64,000 nt of DNA from an uncultured Paracoccaceae bacterium (GTDB taxonomy: Bacteria > Pseudomonadota > Alphaproteobacteria > Rhodobacterales > Rhodobacteraceae). The notes beneath the pieces are model-generated. The model was not told the origin of the DNA, did no database searches, and saw only the letters and a list, made by a program, of their open reading frames with translations. A program made the position numbers and the translations under genes. The stretch covers positions 1 through 64,000 of the forward strand of contig CANMPD010000015.1 in the NCBI GenBank assembly GCA_947499635.1. Reading direction: 5' to 3'. Within the stretch, counting starts at the first letter, position 1. The number at the start of each line of letters is the position of its first letter. Positions 1-64,000 of this stretch are shown one piece after another.

Positions 1-75
1 CGGATTATGTCTGCGGCTTCTTCACGGTGCGCCGGGGCGGTTAAAGTTTTGATCAGTCGTTGAACTTCGCGAGTA
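1..75 (-). pseudogene. C-terminal remnant of a large serine recombinase (cut by window edge)
   Basis: Read on the minus strand, this stretch encodes TREVQRLIKTLTAPAHREEA and a few more residues. It matches the C-terminal coiled segment of the recombinase remnants at 5984-6700 and 7026-7206 (CEVQKLIKTLNVPEHRAEAA in the first). No catalytic resolvase domain lies upstream in the same frame. The homology starts where a different, small resolvase remnant ends (about position 75), so this is recombination debris and not a gene. It continues past the left window edge and its true 3' end cannot be seen. Confidence 0.6.
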
Positions 76-207
76 TAAGGCTTTATCAAGTCCGGGGCGC
101 TCTGCTTTGGCCCCAGAGACACCGTGGTCATAGAAAACCTGCAAACAGCCCGTACGAGTGAGCGCATCAAATTGCACAGTCGCCCTATAGATACGGACGA
201 CTGCTGT
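76..207 (-). pseudogene. Remnant of a small resolvase/invertase catalytic domain
   Basis: The minus-strand translation contains VQFDALTRTGCLQVFYDHGV followed by SGAKAERPGLDKAL. This is the typical Tn3/Hin-type resolvase stretch (Q-x-DAL-x-x-x-GC ... D-x-G-x-SG-x-K-x-x-RPGL) in the middle of the catalytic domain. The N-terminal part with the catalytic serine and the C-terminal helix-turn-helix are missing. The fragment abuts, in another frame, the C-terminal debris of a large serine recombinase at 1-75. It has no usable start codon and should be inactive. The assignment to the resolvase family rests on the motif alone. Confidence 0.6.
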
Positions 208-382
208 TAGTCTCTTTTAAGACATTCCAGACTTGTGCAGCGACCAATGGCTTGTAGGCGAAATTGCAATTCTTCTCATGCAATTCGGAGACACGTAAGC
301 GCAAATCGAACGAAATTCTGTAGTGGCGGCCGAAACCTGAATACGAACCAACTGGGCCTCCACGACATTCGAGAAGTTGATC

Positions 383-1462
383 TTACAAGCGTATCGAAGG
401 GTACTTTTGAAACTCTTGGCCTTCCATTTTTAGAAGAATCCGAATGCACTGTTCAGCGTGAGGATCTTCGATAGCATCTTCAGGTATGTAGTCTTGGCAA
501 GTAGCTGCATCAGGTTTTTGTGAACGTTGGAATTTTGCGGCATCACGCCAATCTTCTTCAGACATTGACCGTGTATTTTCATCGGCGATGAAGTCTGCAA
601 AGTTCTGACTGGCTGCATATGTTTGATCGTCCCCTACGCGAGAACAAACAAACGGGTATCCCGGATGTGGGCCTTTACCAGATATCCCCTGACCAAATCC
701 GTGAAACAGTTCAATAGGTATACCCAGACCGGGTTCCGGATAGAAGCTGCTTATCCCGATCATTTTTAAGACGGTTTTCGATTTGATTATGGCATACATG
801 TTGGAGCCAAATGGCAATATTGGACCTTTGTTCGTTTCATCGATCTTGTGCCCACCATAAGCCGTTTTCTGTATCTCTGACATCTGCCAATAGTCGGTGA
901 ATTTGATTTTGACGATGCTACGTTGAATATGGTCAGCGAAGCCGCTCGCCCAAGCTCGTCTATAGCAAACATACTCTCCTTCAAAAGACCTCAACTTCCC
1001 GTAGTCGTAACCACCAGAATTAAACGAGAAAGCTTGGGCCATTTGATAAACCATTTCGCCTTCTGTCTTATCTCTATTTATGATTTCGTAATCGAATTCA
1101 GATGCTGAATGAGACCACTGTACCGAAAACTCTCTACGCAGAAATATCGTTAGGTCGTTCATTTTTTGCCTCTGAGGTTGAATTTCTGCCTCTGGCTTTA
1201 AACCTTCTGCTACCCATTTCCGTATATTGCTATCGCTAATCGTCCGTTCACGGTCGTCGAAAAAGGCATTGTATCTATTTCTAAATTCATCAACGCCAAT
1301 TTGATTAGGTGATCTCTCTTCATGCGGCTCCGTGCTTTCGCCTTTGATATGTATTATTTTACTTAGGCATCTGAATGCTATAGATGCATCGGTAGAGACT
1401 TTCTTCTGATTTTTAGCAGCTTTTGCTCTTAGATCTTTAGCTTTCTGTGATTCGTCGCTCAA
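383..1462 (-). CDS. Hypothetical protein, 359 aa, possible N-terminal DNA-binding segment
   Basis: I do not recognise this protein. The start is a TTG at 1462 with AAGGAA placed 8 bases upstream, so it looks translated. The first 35 residues are Lys/Ala-rich and charged. Residues about 60-110 contain DRERTISDSNIRKWVAEGLK and a hydrophobic helix (LTIFLRREF), which could be a helix-turn-helix-like region (inference). The middle has an aromatic Gly/Tyr patch (SGGYDYGKL, EGEYVCYRR) of the kind seen in sensor-like C-terminal domains of unknown regulators. There is no signal peptide or membrane segment. It sits among recombinase debris, so it is probably accessory DNA. In the same frame, 65 further codons stay open after its TAA stop (down to 185), so the gene may have been longer once. 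Confidence 0.6.
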   Translation of the reverse strand: MSDESQKAKDLRAKAAKNQKKVSTDASIAFRCLSKIIHIKGESTEPHEERSPNQIGVDEFRNRYNAFFDDRERTISDSNIRKWVAEGLKPEAEIQPQRQKMNDLTIFLRREFSVQWSHSASEFDYEIINRDKTEGEMVYQMAQAFSFNSGGYDYGKLRSFEGEYVCYRRAWASGFADHIQRSIVKIKFTDYWQMSEIQKTAYGGHKIDETNKGPILPFGSNMYAIIKSKTVLKMIGISSFYPEPGLGIPIELFHGFGQGISGKGPHPGYPFVCSRVGDDQTYAASQNFADFIADENTRSMSEEDWRDAAKFQRSQKPDAATCQDYIPEDAIEDPHAEQCIRILLKMEGQEFQKYPSIRL

Positions 1463-1716
1463 GGTAAGTTCCTTTTAAATCAATTTATTAGCGATATTTT
1501 GGTCGCTACCCCTATTTGGTGCGCCCAGTTTTCATCCTGATCTTCCCAGAAAGACCTTCCATTTCCCAGAAGCATTGCGATTTTTAGGTCCATTCTGAGA
1601 ATCGTGCTTGTTTTGGCTGTTCTGGGTTTTTGCTTTGTGGGATGTTTCGTGGCTCGTAATACGATCCCGGATGGCCAAGCCTTGTGATGTTCAACATGAC
1701 CTTAGGAGACGTCATA

Positions 1717-2328
1717 ATGCTTAATCTGAAACAAACGGCCAAAGCCGTTGCTCTGCTTCTTGCGGTTTTTTTTGCAGCCCCTCTCATGGCCGGAGTATTC
1801 GGAGATACTCCACCGGAGCAGGTCTTCGATGAGAATATTCAGAAATTTGAGGATGCAGAGCAGGGCTTGGCCGATAAGCTGAAGCGCTTGGCTGATGAAC
1901 TGGATGAAAGTGAACTTAGCCTCGAGGAAGCGATTGACAAGGCTCAAGAGGGGAAGACCGCGTTTGATGAAATTTTCGAATTGACCAAGCCGAATGGGCG
2001 CCTTGAACAGTCCATGACGCGGGCGCTGGAATCTCAGAAGGCTGCTCTGGATGCTATGCTTTCTGATGACATGCTCAGCGAAAGCCAAAAATCTGAGCTC
2101 AGTGATGCATTCAATGAAAATATCGTAGGGATTCAACAGGGCTTCGCTGACATTCGTGCATCGGTCAAGATTCTGCATTCTTATGCAGATCAGTTTGAAT
2201 CTGCGGCGCGTTATCTTGGCCACCAAGTACAAACACAGGTCGGCAAACAGATCATCGCAGACCTCGAAAACATTGCACAGATCTTGCGCCAAGCTATCAC
2301 TGACCTTGAAGGCCGGGTCGCGGTGTGA
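1717..2328 (+). CDS. Secreted coiled-coil protein of unknown function
   Basis: The 203-residue product starts at the ATG at 1717, chosen because AGGAG lies 8 bases upstream and a clear signal peptide follows: LKQT, then a hydrophobic run (AVALLLAVFFAAP) and an Ala-rich cleavage site near residue 22. A GTG/ATG further upstream would put 11 extra residues before the signal. The mature part is acidic, almost entirely helical and heptad-like (QGLADKLKRLADELDESELS), with no Cys. It is the first of three consecutive genes for exported proteins (to 3751); a GC-rich hairpin separates it from the second. I see no family I can name. It should act in the periplasm or outside the cell. Confidence 0.7.
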   Translation: MLNLKQTAKAVALLLAVFFAAPLMAGVFGDTPPEQVFDENIQKFEDAEQGLADKLKRLADELDESELSLEEAIDKAQEGKTAFDEIFELTKPNGRLEQSMTRALESQKAALDAMLSDDMLSESQKSELSDAFNENIVGIQQGFADIRASVKILHSYADQFESAARYLGHQVQTQVGKQIIADLENIAQILRQAITDLEGRVAV

Positions 2329-2336
2329 ACTCTGTC

Positions 2337-2359
2337 GGCGGGCTAATAGCCCGCCATTT
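2337..2359 (+). terminator. Hairpin between first and second secreted-protein genes
   Basis: GGCGGGCT-AAT-AGCCCGCC forms an 8-bp GC-rich stem (2337-2344 with 2348-2355) followed by ATTTT. It begins 8 bases after the stop of the upstream gene and ends about 30 bases before the next start, so it may end transcription or reduce expression of the downstream genes. Confidence 0.7.
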
Positions 2360-2388
2360 TCCCAACCGTCTAAATTGGAGGTAATTTG

Positions 2389-3120
2389 ATGACTATTAGT
2401 GGTCTCATGCGGATGCTGCTCGCCAGTACCACTTTGATAACCGCATACTCCCTCTTTGCAAATGGTAGTTTTGCAGGTTTCACGAACGGTAGCCCGTTTG
2501 GGGGTATGGACATTGGAACGCTTGAACAGCCGTCGGATGGTGAAGACGTGTCAGCAGTTTTTTATGTGGCTTCGACGCATACGCTCCAAGAAACATCTTG
2601 GGACGGTGCAGGGCACCTATCCGGTCTTGCGAGCGGGGTATTTGTGCCACTTCCGTTTGTGAGCCCGCCCGACCTTATGATGTGTATGAAGCCAATGGGA
2701 TCTGGCTCTAAGACTTGGTGCAGCGCCGCCAATCCGAAGGACGGGCGGCATGCACAGGTTACATGCCACAATAGCCTGACCTGCGACTGGTACTATCCCG
2801 GTGATCTTGGTGTTCCATTGATGTTAGCCGTGTTGGATCATGACGATGGTCTGTTTGAAGGACCTTGGGATCTTGCTGATGTTGCAGTCGTTCTACCAAG
2901 GGGTGTCGATTACTTGAGCGCTTCGGATACCTACGAGACAAAGGAAGTGGTTCTGGATTGGCTGCAGAAATTGTCCCCAACCGGTCTTCAGGGGGAAAGA
3001 CTGGCGTGGGCCTCCAACGAGGCAAAAAGACGCCATTCGGCCATTCAGTTCATCAGCCAACAAGCATCTGCCGAGTGGCCAATGACGCACGGCACGATGA
3101 CCTTATATCATACGGAGTAA
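2389..3120 (+). CDS. Secreted protein of unknown function, possible C2-like fold
   Basis: The 243-residue product starts at the ATG at 2389. GGAGGT at 2377-2382 is spaced 6 bases from it, which favours this codon over the TTG three bases earlier. A signal peptide covers about residues 1-28 (LLASTTLITAYSLFANGSFA). The mature protein has four cysteines in the middle (MMCMKP, KTWCSA, VTCHN, LTCDW), so disulfides are likely after export. The stretch PLMLAVLDHDDGLFEGPWDL resembles the Asp-rich loop of C2-type calcium-binding domains; this is a weak inference. It is followed after 4 bases by a third exported protein, so the two are probably co-transcribed. Confidence 0.7.
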   Translation: MTISGLMRMLLASTTLITAYSLFANGSFAGFTNGSPFGGMDIGTLEQPSDGEDVSAVFYVASTHTLQETSWDGAGHLSGLASGVFVPLPFVSPPDLMMCMKPMGSGSKTWCSAANPKDGRHAQVTCHNSLTCDWYYPGDLGVPLMLAVLDHDDGLFEGPWDLADVAVVLPRGVDYLSASDTYETKEVVLDWLQKLSPTGLQGERLAWASNEAKRRHSAIQFISQQASAEWPMTHGTMTLYHTE

Positions 3121-3124
3121 AGCA

Positions 3125-3751
3125 ATGAAAAAGCCCTTAAAACTAATCGCAATGAGCGTGTTGTGCGTCTCTTGCTTGCTATGCATCTCCCCAGATTCAG
3201 GTTTTGCTGGACCCAAGCCGGGTGCCCGCTCGACTGCCTTGGCAAAACCGTCCAATCCTCCCCGTACTGTCCCTAATAGGGTATCTAAAGTGCCTGGGGC
3301 GCTGCCGCAGATCCAAATTAACCGTGGAGGTCAGATTAGGGTGCGAACAGTATCCGCCCCCTTCGAGCGTGCAGTTACACCACGCTCCCCTAAACGGGAC
3401 TTTAGCACTGAAGCTGGGGTTCCTGTACCAAAGGTCTTGATCAAACCGGACAAAACGAAACGTATCACGCCAAGAAAAGGCATTGCGACCCCAACGTACA
3501 AGATTGTTAATGGTGTCCGGACAACCAAAAACGGTGGCGTATCAATCTATCACGGTAAAGATGCCCCAATTACCCGGATTCATCCACCAACCAAGTCCCG
3601 AGGTCGTTCTCCTGAATATCCGACGGGGTATATCACACAGGGGTTTAAGGGGCAGAAGCAACCTGTGCATCCAAAAACCTTCGAAAAAATCCACAAGAGT
3701 GACCGGTTCGCGCACGAACATCTGGGGCGACCGCAGCAAACTTCAAAATAG
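3125..3751 (+). CDS. Secreted basic, Pro-rich protein of unknown function
   Basis: The 208-residue product begins MKKPLKLIAMSVLCVSCLL, a clear signal peptide ending near Ala29 (SGFA-GP). There is no convincing lipobox followed by a canonical +2 residue, although a Cys occurs within the hydrophobic run. The mature region is strongly basic and rich in Pro, Arg, Lys and Thr, with low complexity up to about residue 120. A more ordered C-terminal third ends in FEKIHKSDRFAHEHLGRPQ. The start is 4 bases after the stop of the preceding secreted-protein gene, which indicates co-translation. I cannot assign a family. A nucleic-acid- or envelope-binding role would fit the charge, but that is speculation. 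Confidence 0.65.
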   Translation: MKKPLKLIAMSVLCVSCLLCISPDSGFAGPKPGARSTALAKPSNPPRTVPNRVSKVPGALPQIQINRGGQIRVRTVSAPFERAVTPRSPKRDFSTEAGVPVPKVLIKPDKTKRITPRKGIATPTYKIVNGVRTTKNGGVSIYHGKDAPITRIHPPTKSRGRSPEYPTGYITQGFKGQKQPVHPKTFEKIHKSDRFAHEHLGRPQQTSK

Positions 3752-3783
3752 AAGTCCGATAGAATATCTGATACGCGCATCGG

Positions 3784-3810
3784 AGTGGCCCCTATGAAAT
3801 GGGGCCACTT
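3784..3810 (+). terminator. Terminator after the secreted-protein cassette
   Basis: AGTGGCCCC (3784-3792) and GGGGCCACT (3801-3809) form a perfect 9-bp stem with an 8-base loop, 32 bases after the last stop codon of the cassette. The U-tract is weak (TTCAG). Confidence 0.65.
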
Positions 3811-4133
3811 CAGTAGAAACTAACTTCGACGAGAAGTTCAAAAGTGAAAATTACCAGTTTATCGACGCCAAAATACGTAAACTCAATCGCAATATAAACG
3901 TCGACTTTTCAGTATTTTGTTTAATTCCTGCGCCGCGCCGCATGTAATATGAGATCGTTGAATGCCGCCATTCGCGTATACTGCAGCATCCAGCACTTTG
4001 GGCTCGGAGTCAGGTTTCGCTATGCGTTGGCCCAATGACTGCATCGCGCGAACGAATGACTTCACATTTGCGCCCCAGGCCCGTTAAATCGGTCGGGTAG
4101 GCAACATAGTGAACCAGATATCGGGAGATAGCC
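3811..4133 (+). other. Intergenic stretch, no supported gene
   Basis: About 320 bases between the cassette terminator and the next plus-strand gene. A 60-codon GTG-started frame exists on the minus strand (3883-4065), but it has no recognisable motif and only a weak ribosome site. I see no repeat or RNA gene. The last 15 bases carry the ribosome-binding site GGGAG (4123-4127) of the downstream gene. Confidence 0.5.
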
Positions 4134-4865
4134 GTGGACGTTAGATCGCTTGATGATTCCGACCCACTGCTCGGCGGCTCCAAATTGCTTGACGCGGTAC
4201 AGAAAGCAGTTGGTTTCGCTCAAGAAAATAACGGGATCGGCCTGACAAAGGGCAAGGCATTCAACCGACAGTTTTCGACATGGGCCGCTGAGAATTTCAA
4301 CTGGCCGGAATACGCGGCTGAGAAACTCTTGCGCATCCAAAAAGTGTTGAACGAAGAAGATGTCATACCGGTCCTAGTCTTACATCAGTTGATGATCTCT
4401 ATGAAGCTAGGCCGTCATGTCAAAGGCAAGTGGCGTTTCAACAAGAAGGCTGAAGTTCTGGTTCAAACGCCTGGAGTCCTGCAAGCTACGCTGACAAAAG
4501 GATTTTTGCTCGACTTTGATCATAGCCGATTGCAGCGTTTCCCCTTCGTTGTTCCAGGGAACTGGGAAATTTGGCTCAATGTTATCAATGTCGAGGCGCA
4601 TGAAGGGGTGAGCGAGGCAGAACTGCTAAAGGCCTTTTATAACGTAGAATACTCTAGTGCGGGGGAGCGAGAGTATTGGGATCATGCCTCTTTTCTGATG
4701 TGGCACGTCCTGAAACCGCTGAACTGGTTAGGCTACTTGGAGGCAATCGAACTCGACGGAGGACATTCACCTTCGAAGCGGACGATCTACACAAAAACAG
4801 CTCTTTGGCAGAGAACGTTTCGTCTCGACACGAATGTCGAACTGCGCCCAGTCATCATCCATTGA
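4134..4865 (+). CDS. Conserved-looking hypothetical protein, 243 aa
   Basis: The GTG start at 4134 is supported by GGGAG 6 bases upstream. The product is soluble with no signal peptide. Its middle has the sequence GIGLTKGKAFNRQFSTWAAE, a Trp-Pro (NWPEY), KVLNEEDVIPVLVLHQ and KLGRHVKGKWRFNKK. From memory this order (LT-x-G-x-x-x-R, WP, K-V-L-N-E-x-D, RH-x-K-G) recurs in uncharacterised proteins of alphaproteobacteria, some associated with plasmids. I do not know a function. The last third is aromatic and Trp-rich. It lies just outside a broken conjugative relaxase gene that converges on it, which supports an accessory, plasmid- or island-derived origin. It could be an inactive passenger. Confidence 0.6.
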   Translation: MDVRSLDDSDPLLGGSKLLDAVQKAVGFAQENNGIGLTKGKAFNRQFSTWAAENFNWPEYAAEKLLRIQKVLNEEDVIPVLVLHQLMISMKLGRHVKGKWRFNKKAEVLVQTPGVLQATLTKGFLLDFDHSRLQRFPFVVPGNWEIWLNVINVEAHEGVSEAELLKAFYNVEYSSAGEREYWDHASFLMWHVLKPLNWLGYLEAIELDGGHSPSKRTIYTKTALWQRTFRLDTNVELRPVIIH

Positions 4866-4937
4866 GACGAACAACCGCTATCAGATACGTTTCTTTCACC
4901 GGATTTCTGCGAGGGTATTAGGCTGCAGTGCGGAGGG

Positions 4938-6014
4938 CTACCCCATTGATGGACCACCCCGATTGCGCACCTGTTCGGGATGGTTACGTTGCTGGTGTTG
5001 CATCGCCCAAGTTGGCCTGTCTTTAGCGTTGATAAACAGGCGCATGTCCTCGCGATGCCGCGTCATTGCGACATAGGCAAGATGGCGATCCATTGAGCGG
5101 GAGGCCAAGACGTAGGATTGATCTACGGTCGCCCCTTGGGATTTATGGATCGTGACAGCATATCCATGGTCAAAGTTCTCAAATTTCTGGGGGTCAAAGC
5201 GCACGAGACGTTTCGTGTCGCCATCTAATGCGACGGCGATCTCGCCATTTTGCGCCGTAATCACTGTGCCGAGCATGCCGTTCTTGACGCCGATGCCCTT
5301 GTCATTGCGGGTGAACACAATCCGGTCCTCTGCGGCAAAGGCGCGGTTTCCGGTTTCTGTTGCGAACATAGTTTCCGGCGGCGCGTCTTGATCTTCGCGG
5401 AGCGCAGATCGAATGGCTTGGTTCAGAGCATGTACATCTTTGCGTTTATGAGCAAAGGCGAGGCGGGATTTGTCCGCCCCATTGTCCGCCACGTCCATAA
5501 TATAGGTTTCCACCAAAGCATCAATGGCTTCGCTCTGATGATCAACCTGAACCACGGCTCCGCCTGTGCGGTATCGCTCGACCGCTTGCACCACATCGCC
5601 TGCTGCTAACTCACGGGAAGCCTGTTTCTGCCAGTCGGCCTTTTGACGGTGGATTTCCGTCAGGCGCGCAGCACCATGATCGTTGGTCACCTGCCGAAAC
5701 GGTGTGCCTGCCTCAATCGGTTGCAGTTGATCGGGGTCGCCTACCAAGACCAGCTTGGCCCCGATCTCGTGCACTCTGCTGGCGACCCGCGCAAGTTGGC
5801 GGGTGCCGATCATGCCAGCCTCATCCACAACCAACACATCGCCTTGGGCGATTGGGGCGTAGTTCAGCGGATCACGCTTCTCGCGATCTCTAAACCCGGC
5901 AGGCATATCCCAGTCATGGCTGTGATAGGGTTCCTGCGATAGGCTACATAGCTTGCGCTTGTAGTGGGAAAGGTTGATAGCTTTCAACTGTTGCCCATCA
6001 ATCCGAGACCACAC
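4938..6014 (-). pseudogene. traA: Truncated TraA-type conjugative relaxase/helicase
   Basis: The fragment carries the C-terminal RecD-like helicase half of a Ti/TraA-type relaxase: Walker B VLVVDEAGMIGTRQL, GDPDQLQPIEAGTPFR, FTRNDKGIGVKNG, HGYAVTIHKSQGATVDQ and YVAMTRHRE. Full-length proteins are roughly a thousand residues or more; here 358 codons remain. The N-terminal MobA/MobL relaxase domain and the Walker A loop are missing. The segment PAGFRDREKRDPLN just before the helicase part resembles the region after the nuclease domain in mobilisation relaxases, suggesting an internal deletion (inference). The 5' side runs directly into a recombinase remnant (overlap 5984-6014), and the 3' end lacks the usual C-terminal extension. 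It is therefore non-functional debris of a conjugative element. Confidence 0.8.
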
Positions 6015-6700
6015 CGCATGCCCGCCAAGTCGCCGTGAAGATCAGGAACCAGACGGTTTTCGCCTGCGTCTGGTGTCAGAACAATCTTCTCGACCATAGA
6101 TCGAACCACATCAGCGGCCTCAGCGCGATGCTCAGGCACATTCAGTGTCTTGATCAGTTTTTGAACTTCACATGCGTACATGTCTGCCATCGCGGGATGT
6201 AGAAGAGGCGGAGCCTCCTGCACATCTTCCAACAATTTCTCTAATTCGATGCGCCGGTCTTCCAGCACATGCATTTTATCTTTTATCGGGGCGACGGGCG
6301 CGCCTTCCGCAATCGCATCGACCATCTGGTTGAGCTTTTTCCGCGTCGAGATCAACTCGCGCCGGTAGTGATCCGTGGCCGCATCATGTTCACGTCGAAG
6401 CTTGTTCATGTGTTTTGTGAAGGCGTCGCAGAAAACTGCGCAGAGCTCTGGCTCTATCAGATGGCCTTTGAGTGCGCCCAGGACGTCCTGTTCGAGCTTC
6501 TCGCGGTGGATAGTCATCCGATAGTCGCAAGTGCCCTTGTTGCGCGCCGTTGAGCAGCCCATCAAGCTTTGTGAAATCATCGAGAAACCTCCGCCGCAGC
6601 AGCCGCATTTGGCAAGGCCTGACAGCAAGTAGCGCGGGCGCTGTTTAGTCCAAAGGCAGGCGAAACCGCGCTTTCTGAGGCCAAGGATAGCGAGTTTCAA
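5984..6700 (-). pseudogene. Large serine recombinase, C-terminal half only
   Basis: The preserved part starts inside the family's recombinase region (RPRYLLSGLAKCGCCGGGFS) and includes the zinc-ribbon motif CGCCGG ... GTCDY. A long coiled coil follows (DHYRRELISTRKKLNQMVDA), then the C-terminal EHRAEAADVVRSMVEKIVLT and HGDLAGM tail. The catalytic resolvase domain with the nucleophilic serine, normally the first 150 or so residues, is absent, so this 238-codon piece cannot recombine DNA. Its 3' end overlaps the broken TraA frame. Two shorter copies of the same C-terminal segment lie at 1-75 and 7026-7206, so several related elements have decayed here. Confidence 0.8.
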
Positions 6701-7025
6701 AAATTGTATAAATGGCTATCCCCTCAATCTGACCTTCTATGACGTAATTAGGCATTTTGAAGACCAAAGTTGTGTCGCTTCTTTGGATATTCGGTTCAGG
6801 TTGCCGGTAATGACCTTAAATTCCAATTCTCAGTATTAGCCGGTTTTTAGATTGGGCGCGCCTGTGTGCCACAGACCGGGCTCGCGTAAACCAAGCCGTC
6901 TTACGACGTCTTGGCCCTCTGGGCTTTGATCCCTCGCGTGTGCTTGGTGTCTTATTAGCGTACCGCCAATATAGGCCTTGGTGATTAATGAAGGAAGACC
7001 TCAAAATGGGGGGGCGTTGTAACGC
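6701..7025 (+). other. Spacer between two recombinase remnants, no supported gene
   Basis: A stretch of about 325 bases with no open frame showing a recognisable motif on either strand. It separates the C-terminal-half recombinase remnant from a second copy of its last third. It probably represents scrambled mobile-element DNA. I see no clear inverted repeats. Confidence 0.4.
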
Positions 7026-7206
7026 TTACTGAAGACCAGATACCAAACGGTTTTCGCCTGCGTCTGGTGCCAGGACGATCTTCTCGACCATGGATCGAAC
7101 TACATCAGCAGCCTCAGCGCGATGCTCAGGCACATTCAGTATCTCGATCAGTTTACCCACTTGCTTTTGATACAGGCGGGCCATGTTGGGATGCAGAAGA
7201 GGCGGA
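7026..7206 (-). pseudogene. Second C-terminal recombinase remnant abutting gcvP
   Basis: The minus strand encodes PPLLHPNMARLYQKQVGKLI and EILNVPEHRAEAADVVRSMV, collinear and highly similar with the end of the recombinase remnant at 5984-6700. At the DNA level 7034-7204 aligns with about 6048-6215. The shared sequence stops sharply after AGAAGAGGCGG (ending at 7204), 16 bases before the gcvP stop codon. The upstream codons of this frame are not recombinase but antisense of the gcvP end. It marks the right boundary of the mobile island. Confidence 0.7.
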
Positions 7207-7219
7207 AAAATCGTAATTC

Positions 7220-10066
7220 TTAACCGTTTCCATCGTCCAAATAACCATCCATAGGTGGGCAAGAGCAAGCTAGATTACGATCCCCCCAAACATTGTCTAC
7301 CCGGTTAACTGGCGACCAGTATTTGTCGATCCGAAAAGCCCCCGGAGGAAAGCATGCTGTTTCTCTAGAATAAGGTCTATCCCAATCCTTAACGAGATCC
7401 TCCATTGTATGAGGCGCATTTTTCAGAGGATTGTTCTCTGGATCCGCATTCCCGTTTTCAATTTCTGCGATTTCAGCTCGGATGGCGAGCATGGCGTCAC
7501 AAAAACGATCAAGTTCCGCTTTTGTTTCAGATTCCGTCGGTTCAACCATCAAGGTACCGGTTACCGGCCAGCTCATTGTTGGGGCATGAAAACCGCAATC
7601 AATAAGCCGTTTTGCGATATCGTCTACAGTGATGTGAGCGCTTTCGACAAACGGGCGTGTGTCGATGATACACTCATGTGCGACCCGGCCAGTTGGTCCT
7701 TTGTACAAAACATCAAACGCACCTTCTAGGCGTCTGGCAATGTAGTTGGCATTTAAAATTGCAACGCGCGTCGCCTGTGTTAGCCCTTCGCCTCCCATCA
7801 TTAAGCAATAGGCCCATGAAATTGGAAGTAGCGAAGGCGAGCCGAAAGCTGCAGCCGATACCGCACCTTTGCCGGAGTTGGGGTCGCCAGGCAGGTGAGC
7901 GATAAGATGATCTTTAACGCCAATTGGGCCCATGCCTGGACCGCCACCGCCGTGAGGAATGCAGAACGTTTTATGCAAATTCAGATGGCTGACGTCACCG
8001 CCTAGATCACCGGGGCGCGAAAGCCCAACCATCGCATTCATATTGGCCCCGTCGATATACACTTGGCCCCCGTGATCATGCACAATCTTGCAGACATCTA
8101 TCACGGTTTCTTCAAACACCCCGTGCGTAGATGGATAGGTGATCATACATGCCGCAAGATTATCCGCATATTCCTCTGCCTTGGCACGAAAATCGTCTAC
8201 GTCGATATCACCGTTTGCGGCAGATAAAACGGGGATAACTTTCCAGCCAACCATTTGAGCAGAAGCGGGGTTTGTCCCGTGCGCTGACATTGGGATGAGA
8301 CAAATGTTGCGGTGGCCTTGACCGTTCTCACGGTGATAACTGGCGATAGATAAAAGGCCAGCATATTCACCCTGTGCGCCTGAATTTGGCTGCATGGAAA
8401 TCGCGTCATACCCTGTCACATCGCAGAGCTTATTTGAAAGGTCTTCTATCATTTCCATATATCCAGCCGCTTGGTCACGCGGGATGTACGGATGCAACAA
8501 GGAAAACTCGTCCCAGGATACAGGCATCATTTCAGCGGCGGAATTCAATTTCATGGTACATGATCCCAGCGGAATCATCGCGCGATCAAGTGCAAGATCA
8601 CGGTCAGCCAAACGCCGCATATAACGCATCATCTCGGTTTCAGCCCGGTTCATGTGGAACACAGGATGAGTCAGATAATCCGATGTGCGGATCAACTTTT
8701 GCGGCACATAATAATGCGGAGTATAATCCTTGTCCTCGCGATCGATGCCAAATGCGCGCCACACGGCCTCAATGGTGGCAGGGCGCGTGCGTTCATCCAA
8801 GGTAATGCCAATTTGGCTGGTCCCGACGGCGCGTAAATTAATTCCTTCGTCTATCGCTGATTTCATCACGGCAGCTTGTAGAGGCCCAACCTCAACAGTG
8901 ATCGTGTCAAAAAAGGCGGCGGGCCTTACTTCGAAGCCTGCGCTCTTAATACCTTCGGCCAGTCGTGCGGTTTTGCGATGAATGCGTTGGGCAATCGCCT
9001 TCAGCCCACTGGGGCCATGAAATACTGCATAAAAACCGGCCATAACAGCCAGCAGTGCTTGTGCTGTACATACGTTTGAAGTCGCTTTTTCGCGACGTAT
9101 GTGTTGTTCACGTGTTTGCAGTGACAATCGGTAAGCACGGTTGCCGTGGCTATCAATGGAGACGCCAACAAGCCGCCCTGGCATAGAGCGTGCAAAGCGT
9201 TGTCTGGTCGCCATGTAAGCAGCGTGTGGACCACCATAGCCAACAGGTACGCCAAACCGTTGCGTACTCCCGATCGCAATGTCTGCCCCCATCGCGCCGG
9301 GTTCTTTAAGTAACGTCAGCGACAGAGGGTCGGCCGCGATGATCCCGATTGCTTTGGCTTCATGAAGCTGTTCAATTTCGGAGGTGAAATCGCGCAAGTG
9401 TCCGTAGGTGCCTGGATATTGAAAAATGGCGCCATAAACCGCAGTTGCGTCAAGGTCCTCAGGCTTGCCCACCGTGATTTCAATGCCCAAGGGGGCCGCA
9501 CGTGTCCGCATTACAGCAATGTTTTGCGGATGACAGTTCTCGTCGATAAAAAAGCCTTTAGCTTTGGTCTTTGCCACCCGCTGGGCCATCGTCATGGCCT
9601 CGGCACAAGCCGTGGCCTCGTCCAGAAGCGACGCATTCGCGACTTCCAAACCTGTTAGGTCTGAGACCATTGTTTGGAAGTTCAAAAGCGCTTCTAGTCG
9701 GCCTTGCGAGATCTCGGGCTGGTAGGGGGTGTACGCCGTATACCAAGCAGGGTTCTCAAAGATATTTCGTTGGATCGCGGGTGGCGTCACCGTGCCATGA
9801 TAACCTTGACCAATAAGGGAGGTTAGAACTTTGTTCTTAGATGCGGTGACCTTCATGTGATGTAACAATTCACGCTCAGACATGGGTTTGCCAAATTCAA
9901 GCGGATCGCTTTGTCGGATCTTAGCAGGAAGCGTCTCATCAATGAGCGCATCTAGATCGCTAGCCCCAACGACTTTCAACATCTCGGTCATTTCGGCAGG
10001 TGATGGTCCGATGTGACGTCGGTTGGCAAAATCATATGGTAGATAGTCGGTGGGGGTAAAGGTCAT
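7220..10066 (-). CDS. gcvP: Glycine dehydrogenase (decarboxylating), P-protein
   Basis: P-protein of the glycine cleavage system: it decarboxylates glycine with pyridoxal phosphate and passes the aminomethyl group to lipoyl-GcvH. At 948 residues it has the length of single-chain GcvP, with two homologous halves. The N-terminal half starts with [17 protein letters not shown] and contains [20 protein letters not shown]. The C-terminal half has the PLP lysine in [20 protein letters not shown] (about residue 698) and the near-terminal CSCPPMDGY. The gene is last in gcvT-gcvH-gcvP, 16 bases after gcvH. It looks intact even though recombinase debris begins 14 bases after its stop. Expression should depend on the glycine riboswitch ahead of gcvT. 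Confidence 0.97.
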
Positions 10067-10082
10067 GTCTGGCTCCGGGAAT

Positions 10083-10442
10083 TTAAGAGATCAAAGCGTT
10101 GTAGGTTGCTTCGTCCATGTAGCTGTCCATCTGTGAGGCATCAGATGGTTTGATCTTGAAGAACCAACCAGCGCCAATGGCGTCTTCGTTTGCGAGGGCA
10201 GGATTGTCGGCCAAGGCTGAATTGACTTCGACAATTTCACCATCGATAGGTGACATAATATCAGACGCGGCCTTTACGCTTTCGATGACGACAACTTCTT
10301 CGTCCTTGGTCACAGTGGTGCCAACTTCGGGTAATTCGACGAAAACAATATCGCCCAATTGCGTTGTCGCATGTTCGGTAATTCCGACAACGATAAGATC
10401 ATCCTCAGGGCGTAGCCATTCGTGTTCTTCAGTGAATTTCAT
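10083..10442 (-). CDS. gcvH: Glycine cleavage system H protein
   Basis: Small lipoyl carrier that shuttles the aminomethyl intermediate between GcvP, GcvT and dihydrolipoyl dehydrogenase. The lipoylation site is the Lys in [16 protein letters not shown] (Lys57 from the chosen start), within a typical beta-sandwich lipoyl domain. I take the ATG at 10442 ([11 protein letters not shown], 119 aa) because family members begin there and GGA lies at fair spacing. An in-frame ATG four codons earlier (10454, MEKH) is possible and would start 3 bases after the gcvT stop. It sits between gcvT and gcvP in the same operon. Confidence 0.95.
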
Positions 10443-10457
10443 GTGTTTTTCCATACT

Positions 10458-11579
10458 CTAGCGTTTGAAGTTTGCGGGTAGAAAGGGAAGGGATGTGACG
10501 GTGACGGGTAAGCGTTTGCCCCGTAATTCACCATATAAGACAGTCCCGGGTTGATGCAGGCCGTCAGCGACGAGGCCCATTGCAACGGGGCCACCAATTG
10601 AGGGGCCAAAGCCTCCGGATGTGATGATCCCAATTTGTTCGCCGCCATTTTCAGATTGAAACAATGGCACATCGTGACGCATCGGGGCACGGCCTTCGGG
10701 CTTTAATCCTACGCGGTGCCGTGTGACACCTTGATCTAATGCGGGTAGGATGATTTCGGACCCTGGGAAACCGCCCGCACGTGCGCCATCAGTTCGTCTG
10801 ACCTTCTGGATCGCCCACGTCAATGATGCCTCGACAGGGTTTAAACTATCGTCCAGATCTTGACCGTACAGACACAGCCCCGCTTCGAGCCGTAAACTGT
10901 CGCGCGCGCCAAGACCAATTGGTTCGACATCTGCATGTGAAAGCAAGCGTTTCGCCAATGCCTCGGCCTGCGCTGTCGGGACCGAAATTTCATAACCATC
11001 TTCACCGGTATATCCTGAACGCGATACCCAGCACTCGCTTCCCGCAAGCGACAGCGAGGTCACATCCATAAACCGCATATTTGCAGCCATCGGGTTTAGT
11101 TCTGATAAGACGGCTTGGGCACTGGGACCTTGCAGGGCAAGCAATGCGCGATCTGTAATTTCCGTAATTTGAACACCCGACAGCTTAGCCTTCATATGGG
11201 CAAGGTCAGTAATCTTGCATCCCGCGTTCACGACCATAAAGATATGGTCCCCACGGTTCGCAAGCATCAGGTCATCCAAGATGCCCCCTGTATCATTGGT
11301 CAAGAAACCATATCGTTGCCGATCAGGCTTAAGGCCCAAGATATCGACGGGGATCAACGTTTCTAGCGCCATGGCCGCGGTTGGGTAATCAGCGCCTTTG
11401 ATGATGACTTGGCCCATGTGACTGACGTCAAATAAACCAGCCTTGGTCCGAGTGTGTATATGCTCTTGCATGACGCCCATCAGATATTGAACAGGCATCG
11501 AATAACCTGCGAATGGCACCATCTTAGCACCAAGGGCAACATGAAGGTGATGCAACGGGGTTTGCAATAGCTCAGACAT
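10458..11579 (-). CDS. gcvT: Aminomethyltransferase, T-protein of glycine cleavage
   Basis: Transfers the one-carbon unit from aminomethyl-lipoyl-GcvH to tetrahydrofolate, releasing ammonia. The 373-residue protein has the family landmarks: LHHLHVALGAKMVPFAGYSM at the N-terminus, FDVSHMGQ, the folate-binding region around the Asp of NDTGGILDDLM, SRSGYTGEDGYEIS and GLGARDSLRLEAGLCLYGQD. It is the first gene of the gcvTHP operon. The upstream 240 bases contain a tandem glycine riboswitch on the same strand, so excess glycine should switch the operon on. Confidence 0.96.
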   Translation of the reverse strand: MSELLQTPLHHLHVALGAKMVPFAGYSMPVQYLMGVMQEHIHTRTKAGLFDVSHMGQVIIKGADYPTAAMALETLIPVDILGLKPDRQRYGFLTNDTGGILDDLMLANRGDHIFMVVNAGCKITDLAHMKAKLSGVQITEITDRALLALQGPSAQAVLSELNPMAANMRFMDVTSLSLAGSECWVSRSGYTGEDGYEISVPTAQAEALAKRLLSHADVEPIGLGARDSLRLEAGLCLYGQDLDDSLNPVEASLTWAIQKVRRTDGARAGGFPGSEIILPALDQGVTRHRVGLKPEGRAPMRHDVPLFQSENGGEQIGIITSGGFGPSIGGPVAMGLVADGLHQPGTVLYGELRGKRLPVTVTSLPFLPANFKR

Positions 11580-11667
11580 CGAAGGCCTCTCATCTACAAT
11601 AGCCGCCCAGATATTCTGTTATCTTGCGGCACCACTTTGGCGCAAAAGTATAACTTTCACGCGTGAT

Positions 11668-11820
11668 GCCCCCTCTGTCCACTTGCCTGAGATTGCTATC
11701 CCTTCGGCGGGCTTACGTTTAAAAGCCACTCTCCAGAGTCTTCGTATCGACATAGGTCCGGTTGCCTGAGAGTTTCCGGGGCGGTTGCTCCTTCGGCACC
11801 AACTGTGTTGGTTCTCCCTA
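11668..11820 (-). promoter_or_regulatory. Tandem glycine riboswitch upstream of gcvT
   Basis: On the minus strand two aptamers follow each other. Aptamer 1 (about 11819-11758) has GGGAGAACC, GCCGAAGGAGCAA and AACTCTCAGGCAACC. Aptamer 2 (about 11740-11668) has GGAGAG, GCCGAAGGGATAGCAA and TCTCAGGCAAGTGGACAGAG. These are the conserved core strings of the glycine (gcvT) RNA. The second aptamer ends about 90 bases before gcvT. The known role is activation of glycine cleavage genes on glycine binding. Positions of the outer ends are approximate. Confidence 0.93.
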
Positions 11821-12185
11821 CGTCGATTTGACGCATGTCTACCAGTTAGAAGCTGATATGCAAGAAGTTTCGCACTCGATTAGGTTTTTCGGGTGTAACT
11901 AAGTCTACATCGTCGCGTCCAAAGGCGACTATTATTTTATCATTGCCGTCTATTAACATGTAAATCACTGAAAACGATCCTAAGCGTATTCAATGAATTG
12001 AGTGCGCAGATTTTTGCACACAGCGGCTGCTAAGTTGCTGAATATCCTCACCGCGATTAGACGAGAGCAAGCGAGAAGCCCTTCTATGCAAACTTAAAAA
12101 CAACGGGTACAGTCACGCGAGAAAAACTCAACAGGCTCCGGTAAGGGGCGGTTCAATACGATGATAATTCAGGAGTCCCAAGCAG
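11821..12185 (+). other. Divergent intergenic region between the gcv riboswitch and xylB
   Basis: About 365 bases without a gene. It must hold the minus-strand promoter of the riboswitch/gcv transcript and the plus-strand promoter of xylB, but I could not pick out confident -35/-10 pairs. The last part has AGGAG about 10 bases before the xylB ATG. No repeat or RNA motif was recognised. Confidence 0.5.
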
Positions 12186-13637
12186 ATGAGCTTTCTTGGA
12201 ATTGACCTAGGCACGTCTGGACTACGTGCTCTTCTTGTTAACGACGAAGGGCAATCGATTGGGTCAGCTGAAAGTAAGTACGAGGCCTCTCACCCAGAAT
12301 TCGGTTGGTCCGAGCAATCACCGGACCAATGGATTGCAGCACTGGATTCGGCATTCGCGGAATTAGCTGCCAAATTTGATGAATTCAGATCAGTGCGCGG
12401 AATTGGTGTCGCGGGTCACATGCATGGTGCGACGCTTTTGGATGCTTCTGGCGAGGTTCTGCGCCCGTGTATTTTGTGGAATGATACACGAGCTGAAAAA
12501 GAAGCCGCCCTGTTGGATCAAAGCCCTCAAGTGCGTGAAATATCTGCAAATATTGTCTTTCCTGGGTTTACAGCTCCCAAGCTCTTATGGGTAAAAAACA
12601 ATGAACCAGAAGTGTTCGAAAAGGTGGCCAAAGTTCTACTACCAACGGCCTATCTCAATTACTATTTAACCGGCGAACCTGTTGCAGACATGTCCGATAG
12701 CGCGGGCACATCTTGGCTTGATGTAGGCAAGCGCGCATGGTCTGACCACCTTCTTAATCTCGGTGCAATGACCAAGGATCAAATGCCTAGGCTTGTCGAA
12801 GGCTGTGCTCCGGCGGGTGTGTTACGCCGTGAACTTAGCGAACGGTGGGGGTTTTCTGCACAGGTTATCGTATGCGGAGGTGCAGGAGACAATGCTGCAG
12901 CCGCTTGCGGTATTGGCGTGTTAAATGAGGGCGACGGATTTGTCTCTTTGGGGACTTCGGGTGTTGTACTGGTCGCGCGCGACAAGTTTAACCCGGCCCC
13001 AGAAACTGCGCTGCATACCTTCTGTCACGCAGTCCCAGATCAATGGTATCAAATGGGGGTTATGCTATCGGCAACTGACAGTCTCAATTGGTTATCCCTC
13101 ATCACGGGGACATCACCCAAGGATTTGACGGATGCACTGGGCACCAATCTTCAACCTCCCACAACGGTAGGTTTTCTGCCTTATCTGTCGGGTGAACGCA
13201 CACCGCATAACGATGCGCACATCCGAGGCGGTTTTACAGGCCTTGCGACCAGCACAGGAAGAGACGATCTGACGCGCGCTGTGTTAGAAGGCGTATGCTT
13301 TGGCCTAAAGGACTCACTGGAAGCCCTAAAGGTGACGGGTGTGCAAGTTGATATTTTGACCGCAATTGGAGGCGGTAGTGCATCGACGTACTGGGTGAAG
13401 TTGTTGTCGACTATTCTCGGAGTGTCTTTGCGAATCCCAGAAGGCCGTGAATTTGGTGCTGCCCTAGGTGCCGCGCGCCTTGCGATGATTGCTGTCACGG
13501 ATGCGCAACCTAGTGATGTCATTCGAGAACCTGAAACCGGGGCGATCATACATCCCAATTCCGATCATCTAACCGCATTCGAGGATTCCTACGCACGATA
13601 CCGCACGGCTTATTCTGGGTTAAAAGTCATTCAATGA
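12186..13637 (+). CDS. xylB: Xylulokinase
   Basis: FGGY-family sugar kinase that phosphorylates D-xylulose to xylulose 5-phosphate for the pentose phosphate pathway. The 483-residue product has the N-terminal phosphate loop FLGIDLGTSGLRALLVND, the xylulokinase signature GVAGHMHGATLLD, LWNDTRAEKE, GGAGDNAAAACGIG with the putative catalytic Asp, and the C-terminal adenosine motif AIGGGSASTYW. It stands alone, with no isomerase or sugar transporter next to it. The gcv operon diverges on one side and IS debris lies on the other. The rest of a xylose locus may have been elsewhere or lost. A related FGGY substrate cannot be excluded. Confidence 0.9.
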   Translation: MSFLGIDLGTSGLRALLVNDEGQSIGSAESKYEASHPEFGWSEQSPDQWIAALDSAFAELAAKFDEFRSVRGIGVAGHMHGATLLDASGEVLRPCILWNDTRAEKEAALLDQSPQVREISANIVFPGFTAPKLLWVKNNEPEVFEKVAKVLLPTAYLNYYLTGEPVADMSDSAGTSWLDVGKRAWSDHLLNLGAMTKDQMPRLVEGCAPAGVLRRELSERWGFSAQVIVCGGAGDNAAAACGIGVLNEGDGFVSLGTSGVVLVARDKFNPAPETALHTFCHAVPDQWYQMGVMLSATDSLNWLSLITGTSPKDLTDALGTNLQPPTTVGFLPYLSGERTPHNDAHIRGGFTGLATSTGRDDLTRAVLEGVCFGLKDSLEALKVTGVQVDILTAIGGGSASTYWVKLLSTILGVSLRIPEGREFGAALGAARLAMIAVTDAQPSDVIREPETGAIIHPNSDHLTAFEDSYARYRTAYSGLKVIQ

Positions 13638-13659
13638 CAGGTCGACTGCATTTGGTAAT

Positions 13660-13871
13660 CGAATAAGGGAAACTGCTATGACAACTCTCCCGTCGAGACC
13701 TTCTTCAAATCCATCAAAGCAGAGCTGATCTGGCAAACCCGCAGGGTCGCTGAACTGGCCATCTTCGAATACATCAATGGCGTCGATAATCCACGTCGCC
13801 ACCATTCAGTACTGGGTTGGGCTTTAAGTGGTACGAGTTACGAATCGATGTCGTCGATTTTCAGGAAATAG
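13660..13871 (+). pseudogene. C-terminal fragment of an IS3-type transposase (OrfB)
   Basis: The plus-strand translation GNCYDNSPVETFFKSIKAEL, then IWQTRRVAELAIFEYINGVD and NPRRHHSVLGW matches the end of the DDE integrase core of IS3-family OrfB. That family ends D-N-x-x-V-E-S/T-F-F-K-x-L-K, with the catalytic Glu of VETFF, then the YN-x-x-R-x-H-x-x-L-G tail. Nothing of the first two catalytic Asp regions is present. The frame ends with TAG at 13871 after a diverged tail. It is inactive debris between xylB and the flagellar block. Confidence 0.8.
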
Positions 13872-14023
13872 TGTCTTTTCTTGATTTCATAAGTCGAGTG
13901 CCACATTTCAGCCGTATTTGAGGCGTGAATTTGCCATTAAACCGCCAGCTCAAGGTCTTGCTTAGATGGGGAGTACCTTCAAAAGTAAGGACTGGGTGTT
14001 GATACTTTGAGCAATTTTATCTG

Positions 14024-14038
14024 TTAAGGCCTCGTTTA
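14024..14038 (+). promoter_or_regulatory. CtrA-like box upstream of motB
   Basis: TTAA-GGCCTCG-TTTA matches the CtrA consensus TTAA-N7-TTAA with one mismatch. It ends 48 bases before the motB ATG. The surrounding bases (AATTTTATCTGTTA ... CTCGTT) are repeated almost exactly ahead of flgE, which makes a shared flagellar control element likely. CtrA control of flagellar genes is known in Rhodobacterales; binding here is inferred. Confidence 0.6.
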
Positions 14039-14086
14039 TATTCCTTTCTGTATTCCGAAAGTGGGTGAACAGAAAGGTGGTGGATT

Positions 14087-14914
14087 ATGGCTGCGCAAGG
14101 CAACGAAGCTCCGACTATTATCAAACGTAAAAAGGTCTCGGGTGGGGACGGTCACCATGGTGGGGCATGGAAGGTTGCTTATGCGGACTTTGTGACTGCG
14201 ATGATGGCTTTCTTTCTTTTGATGTGGCTGTTGAATGCAACCACGGAAAAACAACGTAAGGGATTGGCGGATTATTTCTCTCCCTCTATCCCGCTTAGTC
14301 GAGTGTCTGGTGGTGGGAATGGCGCCTTTCAAGGCGACACGATGTTTAGTGAAGATGTGAAACTGCAGTCTGGTATTGGGGCGACCAAAGAAAACCCTAC
14401 TGATGCGTCTCGTGCGCAAGGGGATTCAGGTGTTGCAGAAAGCACTGAAAATGAGGCGCTCAAAAAGATAGAAGAAGAGCTTTTGGGTCGTGGCGGAGAG
14501 AGCATGGTGAGCACAGAGCTGGCACGACATATTGTAACACGTGTGACAGATGAAGGTTTAATCATCGAGTTGTTTGAAACCGAACAGGCCAAGTTATTCG
14601 AAGCTGGAACCGATGTTGCCACACCATTGTTGCGAGACTTGTTGCGCATGGTCACGCGAGTGAGTGCTAAGGTGGAAAACGATCTCGCGATTGGTGGTCA
14701 CGTCCAATCCTCTCCGTTGGTTGTCGCTGATAATCCAGTATGGGCGATTTCACATGCACGGGCGGATGTCTCACGGGAATTACTGCAGGTCGCGGGCCTA
14801 CCAGCTGACCGTATTGCCCGTGTTACAGGGTTTGCGGATCGTAAGTTAGCAAGCGCCAATCCAATGTCGGTTCGAAACAACCGCATCGAAATTACGATGC
14901 TGCGTAGTAAATAA
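14087..14914 (+). CDS. motB: Flagellar motor stator protein MotB
   Basis: Stator subunit that, with MotA, forms the proton channel and anchors to peptidoglycan. The 275-residue product has a basic cytoplasmic N-terminus with HHGGAWKVAYADFVTAMMAF and a single transmembrane helix carrying the channel Asp (Asp34). A long linker follows, then an OmpA/MotB peptidoglycan-binding domain ending SVRNNRIEITML. No motA lies in the window, so MotA is encoded elsewhere. It heads the flagellar run and has its own CtrA-like box. AAGGTGG provides the ribosome site. Confidence 0.93.
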   Translation: MAAQGNEAPTIIKRKKVSGGDGHHGGAWKVAYADFVTAMMAFFLLMWLLNATTEKQRKGLADYFSPSIPLSRVSGGGNGAFQGDTMFSEDVKLQSGIGATKENPTDASRAQGDSGVAESTENEALKKIEEELLGRGGESMVSTELARHIVTRVTDEGLIIELFETEQAKLFEAGTDVATPLLRDLLRMVTRVSAKVENDLAIGGHVQSSPLVVADNPVWAISHARADVSRELLQVAGLPADRIARVTGFADRKLASANPMSVRNNRIEITMLRSK

Positions 14915-14957
14915 GAGTTCAACAATTGCAGCTAACATTTAGATCGAATTTTATCTG

Positions 14958-14972
14958 TTAGCTGCTCGTTAA
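14958..14972 (+). promoter_or_regulatory. CtrA-like box upstream of flgE
   Basis: TTAG-CTGCTCG-TTAA matches TTAA-N7-TTAA with one mismatch and ends 55 bases before the chosen flgE ATG. With its flank it copies the element upstream of motB (AATTTTATCTGTTA, 4 bases, CTCGTT), suggesting a second promoter for the flgE-flgK-flgL-flgI genes. Confidence 0.6.
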
Positions 14973-15027
14973 GTTCGTGTGCTGTAAAACGAGATCATTA
15001 AATTTGATGCAGCAGAAAGGCGTATCT

Positions 15028-16332
15028 ATGACAATTTCCTCGTCGCTCAATGCCGGAGTATCTGGACTGATGGCGAACGCCACAAAGTTGGCCACAATTT
15101 CAGATAATATCGCGAACGCAAATACTTCAGGTTACAAGCAAGTATCCACAGAGTTCTATTCCATGGTACTTGGTTCTGAGAGTGGGTACTCAGCAGGTGG
15201 AGTAACGGCGAGTACAACACGCGGAATTAGCGAGAGTGGCTCCCATATTTCAACGGACAGCTCGACAGATATTTCTGTTACAGGCAATGGGTTCATTCCT
15301 GTAGCTGACCTTACAGAAGTTGAATCCGGGGAAGATCCCGCGATGTTGTTAACCAGTACGGGTTCATTTTCGACGAATGCCGATGGATACCTATCGACTT
15401 CATCAGGTTTGGTTTTGATGGGGTGGCCGGCAACGAATGGAGAAATCGGTACCGTATCACGTGACTCCGATGCATCGTTAGAACCTATTCAGTTCAATCC
15501 TAGCCAAGTTTCCGCAGATCCGACAACAGCTATAACACTTAGCGTGAATTTGCCTGCTACAGAAACTGAGGAAACATCCGCGGGTAATTCATACGAAATA
15601 AACCCGGAGTATTTTGATAACCTTGGTGGTTCAGAAAACTTAACCGTTGAATTTGTGCCGACAGTTCCTGCGGCAGGTAGCCCTGCATCGAATGAGTGGA
15701 CTATGATCATCACAGATAGTGCAACGGCTGGTGGTGCGACAACGATTGGTGAATACACGTTGACGTTTAATGACAGCCGCACGGATGGTGGTACATTAGC
15801 ATCTGTCGCAACGACAACGGGTACAGCATATGATGCGACTTCCGGGAGTGTTATTGTCACGACAGCCAGTGGTGAAATCGAGATCACTATCGGTGAAATC
15901 GGATCAGCCGGTGGAATGACACAAGTAGATGCAGATTTTACCGGGGTTACTTCGGAAAATGATGGATCTGCTGCTGCCAATTTCGAAGGAGTTGAAATTG
16001 ATGAAAGTGGCATGGTTTATGCGCTGTATGACAATGGAACGAGCCGTCTAGCCTATCAAGTGCCTTTGGCGAATATGTCAAATGCTGATGGAATGGAGAC
16101 TTTTAATTCCCAAACCTATGCAATCTCCAATGACTCCGGTGCCTTCTATTTATATGACGCAGGTAATGGACCAGCAGGGTCAATCGACAGTTATAGCCTT
16201 GAAGAATCGACTGTAGATATTGCGGGTCAGTTGACCGACATGATCGTCACTCAGCGTGCTTATTCTTCCAATGCAACGGTGATCCAAACTGTAGATGAAA
16301 TGTTGCAAGAAACCACGGGTCTCAAGCGATAA
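15028..16332 (+). CDS. flgE: Flagellar hook protein FlgE
   Basis: Builds the hook that joins the basal body to the filament. The start at 15028 (MTISSSLNAGVSGLMANATK) is chosen because GAAAGG lies 7 bases upstream and this is the family N-terminus; a longer frame adds 17 unrelated residues. The 434-residue protein has the rod/hook signature SDNIANANTSGYKQ at the N-terminus, a Thr/Ser/Gly-rich variable centre with low Cys and Lys content, and the conserved C-terminal helix with TDMIVTQRAYSSNATVIQTV. It is secreted by the flagellar type III apparatus and has no signal peptide. flgK follows 73 bases later. Confidence 0.93.
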   Translation: MTISSSLNAGVSGLMANATKLATISDNIANANTSGYKQVSTEFYSMVLGSESGYSAGGVTASTTRGISESGSHISTDSSTDISVTGNGFIPVADLTEVESGEDPAMLLTSTGSFSTNADGYLSTSSGLVLMGWPATNGEIGTVSRDSDASLEPIQFNPSQVSADPTTAITLSVNLPATETEETSAGNSYEINPEYFDNLGGSENLTVEFVPTVPAAGSPASNEWTMIITDSATAGGATTIGEYTLTFNDSRTDGGTLASVATTTGTAYDATSGSVIVTTASGEIEITIGEIGSAGGMTQVDADFTGVTSENDGSAAANFEGVEIDESGMVYALYDNGTSRLAYQVPLANMSNADGMETFNSQTYAISNDSGAFYLYDAGNGPAGSIDSYSLEESTVDIAGQLTDMIVTQRAYSSNATVIQTVDEMLQETTGLKR

Positions 16333-16405
16333 CGGTCCATTTTTCAAGCGTCGGTAGCACTGACGCTTGAAACTTCCCCCCCGTTTCACAGAAGGTGATT
16401 CACGG

Positions 16406-17851
16406 ATGACACTTACTTCAGCACTTAATAGTGCGATGACAGGCATTACCGCTGTCAGTAAACAAACCTTTGTCGTTTCTGATAACATTGCGAATGCTTT
16501 GACTGACGGGTATTATACACGATCAGTTGATACGACTTCAAATGTGTATGGCGGCGTTGACATTGGAGCGGTCTCTCGCTCTGTTGATCCCGCGATTCAA
16601 AAAAGTGTGCGTTCTGCTGAAGCGTCCTTTGCATCGGCAACAGTCATGGAAGACTTTCGCAGCGGTGTTTCGGATGTTCTTGGTACTGTAAACGACGATT
16701 TCTCATTATCTCAGAGATTAACAGATTTTGAATCTGCAATAATCGAAGCGACATCTCTTCCTGATTCCGATGCACGACTGAATGATATCGCGATGCAGGC
16801 CGAAGAGCTTGTCGCGTCCATTAATACTGCGGCCGATGGGATCTCTGATTTAAGGAATGCCTCGGAAAATTCGATATCTGGTTTGATTAGTACCCTCGAG
16901 CAGAGTCTCAGTACTGTTGATCAGCTCAATGATGATATTTTAGCTGCTAAAGTATCTGGTTTAGATACCGCTTCACTTGAAGATCAACGAGATAATGCAA
17001 TCGACACAGTCAACTCGATTATTCCAGCGCAGATATACGAACACGATAACGGTTCTCTCGCGCTTTATACTCAAACCGGTACTAAGCTTTTAGACAATGG
17101 TTCTGTTGCTGAATTTTCCTTTGAGGAGACCTCAATCGTTACACCCTATATGACCCAAGACAATGGGCTTCTGTCAGGGTTGGAAATCGATGGTAAGGCA
17201 ATCGACACTTCAATCACCGGTCCTCTTGCTGGTGGCGAGCTCGCAGCTCAGTTCTATGTACGAGATGTTGCTGCAGTAGAAGCGCAAGATGATTTAGATG
17301 TGTTTGCAGGCAATTTGATTGAGCGTTTTCAGGATAGTTCGGTTGACGCTACATTGGGACCAACCGATGCTGGCCTGTTTACTGATAGTGGCGCTTTCTA
17401 CGATACCGCTGATGTAACAGGTATTGCCAATCGCCTTGTCCTGAACAGCAGTGTTTCGTTGACGGGTGATGCTGAAACTTGGCGTTTACGCGATGGTTTG
17501 AATGCAGTTGGTATTGGCCTCACAGGTGATACTACGACTTTAAACGCGTATTTAGGGGCTCTTTCTGAGCAGAACACTGTGACATCTCTTGGGATTGGGA
17601 CGGGTGATTACACAGCGTTTGACATGGTTTCGAACGTTCTTACGTATCATACGCAACAAGCGACGTGGAGTGAGGCGGAACTTACATATACGTCAACGGT
17701 TTACCAAGAGGTATTGGGGGCCGAGTTCGAGCTTGGGGTTGATACAGACGCTGAAATCCAAAAGCTCATGGTGCTTGAAACGATATACGCAGCCAACGCT
17801 CAGATTATTCAGGCGGTGGATGAGATGCTCGATCAGATAATGGGAATCTAG
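16406..17851 (+). CDS. flgK: Hook-filament junction protein FlgK (HAP1)
   Basis: First of the two adaptor proteins between hook and filament. The start at 16406 (MTLTSALNSAMTGITAVSKQ) has GAAGGTGA 7 bases upstream; this trims 13 residues from the longest frame. The 481-residue product carries the rod-type N-terminal motif VVSDNIANALTDGYYTR, a helical region around NLIERFQDS and a C-terminal helix (LVLETIYAANAQIIQAVDEM in approximate form) ending DQIMGI. It lies between flgE and flgL, 4 bases from the latter, as usual for the pair. Confidence 0.9.
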   Translation: MTLTSALNSAMTGITAVSKQTFVVSDNIANALTDGYYTRSVDTTSNVYGGVDIGAVSRSVDPAIQKSVRSAEASFASATVMEDFRSGVSDVLGTVNDDFSLSQRLTDFESAIIEATSLPDSDARLNDIAMQAEELVASINTAADGISDLRNASENSISGLISTLEQSLSTVDQLNDDILAAKVSGLDTASLEDQRDNAIDTVNSIIPAQIYEHDNGSLALYTQTGTKLLDNGSVAEFSFEETSIVTPYMTQDNGLLSGLEIDGKAIDTSITGPLAGGELAAQFYVRDVAAVEAQDDLDVFAGNLIERFQDSSVDATLGPTDAGLFTDSGAFYDTADVTGIANRLVLNSSVSLTGDAETWRLRDGLNAVGIGLTGDTTTLNAYLGALSEQNTVTSLGIGTGDYTAFDMVSNVLTYHTQQATWSEAELTYTSTVYQEVLGAEFELGVDTDAEIQKLMVLETIYAANAQIIQAVDEMLDQIMGI

Positions 17852-17855
17852 AACA

Positions 17856-18860
17856 ATGATGGTACAATCTTTCGGAGATATGTCACAATATCTGCTCTTG
17901 CGTACGCGTAGTGTTGACTTGAACGATACATTGAGCACCCTGACAGAGGAGTTGAGCACCGGAGTTGCATCCGATCTGCCTGCCCAACTTGGTGGAGATT
18001 TGGGGTTTGTTGTGGATCTAGAGCGCTCTATTTCCAACATGGATAGCTATCAAGTTACCGCGCAGGAAACTGCATTATTTGCAACGACTGCGCAAACTTA
18101 CCTCACACGTATTAGTGACAATATGGGGGCGCTGAGCTCAGATATATTGGGGACATCCGTCGGAACAAGTGATGCAACCACTCAGAGCTTGGCAGGTCAG
18201 GCGCGAAATCACTTAGAAAGTACCATTTCAAATTTGAATGGCCAGCTTTCCGGACGTAGCCTTTTCGCAGGTATCGATACATCTTCTGTCGCTTTGGAAG
18301 GCGCTGATACGATGATGACTGCGCTCGAAGCGGAAGTTGCAGGCTTGACTGATCCTGATGATATTGTCACCGCAGTTGAAAATTGGTTCGATGACCCGGC
18401 AGGTTTTGATACGATCATGTACAACGGATCGTCGTCGGATATGGCACCTGTTCGTATCGGGGCAACAACTGATGTGTCAATTGGCGTACGTGCTGATGAT
18501 GAGCGACTGAAAGATGTCATGAAGGGTCTGGCGGTTGCAGCGCTTGCAGACGAAGATTCTATGGGCTTATCCGAGACCGAAGCAGCAAATCTGATGGATC
18601 GCGCAGGGCTTGAACTTGTGAATGCGCAATCGAGCCTCATCGATTTGCAGGCCGATTTGGGTTTTGTTGAACAACGTATCGAGGAGGCTCAAACCTTGAA
18701 TGCGGCTGCGCTAACGTCGATGAGCGTAACCTTGAATGATCTAATCTTAGCAGACCCTGCAGAAACGGCGACACGTATTGAAGAGGTCGAGTTCCAATTG
18801 CAAGCATTGTATACTGTGACAGCACGTTTGTCTGATCTTAACCTGTTGAACTACGTATGA
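17856..18860 (+). CDS. flgL: Hook-filament junction protein FlgL (HAP3)
   Basis: Second adaptor of the hook-filament junction, flagellin-like in sequence. The 334-residue product has the N-terminal helix with DMSQYLLLRTRSVDLNDTLS and ELSTGVASD. Residues from about 125 have LNGQLSGRSLFAGIDTSSVA, a typical FlgL signature, and a C-terminal helix carries EVEFQLQALYTVTARLSDLN. Two ATGs in tandem (17856 and 17859) could start it. Its TGA overlaps the flgI ATG by four bases, so the two are translationally coupled. Confidence 0.9.
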   Translation: MMVQSFGDMSQYLLLRTRSVDLNDTLSTLTEELSTGVASDLPAQLGGDLGFVVDLERSISNMDSYQVTAQETALFATTAQTYLTRISDNMGALSSDILGTSVGTSDATTQSLAGQARNHLESTISNLNGQLSGRSLFAGIDTSSVALEGADTMMTALEAEVAGLTDPDDIVTAVENWFDDPAGFDTIMYNGSSSDMAPVRIGATTDVSIGVRADDERLKDVMKGLAVAALADEDSMGLSETEAANLMDRAGLELVNAQSSLIDLQADLGFVEQRIEEAQTLNAAALTSMSVTLNDLILADPAETATRIEEVEFQLQALYTVTARLSDLNLLNYV

Positions 18861-19963
18861 TGATTAGACTTTTTCACACATTACTTTTGGTTCTCATGTT
18901 GCCAACATTGGCAAGTGCGAACTCCATCCGGTTAAAGGATCTAGTCGAATTCGACGGGGTCCGTGGAAACGATCTGGTTGGGTATGGTTTGGTTGTCGGT
19001 CTCGATGGGACCGGCGACGGCCTTCGAAACTCACCATTTACCGAAGACATTATGGGTAACATTCTAGAACGTCTCGGTGTGAACGTTACAGGTGAGGATT
19101 TTCGCCCGAACAATGTCGCGGCAGTTTTTGTAACGGCGACTTTACCTCCGTTTGCACGCGTCGGTTCGACCATTGATACGACAGTTTCGGCGATTGGGGA
19201 TAGTTCCAGTCTTCTTGGCGGCACGCTGATTATGACGCCGTTGAACGCTGCAGATGGTCAGATCTATGCTGTGGCACAAGGGACCATTTTAGCGGGTGGG
19301 GTCGTTGCGGAAGGCGAAGCTGCACAAGTAACGCAGGGAGTTCCAACCTCAGGGGTGATACCATCTGGTGCGCGTGTCGAGCGTGAGATTGACTTTGAAT
19401 TGTCGTCTTTGTCCACCATGAGACTTGCTTTGCGTGAACCAGATTTCACGACGGCAGGCCGTATCGAGCGTGCGGTGAACCGTGAGTTTGGTCGAAATGT
19501 TGCAATTATGCGCGACTCGGGCACGGTTGAGATCGATATCCGAGCAACCAATGCGCGTTCAACAGCACATGCCGTTGGACGGATGGAGAATGTCCTGGTT
19601 GAACCTGAACGCAAGGCGCGTGTGGTTGTAGACCAACGGTCTGGAACGATCGTTATGGGTAGTGATGTACGTATTTCGCACGTGGCTGTCGCGCAGGGTA
19701 ACTTGACACTTAGCATCGAAGAAGCGCCTTTGGTTGTGCAGCCAAATCCGTTTACGAATGGTGAGCAAGTTGTTGTGCCGCGCACGGCAGTCGGTATTCA
19801 AGAAGACGTAGACGTACAGTTGGCTGAAGTGCGCGAGACAACGTCCTTGTCAGAGGTCGTAGCTGGTCTCAATGCACTTGGTGTATCGCCGCGTGACATG
19901 ATCGATATTCTCAAGAGCTTAAAAGCAGCCGGCGCGTTGCACGCTGAGTTTGTTGTAAGGTAA
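18857..19963 (+). CDS. flgI: Flagellar P-ring protein FlgI
   Basis: Periplasmic ring protein surrounding the flagellar rod in the peptidoglycan layer. The 368-residue precursor has a signal peptide (LFHTLLLVLMLPTLASA, cleavage near residue 21). The conserved P-ring start SIRLKDLVEFDGVRGNDLVG, YGLVVGLDGTGDG, NNVAAVFVTATLPPFARVG and the end SPRDMIDILKSLKAAGALHA follow. It is the last flagellar gene here. A strong terminator follows directly, so the other basal-body genes must lie elsewhere on the chromosome. The L-ring gene flgH is not next to it. Confidence 0.96.
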   Translation: MMIRLFHTLLLVLMLPTLASANSIRLKDLVEFDGVRGNDLVGYGLVVGLDGTGDGLRNSPFTEDIMGNILERLGVNVTGEDFRPNNVAAVFVTATLPPFARVGSTIDTTVSAIGDSSSLLGGTLIMTPLNAADGQIYAVAQGTILAGGVVAEGEAAQVTQGVPTSGVIPSGARVEREIDFELSSLSTMRLALREPDFTTAGRIERAVNREFGRNVAIMRDSGTVEIDIRATNARSTAHAVGRMENVLVEPERKARVVVDQRSGTIVMGSDVRISHVAVAQGNLTLSIEEAPLVVQPNPFTNGEQVVVPRTAVGIQEDVDVQLAEVRETTSLSEVVAGLNALGVSPRDMIDILKSLKAAGALHAEFVVR

Positions 19964-19968
19964 ATTGA

Positions 19969-20000
19969 TAAGACGCGCTCTATGTTGGGGCGCGTCTTAA
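19969..20000 (+). terminator. Terminator between flgI and convergent kdgK
   Basis: TAAGACGCGC (19969-19978) and GCGCGTCTTA (19990-19999) form a perfect 10-bp stem with an 11-base loop. It lies between two converging genes and can serve both strands. Confidence 0.85.
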
Positions 20001-20015
20001 CTTAGGATGTGGAAC

Positions 20016-20924
20016 CTAAGATGTTAAGCGTTCAAAAGGAACTAAGGCGCCATTAAAGCATACGCAGGTTCCCGCGCAGCTTTGTGCCGATTTTATCGCT
20101 TGGGCGACATCATCAGTTTGCAGCAGTTCCGCGAAATAACCACCATTAAATGAGTCGCCAGCAGCCGTAGTGTCCACAACTCCCGAGACAGGTGTGACAG
20201 GGTGTAACGAGAATTCACCATCGTGCAACACGAGTGTCGCGTCTTCACCGTTTTTCACGATAATCTGCGTGGCACCTAGGGCTTGGTATCGCTTTGCTGT
20301 ATCTTCAGGAGTTGCATCGCCAAACCACACCTGTTCATCTTCAAAGCTAGGCATCACAATATTCGAGATGCTGGCCGCCTTTGAGATAACAGTGCGCATA
20401 CGATCCATATCGTTCCAAAGTCTAGGTCGGATATTGGGGTCGAATGCCAGCTTCGCATTAGGGCGGGTGTTATCACGAAGCCCGTTCAGCAAGCGTTCGC
20501 AGTCGGTATCTGATAAAATTGCCAAAGTTATGCCGGACAAAAAAACCAAATCGCTTTCGCGAACTTTTGCCCATAAGGTTTCGGCATCCTGCATCAATTT
20601 TCGTGCAGCAGAAGTGTCACGCCAGTAGCTAAAGCTGCGTTCTGCGCCGTCTAAGTGGATCATATACAATCCAGGAACACGATCTGAGATTATTGGTGAT
20701 GACGCACAGCTGATGCCGGCATTCTCAATGAATTCTTTCATTTTGATGGACATAGCATCGTTGCCAAATCCAGAATGAAAAGCCACGTTCCATTCAGAAC
20801 CAAGGGCCGCGCGTGCATACCATAAGGTATTAAAAACATCTCCGGCGAAACTTTTGTCGAGTTGTCCCTCATTACGTGGGGACAATTCGACCATACATTC
20901 ACCGATACCTAAAATGGTTGACAT
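20016..20924 (-). CDS. kdgK: 2-keto-3-deoxygluconate kinase
   Basis: PfkB/ribokinase-family enzyme that phosphorylates 2-keto-3-deoxygluconate (KDG) to KDPG, the entry to the lower Entner-Doudoroff pathway. The 302-residue product starts STILGIGECMVELSP and has the family's glycine-rich FAGDVFNTLWYARAALG. The conserved anion-hole and catalytic-base motif is DTTAAGDSFNGGYFA near residue 255, and KNGEDATL precedes it. Its neighbours are a KdgF-like cupin and a uronate TRAP locus, which supports KDG as substrate. KDPG aldolase is not in the window. The upstream intergenic region is shared with the divergent cupin gene and holds a TTGTAA-type motif. Confidence 0.9.
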   Translation of the reverse strand: MSTILGIGECMVELSPRNEGQLDKSFAGDVFNTLWYARAALGSEWNVAFHSGFGNDAMSIKMKEFIENAGISCASSPIISDRVPGLYMIHLDGAERSFSYWRDTSAARKLMQDAETLWAKVRESDLVFLSGITLAILSDTDCERLLNGLRDNTRPNAKLAFDPNIRPRLWNDMDRMRTVISKAASISNIVMPSFEDEQVWFGDATPEDTAKRYQALGATQIIVKNGEDATLVLHDGEFSLHPVTPVSGVVDTTAAGDSFNGGYFAELLQTDDVAQAIKSAQSCAGTCVCFNGALVPFERLTS

Positions 20925-20950
20925 TATGCGTCCTTATAGTTGACAAAAAT

Positions 20951-20980
20951 CAGTTGGAAAAGTTACTAATTTTACAACTG
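20951..20980 (+). promoter_or_regulatory. Candidate operator between kdgK and kdgF-like gene
   Basis: CAGTTG (20951-20956) and CAACTG (20975-20980) bracket GTTACTAATTTTACAA. Read on the minus strand the latter is TTGTAAAATTAGTAAC, related to the TTGTAAT-x-ATTTG motif found ahead of other transport and catabolic genes of the locus. The local GntR protein is the likely ligand (inference). Confidence 0.45.
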
Positions 20981-21044
20981 TAGTCAAGCGAAACGGCACC
21001 AAATAGTGTGTTTGCCTAGCTTAAGCTGTATTGGAGACCCTACT

Positions 21045-21395
21045 ATGCCGCAACCAATGAACTCTGCATCCGATTGGATGACATCTGGCCCCGGGGCTAA
21101 ACGTCGGATTCTTTGCACTGATGAAATCCTAATGTTAGTTGAATTCAGCTTTGAAACTGATGGAAATGCAGATCCGCATCACCACATGCATACGCAAAGC
21201 ACGTTTGTGACAAAGGGGAAGTTTCAGTTTACTGTTGGTGGTGAAACTCGAATTTTAGAACCCGGTGACAATCTGATCATTCCATCCAATACAGTTCATT
21301 CTTGTGTTTGTCTTGAAGCCGGAACCTTGGTTGATAGCTTCTCGCCTCCACGTCAGGATTTCATGGACGCGCATGGTTTGGAATTGGCTGAGTGA
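21045..21395 (+). CDS. kdgF: KdgF-like cupin (unsaturated uronate linearisation)
   Basis: Single-domain cupin of 116 residues that resembles KdgF, which converts 4,5-unsaturated uronates from pectin or alginate lyases to the linear keto form. The start at 21045 is supported by TTGGAG 8 bases upstream. Seen in the sequence are AKRRILCTDEILMLVEFSFE, the metal-binding His cluster DPHHHMHTQ (His45/47/49, Gln51), LEPGDNLIIPSNTVH with His85, and the typical C-terminal LEAGTLVDSFSPPRQDF. It is divergent from kdgK and next to a GntR regulator, fitting a uronate pathway. Other small cupins share the fold, so the exact substrate is inferred. Confidence 0.8.
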   Translation: MPQPMNSASDWMTSGPGAKRRILCTDEILMLVEFSFETDGNADPHHHMHTQSTFVTKGKFQFTVGGETRILEPGDNLIIPSNTVHSCVCLEAGTLVDSFSPPRQDFMDAHGLELAE

Positions 21396-21418
21396 TCTAT
21401 CTATAAAATTTGAACTGG

Positions 21419-21450
21419 CGAAAAGGTGGCATATATGTTGCCTTTTCTTT
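21419..21450 (+). terminator. Terminator between the cupin gene and convergent gntR
   Basis: AAAAGG (21421-21426) pairs with CCTTTT (21441-21446) around a weaker inner stem containing GGCA/TGTT, followed by CTTTT on the plus strand. It lies between two converging genes. Confidence 0.6.
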
Positions 21451-21454
21451 TAAA

Positions 21455-22174
21455 TCACTCTCGATTTGTACCTTCAAATACGCGTTTACGGGCATTTTCA
21501 ATATGAGCGCGCATTGCGTTACGAGCCGCCATAGGATCGCCAGCTTTTATCGCATTGTAGATCGCATAGTGCTCACTTTGAACGAGCTCAAGCCGTTCCT
21601 GAGGCTTGGTCAGCGATAGATTTCTGGTCAAATTCATGCCTGTTAAGATATTTGCCTGCATCGAACGCCGCGCTGCAAGAAAGTACTTGTTATCAGCAGC
21701 CATGCAAATTGCGACATGAAATGTTTCATCTGCATCCACACCAAGCTCACCATGGCGGATACAACGATCTAGCTCTTGTAAAGTTGAGCTAAGGGCTTCT
21801 ATGTCTGAATCTGTGCGTCGCGTTGCTGCGATATAAGCGGTTTCGCCTTCGATTGCCTCTCGGAATTCAAATGTGCGTTGTATATCGGCGATGGACCCAA
21901 CTGGTGCAAAATCCAAGATGGCCCCATCAGGGCGACGCTGGATGTATGATCCAGAGCCGCGCCGGGAAACGATGACACCGTCTTCTCTGAGCTGTTTTAA
22001 AGCTTGACGTAAAACTGGGCGGGAGACTTGCAACTGTTCGCTTAACGCGTGTTCTGTTGGCAACTTGTCTCCCACCGAGAAATGGTCGTCCACAATCATG
22101 CCAAGCACCCGTTCATACACCTGGTCTGAGAGAGTACGATTACGCGGTGTCCGCTTGGTGATTGTTTGTTCCAT
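21455..22174 (-). CDS. GntR-family transcriptional regulator, FCD (FadR) type
   Basis: DNA-binding regulator of 239 residues. The N-terminal winged helix has LSDQVYERVLGMIVDDHFSV, GDKLPTEHALSEQLQVSRPV and LRQALKQLREDGVIVSRRGS. The C-terminal all-helical FCD ligand domain has EFREAIEGETAYIAATRR and ends MAARNAMRAHIENARKRVFE, with metal/ligand-type His and Asp residues. FCD regulators in sugar-acid loci usually act as repressors released by a pathway intermediate such as KDG. It is 6 bases downstream of the RraA-like gene and probably co-transcribed with it. The recurrent TTGTAA motifs in the locus are candidate binding sites. Confidence 0.88.
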   Translation of the reverse strand: MEQTITKRTPRNRTLSDQVYERVLGMIVDDHFSVGDKLPTEHALSEQLQVSRPVLRQALKQLREDGVIVSRRGSGSYIQRRPDGAILDFAPVGSIADIQRTFEFREAIEGETAYIAATRRTDSDIEALSSTLQELDRCIRHGELGVDADETFHVAICMAADNKYFLAARRSMQANILTGMNLTRNLSLTKPQERLELVQSEHYAIYNAIKAGDPMAARNAMRAHIENARKRVFEGTNRE

Positions 22175-22180
22175 TGTCGT

Positions 22181-22897
22181 CTATCTTCCTTTTTGTTCTC
22201 TCCACGCGGCGAATTTGACTTTTGTTTCTGGATCAGTTGGTGGGTACAGACCAAAGGTTGACGCACCATTTTGGACCATCTCGATCACAAAATCCTCAAA
22301 AACAGTCATTTCTACAGCTTCTGCTGCCACATCGTCCGCGATATTTGCGGGGAGCACTACCACACCTTCGTTGTCGCCGACAATCACGTCACCGGGAAAC
22401 ACGGAAACTCCGCCGCAAGCAATAGCCTCGTTGATGCCGACTGCATGGTGTTTGGTCAGGTTTGTGGGTGCACTAGGCTGTTTGTGGTAGGCTGGCATGT
22501 CCATAGCTGCGATTTCAGGCGCATCACGAAAGCCACCATCTGTTACAACACCATTACAGCCCAAAACATCAAGACGGGTTACAAGAATAGAGCCGGCAGA
22601 GGCAGCGGTTGCATCTCCACGTGAATCGATCACAAAAACCGCACCCTTAGGGCATTCTTCAACACCTTTACGTTGCGGATTTTCACGATCCGCAAAGGAT
22701 TCTAATCCGTCTAAATCTTCACGCGCGGGAATATAACGCAGTGTATATGCAAAACCCACCATGTTTTGGCCGGGGTTCATACGTTGAGCGCCTTGAATAT
22801 AAACGTTTTTAAACCCGCGTTTAAACAATGCGGTGGTTAGTGTTGCCGTGCTGACCTGCATCAGCTGGTCGTATAAATCTTGCGCGAGTTCGGTCAT
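22181..22897 (-). CDS. RraA-like protein (HMG/CHA aldolase superfamily)
   Basis: The 238-residue protein belongs to the RraA-like / 4-hydroxy-4-methyl-2-oxoglutarate aldolase superfamily. Supporting segments are VSTATLTTALFKRGFKNVYI, VIDSRGDATAASAGSILVTR, GCNGVVTDGGFRDAPEIAAM with the conserved G-G-x-R-D, and FPGDVIVGDNEGVVVLP. Some members cleave hydroxy-oxo acids with a divalent metal, and others are annotated as RNase regulators. Placement directly before gntR in a uronate TRAP locus suggests a role on a sugar-acid intermediate, for example as an aldolase or decarboxylase. This is inference and I do not assign a reaction. Its own upstream region has a TTGTAA-type motif. Confidence 0.75.
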   Translation of the reverse strand: MTELAQDLYDQLMQVSTATLTTALFKRGFKNVYIQGAQRMNPGQNMVGFAYTLRYIPAREDLDGLESFADRENPQRKGVEECPKGAVFVIDSRGDATAASAGSILVTRLDVLGCNGVVTDGGFRDAPEIAAMDMPAYHKQPSAPTNLTKHHAVGINEAIACGGVSVFPGDVIVGDNEGVVVLPANIADDVAAEAVEMTVFEDFVIEMVQNGASTFGLYPPTDPETKVKFAAWREQKGR

Positions 22898-22996
22898 TTG
22901 TCAACTTTCAAGGTCAGCTAAATCGCGGGGATGTCCCCTGTTTCATCGTTAGTTCATAAAAGTTTAGGGTAAAGTTGTCAATTGTTGTAACGGCTG

Positions 22997-23013
22997 TTGT
23001 AATCTATTTGCAA
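22997..23013 (+). promoter_or_regulatory. Candidate GntR operator upstream of the RraA-like gene
   Basis: TTGTAATCTATTTGCAA lies 100 bases upstream of the RraA-like start. It shares the pattern TTGTAAT-x-ATTTG-x-A with sites ahead of both dctP genes and the reductase gene. Confidence 0.5.
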
Positions 23014-23058
23014 ACATCTTTTCTTGAGTTTGTAGGACGACTATTGGTTACGTTTTCC

Positions 23059-23090
23059 TGCAGACACAGTGGGTTAACGCTATGTCTGCA
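23059..23090 (-). terminator. Inverted repeat after dctM of TRAP system 1
   Basis: TGCAGACA (23059-23066) and TGTCTGCA (23083-23090) form an 8-bp stem with a 16-base loop, about 30 bases past the dctM stop on the minus strand. No U-tract follows, so termination is uncertain. Confidence 0.4.
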
Positions 23091-23118
23091 AGGCTGGTGG
23101 CAGCACAGTGCAGCTCTC

Positions 23119-24429
23119 CTAATTAAATGTAGTGGGCATCACGAGCTTGGGTAACCACAGCGCGATGTTGGGGAAGAGAATGACCAACAGTAGAATTAAC
23201 AACATCGGAGCGAGGATGATGGCCACATCTCGCATGACTTGGACAACATTCATGCCACCAATGGCTGCGGATATGAGTAAACATAGCCCATAAGGCGGAG
23301 TGACCAATCCGAAAGCCAAAGAGATAATCCCAATTATGGCAAAAACCACGGGGTGAATATCTGCCGCTTGTGCGACTGGTAAAAGCACTGTGCCTAGGAT
23401 GATAATTGTCGGTATTGCGTCGATAAACAGGCCAAAGAAGAGGAATAGACTGGCAATGATTATTGCGGTTCCAAAGCCGCCAAATTGCAAGCTGGTCATG
23501 AAATCAACAATCAGGCGGGGAACGTTGAAAAATGCGAGGAGCCAACCAAATGCCGAGGCTGTCCCGATGGCAAACAGTGAAATGGATGCAAAACGACCGG
23601 TGTCATATAGGATAAAACCTAGGTCGCGCATAGTTACGGTGCGATATACGAACATCCCAAGAAATAACGCATAACCTGCGGCGATAATCGCGCTTTCGGT
23701 CGGGGTTACGATACCGCCCACAATACCGCCCACCACCAGAACAGGGGTCAAAAGGGCAAGGAAGGCACCGCGAAAGGCTGTCCATATTTTGCACAGTGTT
23801 GGGACTTCGACGATGGGATAATTATAGACGCGCGCGTAGCCGTACACTGTGGCCATTAGTGCCAGACCGATCATAAGACCAGGGGTTGCACCGGCAAGAA
23901 ACAAAGCTCCTACGGAGGTTTGCATGACGCCACCCCATACGATCATAAGAATCGAGGGCGGTATAATAACGCCCATAACGGATGAACATGCGGTAATTGC
24001 GATTGCGAAACGGGTATCATATCCCTCTTTTTGCATTGCAGGGATCAAGATTTTACCACAACCAGCCGCGTCTGCGGTGGATGAGCCAGAAATGCCCGCG
24101 AACAACATCGATACGGCGACATTCACATGGCCCAGACCACCTGGCATCCAACCTGTCAAAACACGCGCAAGCGAGATCAACTTATCGGTGATTTGCCCTG
24201 AGTTCATCAAATTCGCAGCCAACAAAAAGAACGGCACAGCGAGCAAAATGAACGAATTATACGATTGAAACATACGATCTAACACGATGAACGGTGTTAG
24301 GCGCAGATCCAGCAGAACGATGGGGATTGTGGCGATGCCCAATGCAAAAGCGACGGGAATACGCATGGCAACCAAAAAGATAAAGCCACCGACCAAGATA
24401 GCGCAGGCAAGCCCGGTTGAAACAATCAT
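23119..24429 (-). CDS. dctM: TRAP transporter large permease (DctM), system 1
   Basis: Large integral membrane subunit of a tripartite ATP-independent periplasmic transporter, driving sodium- or proton-coupled uptake of organic acids. The 436-residue protein is highly hydrophobic with about a dozen membrane segments. DctM signatures are AVPFFLLAANLMNSGQITDK, MLFAGISGSSTADAAGCGKI and FGLVTPPYGLCLLISAAIGG. Its start overlaps the dctQ stop by four bases (ATGA). In a uronate catabolic locus the substrate is probably a hexuronate or its degradation product, but sequence alone does not show this. Confidence 0.93.
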   Translation of the reverse strand: MIVSTGLACAILVGGFIFLVAMRIPVAFALGIATIPIVLLDLRLTPFIVLDRMFQSYNSFILLAVPFFLLAANLMNSGQITDKLISLARVLTGWMPGGLGHVNVAVSMLFAGISGSSTADAAGCGKILIPAMQKEGYDTRFAIAITACSSVMGVIIPPSILMIVWGGVMQTSVGALFLAGATPGLMIGLALMATVYGYARVYNYPIVEVPTLCKIWTAFRGAFLALLTPVLVVGGIVGGIVTPTESAIIAAGYALFLGMFVYRTVTMRDLGFILYDTGRFASISLFAIGTASAFGWLLAFFNVPRLIVDFMTSLQFGGFGTAIIIASLFLFFGLFIDAIPTIIILGTVLLPVAQAADIHPVVFAIIGIISLAFGLVTPPYGLCLLISAAIGGMNVVQVMRDVAIILAPMLLILLLVILFPNIALWLPKLVMPTTFN

Positions 24430-24923
24430 GACGTGGGCTCCTGCTGCGCAGCGCGAAACTGAGCGATGGTTTCATATATGCGATAGCCGCAAAAAAGGGT
24501 CCAGACGGCGCCAGCGATAGGGACTGAGATGAAGGTGATCAACATATTTGCCCGCATCATCGTGGATTTTTGAATGTTGCCAAATTCAGCGTATTCAATG
24601 CCGTACCATGCGAATATTAAGCCAAAAGACATTACGGCGATCATCACAAAGAGAGTTTGCATTAGCTTTAGGACAGGGTGCTTGGCGTCGGGAATGACTT
24701 GAACGTCGAAATGTGTGCCATCCCATACGGCGACCATTGAGCCGATCATTACGATCCATACAAAGATAAACGTGGCCAGTTCTTCGGTCCACAAATAGAC
24801 AGGAATTATTCCCGTATAACGCGCCAAGACTTGCATGCTGACGGGGACTGCCAAGACGCCGATAAGGCATGCCAATAGAACGCGCAACGCGGCGCAGAAA
24901 TTTTCGAGTAGACGACCGGTCAT
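24426..24923 (-). CDS. dctQ: TRAP transporter small permease (DctQ), system 1
   Basis: Small membrane subunit that bridges the binding protein and DctM. The 165-residue protein has four predicted membrane segments (LRVLLACLIGVLAVPVSMQV, then a helix with FIFVWIVMIGSMVAVWDG, a third with MIAVMSFGLIFAWYGIEY and a fourth with ISVPIAGAVWTLF). The motif LWTEELATFIFVW is typical of DctQ. It sits between dctP and dctM. A stable hairpin separates it from dctP, so the binding protein may be made in excess. Confidence 0.9.
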   Translation of the reverse strand: MTGRLLENFCAALRVLLACLIGVLAVPVSMQVLARYTGIIPVYLWTEELATFIFVWIVMIGSMVAVWDGTHFDVQVIPDAKHPVLKLMQTLFVMIAVMSFGLIFAWYGIEYAEFGNIQKSTMMRANMLITFISVPIAGAVWTLFCGYRIYETIAQFRAAQQEPTS

Positions 24924-24941
24924 TGTAGCTCCGTTTAAATA

Positions 24942-24973
24942 AAACCACCGGGCCTTAGGTGCACCGGTGGTTT
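24942..24973 (-). terminator. Intra-operon hairpin between dctP and dctQ, system 1
   Basis: AAACCACCGG (24942-24951) and CCGGTGGTTT (24964-24973) form a perfect 10-bp stem with a 12-base loop. It starts 16 bases after the dctP stop on the minus strand and is followed by TATTT. It probably stabilises the dctP message or partially terminates, raising binding protein over permease. Confidence 0.7.
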
Positions 24974-24988
24974 CGGGTCATATCGGAT

Positions 24989-25984
24989 TTATTGTGCGCG
25001 GATTGCGTTCAAAAGGTCCGTTGCGCCCAGTTCGGCCGCATAGGCGTCTTGTACTGGGATCACCATATCGAGTAGTTTTTCACGGCCTGCAAATTCAGTG
25101 ACGTGGACTTGGCCAGCGTCGATCATTTGCTGCATTTTTTCCGCGTCTTGGCTGCTCTCTAGTTGGCGACCAAAGGCACCGGCTTCCACGCCAGCTTCCA
25201 AAACAGCCGTTTGGAGTGCTTCGGGCAATTTGCGGAAGGTTTTTTCTGCAACCACAATTGGGCGAACAGTTATAGCATGTTTAGTGAGCGTGATATTTGG
25301 CGCTACTTCGTAAAACTTGAGGTTCTGAATAGATGCGGCTTCGTTTTCAAATCCTGCAATGACGCCTGTTTGGATCGCATTGTAGACTTCGTTATATGCA
25401 ATCGCAGAAGGGGCGGCCTGGATGGCTGAAAAGATTTGTGCCTGAATTGGCGCACCCATCACGCGCATCTTGTGACCTGTTAAGTCGTCGATATTTGCAA
25501 TTGCATCAGCGGATGCCAAGTTTCGAACACCGCCACCAGCATAACCAATGACGCGAATATCTGCTTTGTCGAGTAGCTCGGCTTCTAGTGGTGCCATAAC
25601 GCCCGATGAAAGGGCAGTGTTCCAATGGGCTAGATCACGAAACAGGAACGGCATGTCCATGAGCGGGATAGATGGCGCGAATGTTGCCATGTTAGATGGC
25701 GCCATGATTGCGTAATCAATTGCGACACCTTGCTGTAGGAACGTTACGAAATCGCTTTCATCCCCCAATTCACCATTGAGGCGCAGGTCAAATTCAATTT
25801 CCCCGTCATAGTTCTCGCTTACCAGCTTTTCGAACTGACGTAACGTCTTGGTGTAGGCGTGCTCTTCATCGAATAAGCTCGCACCGCGCAGTGTAATGGA
25901 ATCTGCCGATGCAATAGATGTTGTTAATGCTGATGCTGCAATGGTCGCACCAAAAATTCGCGTAAAGCGTGTGTAAATAGTCAT
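24989..25984 (-). CDS. dctP: TRAP transporter substrate-binding protein (DctP), system 1
   Basis: Periplasmic solute receptor of the TRAP transporter. The start at 25984 (MTIYTRFTRIFG) is fixed by GGGAGGA 6 bases upstream; an in-frame extension of 12 codons lacks this. The 331-residue precursor has a signal peptide ending near ALTTSIASA-DS. The mature protein shows the DctP order EHAYTKTLRQFEKLVSENYD, GVAIDYAIMAPSNMATFAPS, MDMPFLFRDLAHW, GHKMRVMGAPIQAQIFSAIQ with the ligand-carboxylate Arg, and FAEVY-like NEVYNAIQTGVIAGFENEA. The substrate is not evident. It leads a dctPQM operon transcribed away from the reductase gene. Confidence 0.9.
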   Translation of the reverse strand: MTIYTRFTRIFGATIAASALTTSIASADSITLRGASLFDEEHAYTKTLRQFEKLVSENYDGEIEFDLRLNGELGDESDFVTFLQQGVAIDYAIMAPSNMATFAPSIPLMDMPFLFRDLAHWNTALSSGVMAPLEAELLDKADIRVIGYAGGGVRNLASADAIANIDDLTGHKMRVMGAPIQAQIFSAIQAAPSAIAYNEVYNAIQTGVIAGFENEAASIQNLKFYEVAPNITLTKHAITVRPIVVAEKTFRKLPEALQTAVLEAGVEAGAFGRQLESSQDAEKMQQMIDAGQVHVTEFAGREKLLDMVIPVQDAYAAELGATDLLNAIRAQ

Positions 25985-26056
25985 GATATCCTCCCAGAAT
26001 AAGCCCGATCTCTCCTCCAAGATCGTTCGAGCTTTGGGTGATTAAGACGTATGAAT

Positions 26057-26092
26057 TTGTAATCTGTCAACTAACATTTGTAATTATTTGCA
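26057..26092 (-). promoter_or_regulatory. Paired candidate operators upstream of dctP (system 1)
   Basis: Two related boxes lie in the dctP promoter region: TTGTAATCTGTCA from 26057 and TTGTAATTATTTGCA (26078-26092), spaced 21 bases start to start. The second shares TTGTAATTATTTG exactly with a box ahead of dctP of system 2. The remaining intergenic DNA (26021-26496) has no supported gene. Confidence 0.5.
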
Positions 26093-26395
26093 TTGCAAAT
26101 TTAATATTGCTCGGATACGACGAGGCGAGATTTCGTCCGTTGGAGGGTCTAAATGGCGATATTCACGCGGGAAGTGGGACGTAGTTTTCCTGCATTTAGA
26201 TTGTATTTTGCTCGTGATGTTTGTGCCGTTTGATTGTGAAATTGGATTTATTATCAGTATGTTGCATAAATAAACGTCAAATGTTTAAAGTGGCTTTCCC
26301 CATACATGGTGTTAGACTGACGACATATGAGGTGTGCAACGTTCTTACCTCATCACTTGATGGGCGCGCAGAAGTGTCTGTCCTGGGAGAGAAAG

Positions 26396-26418
26396 TTGTA
26401 AACTGCTTGCAGTTTGCA
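26396..26418 (+). promoter_or_regulatory. Candidate operator upstream of the reductase gene
   Basis: TTGTAAACTGCTTGCAGTTTGCA contains the near-perfect palindrome AAACTGC-TT-GCAGTTT and begins with the TTGTAA half shared by other sites of the locus. It lies about 80 bases before the start codon of the short-chain dehydrogenase. Confidence 0.45.
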
Positions 26419-26496
26419 TCGACATTCACAGCTTTTGAGCAGACGGGACTGCCTGTCGATCAAGGCTGTGCTAAGTTTTGAAAACCGGAGGAAACT

Positions 26497-27243
26497 ATGA
26501 AATTCAAAGGTAAAGTAGCAATTGTTACTGGTGGTGGTCGCGATATCGGTCGTGCCTGTGTGATGGATTTGGCTGCACAGGGTGCAAAAGTTGCTATTAA
26601 CTATCATGCGAGCTCCGAGGGTGCAGAATCTGCCGTTGCGGAAATCAAGGCTGCTGGTGGCGAAGCTTTTGCAATGCAAGGTGACATGACCAAAGAAGCG
26701 GACGTTCAGGCACTGGTTGCCAAGACTGTTGCAGAGTTCGGTAAAGTTGACATTCTAACACATGTGACGGGCGGTATTCTTGCGCGCGTCAATATGGATG
26801 TAATGACGGTCGCTCACTGGCAAGCCGTTATGGATGTGAACCTGACATCTTTTGTTTTGATGGTGCGTGACTGCCTACCGCATATGGGTGAAGGGTCATC
26901 TATTGTATCCATCGCGTCCCAAGCAGGTCGTGACGGCGGTGGCGGTGGCGCAACGGCGTACGGTGCTTCCAAAGGTGCAATCATGACGTTAACGCGCGGT
27001 TTGGCCAAAGAATTGGGTCCAAAGATTCGCGTCAACTCCCTGTGCCCAGGTATGATCGACACGGATTTCCACAACATCTTTACCAAAGACGAAGTGCGCG
27101 CGCATGTTGCGAGTATCACACCGCTCAAGCGTGAAGGTACATCGGAAGAAGTTGCTAAGGCTGCAAGCTTTCTAGCATCTGACGAAGCGTCCTTTATCAC
27201 CGGCGCAAATGTCGACATCAATGGTGGTTTGGTCTTCTCGTAA
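26497..27243 (+). CDS. Short-chain dehydrogenase/reductase, probable uronate-pathway reductase
   Basis: Classical SDR of 248 residues with the NAD(P) loop VTGGGRDIGRA, the VMDVN Asn115, Ser141 (IVSIASQAG), and the Tyr155/Lys159 pair in AYGASKG. The C-terminus ends ITGANVDINGGLVFS, where the family commonly has DGG. The start is supported by GGAGGAA. The locus context (kdgK, kdgF-like cupin, TRAP systems) makes a 4-deoxy-5-hexoseulose uronate reductase that yields KDG, or a KduD-like enzyme, the most likely role. I have no residue that fixes the substrate. The cofactor is not certain; the arginine in the Gly-rich loop could favour NADPH. Confidence 0.82.
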   Translation: MKFKGKVAIVTGGGRDIGRACVMDLAAQGAKVAINYHASSEGAESAVAEIKAAGGEAFAMQGDMTKEADVQALVAKTVAEFGKVDILTHVTGGILARVNMDVMTVAHWQAVMDVNLTSFVLMVRDCLPHMGEGSSIVSIASQAGRDGGGGGATAYGASKGAIMTLTRGLAKELGPKIRVNSLCPGMIDTDFHNIFTKDEVRAHVASITPLKREGTSEEVAKAASFLASDEASFITGANVDINGGLVFS

Positions 27244-27267
27244 GGCTTTGACCGATCATGAATTTTT

Positions 27268-27297
27268 ATGGCGGCCCTTTGTGGTCGCCATGATTTT
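27268..27297 (+). terminator. Hairpin after the reductase gene
   Basis: ATGGCGGCC (27268-27276) and GGTCGCCAT (27283-27291) form a 9-bp stem with one G-U pair and a 6-base loop, followed by GATTTT. It can limit read-through into the aldehyde dehydrogenase gene 67 bases further on. Confidence 0.65.
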
Positions 27298-27363
27298 GGC
27301 GGGACCACATCTGCTGGGCCATATTCGACTGGGCTTGATAGCCCATAGCTGAAGGAAAGAATC

Positions 27364-28872
27364 ATGCTGACAGGAAAACATCTGATTGCTGGTGAATGGG
27401 TTGAGTCAGAGACCACCTTTGCCAATGAACCGGTCTCTGGTGAGGCGGATCACTTCGCCGTAGGGTCCGTTGAGCTGGTTAACCGTGCGGTGGAAGCTGC
27501 CGAAGAGGCCTTCTGGAGCTATGGTTACAGCTCAGGCGCAACACGCGCTGCGTTTTTACGTCGGATTGCCGACGAAATCGACGCACGTGGTGAAGACATC
27601 ACAGCACAAGGCGTGAAAGAAACAGGCCTGCCTGAGGCACGTTTGAATGGCGAACGTGGCCGTACAGTTGGCCAGTTGCGCTTGTTTGCTGACGTTGTTG
27701 AAGAAGGATCTCATCTGGATGTGCGCCATGACGAAGCGCTGCCAGATCGCGCACCGTTGCCACGCCCTGATTTGCGGTTGATGCAGCGCCCAATTGGTCC
27801 TGTTGCTGTATTTGGTGCGTCTAACTTTCCGTTGGCATTTTCTACGGCGGGTGGTGACACCGCCGCTGCGTTGGCGGCAGGTTGCCCTGTTGTTGTGAAA
27901 GGTCACTCTGCGCATCCGGGGGTCTCTGATATCGTGGCACAAGCCATCGCCGCGGCGATCAAAGCTTGTGACGTCCCTGCGGGCGTCTTTAGCCAGATCC
28001 AAGGTGGATCACGTGCGGTTGGAACGGCTGTCGTGCAACATCCACTGATTCGTGCTGTTGGTTTTACAGGCTCTCTGGGTGGTGGTCGTGCCCTGTTCGA
28101 TCTATGCGCGGCACGTCCAGAACCTATTCCATTCTTTGGTGAACTTGGATCCGTTAACCCGATGTTCATGTTGCCAGAAGCGCTCAAGGCGCGAGGCTCT
28201 GCACTTGCGGCGGGGTGGGCACAATCTCTGACGATGGGCGCGGGACAATTCTGCACGAACCCTGGGATCGCGGTTGTGCTTGAAGGGCCAGACGGCGAAG
28301 CTTTTGTAAAAGAAGCTGCTGCTGGGTTGGAGCCTGTTGCGGCTCAGACGATGTTAACCAATGGTATTGGCGCGGCTTATCAGGCTGGATGTGACCGTAT
28401 GAATAATGCAGCTGAGGTTGCGACTGTGCTTCCGGGTGCATATTCAGATCGTGAGGCCTCTCCGGCGTTGTTTACAACCACGGGCGATGCATGGTTAGCA
28501 AATGCTGACCTGAGCGAAGAAGTATTTGGTCCGCTGGGCGTTGTCGTAACGGTTCGGGATGCAGCGCAAATGCTTGAGCTTGCACGTTCGCTTGAAGGTC
28601 AATTGACATGTACGCTGCACATGGATGCAGGTGATACGGATCAAGCACGTGTGCTTATGCCGACACTTGAACGCAAAGCTGGGCGGGTTTTGGCCAATGG
28701 TTTCCCGACGGGCGTCGAAGTGAGTGCGACGATGGTGCATGGCGGTCCATACCCCGCCTCGACAAACTTTGGCGCTACATCCGTAGGGACGATGTCTATC
28801 CGCCGTTTCTTGCGTCCTGTGTGCTACCAGAATTTACCAACAGAGATTCTACCTGCTGAATTACAGGCTTAA
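27364..28872 (+). CDS. Aldehyde dehydrogenase, alpha-ketoglutarate-semialdehyde type
   Basis: NAD(P)-dependent aldehyde dehydrogenase of 502 residues, resembling 2,5-dioxovalerate (alpha-ketoglutaric semialdehyde) dehydrogenases. These finish oxidative uronate, aldarate or pentose pathways by forming 2-oxoglutarate. The catalytic Glu is in FFGELGSVNP (Glu260) and the nucleophile in GAGQFCTNPG (Cys297). The N-terminus LTGKHLIAGEWVESETTF, the nucleotide region GPVAVFGASNFPLAFSTAGG and the Pro/Thr-rich C-terminus VHGGPYPASTNFG are typical for this subgroup. The start has AAGGAAAG upstream. Its presence suggests the locus also handles a keto-deoxy aldarate branch, not only KDG. Confidence 0.85.
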   Translation: MLTGKHLIAGEWVESETTFANEPVSGEADHFAVGSVELVNRAVEAAEEAFWSYGYSSGATRAAFLRRIADEIDARGEDITAQGVKETGLPEARLNGERGRTVGQLRLFADVVEEGSHLDVRHDEALPDRAPLPRPDLRLMQRPIGPVAVFGASNFPLAFSTAGGDTAAALAAGCPVVVKGHSAHPGVSDIVAQAIAAAIKACDVPAGVFSQIQGGSRAVGTAVVQHPLIRAVGFTGSLGGGRALFDLCAARPEPIPFFGELGSVNPMFMLPEALKARGSALAAGWAQSLTMGAGQFCTNPGIAVVLEGPDGEAFVKEAAAGLEPVAAQTMLTNGIGAAYQAGCDRMNNAAEVATVLPGAYSDREASPALFTTTGDAWLANADLSEEVFGPLGVVVTVRDAAQMLELARSLEGQLTCTLHMDAGDTDQARVLMPTLERKAGRVLANGFPTGVEVSATMVHGGPYPASTNFGATSVGTMSIRRFLRPVCYQNLPTEILPAELQA

Positions 28873-28920
28873 CGGGCTATTTATTGGGTTTACGGACCCA
28901 TCGTTCTGTCGAGAATTGGC

Positions 28921-28960
28921 AATACAAAAGGCGGGCTGTTGTGGCTCGCCTTTTGTATTT
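28921..28960 (+). terminator. Strong terminator after the aldehyde dehydrogenase gene
   Basis: AATACAAAAGGCG (28921-28933) and CGCCTTTTGTATT (28947-28959) form a perfect 13-bp stem with a 13-base loop. The 3' arm provides the T-rich tail. Confidence 0.85.
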
Positions 28961-29330
28961 GGTGGCTTGGTCTAGACCTCAATGCTTGCCAATTTTGGAT
29001 TATGAGCCTCAAATGAAAGAAGTTGGAGGTGAGATTCGGAGTTCGAATCTTGTGTCTCTCACTCTATTTTACGTCTGAGTGCGTCTGTTTTGGAGGAAAA
29101 ACGAGCCAATCTCGTAGTTCGACGCATAAGAAAATTACAATATGCTCGAGATTTTAAGTCCAATGTTACTTTGGTTTGGAAATTGTTACACTGAAAAACA
29201 TCGTAATATCTGATAGATAAGAGGTTTTAGAGGGTAACATTTGTAAAATTAAGATGGTGGATAATGAAAATCTTGTAATTATTTGTAAGTTTATCTAAGG
29301 ATTACGTGACAAACTTTTGGGAGGAAAACT
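28961..29330 (+). promoter_or_regulatory. Long promoter region of TRAP system 2 with two operator-like boxes
   Basis: No gene is seen in these 370 bases, which are AT-rich near the end. TTGTAAAATTAAG (29241-29253) and TTGTAATTATTTGTAA (29273-29288) start 32 bases apart. The second is the imperfect palindrome CTTGTAATTATTTGTAAG and shares 13 bases with the box ahead of dctP of system 1. A short stem AGATTCG/CGAATCT sits at 29032-29050. The dctP ribosome site is GGGAGG. Confidence 0.5.
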
Positions 29331-30320
29331 ATGTCACTACGTTTCTCGACATCTATTGCGACTATTGCGGTTGCCGCTGTGTGCGGTTTGACTGTTGCTG
29401 GTTCAGCTCAAGCTGAAAACCTGCGCGGCTGGAATGTACACGTTGAAGACTATCCCGTGTCTCACGGCATGGAAGCATTTGTAAAAGAAATCACCGATAA
29501 GACAGACAGTGAGATTACTGGGAAAGTTTTCCACGGCGGTGTTTTAGGATCTCAGCCTGACGCGATTGAACAGCTGCGCCTTGGCGCCCTGGATTTTGGT
29601 GTATTCAGCATGGGTCCTGTTGGTCAGGTTGTACCTGAAGCAAGCATCGTGTCTCTGCCTTTCATTTTCAGCTCTGTGGAGGCAATGTATGAGCTGATGG
29701 ACGGTGAAGCAGGCGAAGCGATTAACGCAGGTCTCGAAGCCAAAGGTATCAAAGCACTGGGTTACTATGACGCCGGTGCACGTAGCTTCTATAACTCCAA
29801 AAAGGCGATCAATACGCCAGCGGACGTTGAAGGCATGAAAGTGCGCGTCATGAACAACGATTTGTTCGTTGGTATGATTGAAGCGATGGGCGGTAACGCG
29901 ACACCAATGGCATTCGCAGAGGTTTACCAATCTCTGAAAACCGGTGTTGTTGATGGTGCGGAAAACAATCCACCGTCTTATGAGTCGACCAACCACTTTG
30001 AGGTCGCTGGCTTTTATTCATTGTCTCAGCACCTGATCATTCCTGAGTGCCTATGCATGTCTCTGCGTACGTGGAACAAGCTGACACCAGAACAGCAAGA
30101 AATTGTTGCTGCAGCTGGTAAGCATTCTACGGATTACCAACGTGAGCTGTGGCAGGAGCGCGAAGTCGCATCCATGGACAAAGTTGTCGATTCAGGCGTC
30201 GAAGTGAATATTATTAAAGACAAAGCGCCATTTCAGGCAGCGATGGAACCTGTTTATGCAACCTTCTTGGAAGCAAACCCAGACCTGACACCGTTGGTTG
30301 AATTGTTCAGATCTAAATAA
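29331..30320 (+). CDS. dctP: TRAP transporter substrate-binding protein (DctP), system 2
   Basis: Periplasmic receptor of a second TRAP system. The 329-residue precursor has a signal peptide (IATIAVAAVCGLTVAGSAQA, cleavage near residue 28). The conserved series follows: GVLGSQPDAIEQLRLGALDF, VSLPFIFSSVEAMYELMDGE, GMKVRVMNNDLFVGMIEAMG with the ligand Arg, and AEVYQSLKTGVVDGAENNPP. ESTNHFEVAGFYSLSQH follows as in hexuronate- and other sugar-acid-type receptors, though ligand specificity cannot be read reliably. It differs clearly from the receptor of system 1, so the two transporters probably take different substrates. GGGAGGAAA precedes the ATG. Confidence 0.92.
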   Translation: MSLRFSTSIATIAVAAVCGLTVAGSAQAENLRGWNVHVEDYPVSHGMEAFVKEITDKTDSEITGKVFHGGVLGSQPDAIEQLRLGALDFGVFSMGPVGQVVPEASIVSLPFIFSSVEAMYELMDGEAGEAINAGLEAKGIKALGYYDAGARSFYNSKKAINTPADVEGMKVRVMNNDLFVGMIEAMGGNATPMAFAEVYQSLKTGVVDGAENNPPSYESTNHFEVAGFYSLSQHLIIPECLCMSLRTWNKLTPEQQEIVAAAGKHSTDYQRELWQEREVASMDKVVDSGVEVNIIKDKAPFQAAMEPVYATFLEANPDLTPLVELFRSK

Positions 30321-30347
30321 ATCCTGATCGTTCAAATACAATAATCT

Positions 30348-30379
30348 CGCCCCCCCCTTCGACCTGATAGGGAGGGGCG
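30348..30379 (+). terminator. Intra-operon hairpin between dctP and dctQ, system 2
   Basis: CGCCCCCCCC (30348-30357) pairs with GGGAGGGGCG (30370-30379) over 10 positions with one mismatch and a 12-base loop. It occupies the same operon position as the hairpin of system 1 although the sequence differs. Confidence 0.65.
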
Positions 30380-30399
30380 TTCCATACTAGGGAGCGGGA

Positions 30400-30945
30400 A
30401 TGGCACACTATTCAGAAGATCAGGCGTCACAACATTGGGTGATTACGGCTCAATCATTATTAGCACGTTTGTGCATCTTGGTTGCATCGATCGCGATGGT
30501 TGTCCTTGTGGTTACTTTCGGGTGGCTCGTGTTTGGGCGATATGTACTGAACGTAACTCCAACGTGGGTTGAGCAGCTTGCGCTCGTACTAATCTGTTAT
30601 ATTGCATTTATTGGCGCTGCGGTTGGTATCTACGAACAAACGCACCTTGGCGTTACAGTGTTTCGTGATTTGTTGCCGAAACAGATGCGCCGTATTGTCT
30701 TACTATTTACGGACGTTGTCCTTGCAGGGTTTGGCTTCTTTATGTTGTCTGCGAGCCTTGAATTATTTGAATTTGGCTGGAGCACACTTTTGCCGATGCT
30801 CAATATTCCTGAAAGTATTCGTACACTGCCATCGGTTTTGTGCGGCGGTTTGATCATGCTATTTTGTGGCCTTCGTATCGTACTGCGCACGATTGATTTG
30901 ACCTACAACACACAATTCGTACCCGACCAAGAAGAAGACTACTGA
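30400..30945 (+). CDS. dctQ: TRAP transporter small permease (DctQ), system 2
   Basis: Small membrane component of 181 residues with four predicted helices (LCILVASIAMVVLVVTFGWL; ALVLICYIAFIGAAVGIYEQ; VLLFTDVVLAGFGFFMLSAS; LPSVLCGGLIMLFCGLRIVL). It has the DctQ-type TPTWVEQLALVLICYIAF before helix 2. GGGAGCGGGA precedes the ATG. Its TGA is one base from the dctM start, so the two permeases are coupled. An acidic C-terminal tail (PDQEEDY) is cytoplasmic. Confidence 0.9.
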   Translation: MAHYSEDQASQHWVITAQSLLARLCILVASIAMVVLVVTFGWLVFGRYVLNVTPTWVEQLALVLICYIAFIGAAVGIYEQTHLGVTVFRDLLPKQMRRIVLLFTDVVLAGFGFFMLSASLELFEFGWSTLLPMLNIPESIRTLPSVLCGGLIMLFCGLRIVLRTIDLTYNTQFVPDQEEDY

Positions 30946-30946
30946 T

Positions 30947-32227
30947 ATGGGCCTGACTATTCTCCTCGGCGTATTTGCCGCTTCTGTTGTTGTGGGGATC
31001 CCAGTGGCCTTTGCCATGGGCCTCTCGGCGCTCATCGCCTTCTGGTATGAAGGCTTTCCTTTGATGATTACATTCCAACGGGCCGTATCTGGTGTGTCGG
31101 TGTTCTCGTTATTGGCAATTCCGTTCTTTGTCTTTGCCGGTGAACTGATGTTACACGGCGGCATCGCAATCCGTTTGGTCCGTTTCGCGCAATCATTGGT
31201 TGGCCATGTTCGTGGCGGTTTGGCGTCCGTAAACATTTTCTCATCAATGTTATTCGGCGGTATTTCTGGCTCTGCCATTGCCGATATCTCGGCACTTGGG
31301 TCGCTTTTGATTCCCGTCATGAAAGAGCGTGGATATCGTCCTGATTATGCGGTGAACGTGACAGTGACATCGTCAATTGCAGGTATCGTCATTCCGCCCA
31401 GCCACAACATGATCATTTTTGCTGTTGCTGCGGGCGGCGGGATTTCTATCTCCAAACTCTTCCTGGCGGGCGTTGTACCGGGTCTCTTGATGTGTACCTG
31501 TCTTGCCATTGCAGCTTACTTCATTGCCCTTAAACACAACTATCCCGCAGAGCCTTTCCCTGGTTGGAGAGCCGTTGCGATGTCAGCCGTATCCGCTGTG
31601 CCTGGTTTGATTACGGCGGTTATCATTGTGGGTGGTGTTTTGTCTGGTATCTTTACCGTGACGGAATCTGGTGCCTTTGGTGCGATCTATGCTCTGCTGC
31701 TGACAGCCTTTTGTTATCGCACGTTGACGTGGGAAGGGTTCGTGACATCTGTTACTCAGGCCGTGCGTACCACTGCGATGGTTATGATCCTGATTTCGTT
31801 TGCGAGCTCGTTTGCATATTTGCTGGCGCTGTACCAGGTGCCGGAAAAGCTGGGCGATTTGTTGATCGGGATTTCCGAAAACAAATTTGTCATCCTCATG
31901 ATGATCAACGTAATCTTGCTGATGCTTGGGATGATCATGGATATGGCGGCTTTGATCTTGATCTGTACGCCAATCTTCCTTCCTATCGCCAAAAGCATCG
32001 GTATGGATCCAACGCAATTTGGTATCATGATGCTGATCAACCTTGGTCTTGGATTGTGTACGCCGCCCGTGGGAACCTGTCTGTTTGTTGGTTGTGCCGT
32101 TGGCAAGATCAAGATTGAACAGGCGCTTAAATCCATCTGGCCATTCTATCTGGCTTTGTTGGGTGCTTTGATCTTGATCACCTACGTACCTGCGTTTTCA
32201 CTATGGCTGCCGTCTATTCTGGATTGA
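30947..32227 (+). CDS. dctM: TRAP transporter large permease (DctM), system 2
   Basis: Large membrane subunit of 426 residues. Family signatures are LAIPFFVFAGELMLHGGIAI, NIFSSMLFGGISGSAIADIS, VTVTSSIAGIVIPPSHNMII and MLINLGLGLCTPPVGTCLFV. Uptake is driven by an ion gradient, and the receptor is encoded two genes upstream. It ends the uronate locus and is followed 31 bases later by a strong terminator. The motif differences from system 1 (IPPSHNMI against IPPSILMI) support a separate subfamily. Confidence 0.93.
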   Translation: MGLTILLGVFAASVVVGIPVAFAMGLSALIAFWYEGFPLMITFQRAVSGVSVFSLLAIPFFVFAGELMLHGGIAIRLVRFAQSLVGHVRGGLASVNIFSSMLFGGISGSAIADISALGSLLIPVMKERGYRPDYAVNVTVTSSIAGIVIPPSHNMIIFAVAAGGGISISKLFLAGVVPGLLMCTCLAIAAYFIALKHNYPAEPFPGWRAVAMSAVSAVPGLITAVIIVGGVLSGIFTVTESGAFGAIYALLLTAFCYRTLTWEGFVTSVTQAVRTTAMVMILISFASSFAYLLALYQVPEKLGDLLIGISENKFVILMMINVILLMLGMIMDMAALILICTPIFLPIAKSIGMDPTQFGIMMLINLGLGLCTPPVGTCLFVGCAVGKIKIEQALKSIWPFYLALLGALILITYVPAFSLWLPSILD

Positions 32228-32256
32228 TCTAAAAAGCCTAAGTTTAATGTGTCTGA

Positions 32257-32292
32257 CGCGCCCCGATACCTGTTGGTGTCGGGGCGTGTTGT
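32257..32292 (+). terminator. Terminator closing the TRAP 2 operon
   Basis: CGCCCCGATACC (32259-32270) and GGTGTCGGGGCG (32275-32286) form a 12-bp stem with one G-U pair and a TGTT tetraloop, followed by TGTTGTGTTT. Confidence 0.88.
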
Positions 32293-32419
32293 GTTTAGAG
32301 GTCGGTTGATTGAAGCCAGCACTGTCAAGGTTGCCTGCCTCTCATTTTCTTCACACAGAGCTGGGTTCTTTCTACATCCTTCTCTGGCGTCTTGTTGCTG
32401 CACATAGTAGTCAGGCGCA

Positions 32420-32878
32420 ATGTTAGATCTTTATGCATATACAGATGGAGCTTGCTCTGGAAACCCGGGACCCGGGGGCTGGGGTGTTCTGATGCGCGCG
32501 ATTGATGGCGGTGGCGAAATTGCCAAGGAACGCGAGCTGCAAGGCGGTGAAGCCTTGACGACGAATAACCAGATGGAGCTCATGGCAGCGATTAGCGCCC
32601 TAGAGAGCTTATCACGCCCGTCAAAGATCACGATCGTGACGGACAGTGCCTATGTTAAAAATGGCGTGACTGGCTGGATTTTTGGTTGGAAGAAAAACGG
32701 CTGGAAAACAGCGGCCAAAAAGCCGGTTAAAAATGTTGAACTGTGGAAGCGATTGGACGCGGCTCAAGGTCAGCATCAGGTGACGTGGGAATGGGTCAAA
32801 GGTCATGCTGGCCACCCTGAAAACGAGCGTGCGGATGAGTTGGCACGTGCAGGCATGGCGCCGTTCAAGAAAAAATAA
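32420..32878 (+). CDS. rnhA: Ribonuclease HI
   Basis: Cleaves the RNA strand of RNA-DNA hybrids (R-loops, Okazaki primers) in the cytoplasm. The 152-residue enzyme has all four metal-binding carboxylates: Asp9 ([16 protein letters not shown]), Glu53 ([10 protein letters not shown]), Asp75 (VTDSAYV) and Asp139 (ENERADELA). It also has His129 in [12 protein letters not shown] and the basic handle [17 protein letters not shown]. Length and order match the bacterial type-1 enzyme. It converges with trpS over a shared hairpin. Confidence 0.97.
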
Positions 32879-32899
32879 AGCCACCCTGAGGCGGCTTTA
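32877..32899 (+). terminator. Hairpin between rnhA and convergent trpS
   Basis: AAAGCCACC and GGCGGCTTT flank a CTGA loop, giving a stem with one mismatch followed by ATATTG. It may serve both genes. Confidence 0.55.
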
Positions 32900-32934
32900 T
32901 ATTGAACTAGAGGCGTGATTCTAAAAACAGTCTC

Positions 32935-33978
32935 TTAGATTTCAACGGGCGCAACCATTCCGATAATATCGTAAGTCTGGCGTAGAATTGGCGCTGTGAT
33001 CGCGCGTGCGCGTTCAGAACCGCGAGCGAGGATCTTGTCGATTTCATCTTGATGTTGCATGAGACGCGCCATTTCGGTGGTAATAGGCGAGAGCTTCTCA
33101 ACAGCGAGTTCAGCGAGCATGGGTTTGAATTCTGAGAATTGTTTGCCGCCGACCTCAGCCAAAACTGCATCGACGCTTTGATTGTTTAAACCGGCGTAGA
33201 TATTAATGAGATTACGCGCTTCAGGGCGATCGTCTAGGCCTTTGACCTCGGAAGGCAGTGCCTCTGGGTCGGTCTTGGCTTTGCGGATCTTTTTCGCAAT
33301 TGTGTCCGCATCATCGGTCAAATTAATGCGCGACGCATCCGAGACATCTGATTTGGACATTTTCTTGGATCCGTCACGCAAAGACATAACACGCGTGCCG
33401 GCGCCTTCGATCACGGGTTCGGTGATTGGAAAGAAATCAACGCCATAGTCGTGATTAAACTTGGTTGCGATGTCGCGAGTCAGTTCAAGGTGTTGCTTTT
33501 GATCTTCACCGACAGGCACGTGGGTTGCGTGATACACAAGGATATCCGCAGCCATTAACGCGGGGTAGGCAAACAGGCCCAGCGATGCATTTTGAGCGTT
33601 CTTGCCCGCCTTGTCTTTGAACTGTGTCATGCGCTGCATCCAGCCCATGCGGGCGACACAGTTGAAAATCCACGCCAATTGCGCATGTTCAGGGACTTGT
33701 GATTGATTGATCAAGATGGACTGTTCGGGGTCCAGCCCTGCGGCAATAAACCCTGCGCACAGTTCGCGGGTGGATTGCTGCAACGCTTTAGGGTCTTGCC
33801 AGACGGTGATCGCATGAAGGTCTACCATGCAGTAGATGGTTTCAGCATCTTTGTTTTGCCAGTCGACGAAGCGCTTTAGGGCGCCTAGGTAGTTTCCAAG
33901 GTGCAGATTTCCCGTGGGCTGAATGCCCGAAAAAACGCGGTCTGGAAAGTCACCGGGGGTGAAGCTTGTATCGCTCAT
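32935..33978 (-). CDS. trpS: Tryptophanyl-tRNA synthetase
   Basis: Class I synthetase charging tRNA-Trp. The 347-residue protein has the HIGH-type motif [13 protein letters not shown] (residues 21-33), MVDLHAIT, the tryptophan/ATP pocket [18 protein letters not shown] and KKMSKSD (KMSKS at 206-210). The start [19 protein letters not shown] is normal for Rhodobacterales-like proteins. It lies at the end of a conserved-looking glnD-murJ-[rhomboid]-trpS neighbourhood, with only the rhomboid homologue on the other strand. Confidence 0.97.
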
Positions 33979-34092
33979 GGGTAAAACTCTCGTCTGGAAA
34001 TATGGACCATAGTCGCTTACCCATGGGGCGAGGTGTCGTCAACCGGTGCCATGCGCGCAGTCGTAACACTTGTGCAAGTCAGGAGCTCATAA

Positions 34093-34776
34093 ATGTCGTC
34101 GCAAAATCAATCTCCGTTTAACTCCGTACCACCTGTGGTCTTGGCATTATGTTTGGTGATTATGGGGATCGAACTTACGTTTTCCTTGGGGGCACGGGGG
34201 TTGATTGGTGGACCTCAGGCGGTGGGGTGGCGCTTACAGGCGTTGCAGGAATATGGTTTTGGGGGGCACCAGCTATGGTGGATGATTGAAACCCATCAGT
34301 GGCCGTTTGATTTAGTAAAGCGGTTTATAAGCTATGCGTTTGTTAATGGCTCTTTTACGCAAGCGATTTTTGTCTGCGTCTTTTTATTAGCGATGGGTAA
34401 AATGGTTGGCGAAGCAATGAACGACATCGCTGTCATCGTGATTTTCGTCGTATCTGCCATTGGAGGGGCGCTCGTATACGGGTTGGTCATTGGAGAGCGC
34501 GTGGCGTTGATTGGCGGCTTTCCTGCAGTCTATGGCTTGATTGGTGCGTTTACATATTTGTTGTGGCAATCCTTGGCCAATGTGGGCGCGCAACAAAGCC
34601 GTGCGTTTTCATTGATTGCGTTTTTGATGGGCGTGCAGCTTGTGTTTGGGTTGTTGTTTGGCGGTAGCCCAGAATGGATCGCAGATTTGGCCGGGTTCGG
34701 GACAGGGTTTTTGATGTCATTTTTTCTGGTGCCTGGTGGCTGGAAACGTATCCGAGCCCGTATTCGTCGTGAATAG
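34093..34776 (+). CDS. Rhomboid-family membrane protein lacking catalytic residues
   Basis: Six to seven membrane helices in 227 residues with a rhomboid layout: a long first loop, then FISYAFVNGSFTQAIFVCVF and VYGLVIGERVALIGGFPAVY in the order of rhomboid helices 2-4. In active rhomboid proteases helix 4 carries G-x-S-G-x-x-Y/F-G with the nucleophilic serine. Here the aligned stretch is GGFPAVYGLIGA (141-152), with Phe143 and Pro144 in place of Ser-Gly. Helix 6 normally has His before the Gly pair; here it is ADLAGFGTGF with Asp198. It is therefore probably a pseudoprotease with a binding or chaperone-like role. It lies between divergent trpS and convergent murJ. Confidence 0.75.
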   Translation: MSSQNQSPFNSVPPVVLALCLVIMGIELTFSLGARGLIGGPQAVGWRLQALQEYGFGGHQLWWMIETHQWPFDLVKRFISYAFVNGSFTQAIFVCVFLLAMGKMVGEAMNDIAVIVIFVVSAIGGALVYGLVIGERVALIGGFPAVYGLIGAFTYLLWQSLANVGAQQSRAFSLIAFLMGVQLVFGLLFGGSPEWIADLAGFGTGFLMSFFLVPGGWKRIRARIRRE

Positions 34777-34780
34777 CAAG

Positions 34781-36328
34781 TCAACGAGGGTTGCGTTTGA
34801 CTGCTGATTTCAGTTCTGACAAAGAAATCGCGCCGAGTAGCTGTGCCGATATGAAATAGCTTGTTGCCCCGATCATTATTAATAAAACGAGGGCCAAGTA
34901 GCGCCAGTAATCGAGAGAAAAGATACTTTCGGTTGCGGTATAAGCGAGGAATACACAGACACCCATAACTATACTGGCAAGGCAAATGCGCCACACTCGG
35001 TACTGAAATCGAGTGTCAAATCTGGCGGCCTCTCCCATTTTACGTGTGCCATACCACAGACAGGCCACCATTGACCAAGCTGCGACGGTGGCAGCGATCG
35101 CAGGCGAAATCCAGCCAAAGACAGGTAATAACCCTAACGCAAGCCCGGCATTTATCACCATTGCCATCACGGCAAAGCGAAATGGGCTTTTGGTGTCTTC
35201 TCGCGCAAAATAAAGCGGTTGTAGTACTTTTTGCAGGACAAATGCAGGTAAACCTAAGCCGTAAATCGCAACAGCGGTGGCAATGGCTATACTGTCCTGA
35301 GCGTCGGTTGCCCCACGTTCATATAGGACCGAGACCAACGGCAACGGGATAACAATAAACGCCACAGAGGAAGGTATGGTCAAGAGCAGCGCAAATTCTC
35401 CGGCGCGTGATAGGGCATCGCGTGCACCGTTGATGTCCGAAACACTAATTTTACGAGATAGGTCGGGCAATAGTACAATCCCAATGGCAATTCCGACCAC
35501 ACCCAGAGGCAATTGATACAACCGATCCGCCATTGCGAGCCATGAAATTGCGCCCTCAAAACCTGATGCGGCTCGTTGTCCGACCACTAAATTTATTTGT
35601 GAAACACCCATTGCCAAGGCTGCGGGTACGGCAACCGCCACCATCTGGCGCATTTCGGCGGTGAGTGTAGGTCGGCCGAGGCGCAGTTTGAAACCTGCGC
35701 GGTCTGCAGCTCTCCAAACCAAAGCTAGTTGCGCAACACCTGCAAAAGGGATGGACCATAGTAGCCAGTTGATAACAGACTGATCAACAACCGTAGCCAC
35801 GATCATTGCACCGCAGGCAATTATATTCAGTAAAACAGGGGCAGCTGCAGCGGCGGCAAAACGGCCTGTGGCATTAAGAACACCAGAAAATAATGCTGCC
35901 AAAGACATGAACAGGATATAAGGAAACATCACGCGGGCAAATCCGGTGGTCAGCGTTGCGCCTTGCTCAGAAAACCCACCTGCGGTCACCCAAACAAGTG
36001 CGGGCATGAAGATCATTCCTAGGGCGACTAAGCTTAAAACGGCAATGCACAGCAGATTAAACGCAGATTGGGCAAAATCGCGTGCGGTGTCGTGGTTCTG
36101 CTCGAGACGTTTGGAAAACATCGGCACAAAGGCCGCATTAAATGCACCTTCGGCGAAAAAACGGCGAAATAAATTGGGTAGGCGAAACGCGGCGTAAAAA
36201 GCGTCCCCCAGCAGGCCAGGGCCGATATAGGCAGCGATTAGTATTTCGCGTACGAACCCGAGAACACGGCTGGCGAGTGTCCAAAATCCGACCGTGAGAA
36301 AGCCGGACAATAATTTTATAGGCTTCAT
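34781..36328 (-). CDS. murJ: Lipid II flippase MurJ
   Basis: Flips lipid-linked peptidoglycan precursor across the inner membrane (MOP exporter superfamily). The 515-residue protein has about 14 helices. The conserved N-terminal block is LGFVREILIAAYIG, RLPNLFRRFFAEGAFNAAFV and PMFSKR, with the conserved arginines facing the cavity; YERGATDAQD follows in the second half. The start codon overlaps the glnD stop by four bases, so it is co-translated with glnD. The C-terminal two helices are typical of MurJ and not of other MOP proteins. Confidence 0.95.
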   Translation of the reverse strand: MKPIKLLSGFLTVGFWTLASRVLGFVREILIAAYIGPGLLGDAFYAAFRLPNLFRRFFAEGAFNAAFVPMFSKRLEQNHDTARDFAQSAFNLLCIAVLSLVALGMIFMPALVWVTAGGFSEQGATLTTGFARVMFPYILFMSLAALFSGVLNATGRFAAAAAAPVLLNIIACGAMIVATVVDQSVINWLLWSIPFAGVAQLALVWRAADRAGFKLRLGRPTLTAEMRQMVAVAVPAALAMGVSQINLVVGQRAASGFEGAISWLAMADRLYQLPLGVVGIAIGIVLLPDLSRKISVSDINGARDALSRAGEFALLLTIPSSVAFIVIPLPLVSVLYERGATDAQDSIAIATAVAIYGLGLPAFVLQKVLQPLYFAREDTKSPFRFAVMAMVINAGLALGLLPVFGWISPAIAATVAAWSMVACLWYGTRKMGEAARFDTRFQYRVWRICLASIVMGVCVFLAYTATESIFSLDYWRYLALVLLIMIGATSYFISAQLLGAISLSELKSAVKRNPR

Positions 36329-39150
36329 TTATCGGCGCGCTCCGCCCCATCTTTGATGGCTTTTCGGAGTTTTGCCTCCAGCGCATCCTGTTTACTTTTC
36401 GAGTAATATTTGAGTCCGAACATATCTTTTACATAGAATGTGTCCACGACCTGCTCTCCGTAGGTGGCGATGACAGAATTGGCAACATAAACATTGTTTG
36501 CCGACATAGTCAGCGTCAAATCGTGCAGCAATCCTGGACGGTCACGTGTGTCGACCTCAATGATCGTGTATATTTCGGATCCTTCGTTATCAAAGGTAAT
36601 ATGCGTGGGCACCCGAAACGCGCGCTCACGTTTTTTGATCTTATCCCGGGATTTAAAGGCATCACGTGCGATGATTTTGCCCTGTAGGGTTTTCAAAATC
36701 ATATCTTGCAGGCGGGTTAAGCGGTTTGCTTCATAGGGACTGCCATCTGCATCTTGTACCCAAAATGCATCTGTAATGTAGCCGTCTTTGGTCGTGAAGG
36801 ATCGTGCATCAACAATATTGGCGCCGACAAGTGCCAAGGCACCAGTGACGCGCGTAAAGATTCCAGGGTGGTCAGCCATTGCAAAGCAGATACGCGTTGC
36901 GTCCCTAACATCGTCAGGGTGTAGACGAATTTCAATCTCAGAGGCATTATTGCGCTTGTCTAAGGCGCGTAGCATTTCGGCAAATTCGACATGGGCTGTC
37001 AGGTGCAGGCCTTGCCAATAGGGCGGATAATGGCGGGCCTTTTCGCGTTTGAGATCGGCTTTGGACCAATCTGGCAGCGCTTCTTTGAGGCGAGTCTTTG
37101 CTTTCGCACCACGATGGGCGCGTGTTAGGCTCTCCATCCCGTTTTCCAGTGCTTCGCGCGTTTGGCTGTGCAAGGCGCGCAACAGCGTGGCCTTCCAATT
37201 GTTCCACGTTTCTGGGCCTACTCCACGAATATCACAGACCGTGAGTAAAAGCAGTAAGTCTAGCCGTTCTACTGTGCCGACAGCTTTGGCAAAGCCACGA
37301 ATGGTGCGAGGGTCGGCAATATCGCGTTTTTGAGCGGTGTCAGACATCAGCAAATGATAACGGACAAGCCATTCAATTGTTTCGCTGTCAGATTTGTTGA
37401 ACCCCAGACGAGGTGCAATTTTGCGTGCGATTTGCGCGCCCAGAATGGAATGATCCTGCGGACGGCCTTTTCCGATATCATGTAATAACATGGCGACGAT
37501 CAAAACACTGCGCTTGATACCTTTATTTATAAGGCTTGACGCGAGTGGGAGTTCGTCTTCCAAATTCCCTCGCTCAATGGCTGAGAAGTTTGAAATCACC
37601 TGAATAGTGTGCTCATCAACTGTATAGGAATGATACATATTAAATTGCATCATTGCGACAATAGGTTCAAATTCGGGTATAAACGCCGAGAGAACACCAA
37701 GCTCGTTCATGCGACGTAAGGCACGTTCGGGATTTCCGTACTTTAGCAATAAATCCAGAAAAATACGGCGGGCTTCGCGGTTTGAACGCATTTCGACATC
37801 GATCAGGTCGAGATTGCCACGAACCAGACGCATGGCGTCAGGATGAATGCGCATGCCTGTACGCAAAGCTTCGGCGAAGATACGTAGCAGGTTGAGTTTG
37901 TCACTTAGAAATGCTTCTGAGTCACGGATGCTAAGACGGTTATGGGTTACGATGTACTCAGGCTTTACCTTTGGACGACGGCGGAAAATACGCTCGATCA
38001 GTGGATCGCTTTTCTTCTGCTCGTCTTCCAACTTGGTCAACAGGCTGCGGGTGACATTTCCGACTTGCGTCGCATGGCGGAAATAATCTTGCATAAAGAG
38101 CTCTACGGCGCGCCGGCCTGCGGTATCCTTGTATTTCATCCGTTCCGCGACAAGGACTTGCATGTCAAAAGTAAGTTGCTCTGTCGGGCGTTTGGTCAGC
38201 AAATGCAGATGCGAACGGGTTGCCCATAGAAAGCTTTCAGCTTTGGCAAAAAGGTCGAACTCTTCTGCGCTAAACACTTCGAGCGGAACCAATTCTGCTA
38301 CATCGCGCACCTGGTAAATATATTTCGCGATCCAGAACAAAGATTGTAGGTCGCGCAGCCCGCCTTTGCCCTCTTTGACATTGGGCTCGACCATATAACG
38401 CTGGCCTTGTTTTTGGTGACGTTTGTCCCGTTCTACCAGTTTCGCGTCGACAAATTCTTTGGCATCTTTTGAAAACAGATCTTTTTGTAACCGCTCTTCA
38501 AGTTCGGTGGCCAATGGTATGTGACCAATGATGAAACGGTGCTCGAGCATGGCGGTGCGAATGGTGAAATCTTCGGTGCCCAAGCGAATACAGTCTTTGA
38601 TTGTGCGACTGGAGTGCCCAACTTTCAGCCGTAAATCCCACAGAATATAAAGCATGGTTTCAATCACGCTTTCGGCCCAAGCGGTGATTTTGTAGGGTGT
38701 TAAAAATAACAGATCAACATCCGAAAACGGTGCCATCTCTCCGCGGCCATACCCACCGACGGCAAAAACCGCGATCCGTTCACCTGCTGTTGGTGTTGGA
38801 AGAGGGTGAAGATACTCACTCGCGGTGAGCATCGCGATTTTTATTATATGATCGGTCAGGTAGGTGTACGACCGTGTCAGCTTTCCCGCGCTAAATGGAT
38901 GTTCGACAAAAGCATCTGCTATATTATTGCGGCCATTTTTCACGGCAGTTCGCAGTAATTCGACAACGTCATTACGAAAGTCTTGGCCATTTTTTTGAGC
39001 GGCCAATTCCTTCACCTGCGCATGAATCGCATCTACATCAAAAATATCGATAGGGTCGCAAATGAGCGACCCTACAAATGATGGTAACGATGACGTAGAG
39101 ATGTCAGGGTTAGAGACCTGCTTCGCCAAAGGTGTTTGGTGCTGCGTCAA
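36325..39150 (-). CDS. glnD: [Protein-PII] uridylyltransferase / uridylyl-removing enzyme
   Basis: Bifunctional nitrogen sensor that uridylylates PII proteins at low glutamine and removes UMP at high glutamine. The 941-residue protein has the nucleotidyltransferase motif VGGYGRGEMAPFSDVDLLFL (residues 131-150, metal Asp144/146) and an HD domain with LLHDIGKGRPQDHS. Two C-terminal ACT domains read glutamine (HPGIFTRVTGALALVGANIV and DRPGLLHDLTLTMSANNVYV). The likely start is the TTG at 39150, with AAAGG about 12 bases upstream. This overlaps the end of the PBP-activator gene by 41 bases; a TTG at 39129 has no ribosome site. murJ follows with a 4-base overlap. Confidence 0.95.
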   Translation of the reverse strand: MTQHQTPLAKQVSNPDISTSSLPSFVGSLICDPIDIFDVDAIHAQVKELAAQKNGQDFRNDVVELLRTAVKNGRNNIADAFVEHPFSAGKLTRSYTYLTDHIIKIAMLTASEYLHPLPTPTAGERIAVFAVGGYGRGEMAPFSDVDLLFLTPYKITAWAESVIETMLYILWDLRLKVGHSSRTIKDCIRLGTEDFTIRTAMLEHRFIIGHIPLATELEERLQKDLFSKDAKEFVDAKLVERDKRHQKQGQRYMVEPNVKEGKGGLRDLQSLFWIAKYIYQVRDVAELVPLEVFSAEEFDLFAKAESFLWATRSHLHLLTKRPTEQLTFDMQVLVAERMKYKDTAGRRAVELFMQDYFRHATQVGNVTRSLLTKLEDEQKKSDPLIERIFRRRPKVKPEYIVTHNRLSIRDSEAFLSDKLNLLRIFAEALRTGMRIHPDAMRLVRGNLDLIDVEMRSNREARRIFLDLLLKYGNPERALRRMNELGVLSAFIPEFEPIVAMMQFNMYHSYTVDEHTIQVISNFSAIERGNLEDELPLASSLINKGIKRSVLIVAMLLHDIGKGRPQDHSILGAQIARKIAPRLGFNKSDSETIEWLVRYHLLMSDTAQKRDIADPRTIRGFAKAVGTVERLDLLLLLTVCDIRGVGPETWNNWKATLLRALHSQTREALENGMESLTRAHRGAKAKTRLKEALPDWSKADLKREKARHYPPYWQGLHLTAHVEFAEMLRALDKRNNASEIEIRLHPDDVRDATRICFAMADHPGIFTRVTGALALVGANIVDARSFTTKDGYITDAFWVQDADGSPYEANRLTRLQDMILKTLQGKIIARDAFKSRDKIKKRERAFRVPTHITFDNEGSEIYTIIEVDTRDRPGLLHDLTLTMSANNVYVANSVIATYGEQVVDTFYVKDMFGLKYYSKSKQDALEAKLRKAIKDGAERADK

Positions 39151-40294
39151 TGACTACGACCTTTTGATCTTGGATGGTTGCGACAGCCAAACCACGCTGG
39201 TTTGTGCCGTCGGGCATCAGTCTGAAAATACCACCGGAACCGGTAAAGCCTGCGCTTTGTGTCAAAGCTGTAGCGGTTACAGCATCCGAATTTCCTGTGG
39301 CGATTAATGCGCCGATTGCTGCAATACCGTCATATGCGAGGCCACCGATAGGGTGAGGGGCTGTGCCATAGTTTGCCTGATAACGGTTACGAAATTGTTG
39401 GGATATTGTTGGATCTGGTATCGCAAACCAACCGCCCTGTAGACCAGGGAGCGCCAGCGTTTGTGATGGAATATCCCAGCGCGTGAGACCAATGTATTGA
39501 ACCGTTTCTGGTTTTACGCCTGCTTCGGGCAACAATTGTGTTAACAGTGGAAGCGCCCCAGCAGAAGTCGCCGTCATCACAATTGCATCCGCTCCGGTAC
39601 TACGGACAGCGGTTGAAATTGGAGAAACCGCGTTGATGACACCTTGTTGAGACAGCTCGTAGCTGATGTTTTGCGCAACCGTGATACCAGTGCTTGCAGC
39701 TGCCTTTTGGATGGCAGAACGTCCCGCGATACCGGCGGCGTTATTTCCGGAACTCATGACAATGGTATTTCGTCCTTGCTGCTTAGCAAACGCAAGCAAC
39801 CGCTGGGCATTGCTTTCGAAAGACGTACCCAAAACAAAGAGATTACCACCTGAAATCGAGGTGTTGTTTGAGAAGGCGAGCACATTGATATTGCGCTTGG
39901 CGGCAACGATGCCAACAGCATTTGCAGCTTCAGCGTATACGGGACCCAATATAATTCGCGCGCCATCGTTGATTGCTTGTGTCGCAACAGACGCAGCCTG
40001 CGCAGGGTTACCCATGGTGTCGTAAACGCGCAGGTCAATTTTTGCACCGTTCAAATCAGCAATTGCGAGACGAGCCGAGTTTTCCAAGCTTTGAGCAAGG
40101 ACATTGTCCCCATGTGTTGCGGAACCACGTGGAATGAGCAGTGCAACAGGGACTGGACGAGATGTATTGATTAATTGACCAGCTGTTCCTAACGGTTGAG
40201 GATTACAAGCGGCTAACAAAACGGCACCGCCTAGAGCGATGGCTGCCATGGATACTTTTCGGATCCGATTGAAAACTGCAAACATTAAGCGCAT
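39110..40294 (-). CDS. Penicillin-binding protein activator (LpoA-like) lipoprotein
   Basis: The 394-residue lipoprotein has the two-lobed periplasmic-binding fold of the LpoA / LivK-like group (VPVALLIPRGSATHGDNVLA, DLRVYDTMGNPAQAASVATQ, ARIILGPVYAEAANAVGIVA). The start at 40294 has GGGAG 5 bases upstream. The signal sequence ends in a lipobox, AVLLAAC, with Cys30 as the lipidated residue. In enteric bacteria LpoA is an outer-membrane activator of PBP1a; alphaproteobacterial members are assigned by homology only. Its stop lies 41 bases inside glnD, so the two are coupled. rsmI diverges 77 bases away, matching the common rsmI/lpoA pairing. Confidence 0.85.
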   Translation of the reverse strand: MRLMFAVFNRIRKVSMAAIALGGAVLLAACNPQPLGTAGQLINTSRPVPVALLIPRGSATHGDNVLAQSLENSARLAIADLNGAKIDLRVYDTMGNPAQAASVATQAINDGARIILGPVYAEAANAVGIVAAKRNINVLAFSNNTSISGGNLFVLGTSFESNAQRLLAFAKQQGRNTIVMSSGNNAAGIAGRSAIQKAAASTGITVAQNISYELSQQGVINAVSPISTAVRSTGADAIVMTATSAGALPLLTQLLPEAGVKPETVQYIGLTRWDIPSQTLALPGLQGGWFAIPDPTISQQFRNRYQANYGTAPHPIGGLAYDGIAAIGALIATGNSDAVTATALTQSAGFTGSGGIFRLMPDGTNQRGLAVATIQDQKVVVIDAAPNTFGEAGL

Positions 40295-40371
40295 AAACTC
40301 CCTACTCCGGGCCATTTCGATACCCGTCTTGGTTTGGAGCAATCATAGACGACCAAAAGGATGAATCCAGC

Positions 40372-41229
40372 GTGAATCATAAGCTTATAAGCTTGAAAGC
40401 AGGATTATATTTTGTCGCAACGCCGATTGGCACGGCGCGAGACATTACTTTGCGTGCTCTTGATCTCTTGGCATCTGCCGATGTGATCGCGGCCGAAGAT
40501 ACCAGATCTATGCGTAAGTTATTAGAAATACATGGTATTCCACTGGGTGAGCGTTCCGTTATTGCCTATCACGACCACTCCGGGCAGGGAACACGAGAGC
40601 GCCTGTTGGCGGCGTTGTCGGAAGGGAAGTCCGTGGTCTATGCATCCGAAGCAGGAATGCCGCTGATTGCAGATCCGGGGTATGAATTGTCCTGCGCGGC
40701 TGCCGATGCGGGATACGATGTGACCTGTGCGCCTGGTCCATCCGCCGCACTCATGGCATTGACGCTGGGCGGGTTGCCAACAGATGCGTTCTTTTTTGCG
40801 GGTTTTCTACCCAACGCACAGGGCGCACGACGTAAGCGTCTGGAAGAATTGACAGGGATTCCAGGAACATTAGTGTTCTACGAGAGCCCTAAACGTATCG
40901 CAGCGTCGTTGGCAGATATGCACCATGTTTTGGGAGATCGCAAAGCCGCCCTGTGTCGAGAGCTGACCAAAAAATTCGAAGAAGTCCGCCGCGCTCCGTT
41001 GAGTGAATTGGCCCTGCAGCTGAGCGAAGCTGGCGTGAAAGGAGAGATCGTGGTGTTGGTCGACCGCGCTCGTGGTGAAACCGTAAGCGAAGCAGATGTT
41101 GAAGCAGATTTACGCGCAGCGCTTGTTGATAACTCGGTGAAAGATGCGGCAGCGATTGTTTCGGAAAGCCATGGGTTGGCGCGGCGTAAGTTATACCAAT
41201 TGGCGCTTCAAATCGCAAAAGAGGGCTAG
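40372..41229 (+). CDS. rsmI: 16S rRNA (cytidine(1402)-2'-O)-methyltransferase
   Basis: Methylates the ribose of C1402 in the decoding centre of 16S rRNA, using SAM. The 285-residue protein of the tetrapyrrole-methylase fold has LYFVATPIGTARDITLRALD, VIAAEDTRSMRKLLEIHGI, SEAGMPLIADPGYELS, APGPSAALMALTLGGLPTDA and FYESPKRIAASLADM. The GTG at 40372 is used; an ATG 11 bases earlier runs into a stop after four codons and lies in another frame. yraN follows 4 bases later, and the lpoA-like gene diverges upstream, as in many genomes. Confidence 0.95.
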   Translation: MNHKLISLKAGLYFVATPIGTARDITLRALDLLASADVIAAEDTRSMRKLLEIHGIPLGERSVIAYHDHSGQGTRERLLAALSEGKSVVYASEAGMPLIADPGYELSCAAADAGYDVTCAPGPSAALMALTLGGLPTDAFFFAGFLPNAQGARRKRLEELTGIPGTLVFYESPKRIAASLADMHHVLGDRKAALCRELTKKFEEVRRAPLSELALQLSEAGVKGEIVVLVDRARGETVSEADVEADLRAALVDNSVKDAAAIVSESHGLARRKLYQLALQIAKEG

Positions 41230-41233
41230 ATTG

Positions 41234-41602
41234 ATGTCTCAGCTGGGACAAAACCGGGGACGACGTGCGCAGTTAACTGGTCTGGCTGCTGAGGCTGCCG
41301 TGCGGCGCGCGTACGAACTGCGTGGATGTACTGTTTTGGCTGAACGCTGGCGTGGGCCGGGCGGTGAAATTGACTTGATCTTGAAGGACCAAGAACTGAT
41401 CATTTTTGTTGAGGTGAAACAGGCAGGAGATATGGCATCGGCAGCCCAGCGGATTTCCGATCGTCAGGTCGCGCGTATTATGTCCAGTGCTGCCGTTTAT
41501 TTAGACAGTTGCCCCAACGGCGCGCTGACACAAACCCGCGTCGATGTCGCGCTTGTGAATGGTAACGGTGAAATTGAAATTATAGAAAATGCATTCGGCT
41601 AG
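41234..41602 (+). CDS. yraN: UPF0102 family protein YraN
   Basis: Small predicted nuclease-fold protein of the Holliday-junction-resolvase-like superfamily with no settled function. From the ATG at 41234 it has 122 residues: GLAAEAAVRRAYELRGCTVL and then GEIDLILKDQELIIFVEVK, the conserved E-x-D-L-I ... F-V-E-V-K core. Next comes RVDVALVNGNGEIEIIENAF. A longer frame reaching into rsmI is ignored. It is 4 bases downstream of rsmI and in the usual lpoA/rsmI/yraN setting. Confidence 0.9.
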   Translation: MSQLGQNRGRRAQLTGLAAEAAVRRAYELRGCTVLAERWRGPGGEIDLILKDQELIIFVEVKQAGDMASAAQRISDRQVARIMSSAAVYLDSCPNGALTQTRVDVALVNGNGEIEIIENAFG

Positions 41603-41666
41603 GCATTGCCTGTTGAAGATACTGGTGTGACACGCCATTTAGCTTACAAATCTGAAGGAATATGCC

Positions 41667-42605
41667 ATGAAAATCGCCTTTCAAATGGACCCGATTATGG
41701 GTGTCGATGTTGCTGCGGACAGCTCATTTCGGTTGGCTGAAGAAGCTCAAAAACGCGGTCATAGCCTATTTTACTACAGCCCGGATCAACTCGCCTATCA
41801 AGAAGGGCGTATAACGGCGCGTGGTCACGATATGGTTGTACAGCGTGTCGCTGGTGCACCAGCCGTTTTAGGGGACTTTAAAGAAGTTGACCTGGCGGAC
41901 TTTGACGTTGTCTGGCTGCGCCAAGATCCACCTTTTGATATGCATTATATCACCTCGACCCATTTGCTGGATCGCTTGGCTGGTAAGGCTTTGGTGGTGA
42001 ATAACCCGTTTTGGGTGCGTAATTACCCCGAAAAGCTATTGGTGTTGAATTTCCCGGATCTGACCCCTCCGACGACAATCGCGCGTGATTTGGATACGAT
42101 CAAAGCGTTTAAGGAAAAGCACGGGGATGTGATCCTGAAACCTCTGTATGGAAACGGAGGTGCAGGTGTTTTCCGTCTAGATGCCAATGATCGTAATCTG
42201 TCTTCTTTACACGAGCTGTTTACAGGATTCAGTCGCGAGCCGTTGATTGTGCAAAAATTCCTGCCCGCGGTGAAGCATGGAGATAAACGTGTAATCCTTG
42301 TGGATGGAGAGCCGGTTGGCGCGATAAACCGTGTACCAGCTGCTGGTGAGACACGTTCAAATATGCATGTGGGTGGGCGCCCTGAAAAAGTCGGACTAAC
42401 TGATCGTGACTTGGAAATTTGTGCGGCGATCGGACCCCTTTTACGTGAAAAGGGACAGGTTTTTGTGGGGATCGATGTTATCGGTGACTATTTGACCGAA
42501 ATTAATGTAACCTCTCCGACGGGGATACAAGAGCTTGAGCGCTTTAATGACGTGAATGTTGCTGGTCAGATTTGGGATGCAATCGAAGCTAAAGTGTCCG
42601 CATAG
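41667..42605 (+). CDS. gshB: Glutathione synthetase
   Basis: ATP-grasp ligase that adds glycine to gamma-glutamylcysteine. The 312-residue enzyme starts MKIAFQMDPIMGVDVAADSS and contains VWLRQDPPFDMHYITSTHLL, VVNNPFWVRNYPEKLLVLNF, DVILKPLYGNGGAGVFRL, HGDKRVILVDGEPVGAINRV and the metal site FVGIDVIGDYLTEINVTSPT. These are the signatures of the bacterial type. GAAGGA lies 9 bases before the ATG. gshA is not in the window. A glutathione transferase gene lies nearby on the other strand. Confidence 0.97.
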   Translation: MKIAFQMDPIMGVDVAADSSFRLAEEAQKRGHSLFYYSPDQLAYQEGRITARGHDMVVQRVAGAPAVLGDFKEVDLADFDVVWLRQDPPFDMHYITSTHLLDRLAGKALVVNNPFWVRNYPEKLLVLNFPDLTPPTTIARDLDTIKAFKEKHGDVILKPLYGNGGAGVFRLDANDRNLSSLHELFTGFSREPLIVQKFLPAVKHGDKRVILVDGEPVGAINRVPAAGETRSNMHVGGRPEKVGLTDRDLEICAAIGPLLREKGQVFVGIDVIGDYLTEINVTSPTGIQELERFNDVNVAGQIWDAIEAKVSA

Positions 42606-42636
42606 ACTATCACCTACCCTTAAGGTCTGGATTGTT

Positions 42637-44139
42637 TTAGATTTGTAAGCGGAAATACAGGGCTTCACTGATATGTTCGCGATTGATCACGTCATCTCCA
42701 TCCAGATCTGCAACTGTACGTGCGACACGTAAAACTCTGTGATATCCTCGTGCGGTCAGGTTGAAACGCTCGACCGCACGTGTGAGATATTTACGCCCCT
42801 CGGTGTCTGGAGATGCGATTTCTTCCAGCAAACCTCCTTCAGCGTCGGCATTTAGGCGTACATTAGGATGGCCTTGAAAACGTTTGGCTTGAATAGCTTG
42901 TGCCGCTGCGACGCGCTGGGCGATGGTCGCTGAGCTGTCCCCTTTCGAGCGTTGCTCTAGGTCTTTGAGCGATACGGATGAAACCATGACGCGTAGGTCA
43001 AATCGATCCATCAATGGCCCAGATATCTTACCCAAATAGTCTTCACCGCATTGCGGGGCCCGGGCGCATGCGCGGTTGGCGTCTGACATGTATCCGCATC
43101 GGCAGGGATTGGCCGCGGCGATCAATTGAAACCGGCAAGGGTACTTAATATGTGCATTGGCGCGCGCGATCATAACTTCGCCGGTTTCTATAGGTTGTCT
43201 TAGCGTTTCTAGAACGGGGCGTGCAAATTCGGGCATTTCATCCATAAACAGCACACCATTATGGGCTAGGCTGATTTCACCGGGCTGAGCTTGACGCCCT
43301 CCACCGACAACAGCGGCCATAGACGCCGTGTGGTGCGGAGAGCGAAATGGGCGGGTTCGATCGATGCCACCGTCTTTTATCAAGCCATGAATTGAATGGA
43401 TCATAGATGTTTCTAAAGCCTCGCTGGGAGTGAGAGGAGGCAACAGCGTGGGCATCCGCGCGGCGAGCATAGATTTCCCAGATCCTGGAGGGCCCGTCAT
43501 TAACATGTGGTGACGCCCGGCAGCGGCAATTTCCATGGCTCGTTTTGGGATTTCTTGACCTTTGACGTCTGATAAGTCCTTATCCGTCACGGCCGAATGG
43601 ACTTCGCCAGGGTGTGCTGTTTCGATTATGGCTTGGCCGGTGAAATGCCGAATAACTTGGGTTAGGGTTTCGGCCCCAATGACACGCACGCTGTCCACCC
43701 AAGCGGCCTCTGAACTTGAAGCTTTAGGGCACAGCAATGCGCGGTCTTGTTCTGCGGCGGTGAGTGCGGCGGGCAGGGCGCCAAGAACTGGCATGAGACG
43801 GCCGTCTAGGGATAATTCACCCAGAACCAAGGTCTCATCGCTGGCGTCTGGAGGGAGGATTTCCAATGCGCTCAATAGTGCAAAGGCGATAGGTAAATCG
43901 AAATGACTGCCTATTTTGGGTAAATCCGCAGGAGACAGATTGATTGTGATCCGTTTCGATGGCAACGCGATTGATAGTTCGGCCAAGGTGGCACGAACCC
44001 TATCACGCGCTTCGCTCACTGCTTTGTCAGGTAGACCTACGATAGAAAACGCTGGCAGCCCTGGAGCAAGGGCGCATTGCACCTCTACGGGTCTTGCTTC
44101 GATCCCGAGGAAGGCGACGGTTTGGACGCGTGAAATCAA
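42637..44139 (-). CDS. comM: YifB/ComM family Mg-chelatase-like AAA+ ATPase
   Basis: A 500-residue protein with the N-terminal Lon-type fold (GLPDKAVSEARDRVRATLAE, RITINLSPADLPKIGSHFDL). The AAA+ domain has Walker A GPPGSGKS (216-223), sensor segment LAHNGVLFMDEMPEF and a cysteine cluster AANPCRCGYMSDANRACARA. The C-terminal Mg-chelatase-like end includes LTARGYHRVLRVARTVADLD. In naturally competent bacteria ComM is a branch-migration helicase that promotes integration of foreign DNA. Whether this organism is competent is unknown, although the nearby island debris shows DNA uptake in its past. Confidence 0.93.
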   Translation of the reverse strand: MISRVQTVAFLGIEARPVEVQCALAPGLPAFSIVGLPDKAVSEARDRVRATLAELSIALPSKRITINLSPADLPKIGSHFDLPIAFALLSALEILPPDASDETLVLGELSLDGRLMPVLGALPAALTAAEQDRALLCPKASSSEAAWVDSVRVIGAETLTQVIRHFTGQAIIETAHPGEVHSAVTDKDLSDVKGQEIPKRAMEIAAAGRHHMLMTGPPGSGKSMLAARMPTLLPPLTPSEALETSMIHSIHGLIKDGGIDRTRPFRSPHHTASMAAVVGGGRQAQPGEISLAHNGVLFMDEMPEFARPVLETLRQPIETGEVMIARANAHIKYPCRFQLIAAANPCRCGYMSDANRACARAPQCGEDYLGKISGPLMDRFDLRVMVSSVSLKDLEQRSKGDSSATIAQRVAAAQAIQAKRFQGHPNVRLNADAEGGLLEEIASPDTEGRKYLTRAVERFNLTARGYHRVLRVARTVADLDGDDVINREHISEALYFRLQI

Positions 44140-44243
44140 GACCCTTCTCCCTTAACAACAAAGGAGAAGGATTGGGCATCATGGTTATCAAGAGGTTAAT
44201 TCTACCGTTAGCGTTACGCGAAAACGACGGCTTATCAATAGGA

Positions 44244-44915
44244 TTAAAACGGCCAAGGTCTGTGCTGCAAAGGCATATCATAGGCACCTGGGTCTTGTGC
44301 TGCCAGCGCCGCTGCTCGCCATGCCTTTACTGCGGGGTCAGTGAGGAGGGTCTCGCAATATGCGTAAGTTTCTTTTGACACGGGCAGATCATACCCAACA
44401 ATACGGGCTGCAAGAGGCGTGTAAAACACATCTGCAAGACTATAGTCACCAAATAAAGGACCGTTTGAGGCGCCCGAGATCTTGCGTGCATGTGCGAATA
44501 ACGTTTCCGCGCGCGCTAAACCAGATTGGATATCGGGTGTGGTCTCAAAACCTTGCCAAACATGTTTTAACTGCATCGGGCAACAGCCGCGCAGAGAGGA
44601 AAAGCCGCAAGCCATTTCCGATACTAACCAACGCGCGGTGGCACGTGCGTGGGGATCAGATGGCCATAGGCCTTCGTGACGTTCGGCCAGTGTCTCTGCG
44701 ATTGCAATGCTTTCGCCAATAATCTCACCTGTCGGGGTTTCTAAAACTGGGACAAGCTTTGCCGGAGCTAAATGTGCCAAATCATCGGCCATTGTCCCCG
44801 AGTAGAGCCCGACCATTTGAACCTGATGAGGTATGTTGAATTTCTCTAACATCAGCCAGCCGCGCAGGGACCAACTAGAATAGAGACGATCGCCGAGATA
44901 AATTTTATATGTCAT
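44244..44915 (-). CDS. Glutathione S-transferase family protein
   Basis: The 223-residue protein has a thioredoxin-fold N-terminal domain (YKIYLGDRLYSSWSLRGWLM with the likely catalytic Ser pair, LVPVLETPTGEIIGESIAIA) and an all-helical C-terminal domain. The ESIAI motif and Pro before VLET bind the glutathione backbone. The pattern YSSWSLRGW is typical of the alphaproteobacterial GST group often listed as maleylacetoacetate-isomerase-like; the substrate is unknown. It lies 104 bases downstream of the comM start and 58 bases from cobC. Confidence 0.88.
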   Translation of the reverse strand: MTYKIYLGDRLYSSWSLRGWLMLEKFNIPHQVQMVGLYSGTMADDLAHLAPAKLVPVLETPTGEIIGESIAIAETLAERHEGLWPSDPHARATARWLVSEMACGFSSLRGCCPMQLKHVWQGFETTPDIQSGLARAETLFAHARKISGASNGPLFGDYSLADVFYTPLAARIVGYDLPVSKETYAYCETLLTDPAVKAWRAAALAAQDPGAYDMPLQHRPWPF

Positions 44916-44973
44916 GTGTAGAGGGTAACCCGAATTATGTTGTTCTCAAAATGAAGAAATTTGACGAACGCAA

Positions 44974-45555
44974 TCAAAGAATTTGATTGATATGGTGTAG
45001 ATCCCAAGTGCCTTTATCGTGGCTGATCTGACTAACGGACAGATTGTCGATCTTATGAGAAAACGCTTGTATTGCTGTTAAACCGCCGGCGCGTTGGATC
45101 TGGCATAGAATTTGGCCAAAATGACCCACAACAATGATGTCTGCACCGGCGTAGGTCTGCGCTAGATAATCCATTTGATGGTTTACACGGGTGCATAACA
45201 TATTCCAGCTTTCGCCTTTTGGGGGTGCAATGTCACCCGGAGTGTCCCAGAATGCGCGGATCTGTTCCGGCGTGTCTGCGTCAATCTCTGCCCAACTGCG
45301 CATTTCCCAAGTCCCAAAATTCATCTCGCGCAGAGCATGACTGTGAGGCAATCGGTTGCGATGACCTACGATGCTATCAGCGGTTGCACTGGCACGAGAC
45401 AGATCAGAAGAAATCACTAGGGCATCTTGAGGCAAGGTATCCGTGAGTTTCGCGAGGCGTTTATGATCAGAGAGGTCGGCCGGAATATCAGTCCATCCGA
45501 CCATACATTTGGCATGGGTTGGTCCGTGACGAACGAGATGAAAGCGGGTGGTCAT
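44974..45555 (-). CDS. cobC: Histidine phosphatase, probable alpha-ribazole phosphatase CobC
   Basis: The 193-residue protein has the histidine-phosphatase fold with the catalytic LVRHGPTHAK (His10), VISSDLSRASATA and the second His in IIVVGHFGQIL. The family includes phosphoglycerate mutases; the assignment as CobC, which removes the 5'-phosphate in nucleotide-loop assembly of cobalamin, rests on its 4-base overlap with cobU. A general phosphatase remains possible. GREMNFG-type LREMNFGTWEMRSW fits the CobC/PhoE branch. Confidence 0.8.
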   Translation of the reverse strand: MTTRFHLVRHGPTHAKCMVGWTDIPADLSDHKRLAKLTDTLPQDALVISSDLSRASATADSIVGHRNRLPHSHALREMNFGTWEMRSWAEIDADTPEQIRAFWDTPGDIAPPKGESWNMLCTRVNHQMDYLAQTYAGADIIVVGHFGQILCQIQRAGGLTAIQAFSHKIDNLSVSQISHDKGTWDLHHINQIL

Positions 45556-46070
45556 GCGTTGCCTTTCAATATCTGTGGCAAGCCTGCGACAACATTCACA
45601 ACCCGGTCAGCTTTGGCTGCAAGTGTGATGTTGAGACGCCCTTGGGCTTCGCGAAAGCGTCGCGCTAGGGCATTTTCAGGAACAATACCGAGGCCGGTTT
45701 CATTTGTTACCACCACAATTTCAGCGGGGCAGCTCTCGAGTGCTGTGAGCAGCTGTCGGGTTTCATATTCTAAGTCATGATCTGCCAGTAGATGATTGGT
45801 TAGCCACATTGTGGCGCAATCCATCAAAACGACCATATCTTTTGTGACGGATGACAGAGCTTTTGTTGCGTCTTGTGGTTCTTCTATAGTGATCCAGTTA
45901 TCGCCGCGCTGGGTGATGTGGCGCGATACTTTGTCTGCCATTTCAGTATCAAATACTTGGGCTGTTGCCCAATACAGACGCGGTTTTCGGGTCGCTATGA
46001 CCCGGGTTTCTGCATAGGCTGATTTACCCGAGGCTGCCCCGCCCAAGATCAGTGTCAATTTCGCATCCAC
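45552..46070 (-). CDS. cobU: Adenosylcobinamide kinase / guanylyltransferase
   Basis: Bifunctional enzyme (CobU/CobP) that phosphorylates adenosylcobinamide and attaches GMP in cobalamin assembly. The start chosen is the GTG at 46070 (VDAKLTLILGG), with GAGGG 7 bases upstream, giving 172 residues as usual; the open frame continues upstream for 132 unrelated codons. Walker A is GGAASGKS (10-17), and DNWITIEEPQDATKAL, LMDCATMWLTNHL and VVTNETGLGIVPEN follow as in the family. It is coupled to cobC by a 4-base overlap. No other cobalamin genes are in the window. Confidence 0.92.
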   Translation of the reverse strand: MDAKLTLILGGAASGKSAYAETRVIATRKPRLYWATAQVFDTEMADKVSRHITQRGDNWITIEEPQDATKALSSVTKDMVVLMDCATMWLTNHLLADHDLEYETRQLLTALESCPAEIVVVTNETGLGIVPENALARRFREAQGRLNITLAAKADRVVNVVAGLPQILKGNA

Positions 46071-46183
46071 TTTGGCGCCCTCACAGTTGCTTTGGCTTGT
46101 GAATATGGGATGTGGATTTTTTTTTGAACCAAAACCTGACCCGTTACGTAACTTAACCAATACCGACGTAATGGAGTGTAGTG

Positions 46184-47062
46184 ATGGCCTTGGATAACAT
46201 TTCAAACAATCCTTTCCCGCGCCGTGCAATGAAGGCGGAGATGTTGGATGCAGAAACAGAGCACGCGCTTGCTTGTGCATGGCGTGACAACCGGGATGAA
46301 GCTGCACTGCACCGTTTGGTAACTGCATATATGCGGTTGGCGATTTCCATGGCGTCAAAATACCGCCGCTACGGCGCCCCGATGGGTGATTTGATCCAAG
46401 AGGCGGGTGTGGGGCTGATGAAGGCAGCTGAAAAATTTGACCCGGACCGTGGGGTGCGGTTTTCAACTTATTCGGCGTGGTGGGTCAAAGCCTCTATACA
46501 GGAATATGTGATGCGCAATTGGTCAATGGTGCGTACTGGATCTACATCGTCACAAAAATCGCTGTTTTTCAATATGCGCCGTGTTCAAGCGCAGATAGAA
46601 CGTGAAGCGCAAAGCGCCGGGCAAACCCTAAAACGTGCGCAAGTTCATATTCGGGTGGCCGAGGAACTGGGTGTGCCGGTGCGGGATGTCGAAATGATGG
46701 ACGGCCGCCTTTCGGGGGCAGATTTTTCGCTGAATGCGACGCAATCGGCTGAGGACGAAGGCCGCGAATGGATTGATGCACTAGAAGATGAAAGTGACCA
46801 AGCCGAGCATTGTGTCGAGGTGGAACATGACCGTGCGCAAATGCGTCATTGGCTTTTGAGTGCGATGTTACAGTTGAGCGAGCGTGAGCAATTTATAATT
46901 CGTGAGCGCCAACTACGGGATACTCCACGAACTTTGGAGAGTTTAGGTAATGAGCTAAAGCTTTCCAAAGAGCGAGTACGTCAGCTTGAGGCGGCAGCAT
47001 TGCAGAAAATGCGCGGGAGCCTCAAGAAAAGTGCGCCAGAAATGCAATTGCTTTTGAACTAA
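46184..47062 (+). CDS. rpoH: Heat-shock sigma factor RpoH (RpoH-II type)
   Basis: Sigma-70 family group 3 factor of 292 residues. Region 2 has YRRYGAPMGDLIQEAGVGLM and KFDPDRGVRFSTYSAWWVKA. The RpoH box is SSQKSLFFNMRRVQ, and region 4 is TPRTLESLGNELKLSKERVR. The ATG at 46184 is preferred over the GTG one codon before because GGAG is 7 bases upstream. The RpoH box departs from the usual QRKLFFNLR, as in the RpoH-II paralogues of Rhodobacterales that respond to singlet oxygen under an ECF sigma factor. I could not find a matching ECF promoter upstream. It diverges from cobU. Confidence 0.93.
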   Translation: MALDNISNNPFPRRAMKAEMLDAETEHALACAWRDNRDEAALHRLVTAYMRLAISMASKYRRYGAPMGDLIQEAGVGLMKAAEKFDPDRGVRFSTYSAWWVKASIQEYVMRNWSMVRTGSTSSQKSLFFNMRRVQAQIEREAQSAGQTLKRAQVHIRVAEELGVPVRDVEMMDGRLSGADFSLNATQSAEDEGREWIDALEDESDQAEHCVEVEHDRAQMRHWLLSAMLQLSEREQFIIRERQLRDTPRTLESLGNELKLSKERVRQLEAAALQKMRGSLKKSAPEMQLLLN

Positions 47063-47163
47063 AGGCGAAATGAATGCCTCGTCAGCATCTGGTCATTGAA
47101 CTTGCCCCTTTTCCCTGAAGGGACAAGCCGATAAGCTTGTATCAAACAGCGAAAGAGGCACCG

Positions 47164-48378
47164 ATGTTTCAGGGCAAACGTATTCTTCTGATCATTGGCG
47201 GTGGTATTGCCGGATACAAAGCTTTGGAACTTATACGGCGTATTCGCGAACAAGGTGGTCATGTGACGCCTGTGTTGACGCAATCCGGCGAAAAGTTCGT
47301 TACACCTTTGTCGGTGTCAGCGCTCGCGGGGGAGGCTGTTCACCGTGATCTGTTTGATCTGACAACAGAAGCTGAAATGGGTCATATTCAGCTATCCCGC
47401 TCAGCAGATCTTGTCGTTGTGGCACCAGCTACAGCAGATTTGATGGCAAAGATGGCGCAGGGGATGGCAAACGATTTGGCGTCGACCTTGTTATTGGCCA
47501 CGGATACGCCTGTGTTGATCGCGCCGTCTATGAATGTGCGAATGTGGGAACACCCTGCAACGCAACGTAACATCGCAACACTCAAAGGGGATGGTATTTC
47601 TTTTGTTGGTCCGAATGAAGGACATATGGCGTGTGGTGAATTTGGCCCGGGGCGTTTGGCTGAGCCTGATGAAATTATGGCTGCTATTATCCGCCAGCTT
47701 TGCACGCGACAGGTGTTAACTGGTAAGCGCATCATTGTCACATCTGGTCCAACACATGAACCGATTGACCCGGTTCGCTATATCGCCAATCGCTCTTCTG
47801 GTGCACAAGGATCTGCGCTGGCCCGTGCTCTGGTGGCATTGGGGGCGGAGGTCGTGTTTATCACGGGCCCTGCAACGGCGGCTTACCCTGAGGGTGCCCA
47901 AGTGGTGCAAGTGGAAAGCGCTCGGGACATGCAAACCGCGGTAATGCAGGCCTTACCTGCCGACGCCGCTATTTTCGCGGCTGCGGTGGCGGATTGGCAT
48001 GTGCGATCAGCCAGTGATCGTAAGTTGAAGAAATCCAAAGATGGCCTGCCAGTGTTGGAATTTGGGGAAAACCCAGATATTTTGCGCGGCGTCGCACAAA
48101 TGACAGATGGGCGTCCTGCCTTGGTCATTGGATTTGCTGCTGAAACCAATGATGTTGTGGATTACGCGATAGCCAAACGGCTGCGTAAAGGGTGCGATTG
48201 GATTGTTGCCAATGACGTATCTCCAAACACGGGCATCATGGGAGGATCTGAAAATGAGGTGACCTTGATCACCGAGGCCGGGGCGGAGTCTTGGCCGCGT
48301 ATGAGCAAAGCCGAGGTGGCCGACACTTTGGTCGCAAAAATTGCGCATGTGTTAAATGGCACCAAGGACGAATTATGA
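47164..48378 (+). CDS. coaBC: Bifunctional phosphopantothenoylcysteine decarboxylase / synthetase
   Basis: Two steps of coenzyme A synthesis on one 404-residue chain. The flavin-dependent CoaC half has IGGGIAGYKALELIRRIREQ, APSMNVRMW and HMACGEFGPGRLAEP with the active Cys. The CoaB half begins at GKRIIVTSGPTHEPIDPVRY and has NRSSGAQG and the substrate loop DRKLKKSKDGLPVLEFGENP. The ATG at 47164 (MFQGKRILL) has AGAGG 5 bases before its preceding bases; nine extra upstream codons are not needed. It overlaps dut by four bases. Confidence 0.95.
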   Translation: MFQGKRILLIIGGGIAGYKALELIRRIREQGGHVTPVLTQSGEKFVTPLSVSALAGEAVHRDLFDLTTEAEMGHIQLSRSADLVVVAPATADLMAKMAQGMANDLASTLLLATDTPVLIAPSMNVRMWEHPATQRNIATLKGDGISFVGPNEGHMACGEFGPGRLAEPDEIMAAIIRQLCTRQVLTGKRIIVTSGPTHEPIDPVRYIANRSSGAQGSALARALVALGAEVVFITGPATAAYPEGAQVVQVESARDMQTAVMQALPADAAIFAAAVADWHVRSASDRKLKKSKDGLPVLEFGENPDILRGVAQMTDGRPALVIGFAAETNDVVDYAIAKRLRKGCDWIVANDVSPNTGIMGGSENEVTLITEAGAESWPRMSKAEVADTLVAKIAHVLNGTKDEL

Positions 48379-48854
48379 CGCTACCCGTGACCCCAAAGAT
48401 TGAAATGAAAATCCTAGACAGTCGTCTGCACGATTGGGGACGGCCGAGCTATCAGTCTGATATGGCGGCGGCTGTGGATCTGTTTGCCTGCTTAGATGAG
48501 ACAATTTTAATTGAGCCCCAAGCGCCAGCTGTTTTGGTTTCATCTGGTTTTGCGCTGGGCATGGGGCATGCGCATCTCGCTGCATTGATTTTACCAAGGT
48601 CTGGCCTGGGCCATAAAAAGGGATTGGTGATGGGGAACAGTGTTGGCTTGATTGACGCAGATTATCTTGGCGAAGTAATGATAAGCATATGGAATCGTAA
48701 TCCTGTTGGTGAAAGCGCATTCGAAATTCACCCCGGTGAACGGATTGCCCAGATGGTCTTTACTCCGATTGTGCGGCCAAGTTTCGAAATAGTGACTGAC
48801 TTCTCACAAGAGAGCGCGCGTGGCGAGGGCGGTTTTGGATCTACGGGCACGTAA
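48375..48854 (+). CDS. dut: Deoxyuridine 5'-triphosphate nucleotidohydrolase
   Basis: Hydrolyses dUTP to dUMP, keeping uracil out of DNA. The trimeric dUTPase motifs are all present in 159 residues: SDMAAAVDLFA, PRSGLGHKKGLVMGNSVGLI, DADYLGEVMISIWNRN, PGERIAQMVFTPI and the C-terminal arm GEGGFGSTGT. The start ATG overlaps the coaBC stop (ATGA), and 13 bases separate it from moeB. The combination coaBC-dut is common in Alphaproteobacteria. Confidence 0.96.
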   Translation: MTLPVTPKIEMKILDSRLHDWGRPSYQSDMAAAVDLFACLDETILIEPQAPAVLVSSGFALGMGHAHLAALILPRSGLGHKKGLVMGNSVGLIDADYLGEVMISIWNRNPVGESAFEIHPGERIAQMVFTPIVRPSFEIVTDFSQESARGEGGFGSTGT

Positions 48855-48867
48855 GGAAAGACAGTTT

Positions 48868-49926
48868 ATGATCTTTGTTCTTGGAGTTGCCGGGATGATT
48901 TGGTGGGGTGGTGGTCTGCTACATTGGAATAAATCCATGCGTTTGGTGTTGATTGCGCTGCTTTATGCGACTGTTGTGCTAATACATTTGACCTTGCCTG
49001 CGACGTCGTCATTGCGTGTCGCAACCGGTGGTACTGCGACGCTTTGGTTGATCCTTGGCGGTTTGGGTACTTTGGTTTTTGGTTATGCATGGGGCATCTC
49101 GAAATTGCGTCAACGTGCAACCCTGCCCGAGAAGACCGCAGATAGCGCAACACCAGCAACGTTTTCAGAGACGGAATTGAACCGGTACGCCCGTCATATC
49201 ATGTTACGCGAGCTTGGTGGAAAAGGACAAAAGCGGCTGAAAGCGGCAAAGGTTTTAGTGATCGGCGCCGGGGGGCTTGGGGCGCCTGTTTTGCAATATT
49301 TGACCGCTGCAGGTGTCGGAACGATTGGCGTCATTGATGATGATGTCGTTGAAAATTCAAATCTACAGCGACAGGTCATTCACCATGATGCAGATATTGG
49401 CACACCCAAAGTTTTTTCTGCCCAAGCAACACTGAGTGCACAGAATCCATTTGTAAAAGTCTTGCCTTTTCATCGGTGTTTTACCGATGATATCGCTGCT
49501 GAGCTGTTGGGAGACTTTGATCTCATCTTGGATGGTAGCGATAATTTCGAAACACGGTATTTGGCGAATGCGACAGCCGTGGCATTGGGCAAGCCATTGA
49601 TTTCCGGCGCATTGAGCCAATGGGAAGGGCAGGTGTCTTTGTTTGACCCTGCGCGCGGTGGGCCATGTTATCAGTGTATATTCCCATCAGCCCCATCCGC
49701 AGGTTTGGCCCCAAGTTGTGCAGAGGCTGGTGTTATCGCACCATTGCCAGGTGTTTTGGGCGCAATGATGGCTGTTGAGGCGCTGAAACAAATCACAAAA
49801 TCCGGCGATGGGTTGCGTGGTCAGATGATGATTTATGATGGGTTGTATGGCGAGACGCGTAAAATCGCATTGAAATCACGACCCGATTGTCCGGTATGCG
49901 GTCACGGATTGGATAAGACTGAGTAA
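48868..49926 (+). CDS. moeB: MoeB/ThiF-type adenylyltransferase with N-terminal membrane domain
   Basis: E1-like enzyme that adenylates the C-terminal glycine of MoaD or ThiS-like sulfur carriers for molybdopterin (or thiamine) synthesis. The start at 48868 has AAGGAAAG upstream. Residues 1-80 form two or three hydrophobic helices (FVLGVAGMIWWGGGLLHW, LVLIALLYATVVLIHLTLP, LWLILGGLGTLVFGYAW). The ThiF domain follows: ETELNRYARHIMLRELGGKG, VLVIGAGGLGAPVLQYLTAA, DDVVENSNLQRQ, LDGSDNFETRYLAN. Cysteine pairs CYQC and CPVCG bind zinc. No rhodanese domain is fused. The membrane extension is unlike the soluble enteric enzyme and would place the activity at the inner membrane. Confidence 0.88.
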   Translation: MIFVLGVAGMIWWGGGLLHWNKSMRLVLIALLYATVVLIHLTLPATSSLRVATGGTATLWLILGGLGTLVFGYAWGISKLRQRATLPEKTADSATPATFSETELNRYARHIMLRELGGKGQKRLKAAKVLVIGAGGLGAPVLQYLTAAGVGTIGVIDDDVVENSNLQRQVIHHDADIGTPKVFSAQATLSAQNPFVKVLPFHRCFTDDIAAELLGDFDLILDGSDNFETRYLANATAVALGKPLISGALSQWEGQVSLFDPARGGPCYQCIFPSAPSAGLAPSCAEAGVIAPLPGVLGAMMAVEALKQITKSGDGLRGQMMIYDGLYGETRKIALKSRPDCPVCGHGLDKTE

Positions 49927-50001
49927 CCAGCACACACAAGTCGCATTGCGGCGGGGCGGGCAAGACGCTAGCGTTGGGGGAAACATACTCATGAGGTCTC
50001 C

Positions 50002-52020
50002 ATGGCAAACCCACTGCTATCTGATTGGTCCACGCCCTTTGGCATTGCTCCTTTTGCAGAAATTTCCGACGACGATTTTGCACCTGCTCTTGATGCCGCG
50101 CTTGAAGCTCATAATGCTCAGATAGCAGCGATTGTTAGCACGACTGACGCGCCAAGCTTTGCAAATGTTGTCGAGGCGCTTGAAACACCCTGCCAGCCGC
50201 TGGAACAAGTGTTGTCTGTATTTTATTCCCTTGCTGGTGCAGATAGTAACCCAGCGCGTGAAGCATTGCAGCGAGAGTTTTCTCCTAAACTTGCGGCGCA
50301 TTTTTCGGCGATTACGGCGAATAAAACCTTGTTCTCCAAAGTCCAGGCTGTATGGGATCAGCGAGAGACACTTGATCTGAGCGATGAACAGGCCCGGGTC
50401 TTGATGCTGACATACCGTGGCTTTGTACGTGGAGGTGCGGCACTGGAAGGCGCAGATGATGTCCGTATGCAGCAGATCAAATCACGTTTGGCGACGTTGG
50501 GAACGCAGTTTACCCAGAATTTATTGTCCGATGAACGCAGTTGGTCTCTTCCTTTGTCCGAGGATGATTTGATCGGCTTGCCGGAATTCGTTGTCGCCGC
50601 CGCGCGTGCTGCAGGTAAGGATCAGGGCGCCGAGGGGCCAGTTGTTACACTTGCACGGTCAGTGATTACGCCGTTTCTTAAGTTTTCTCCGCGTCGTGAC
50701 CTGCGTGAAGCCTCATTTGCAGCGTGGTCTGCGCGGGGTGCGAATGGCGGTGATGCAGATAACCGTGCGATTGCGGCTGAGATCCTCAGTTTGCGTGAGG
50801 AGCGCGCCAAGTTACTGGGGTATAAAAGTTTTGCGGCATACAAACTGGAGACCGAAATGGCGGGCACGCCTGATGCGGTTCATGATCTTTTGATGCAAGT
50901 TTGGGAACCAGCCAAGGCGCAGGCCGACCAAGATGCGGATCATTTGACTGCGATGTTACATAAAGATGGCTTTAACGGTGATCTAAAACCGTGGGATTGG
51001 CATTTTTATTCTGAGCAGCGCCGCAAAGCTGAACATGATCTGGATGAGGCCGTACTCAAGCCTTATCTGCAATTGGATCGTATGATCGAAGCTTCCTTTT
51101 CCTGTGCCAACCGCTTGTTTGGTTTAGAATTCACGCCAATGGATGTGCCACTATATCATCCAGATTGTCGCGCATGGGAGGTGACACGTGATGGTAAACA
51201 TGTGGCTGTGTTTATCGGGGACTATTTTGCACGCGGATCAAAACGGTCAGGTGCATGGTGTTCTGCAATGCGATCACAGGCAAAGTTTCCCGTGGAACAG
51301 TCGCCGATTGTGATTAATGTATGTAACTTTGCCAAAGGCGATCCTGCATTGTTAAGTTGGGATGACGCACGGACGTTGTTTCATGAATTTGGTCATGCGC
51401 TGCATCAAATGTTGTCGAATGTGACCTATGAAAGTGTCTCAGGCACATCGGTGTCTCGCGATTTCGTAGAGCTCCCAAGCCAGCTTTATGAACATTGGCT
51501 AGAGGTTCCTGAGGTGTTGCGCGAGTTCGCAACACATGTAGAGACCGGCAAGGCGATGCCGCAGGATCTACTCGACAAAGTTCTGGGTGCGGCGACCTAT
51601 GATATGGGGTTCCAGACCGTTGAATATGTCGCCTCTGCGCTGGTAGATCTGGCGTTTCATGATGGCGATGCTCCGGCGGACCCAATGGCTAAACAGGCCG
51701 AACTTTTGGAACAAATTGGTATGCCCGCGGCAATTACTATGCGCCATGCCACACCACATTTCGCGCATGTATTTTCGGGCGATGGTTATTCCAGCGGGTA
51801 TTATAGCTATATGTGGTCCGAAGTGATGGATGCGGATGCATTTGCAGCCTTTGAGGAGGCTAGCGGAGCCTTTGATGCAGAACGTGCGCAAGCGCTAGAG
51901 ACGCATATTTTGTCTAAGGGTGGGTCTGTTGATGCAGCGGATTTGTACAGGGCATTTCGTGGCCGGTTGCCAGGTGTTGACGCACTGTTGAAAGGGCGGG
52001 GCTTATCCGCTGCTGAATAA
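50002..52020 (+). CDS. M3-family metallopeptidase (Dcp / oligopeptidase A type)
   Basis: Cytoplasmic zinc peptidase of 672 residues that degrades short peptides. The zinc motif is FHEFGHALHQ (His461, Glu462, His465), with the third ligand in the downstream helix near FVELPSQLYEHW. The N-terminus NPLLSDWSTPFGIAPFAEIS and the C-terminal FQTVEYVASALVDLAFHDGD and FSGDGYSSGYYSYMWSEVMD are typical. The N-terminal sequence favours peptidyl-dipeptidase Dcp over PrlC, but I leave the choice open. GAGGTCTCC precedes the ATG. A shared terminator lies after it. Confidence 0.92.
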   Translation: MANPLLSDWSTPFGIAPFAEISDDDFAPALDAALEAHNAQIAAIVSTTDAPSFANVVEALETPCQPLEQVLSVFYSLAGADSNPAREALQREFSPKLAAHFSAITANKTLFSKVQAVWDQRETLDLSDEQARVLMLTYRGFVRGGAALEGADDVRMQQIKSRLATLGTQFTQNLLSDERSWSLPLSEDDLIGLPEFVVAAARAAGKDQGAEGPVVTLARSVITPFLKFSPRRDLREASFAAWSARGANGGDADNRAIAAEILSLREERAKLLGYKSFAAYKLETEMAGTPDAVHDLLMQVWEPAKAQADQDADHLTAMLHKDGFNGDLKPWDWHFYSEQRRKAEHDLDEAVLKPYLQLDRMIEASFSCANRLFGLEFTPMDVPLYHPDCRAWEVTRDGKHVAVFIGDYFARGSKRSGAWCSAMRSQAKFPVEQSPIVINVCNFAKGDPALLSWDDARTLFHEFGHALHQMLSNVTYESVSGTSVSRDFVELPSQLYEHWLEVPEVLREFATHVETGKAMPQDLLDKVLGAATYDMGFQTVEYVASALVDLAFHDGDAPADPMAKQAELLEQIGMPAAITMRHATPHFAHVFSGDGYSSGYYSYMWSEVMDADAFAAFEEASGAFDAERAQALETHILSKGGSVDAADLYRAFRGRLPGVDALLKGRGLSAAE

Positions 52021-52037
52021 TCAATTGCAAAGCGAAC

Positions 52038-52063
52038 TGACGAGGGCTGTTTTGCCCTCGTCA
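52038..52063 (+). terminator. Bidirectional terminator between the M3 peptidase and ghrA genes
   Basis: TGACGAGGGC (52038-52047) and GCCCTCGTCA (52054-52063) form a perfect 10-bp stem around TGTTTT, placed between the ends of two converging genes. Confidence 0.85.
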
Positions 52064-52067
52064 AGAA

Positions 52068-52994
52068 TTAATAGCCGCGTTCACGTTCGACTAGGTTCAA
52101 CAACGGCTTGCCTGTCTCGCTACATTTAATATTTTCAGCAATGACTTGGCTGGCCGTAAGGGCCCGTGTTTCGGCTGCAATATGTGGTGTCACCGTAACG
52201 TTGGGATGCGCCCAATATGGGCTATCTTGGGGCAGAGGTTCTATACGGAAGACGTCCAATGTTGCATGGCCGATTTGTCCGCTGTCCAGCGCAGTCAAAA
52301 GTGCCGAGTCGTCGATTAATGGTCCACGCCCAGGATTGATGATCTTTGCCCCTTTAGGCAAATATGACAAGGTTTCTGCGTTCAATGTGTTTTGTGTATC
52401 AGGCGTGTCAGGTAAGAGTAAAACAACCATGTCAGCCTGTGATAAAACGGTCTTCAAACCTGCCTCACCTGAGTGACAGGCCAGGTTAGCGATCTCCTTC
52501 GGAGAGCGTGACCAGCCCATAACGTGAAACCCGAGTGTGGCCAAAGCTTGCCCACATGCACTCCCCAATGCACCAAGGCCGAGTATCGCAATACGGCGTT
52601 CCTGTGTCAGGGGTTGAATTTTGGGTGTCCATTGCGTTTGGTTGGCAAGGTAATAATCAATGTCCAGATGATATCGCATCACATGGCCTGTGACCCATTC
52701 GACCATAGCTTGGGTCAAGCCGGGATCTACCATTCGGCACAGAGGTTGGGTGAGGGTTTGATTGCCAACGATTGTCTCAACCCCTGCCCACAGATTCAAG
52801 ACGGCCTTACAGCGTGTATAAGGTGTGAAATCTTGCAGGTCTGAATTTGGCGCATAGATGATATAATCCACATCTTGCGGCGCAAATTCCATGCGTAAAT
52901 CAATCTCCAATCCCTGATTTTCAAAAGCTGTCTTTAAAGGAGCAGCATAGCTGTCCCAGCGTTCGGGAAGGGCAGCAAATAGAACGTTGATCAT
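52068..52994 (-). CDS. ghrA: Glyoxylate/hydroxypyruvate reductase A-like D-2-hydroxyacid dehydrogenase
   Basis: NAD(P)H-dependent reductase of 308 residues related to GhrA. The nucleotide loop is IAILGLGALGSACGQALATL, followed by WSRSPKEI (the Arg-Ser pair suggests NADPH). The catalytic Arg is in ARGE-type NPGRGPLIDD, the Glu is in RIEPLPQDSPYW and the His in VTPHIAAETRA. It reduces glyoxylate or hydroxypyruvate in the cytoplasm. It lies 27 bases after rodA on the same strand and may be transcribed with the cell-shape operon, although the functions are unrelated. Confidence 0.88.
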   Translation of the reverse strand: MINVLFAALPERWDSYAAPLKTAFENQGLEIDLRMEFAPQDVDYIIYAPNSDLQDFTPYTRCKAVLNLWAGVETIVGNQTLTQPLCRMVDPGLTQAMVEWVTGHVMRYHLDIDYYLANQTQWTPKIQPLTQERRIAILGLGALGSACGQALATLGFHVMGWSRSPKEIANLACHSGEAGLKTVLSQADMVVLLLPDTPDTQNTLNAETLSYLPKGAKIINPGRGPLIDDSALLTALDSGQIGHATLDVFRIEPLPQDSPYWAHPNVTVTPHIAAETRALTASQVIAENIKCSETGKPLLNLVERERGY

Positions 52995-53021
52995 GATAAG
53001 CCTTTGGAGAATTGTACGGGA

Positions 53022-54161
53022 TTAACGAGGGCGGTGGATATTGGCGCTTTGGACGATACCAAAGGCTGCAAGCAATACAAGCATAGCCGAACCACCGTAA
53101 GATACCAGAGGAAGCGGGACACCGACGACAGGAGCCAGCCCCATAACCATGGACATATTGACGGAGAAAAAGAGGAAAAAGTTCACAGCTATTCCCAATG
53201 TCACCAAGGCAGAAAAACGATCTTTTGCAGCAATAGCGGTTGCGATGCAAAAGACGATTATCAGCATATAGAGAGCCAATAACGTAAAGCCTCCGATGAA
53301 GCCGAACTCTTCAGCAAGCGTGGTAAATATGAAATCAGTATGTTTCTCGGGTAGAAAGTTTAGCCGGGACTGTGTGCCTTGCATAAATCCGCGCCCTGAC
53401 CAGCCACCAGATCCCAATGCAATCTTGGATTGGGTGATGTGGTACCCTGCGCCCAATGGGTCTTGGCTAGGGTCCAGAAACGTATCAATCCGGCGGAATT
53501 GATAGTCTTTGATCAACTGCCAACTGGTGCCTCGGCTTTCAAAAACAGCTGTTACCAGCGCGACACCAGATGCAATCACAAAGGCAAAATAGCCCCAATG
53601 TACCCCGGCTAAAAACATAACAATACCACCGGCGGCCATAAGTAAGATTGACGTCCCGAGGTCAGGTTGCCGTAGGACCAATAGGGTCGGTAAAATAATG
53701 ATCAGGACCGGAATAAGTACGAACAAAGGACGGGATGTACGTTTTTTTGGCAGAGCATCGTAATATGCAGCAAGCACCATGACCAATGTGATTTTCATGA
53801 GCTCTGATGGTTGGAGTTGCATAAAGCCAACGTCAATCCAACGCTGGGCGCCCATGCCCACGGTGCCGAAAAGCTCAACCGCGATTAGCAGCGCGAAGGC
53901 CGCCAAATAGGCCAATACAGAAATATTGCGCCAGAACCAAATCGGGATCAAAGCGACGACCAGCATAACTCCTATGCCGAGTGCAAACCGTTTGACTTGT
54001 GGTTCAACCCAAGGAAAAAATGATCCCCCCGCAACGGAATATAACATCAAGAACCCGACACTTGCCGCGGCAGACAACAGCAGGACCAATGGCCAATTTA
54101 GAAAGAGAAGCTTGCGCAGACCCGTCGGTACCACCTTGGCGTTATGTTCGAGATAACTCAT
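53022..54161 (-). CDS. rodA: Peptidoglycan glycosyltransferase RodA
   Basis: SEDS-family polymerase that works with PBP2 in lateral wall elongation. The 379-residue protein has about ten membrane helices. Family motifs are GAQRWIDVGFMQLQPSELMK, LRQPDLGTSILLMAAGG (with the catalytic Asp loop), QSKIALGSGGWSGRGFMQGT, LPEKHTDFIFTTLAEEFGFI and VGVPLPLVSYGGSAML. The start overlaps the mrdA stop by four bases. It is the fifth gene of mreB-mreC-mreD-mrdA-rodA. Confidence 0.96.
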   Translation of the reverse strand: MSYLEHNAKVVPTGLRKLLFLNWPLVLLLSAAASVGFLMLYSVAGGSFFPWVEPQVKRFALGIGVMLVVALIPIWFWRNISVLAYLAAFALLIAVELFGTVGMGAQRWIDVGFMQLQPSELMKITLVMVLAAYYDALPKKRTSRPLFVLIPVLIIILPTLLVLRQPDLGTSILLMAAGGIVMFLAGVHWGYFAFVIASGVALVTAVFESRGTSWQLIKDYQFRRIDTFLDPSQDPLGAGYHITQSKIALGSGGWSGRGFMQGTQSRLNFLPEKHTDFIFTTLAEEFGFIGGFTLLALYMLIIVFCIATAIAAKDRFSALVTLGIAVNFFLFFSVNMSMVMGLAPVVGVPLPLVSYGGSAMLVLLAAFGIVQSANIHRPR

Positions 54162-56104
54162 GCTTGATCACTGGTTGTTGAAATGTTTCTGTCTAACCGT
54201 TCCTGCTCAAGACGCTCTTGCTGGATCTTGATCCGCTCGCGATCACCTTTTGGATAAGCCTCAAGCGGAGGAGAGCCCTCATATAATGCCTCTAGAAGGA
54301 CATCGCGTGCAATCGGGGCTGCAGCTTTTGAACCACCGCCGCCGTGTTCAACCACAACGGCTACGGCGTATTTAGGTTTGTCGTAGGGTGCAAAGCACAC
54401 GTATAGCGCATGATCTCGACGATCCCAAGGCAGATCCTCGTTGCGGATCACGCCTGCTGCGCGCTCGGCTGCACTGATGTTACGGACTTGACTGGTGCCA
54501 GATTTTCCGGCCATGCGCATCCCATCGGCAATGATGCGTGATCGGTATCCGGTGCCACGACGATCATTGCTGACGGAGTACATACCTTTGCGTACAGCGT
54601 GTAGGTTGTCCTCGTTTAGGCCAAGGCTTTCACCGGCGCCACTAGGCTGTTCCACGCCGTCAATTGACTTTATCAAACGCGGGGTTACAGAGCGACCAGA
54701 GGCAATACGTGCGGTCATCACGGCCAGTTGCATAGGAGAGGCCAGCATGTAGCCCTGCCCGATTGAGGCGTTTACTGTGTCACCGACCAGCCAGTCTTTA
54801 CCGTGCACACGTTCTTTCCACTTGCGATCTGGGGCTAGACCATCGCGTACGGCTGACATAGGCAGTTCGTGATGTACCCCAAGCCCCAATCGCTGTGCCA
54901 TTTTGGAAATGTTGTCGATGCCTACTTTGACTGCAAGATCATAGTAATAGACATCGCATGAACTTTTAAGAGACGTATTGAGATCAACAACCCCATGGCC
55001 TGCACGTCGCCAGCAGTGAAAACGACGTCCACCAACTTCGAGATGGCCTGGGCAATAGGCTGTATCGTCCGGGGTGATCAAGCCGCTTTCAAGTCCTGCG
55101 AGAGCAGCAACCATCTTGAATGTCGATCCAGGTGGGTAAGTGCCTTGGACGGTTTTATTTGCAAGTGGGCGATAGGGATCTGATGTTAAATCCCGATAAT
55201 CAGCAACTGAAATGCCACGCACAAACAGATTTGGGTCAAAGCTTGGGGCGGAACAAATCGCCTGAATATCACCGCTCTCAATATCGATAACGACAGCAGC
55301 CGCGCTTTCGTTGCCCAATCGGGCTTGGGTGTAACTTTGCAAGGCTGCGTCAATTGTGAGCTGCATATCAGCGCCGGATTCACCCTCTTTGCGTTCCAGC
55401 TCGCGTATCACGCGACCATAAGCGTTTACCTCGACGCTTTTGGTGCCGGCTTTACCTCGGAGCGTGCTCTCTTCTTTTGCTTCGAACCCAACTTTGCCAA
55501 ATTGGAAGCGCGGGGTGAGAAGGATCGGATCCGGGTCTTCCATTTTGGACAGGTCATAGTCTGATACGGGGCCAACGTAACCAATGACATGGGCAAATGT
55601 ATCGTGTTGTGGATAGAGACGCGTGAGGCCGACTTCGGGGAAAATACCGGGAAGTGCCGGGGCATTGGCGGCGACTTTGGCAATATCCTCCCAGCTGACT
55701 TGATCCGCGAGAGTAATTTGCACAAAGGGTTTTGAGATGCGAATTTCACGTAGTGCGCGTTCGACATCGGCATCGTCAATATACACAAGACGGCGCAGGT
55801 TTGCGATTGTAGCGTCTATATCGCCGGCATCCTCTGGAACAACAGCGATCCGGTAGGAGGGAGAGTTTTGTGCAATAATACGACCTTTGCGGTCAAAAAT
55901 TTCGCCTCGGGCAGGGGGTAAAAGCCGAATATTGATCCGGTTTTCCTCAGCTAACAACCGGAACTGATCCGCTTGATCCACTTGCAGAAACCGCATGCGC
56001 ATGGCCAACGCTCCCGCAAAGCCAAGCTGCAACCCACCGAGCAACAAAGTGCGTTTGGTCATGAGGCGATGAGTTTCGTCTAGTTCCTTTGGAGTGCGCT
56101 TCAC
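54158..56104 (-). CDS. mrdA: Penicillin-binding protein 2
   Basis: Class B transpeptidase that cross-links peptidoglycan during elongation. The 648-residue protein has one N-terminal membrane helix (LLLGGLQLGFAGALAMRMR) and the dimerisation domain with RLLPPARGEIFDRKGRIIA. The transpeptidase domain has PGSTFKM (nucleophilic Ser about residue 325, SxxK), SSCDVYYYDLA (the SxN-type Ser-Cys-Asp) and AGKSGTSQV (KSGT). It overlaps mreD and rodA by four bases on each side. The C-terminal tail is charged and repetitive (ERIKIQQERLEQERLDRN). Confidence 0.96.
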   Translation of the reverse strand: MKRTPKELDETHRLMTKRTLLLGGLQLGFAGALAMRMRFLQVDQADQFRLLAEENRINIRLLPPARGEIFDRKGRIIAQNSPSYRIAVVPEDAGDIDATIANLRRLVYIDDADVERALREIRISKPFVQITLADQVSWEDIAKVAANAPALPGIFPEVGLTRLYPQHDTFAHVIGYVGPVSDYDLSKMEDPDPILLTPRFQFGKVGFEAKEESTLRGKAGTKSVEVNAYGRVIRELERKEGESGADMQLTIDAALQSYTQARLGNESAAAVVIDIESGDIQAICSAPSFDPNLFVRGISVADYRDLTSDPYRPLANKTVQGTYPPGSTFKMVAALAGLESGLITPDDTAYCPGHLEVGGRRFHCWRRAGHGVVDLNTSLKSSCDVYYYDLAVKVGIDNISKMAQRLGLGVHHELPMSAVRDGLAPDRKWKERVHGKDWLVGDTVNASIGQGYMLASPMQLAVMTARIASGRSVTPRLIKSIDGVEQPSGAGESLGLNEDNLHAVRKGMYSVSNDRRGTGYRSRIIADGMRMAGKSGTSQVRNISAAERAAGVIRNEDLPWDRRDHALYVCFAPYDKPKYAVAVVVEHGGGGSKAAAPIARDVLLEALYEGSPPLEAYPKGDRERIKIQQERLEQERLDRNISTTSDQA

Positions 56105-56640
56105 TTGTGGCCTCCCATGGCTTCGATTTCTGCGACGGACAAGCGCCTTACCCCCAATACGGTCTGGCTAAACACCGCAACCACTGGGTAGGCGAGTAAA
56201 TTCATAATGATTTGGACGATGTCGAGTGTGATATGCGCCTGTTCTACTGCGACTATGCCAAGGATTAACCGATTGAGCAAAGTAATCCCGATCACAACGA
56301 CGGCAACGGCGGACCATTCTGTCATAAAAGTTATTTCGCGATGTGGAGCGACACGGGATTTCAAAAACTCACAAGCGAGCAACGTAAGTAATGTCCATAG
56401 CCCAGGTGCGCGTTGTAACAAAAAGTCGGCAATTAACACGACAAAGACGATCAAGGTCGCAGGCACAAAATCAGGACGTCGAACAGACCAAGCAAGGGCA
56501 AAGACTAGGATAAGGTTTGGCGGAGCCCAGCGTGACGGCGCGGTATTTAAAGGGAGCAGCTGGACAAATATAATAGTCATGGCCATCGCGAGAAACATCA
56601 GCCGCATGAGCCAAATTCCTAAGGGGCTGGTTTTAGCCAT
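56101..56640 (-). CDS. mreD: Rod shape-determining protein MreD
   Basis: Membrane protein of the elongasome. From the ATG at 56640 (MAKTSPLGIW), preceded by GAGGGG, it has 179 residues and five to six hydrophobic helices (MRLMFLAMAMTIIFVQLLPL, LILVFALAWSVRRP, LIVFVVLIADFLLQRAPG, WSAVAVVVIGITLLNRLILG, IIMNLLAYPVVAVFSQTVLG). The longer frame upstream lies inside mreC and is not used. It overlaps mreC by 8 bases and mrdA by 4. Confidence 0.92.
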   Translation of the reverse strand: MAKTSPLGIWLMRLMFLAMAMTIIFVQLLPLNTAPSRWAPPNLILVFALAWSVRRPDFVPATLIVFVVLIADFLLQRAPGLWTLLTLLACEFLKSRVAPHREITFMTEWSAVAVVVIGITLLNRLILGIVAVEQAHITLDIVQIIMNLLAYPVVAVFSQTVLGVRRLSVAEIEAMGGHK

Positions 56641-57571
56641 CTTGCCCCTCTGAGTTGGTTTTCTGATTGTTGAGATAAAATTCGGGGGGCACTGCTGGCG
56701 GTAAAGGACTGTCTGCAGGTGCAATGAGTTGGCCCGGATTTTGGATTGTCTCGCTGCCATGGTGACGCAATACACGTAGAAACTCTAGTCGAGTGTAATC
56801 TGCGGAAAGGCGTACTCTGAGCCGTCCAGCGCGATCCAGCGCAACTTGACCAATTAAGAGACCTGCCGGAAACACATCTCCATCGCCAGATGACACGATA
56901 CGATCACCAGGCTGGATGTTTTCGCGGTTTTCAATAAATCCGAGTAGTGGTGCTGCTGTGTTGTCACCTGTGACCAATGTGCTTTGACCTGACGGCTGCA
57001 CGGTCGCAGGCACGGCGCTGGCTGCATCAGTGAGTAAGATAACCCGGGCTGTATCGCGTCCGGTGCCTGAAATACGACCGACCAGCCCAATACCGTCCAT
57101 CGCGGCCCAACCATCGTTAATCCCATCGCGTGCCCCGACGTTCAGGAGAACAGACTGGCGAAAAGGAGAGCCACTGTCAGCTAACACAACACCGGTTATA
57201 TAAGTGAGTTGAGGATCAAGGCGTACATTGTTTAATTCCAATAGGCGCGCATTTTCCTGCTCCAACTGCAGCGCGGCTTCTTTCCAAGCGTGCATTTGTC
57301 TGAGCTCAAATCTAAGTTCGCGGTTTTGCTCAGAGAGATGCTGATAGCTTTGGAAATCGCGGATTAGATTGATGGTTCCTGTCACAGGAGCCATGACCCA
57401 TTGCATATTAGGTACAAAACGGTTGGTGATTTGCGCGCGGAAGCGTTCGACACGTGGGCTGTCGATCCGCCATATGAGGAATGTCGCAATTAAAAATAGG
57501 GCGAGCAGCACGACAAACAGGCGCCGCAAAGGCCCTGCATAATCGTCGCGCTGTGACCGATCTTTGGCCAA
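56633..57571 (-). CDS. mreC: Rod shape-determining protein MreC
   Basis: Inner-membrane protein with a periplasmic domain that links MreB to PBP2. The 312-residue protein has one membrane helix (RRLFVVLLALFLIATFLIW) and a coiled coil (LSEQNRELRFELRQMHAWKE, ALQLEQENARLLELN). Two beta domains follow with LTYITGVVLADSGSPFRQSV and NVGARDGINDGWAAMDGIGL. The C-terminal tail is Pro-rich. It starts 44 bases after mreB and leads into mreD. Confidence 0.94.
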   Translation of the reverse strand: MAKDRSQRDDYAGPLRRLFVVLLALFLIATFLIWRIDSPRVERFRAQITNRFVPNMQWVMAPVTGTINLIRDFQSYQHLSEQNRELRFELRQMHAWKEAALQLEQENARLLELNNVRLDPQLTYITGVVLADSGSPFRQSVLLNVGARDGINDGWAAMDGIGLVGRISGTGRDTARVILLTDAASAVPATVQPSGQSTLVTGDNTAAPLLGFIENRENIQPGDRIVSSGDGDVFPAGLLIGQVALDRAGRLRVRLSADYTRLEFLRVLRHHGSETIQNPGQLIAPADSPLPPAVPPEFYLNNQKTNSEGQDG

Positions 57572-57615
57572 GGCTTCCCTTTCAGATGTCTCGCCCTTGG
57601 AGTGGGCAAAGGTCG

Positions 57616-58677
<1,062 letters not shown>

Positions 58678-58893
58678 TCAAAAATGCTAAAATGACTTTG
58701 ACGACTCTGAGTTGTGTCGCCGGTTGGTATCTTATAAGCAGCCCTGCCAGCGCTTGAAAGAACAGATTGGGATTGTCGAGACCCTTTTGCGCCTATGTGT
58801 GTGCAATAAGCTATGAATTCGGCAAGTGACTGCTGATGCTATGGTGTGCGATTGTATCTTTCGCCATCTTATTAAAGGCGATACAGAGCAGTT

Positions 58894-59673
58894 ATGCTGT
58901 CATACCAACATATTTTTCATGCGGGCAATTTAGCTGACGTACAGAAACACGCTATCTTGGCGTGGATGCTAGCTTATTTGACACGCAAAGACAAAGCGAT
59001 CAGTTACATTGAAACGCATGCTGGGCGTGGCCTGTATGACTTGGGTTCGGCAGAAGCTGTGAAAACCGGTGAGGCAGCGCAAGGTGTTGCGCGGGTCGAA
59101 GATTGGTTCGCAAAAGATCACCCCTATGTGCAAGTTTTGGCCGCAATGCGGGAACGGCATGGGGCGCAAGCCTATGCTGGATCACCCTTGTTGGCCGCTG
59201 AGATGTTGCGTTCGCAGGACAGTTTGCATTTGGCTGAGTTACACCCGCAAGAAGTGACTGCACTGCGGCTCGCTTTGCGTGGAAGTGGCGCCAAAATCCA
59301 TCATCAGGACGGCTTTGAGTTGGCGCAATCCTTGGCGCCACCAACTCCACGTCGCGGATTGATGTTGATTGATCCCAGTTACGAAATGAAGGAAGACTAC
59401 GGGCGCATTCCTGCGATCATCGCCAAGCTGCACAAGAAATGGAACGTGGGGATCATTGCTTTATGGTACCCTATTTTGACCAATAATGCGCATGAGCCTA
59501 TGTTGAACGCGTTGCAATATCAGGATTTACCTGGTGCAGAACGCCTTGAGGTACGCTTTCCACCTGCTCGGGAAGGTCATCGTATGATTGGGTCTGGCAT
59601 GTTTGTCGTCAGGGCCCCTTATGGTATCACCGACGAGGCTGCGCGCTTGAGTAAGTGTTTTCACCAACTTTAA
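58894..59673 (+). CDS. rlmJ: 23S rRNA (adenine(2030)-N6)-methyltransferase
   Basis: SAM-dependent methyltransferase acting on A2030 of 23S rRNA. The 259-residue protein begins LSYQHIFHAGNLADVQKHAI, a highly conserved start, and has YIETHAGRGLYDLGSAEAVK (SAM loop), the catalytic DPSY of LMLIDPSYEMKEDY and IALWYPIL. The protein matches the family throughout and is complete. It diverges from mreB. A bulged hairpin (TGTATC ... GATACA) lies just before its ATG and may affect translation. Confidence 0.95.
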   Translation: MLSYQHIFHAGNLADVQKHAILAWMLAYLTRKDKAISYIETHAGRGLYDLGSAEAVKTGEAAQGVARVEDWFAKDHPYVQVLAAMRERHGAQAYAGSPLLAAEMLRSQDSLHLAELHPQEVTALRLALRGSGAKIHHQDGFELAQSLAPPTPRRGLMLIDPSYEMKEDYGRIPAIIAKLHKKWNVGIIALWYPILTNNAHEPMLNALQYQDLPGAERLEVRFPPAREGHRMIGSGMFVVRAPYGITDEAARLSKCFHQL

Positions 59674-59788
59674 TACAGCGTGACTGTCAATGCGGACTGG
59701 ATGGCGACGCGAGAGTCTCTAACGTCTTCTTCATACGACATGACTAAAGTCGGCATGGATAGCGCTTTTGTCTGATTGGATGCACTGG

Positions 59789-60370
59789 ATGACTAAGAAA
59801 ATTACCACTGTAGTTACAGCAGGTGTAATGGCCTGTCTGCCTTACGCTTCCGCTCAGGCAACGGAATATTGGGCTTACGGAGATTGGCAAGTGTATGTCG
59901 AGGCGTTCGACACCGGCGAAGATGTGCAGGTAACATGTACTGCGTATACAGGTGGTGATGGCGACCCGACTGTTAAATTAACAACATCAAGCGGCGATGC
60001 TGGCCCGCCAGAGATCTATCCACAAGTTGTCGTTTCTGAGCAAGCGTTTCGGGGCTATAATACCCAGATGCAAAATGGACAGGCAGTGGCATTGATTATT
60101 GATCAAACACTGGAATACTATGCGCTTGTTGATGGGTATTTCAACTCTGAGGGCTTTGTGCAAGCTGATGCACATATGCGCTGGCAGGATGCAGCTTATA
60201 TTCTGCTGGGAATGAAGTCCGGAAGCCATTTGGATGTGCGCCTTGTGTCACCAACCCAAGCAAGCGAGCGGGTTTATCTTGCGTCACTGAATGGTTTTAC
60301 AGCGGCTTATGGTAAGATGATGGACAGCTGCGGCCACTCGGTAGAGGTTGTCGAGCCAGCCTTGGATTGA
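59789..60370 (+). CDS. Secreted hypothetical protein
   Basis: I do not recognise a named family. From the ATG at 59789 (MTKKITTVVTAGVMACLPYA) the product has 193 residues with a signal peptide ending near SAQA-TE. ATGs three codons upstream or a TTG at 59768 are alternatives. The mature part has EYWAYGDWQVYVEAFDTGED, VTCTAYTGGDGDPTVKLTTS and ends LNGFTAAYGKMMDSCGHSV. This W-x-V ... C-x-A-x-T-G-G-D-G ... G-F-T-A-A-Y-x-x-M-x-x-C pattern resembles exported proteins of Rhodobacterales, loosely like the IalB group. The two Cys residues could form a disulfide. It stands alone between rlmJ and leuA. Confidence 0.75.
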   Translation: MTKKITTVVTAGVMACLPYASAQATEYWAYGDWQVYVEAFDTGEDVQVTCTAYTGGDGDPTVKLTTSSGDAGPPEIYPQVVVSEQAFRGYNTQMQNGQAVALIIDQTLEYYALVDGYFNSEGFVQADAHMRWQDAAYILLGMKSGSHLDVRLVSPTQASERVYLASLNGFTAAYGKMMDSCGHSVEVVEPALD

Positions 60371-60480
60371 GTTGCTTATTTTCTATCCAAGCGGTCAGTG
60401 GGTTGATGGCGTTTTTTTGTTGCCCAGCAGCTGAACGGCAGGGCAACAAAGAGAAATTTGTTATATAAACTGCGGCCAGT

Positions 60481-62049
60481 CTATATGTCTTTGTAAGAGA
60501 TCTCTCGAGTGTCTGCACCTTCACCGATTTTCTCGCGGCGTACGATCAGGCGGTTAAGCGCGTGAATATACGCTTTGGCAGATGCAACAACAGTATCGGT
60601 ATTCGCGCTTTCGCCGGTTGCGATGTTTCCGTCCGCTTCCAGCCGAACCGAAACGGTTGCCTGTGCATCCGTGCCTGCTGTAACGGCGTTTACTTGATAC
60701 AGTTGCAGGCGCGCCGTGTTCGGGTGGATCTTACGGATTGCTTTAAAGGTCGCATCGACAGGGCCATCCCCTTGGGATGTTGCACTTACGTCTTTGCCAT
60801 CTACTTCCATCTCAACGGTGGCCTCAGCAGGTCCGCCTGTACCACAGGTGAGTTTCATTGAGACCAATTGCAGGATGTCGTTTTCGGCATCTTCGCCAAC
60901 ACGCATGAGTGCAATGATATCGTCGTCAAAGACTTCTTTCTTACGGTCGGCCAAGTCTTTGAAGCGTACGAATACATCCTTGAGCTGGTTGTCCCCAATC
61001 TCATACCCAAGTTGAGACAGCTTGTCCCGCAACGCAGCACGGCCAGAGTGCTTGCCTAAGGGCAAGGATGTACCAGCCAGACCGACGTCCTCGGGGCGCA
61101 TAATTTCAAAGGTTTCTTTGTTCTTTAACATGCCATCCTGGTGAATGCCGGATTCATGCGCAAAGGCATTTTTACCAACAATGGCTTTGTTGAATTGAAC
61201 TGCAAAGCCTGAAACCGTCGCAACACGATGCGAGATATGCATGATCTTTCGCGTATCAATTCCCGTGCTCCAGGGCATGATATCGTTACGCACTTTCAGC
61301 GCCATTACGACCTCTTCCAAGGCAGTATTTCCTGCGCGTTCGCCGAGCCCGTTAATTGTACACTCAATCTGACGTGCGCCACCTGCGACGGCTGCCAGAG
61401 AGTTTGCTGTGGCCATGCCAAGATCGTTGTGACAGTGGGTTGCGAAAATGACGTCATCTGCGCCGGGCACCGTAGCGATCAGGCGTTTGATTAAGTCGGC
61501 GCTTTCCATTGGTGCTGTATAGCCAACGGTGTCGGGGATGTTGATTGTCGTGGTGCCGGCTTTGATCGCGATTTCGATGACGCGGCACAAATAGTCCCAC
61601 TCGGTTCGGGTGGCGTCCATAGGGGACCACTGCACATCATCCACCAGATTTCGCGCATGGCTGACGGTGTCATGGATTTTCTGCGCCATTTCATCCTGAG
61701 TCAAATTTGGAATGGCGCGGTGTAGTGGAGATGTACCGATAAAAGTGTGGATACGGGGGCGTGCAGCTTTGCGCACAGCTTCGGCACAGCGATCGATGTC
61801 TTTAAAGTTTGCACGTGCCAAACCGCATATAGTTGATGCTTTTGAGCGCTCTGCAATCTCTGAAACAGCGCGAAAATCGCCCTCTGAGGCAATTGGAAAT
61901 CCCGCCTCGATGATATCAACGCCCATATCATCCAAAAGCTCTGCGATTTCGAGCTTTTCTTCATGGGTCATCGTCGCGCCAGGGCTTTGCTCGCCGTCAC
62001 GCAGTGTCGTGTCAAAAATCAGGACGCGATCGTTGTCTTGAGATGTCAT
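60481..62049 (-). CDS. leuA: 2-isopropylmalate synthase
   Basis: First committed step of leucine synthesis: condenses acetyl-CoA with 2-oxoisovalerate. The start at 62049 (MTSQDNDRVLIFDTTLRDGE) gives 522 residues, the typical long form; an ATG 11 codons upstream is possible. The TIM-barrel has DTTLRDGEQSPGATMTHEEK, the metal site FATHCHNDLGMATANSLAAV and INGLGERAGNTALEE. A linker with GKHSGRAALRDKLSQLGYE and a C-terminal LeuA dimer domain (leucine feedback site) follow. The 230 bases upstream contain a Leu-rich leader peptide and paired hairpins, so attenuation by leucyl-tRNA is likely. Confidence 0.96.
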   Translation of the reverse strand: MTSQDNDRVLIFDTTLRDGEQSPGATMTHEEKLEIAELLDDMGVDIIEAGFPIASEGDFRAVSEIAERSKASTICGLARANFKDIDRCAEAVRKAARPRIHTFIGTSPLHRAIPNLTQDEMAQKIHDTVSHARNLVDDVQWSPMDATRTEWDYLCRVIEIAIKAGTTTINIPDTVGYTAPMESADLIKRLIATVPGADDVIFATHCHNDLGMATANSLAAVAGGARQIECTINGLGERAGNTALEEVVMALKVRNDIMPWSTGIDTRKIMHISHRVATVSGFAVQFNKAIVGKNAFAHESGIHQDGMLKNKETFEIMRPEDVGLAGTSLPLGKHSGRAALRDKLSQLGYEIGDNQLKDVFVRFKDLADRKKEVFDDDIIALMRVGEDAENDILQLVSMKLTCGTGGPAEATVEMEVDGKDVSATSQGDGPVDATFKAIRKIHPNTARLQLYQVNAVTAGTDAQATVSVRLEADGNIATGESANTDTVVASAKAYIHALNRLIVRREKIGEGADTREISYKDI

Positions 62050-62136
62050 AGTGGTGTCTTTCTTGCTCAGTCTGTCGTGCATTATATGCCAAGTTGCCGG
62101 TCATCAATGTTGCGGCGCATCTTGGTGTTGGTCCGT

Positions 62137-62186
62137 GGCGCGCATGCATCCCTCTGAGCGGGCGCGCCGGATGGCACGCTCAGAGG
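62137..62186 (-). promoter_or_regulatory. Alternative hairpins (attenuator candidate) upstream of leuA
   Basis: Stem A: CCTCTGAGCG/CGCTCAGAGG, a perfect 10-bp stem between 62186-62177 and 62160-62151 on the minus strand. Stem B: GCGCGCC in the loop of A (62168-62162) can pair with its complement at 62143-62137. A and B exclude each other. The leader-peptide stop codon lies in the first arm of stem A. No run of U follows either stem, so the mechanism (terminator, Rho, or masking of translation) is open. Confidence 0.6.
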
Positions 62187-62284
62187 CAGATTAGGAGCAG
62201 TAGGTCACGCGCATAAACACCGCCAAAGGCAGTGCGAGACAAGGTGATATCAAAGCGCGTATTCATAGGTGTGGATTTATACAT
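62180..62284 (-). CDS. leuL: Putative leucine leader peptide of leuA
   Basis: A 34-codon frame (ATG at 62284; a second in-frame ATG at 62266 gives 28 codons) ends with DLLLLICL and TGA. The Leu codons are CTA, CTG, CTC, CTA and, after Ile and Cys, CTC. A run of leucine codons, including CTA, directly before a hairpin and ahead of leuA is the hallmark of ribosome-mediated attenuation. No clear ribosome site precedes either ATG, but a TATAAAAT box around 62310 would place the transcript start close to the first ATG. Function is inferred from position and codon content. Confidence 0.7.
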   Translation of the reverse strand: MYKSTPMNTRFDITLSRTAFGGVYARDLLLLICL

Positions 62285-62354
62285 CGAACGTGTCGAATGA
62301 AAAGAGATATTTTATAAGTTTAAGCTGAGATTGATTTACACAGAACTCTGCGTC

Positions 62355-63812
62355 TTATTCGTCCTCAGCTTTTTCTATTGCGACGCCTGCACGTCCCGAG
62401 GTCAATGCACCGTTCTCCCATGTGCCTGTGGCCTCTTGACCAGACGCATAGCGCATTGTGCCGGGGCCTTGGCGTTTAGAGTTTTCGAAACTGCCCTCGT
62501 AAACATCGCCGTTTGTATAGGTGGCGACGCCTTGACCGCTGATTTTTCCTTCGGACCAGTCGCCATCATAAGTGAAACCATCTGTCATGGTGATTTTACC
62601 CACACCGTGACGTTGGCCCGAGGCGAAGGTGCCTTCATAGATAGATCCGTCAGAGTAGGTTACGGTTGCAGCGCCGTCGCGCAGGCCATCTTTCCAACTG
62701 CCTTCATAACGATACCCGTCGGGATAGGTCATTATACCATGCCCGTGGTTTTTCGCGTTCTTAAAGCTGCCTTCATATACGACTCCGTTCGGGTATCCGG
62801 CCTTGCCATTGCCTTCGATCACGCCGGCAACCCAATCCCCTTGGTATGTAGACTTATCTGGATAGGTAATTTTACCGTGGCCGTCTGGTAAATCGTCGCG
62901 AAAGTTTCCGACATAAAGTGACCCATCAGGATAAGTAACCTGACCTTTTCCCGAGATCTGTCCGTTTTCCCACTGTCCACTATATATATATCCATCGGCA
63001 CCTGTGAATGTGCCTTGGCCTTGTCGCAGGTCACCTTTGAACATGCCCTTGTATGTATCGCCGTTTGCGTAAGTTAAGACGCCTTCACCTTCGCGATGCC
63101 CATTGGCCAGCGGTCCCTCATAGGTGTCTCCATTGGGTTGAGTGAGCTTGCCGATGCCATTCATCTGGTCGGCAGTCCATTCTCCCTCGTAAACGAGGCC
63201 GTCAGGCATGATTAAGGTGCCCGTTCCTTCAAGTTTCCCGTCTTTGATGTCCCCGGTATATGTCGCGCCAGTCGGGTAGGTGATTTTGCCTTGTCCTTCT
63301 TTGCGGCCTTCGACCCATTGACCATCGTATTCGTATCCGCCGGGATTGACCATAATGCCGCGACCATGATGACGGGCATTCTGGAACGCGCCGTCATAGC
63401 GAACACCGTTTGCATAAAGCGCAATGCCATGGCCATTTATGGCGCCGTCAGCCCATTCGCCCTCATATGTGCCGCCGTCTGCAAACGTAATTTTCCCGAC
63501 ACCTTCAGGTTTGCCTTTTACGAAATCGCCTTCGTAGATCGATCCGTTGGGAAAACGTGCGACACCTGTGCCGCGAATTTCACCTTCGATCCACTCGCCC
63601 GTGTATTCGTAACCATTGGGCAGTCGATAGGCACCGTGCCCATGTTGTAGGCCATTTTGAAACTCGCCTTCATAGATCCCGCCAATGTCATCTTGTTTGC
63701 TTATGATTTGTGCAGTCTGGGCCGAAGTTGTCGTGCTTAACGGGTATTGAGCCAGTGCGATGACGGTGCAAACTGTGATCAGGGGGCGAAAGCTGCGGCG
63801 AAGAGGTGTCAT
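62355..63812 (-). CDS. Exported MORN-repeat protein
   Basis: The start at 63812 (MTPLRRSFRP) has AGGATAAG upstream; an ATG seven codons earlier lacks one. The 485-residue product has a signal peptide (PLITVCTVIALAQYPLSTTT, then SA-Q). About 18 tandem 23-residue MORN repeats follow (Y-x-G-x-W/F ... G-x-G-x-x-x-Y-x-D/N-G), for example YEGEFQNGLQHGHGAYRLPN and YDGDWSEGKISGQGVATYTN, plus one degenerate repeat. The C-terminal tail is short and acidic. In eukaryotes MORN sheets bind lipids or proteins; bacterial functions are mostly unknown. The number and regularity of repeats suggest an elongated periplasmic or surface beta-sheet. Confidence 0.9.
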   Translation of the reverse strand: MTPLRRSFRPLITVCTVIALAQYPLSTTTSAQTAQIISKQDDIGGIYEGEFQNGLQHGHGAYRLPNGYEYTGEWIEGEIRGTGVARFPNGSIYEGDFVKGKPEGVGKITFADGGTYEGEWADGAINGHGIALYANGVRYDGAFQNARHHGRGIMVNPGGYEYDGQWVEGRKEGQGKITYPTGATYTGDIKDGKLEGTGTLIMPDGLVYEGEWTADQMNGIGKLTQPNGDTYEGPLANGHREGEGVLTYANGDTYKGMFKGDLRQGQGTFTGADGYIYSGQWENGQISGKGQVTYPDGSLYVGNFRDDLPDGHGKITYPDKSTYQGDWVAGVIEGNGKAGYPNGVVYEGSFKNAKNHGHGIMTYPDGYRYEGSWKDGLRDGAATVTYSDGSIYEGTFASGQRHGVGKITMTDGFTYDGDWSEGKISGQGVATYTNGDVYEGSFENSKRQGPGTMRYASGQEATGTWENGALTSGRAGVAIEKAEDE

Positions 63813-63951
63813 GGCAATCTTATCCTGCCGCATCTTAAGGCGGCAGCTCCTGTCGGGGGGCTACATTTCTTCCGAAGTCTAAGGGAGGGATAGGATTGTC
63901 GCAACGGTTTTACCTTGCACTCTTTCTCTTTGGCAAAAACCTGATAAATGC

Positions 63952-64000
63952 CTAGGAGAATACCTGTCTGGCGACTGCTTTGGCGATTGCGAGATCGGGA
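63952..64000 (-). CDS. Possible C-terminal end of a gene running past the right edge
   Basis: On the minus strand the last 15 codons of the window read PDLAIAKAVARQVFS followed by TAG. The Ala-rich amphipathic sequence looks like the end of a real protein, and the AT-rich bases after it look intergenic. The piece is too short to assign; it may also be chance. Confidence 0.3.
   Translation of the reverse strand, partial: PDLAIAKAVARQVFS

Follow-up and report, generated by a model that had tools for sequence, protein, structure and literature searches.

A leucine leader with its stop codon inside a pseudoknot precedes leuA in Rhodobacterales and is a candidate ribosome-gated switch of the LEU kind

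The leuA gene of an uncultured Paracoccaceae bacterium is preceded by a short leader frame that ends in a run of leucine codons and stops inside the first stem of an H-type pseudoknot, and leaders of this kind recur ahead of leuA across the order. From comparison of these leaders, we propose that the element would act in cis as a ribosome-gated switch for leuA by translational attenuation, a reading that we favour with moderate confidence. By analogy, we also place it as a new variant of the LEU kind of element described in Actinobacteria, and suggest that it works like one. The coordinates of its parts are collected in Table 1, where the window is the whole stretch of 64,000 nucleotides that was analysed.

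Table 1. Features of the leuA leader region of the window.
Feature	Position	Strand	Basis
-35-like box TTTTCA, within the conserved stretch CTTTTCATT (62304-62296)	62298..62303	minus	CTTYYC pattern in relatives
-10 box TATAAA, 9 nt 5' of the leader ATG	62276..62281	minus	match to TATAAT across leaders
Leader ORF MNTRFDITLSRTAFGGVYARDLLLLICL-stop, 28 residues, predicted leaderless	62180..62266 (ATG 62266, stop TGA 62182-62180)	minus	SD-like 5-mer in 0/76 leaders; frame-blind test
GATATC, the window's instance of the SATATC kept at leader ORF positions +16 to +21	62246..62251	minus	76-leader profile
Hairpin GCACTGCC-TTT-GGCGGTGT inside the leader ORF, 5' of the Leu run	62217..62235	minus	stem scores against shuffles
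Four consecutive Leu codons CTA CTG CTC CTA, which in relatives form base-stem strand A	62192..62203	minus	sequence reading, relatives' leaders
Stem 1, 5' arm (B) CCTCTGAGCG, contains the stop TGA 62182-62180	62177..62186	minus	perfect pairing, covariation
Stem 2, 5' arm (C) GGCGCGC, in the stem 1 loop	62162..62168	minus	complementary to C'
Stem 1, 3' arm (B') CGCTCAGAGG	62151..62160	minus	pairs perfectly with B
Stem 2, 3' arm (C') GCGCGCC, which completes the H-type pseudoknot	62137..62143	minus	complementary to C
Spacer from C' to the leuA start	62050..62136	minus	houses A', the partner of the Leu codons, in relatives (such as GGCUAAGGA)
leuA, 2-isopropylmalate synthase	60481..62049	minus	starts MTSQDNDRV; TIGR00973 659 bits, NF002087 832 bits

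In a protein family scan the leuA product of the window scored above the cut-off in both families listed in Table 1. Directly 5' of the leuA leader, also on the minus strand, lies the gene of a MORN-repeat protein of 492 residues with 12 scored repeat stretches (62355-63833). The initial annotation had described a leader with the Leu codons CTA CTG CTC CTA and a later CTC, a perfect 10-bp hairpin with the stop codon in its 5' arm, and a hairpin loop complementary to a downstream GC-rich segment; all of these were recovered, the later CTC (62185-62183, minus strand) standing just before the leader stop. It had taken the two pairings to be alternatives. Both stems indeed exist, but they are compatible rather than exclusive: their arms follow one another in the order B, C, B', C', which makes an H-type pseudoknot whose stems measure 10 and 7 bp and whose loops measure 8, 1 and 7 nt, and pairing of the loop excludes only a short inner extension, UGCC:GGCG. 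The mutually exclusive hairpins were accordingly replaced by the pseudoknot, which is better supported than the inner hairpin because stem 2 covaries while the inner helix shows no change on both sides. Shuffling the 148-nt stretch 62137-62284 2000 times gave a perfect 10-bp stem with a loop of 3-40 nt in 5 cases, and an H-type pseudoknot with short loops and at least 9 and 6 perfect pairs in stems 1 and 2, respectively, appeared in none of 2000 shuffles of 62050-62266. Free energy on its own is weak as evidence here (z -1.81, with 9 of 200 shuffles folding as well).

The start of the leader had to be revised. It had been read as a frame of 34 codons beginning at an ATG at 62284, a start that is probably wrong because it overlaps the -10 box and because relatives start at the equivalent of the ATG at 62266. 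The promoter was profiled in 76 of 102 leaders, namely those where an in-frame ATG could be picked by the peptide pattern. At least four of the six positions of TATAAT were matched near the ATG in 72 of these 76 leaders, 71 of them at 6-9 nt before it (shuffled mean 15.2, maximum 23), and CTTYYC started 35-39 nt 5' of the ATG in 55 of the 76. No Shine-Dalgarno sequence was visible before the leader of the window, and an SD-like 5-mer was present in 0 of 76 leaders, which bears out the earlier remark that there was no clear ribosome site. When the ATG was instead picked by the promoter pattern with the frame ignored, the frame proved open and in register with the Leu run in all 68 relatives as well as in the window, the promoter-plus-ATG pattern being present in 69 of 104 leaders. 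This pattern was found in 14 of a further set of 30 order-level loci, and there too the ATG was in frame every time (14/14). From its -10 box, transcription in the window is predicted to start at the AUG or at most about 3 nt from it. Since the -10 box lies 6-9 nt 5' of the ATG and no Shine-Dalgarno sequence accompanies it, the leader mRNA is predicted to be leaderless, and the absent ribosome site would be explained by such a start.

Two further features lie within the leader frame. The hexamer SATATC, mostly CATATC or GATATC, is kept at +16 to +21 across the 76 profiled leaders, and the choice of CAT (41) over CAC (5) suggests that it is conserved at the nucleotide rather than the peptide level. 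The hairpin inside the frame ends about 35 nt before the leader stop, and its sequences vary in relatives yet stay paired; the stem scored 17.1 in 17 rows of the same genus (shuffled 13.0 ± 0.66) and 14.6 in 85 other rows (shuffled 13.05 ± 0.26). It could be a pause hairpin for RNA polymerase.

The tie between the leucine leader and leuA, as claimed at the outset, was borne out in relatives. A leader ending in a Leu run was present at 78 of 80 leuA loci, in addition to the window; none was found in L067, and L072 has only 3 bases upstream. A covariance model, R1, was built from 73 of 79 leaders (alignment A3, from which L014, L075, L076, L078, L079 and L080 were left out). It matched once per genome in 291 of 292 genomes of the order, covering 112 of 112 genera, and once in the genome of the window. 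The names used for order and class are those of the named relatives among the 80 loci. Within the genus 17 genomes were sampled, one of which (G014, 67% complete) gave no full leuA, and the same-genus loci all matched R1 (16/16). Under strict filters the model matched 25 times in the 289 class genomes, one of these matches being the window's own, and a LeuA-type motif lay downstream of every one of the 25 and of all 30 order-level loci examined, the best-scoring 30 of those matched; all 55 loci checked thus precede a LeuA-type gene. At E 1 R1 found nothing in L067, L106, L109, L110 or L111, and a Leu leader with its stop inside a stem was seen by eye in L109 and L110 despite the lack of a match.

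The initial annotation had suspected a variant peculiar to Rhodobacterales. Of the alphaproteobacterial loci, those of the Rhodobacterales-like set alone showed the pseudoknot. The leader with its stop in a stem is spread more widely and is not confined to Rhodobacterales, because 25 of 289 genomes of the class match, all before a LeuA-type gene; other Alphaproteobacteria retain both leader and stop-in-stem hairpin. In 26 other alphaproteobacterial loci stem 2 was not seen (11.2, with 12.2 expected) and the base stem described below was barely present (15.9 against 14.8), and a pseudoknot in all Alphaproteobacteria is unsupported. In five loci (L115 and L117, both among the 55 checked, and L007, L023 and L026; only the protein of L115 was scanned) a cupin-like gene apparently stands between leader and leuA, and the complement of the Leu codons then precedes the start of the cupin-like gene. 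A 17.9-kb record of Phaeobacter inhibens labelled as a plasmid (NZ_CP081282.1) holds the leader, leuA and an adjoining annotated rlmJ, and may be a chromosomal fragment rather than a plasmid.

An alignment of relatives had been proposed as the check on the Leu run, on the position of the stop within a stem and on covariation in both stems; the leader proved strongly conserved, and the helices fared as follows. In alignment A2, which holds 65 of 79 leaders (L003, L010, L014, L019, L044, L046, L053, L059, L073, L075, L076, L078, L079 and L080 were left out), stem 1 was paired in 97.7% of cells and had three pairs with changes on both sides, the inner alternative helix was paired in 93.7% of cells with no such change in its four pairs, and the base stem was paired in 66.1% of cells with both-side changes in 6 of 9 pairs. 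For the three helices together, 58 cells changed on both sides (27.8 in shuffles) and the covariation score was 0.161 (0.107 in shuffles), values reached in none of 500 shuffles in either case, and with the partner columns slid by 1-3 the paired share fell from 85.1% to 28.5-50.1%. Counted by pairs, both-side changes were no more frequent than in shuffles (9 against 7.8, 112 of 500 as high). Stem 2 was scored without an alignment in 79 leaders, giving 18.9 for each leader's own arms, 16.7 for arms swapped between species and 12.8 ± 0.3 for shuffled arms; in the further 30 order-level loci, chosen as best-scoring, it reached 19.6 against 12.2 shuffled. Its middle pair, read in 69 of the 79 leaders, was C-G in 56, T-A in 11, T-G in one and C-T in one. 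On a quick tree of the 79 LeuA proteins this pair had six supported independent tree pairs, of which 5.7 on average changed together (median p 0.031), and columns of stem 1 gave p 0.25 and 0.5; seven such tests were made, two with a median p below 0.05, uncorrected. On these alignments and scores stem 1 and stem 2 both covary, and we regard the leader frame, stem 1 with the stop inside it and stem 2 as established by sequence comparison.

A third helix, the base stem, joins the Leu codons (A) with a segment before the downstream gene (A'). In 78 of 79 leaders (L010 left out) it scored 17.0 with each leader's own strands, 13.3 with swapped strands and 12.5 ± 0.27 with shuffled strands, and 32 of the 78 loci singly exceeded the 95% level of their shuffles, where about 4 were expected. 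In 30 of these 32 loci A', often GGCUAAGGA, ended 5-24 nt ahead of the start codon, a nearness that is partly built in because the searched stretch runs up to that codon and is about 42 nt long on average. Both-side changes fell mainly at the third positions of two of the Leu codons (columns 12 and 15). Under one coding, column 12/125 had seven tree pairs, of which 5.7 changed the same way (median p 0.031, range 0.016-0.45); tree support was absent for column 15/122 (2 pairs) and for column 17 (median p 0.25). In the further 30 order-level loci, again the best-scoring, the base stem reached 18.65 against 12.9 shuffled, the swapped value being high as well at 16.9; a pyrimidine-rich Leu run pairs to some degree with purine-rich ribosome-binding sites generally. 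Tested singly, 8 of 18 rows lay at p ≤ 0.025 and 10, the window among them, at 0.115-0.445, with the searched stretch of two of the 18 (L084 and L097) shortened by the start pattern. The window's own Leu-codon duplex was no better than shuffles (p about 0.29) and offered no convincing A', the best candidate including GAGCA about 13-14 nt before leuA. Across the relatives taken as a set, the sequences support a base stem close to where the next gene starts.

We infer from this arrangement how the switch would work. Transcription would begin at or next to the leader AUG, where, judging by the spacing of the -10 box, a ribosome would initiate without a Shine-Dalgarno sequence. With ample leucine the ribosome would pass the Leu codons, enter stem 1, terminate at the UGA within it and depart, whereupon the RNA could fold into the pseudoknot (B:B' with C:C') and, in many relatives, the freed strand A could pair with A' close to the downstream gene's start and so presumably hold that gene's translation low. 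Given the usual ribosome footprint, a ribosome halted on the Leu run would cover A and leave stem 1 free, and one that has reached the UGA would cover stem 1. Under a shortage of charged tRNA-Leu, the ribosome would probably stall on the Leu codons, which are enriched in CTA and CTT: the two make up 18.4% and 37.1% of the Leu codons of leaders (n = 321) as against 1.1% and 7.6% of those of leuA genes (n = 2880). The stalled ribosome would cover A with stem 1 free, so that A' could not be sequestered and leuA would be translated. In the window, whose base stem is either weak or replaced, the pseudoknot may need to work on its own.

Rho-dependent control, in which translation of the leader, or release at its stop, would set the loading of Rho in the leader or in untranslated leuA, draws on the lack of an intrinsic terminator at most loci and on the composition of the spacer that separates C' from the start codon (3302 nt summed over 78 loci), which is rich in A and C and poor in T (A 0.36, C 0.28, G 0.23, T 0.13), and it could combine with translational control through polarity. 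That spacer is short, however, averaging about 42 nt and reaching 87 in the window, C exceeds G only mildly, and the covariation points to a structure and not to a free loading site, so that we think Rho-dependent control unlikely.

Classical transcription attenuation, in which a stalled ribosome would determine whether an antiterminator or an intrinsic terminator forms ahead of leuA, seems to us more improbable still. The leader peptide with its control codons and the alternative pairings would suit it, and such attenuators are described for trp and ilv genes of Alphaproteobacteria in the available parts of two papers (PMC10117765, PMC4117421). The initial annotation had already pointed out that no U-tract follows either stem in the window, and this held, with no terminator-like site in 61900-62700; over the relatives, at least four T in 8 nt followed B' in 3 of 79 loci and C' in 4 of 79. 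With so few T-runs, an intrinsic terminator is not the rule, and it was rejected as such on these counts and on the terminator-free 61900-62700. Searches against Rfam (release 15) gave no match in window positions 61000-64000 at E up to 10, and at the gathering score 14 loci gave only tRNA and chrB-b, both elsewhere in L079. A distant leuA leader of AT-richer, low-GC sequence (L109), viewed by eye, has a stop-containing hairpin followed by a T-run and is possibly a terminator version.

Least probable in our judgement is a reading in which a regulatory protein binds the RNA and the leader peptide is secondary, as was argued from Leu-codon mutants by the authors of the actinobacterial LEU element (PMC1262725, in the parts available) and as the very regular dimensions of the pseudoknot might suggest; throughout the order the leaders retain their Leu codons, frame and predicted leaderless start, their codon choice is far from the leuA-gene average, and the proposed protein is reported in the same text to be absent outside Actinobacteria.

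Leader peptides with adjacent Leu codons are known from the leucine attenuators of enterobacteria. The present element differs from them in having no intrinsic terminator and no Rfam match. A closer likeness is found in the LEU element of actinobacterial leuA, for which the available text of Seliverstov et al. (2005; PMC1262725) describes a Leu leader, a pseudoknot, a base stem joining the Leu codons with the Shine-Dalgarno sequence of leuA, and an alternative hairpin. According to that text, mutations of the leuA leader of Streptomyces coelicolor had some effect inconsistent with classical attenuation, Leu-codon mutations are elsewhere in it said to be without influence on regulation in this species, and the mechanism was left open. 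Common to the LEU element and the window are the Leu-run leader before leuA and the pseudoknot. As for the other two parts, the inner helix, set against the alternative hairpin, is paired in 93.7% of cells with 0 of 4 pairs changed on both sides, and the base stem exceeds shuffles and swaps as a set, in 32 of 78 loci singly and in the window at p about 0.29. The two elements also belong to different phyla and differ in the sequences of their helices, and the base stem of the window is weak.

One actinobacterial element was examined directly, picked because one was expected there. In Nocardia farcinica the leader is MQRALLLGRRDGV and the segments follow in the order A-B-C-B'-C'-A', the stems being 10 and 7 bp long and the loops 9, 1 and 11 nt, which is the same topology; GAGAA, 4 nt before the start, stands opposite TTCTC within the Leu run. 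N. farcinica has its stop codon in the loop, the window inside stem 1. The LeuA-type gene is unannotated in that record and was named from similarity alone (27% identity over the match). R1 gave a weak match exactly at the element (869-941; E 0.018 in 160 kb), and Rfam gave no family match in this stretch either. In a second actinobacterial locus, a 2-isopropylmalate synthase gene on a Streptomyces plasmid, no Leu leader was seen by eye in the stretch shown and R1 did not match. For Streptomyces lividans, the available part of PMC8079986 reports the leader leuL1 MRFGLLLLSCRGEGL as leaderless and without a typical terminator. The shared features, the topology in N. farcinica and the leaderless leader reported for S. 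lividans are our reasons for placing the window element, by kind, with the LEU elements.

Within Alphaproteobacteria, the available text of PMC10117765 presents trpL of Sinorhizobium meliloti as an attenuator from which the small RNA rnTrpL arises; it resembles the window in having a leaderless control ORF before an amino-acid gene, and differs in answering to tryptophan and in that no pseudoknot is described there. The literature matches listed contained no report of such an element in Proteobacteria, and for PMC8632094, PMC6429828 and PMC11109978 the listing counts 0 occurrences of the word leuA.

A broader conjecture, which we advance tentatively and consider rather doubtful, is that a single type of leuA switch is common to Actinobacteria and Alphaproteobacteria, composed of a leaderless Leu leader, an H-type pseudoknot and a base stem through which the Leu codons would mask the ribosome-binding region of leuA, and that a stalled ribosome would unmask leuA directly by occupying the mask. 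The sensor codons and the effector strand would then be the same nucleotides, and the deviation of the Streptomyces Leu-codon mutants from classical attenuation would be explained, as such mutations would break the mask too. If the likeness across phyla is due to descent rather than convergence, this would be an old RNA switch.

Rhodobacterales are common in the sea, and for this order the element is a nearly universal candidate regulator of leucine synthesis that has no Rfam family and comes in hundreds of natural variants. The stop codon inside the pseudoknot, together with the compensatory changes at synonymous sites in the sensor codons, would make for a concrete and testable mechanism.
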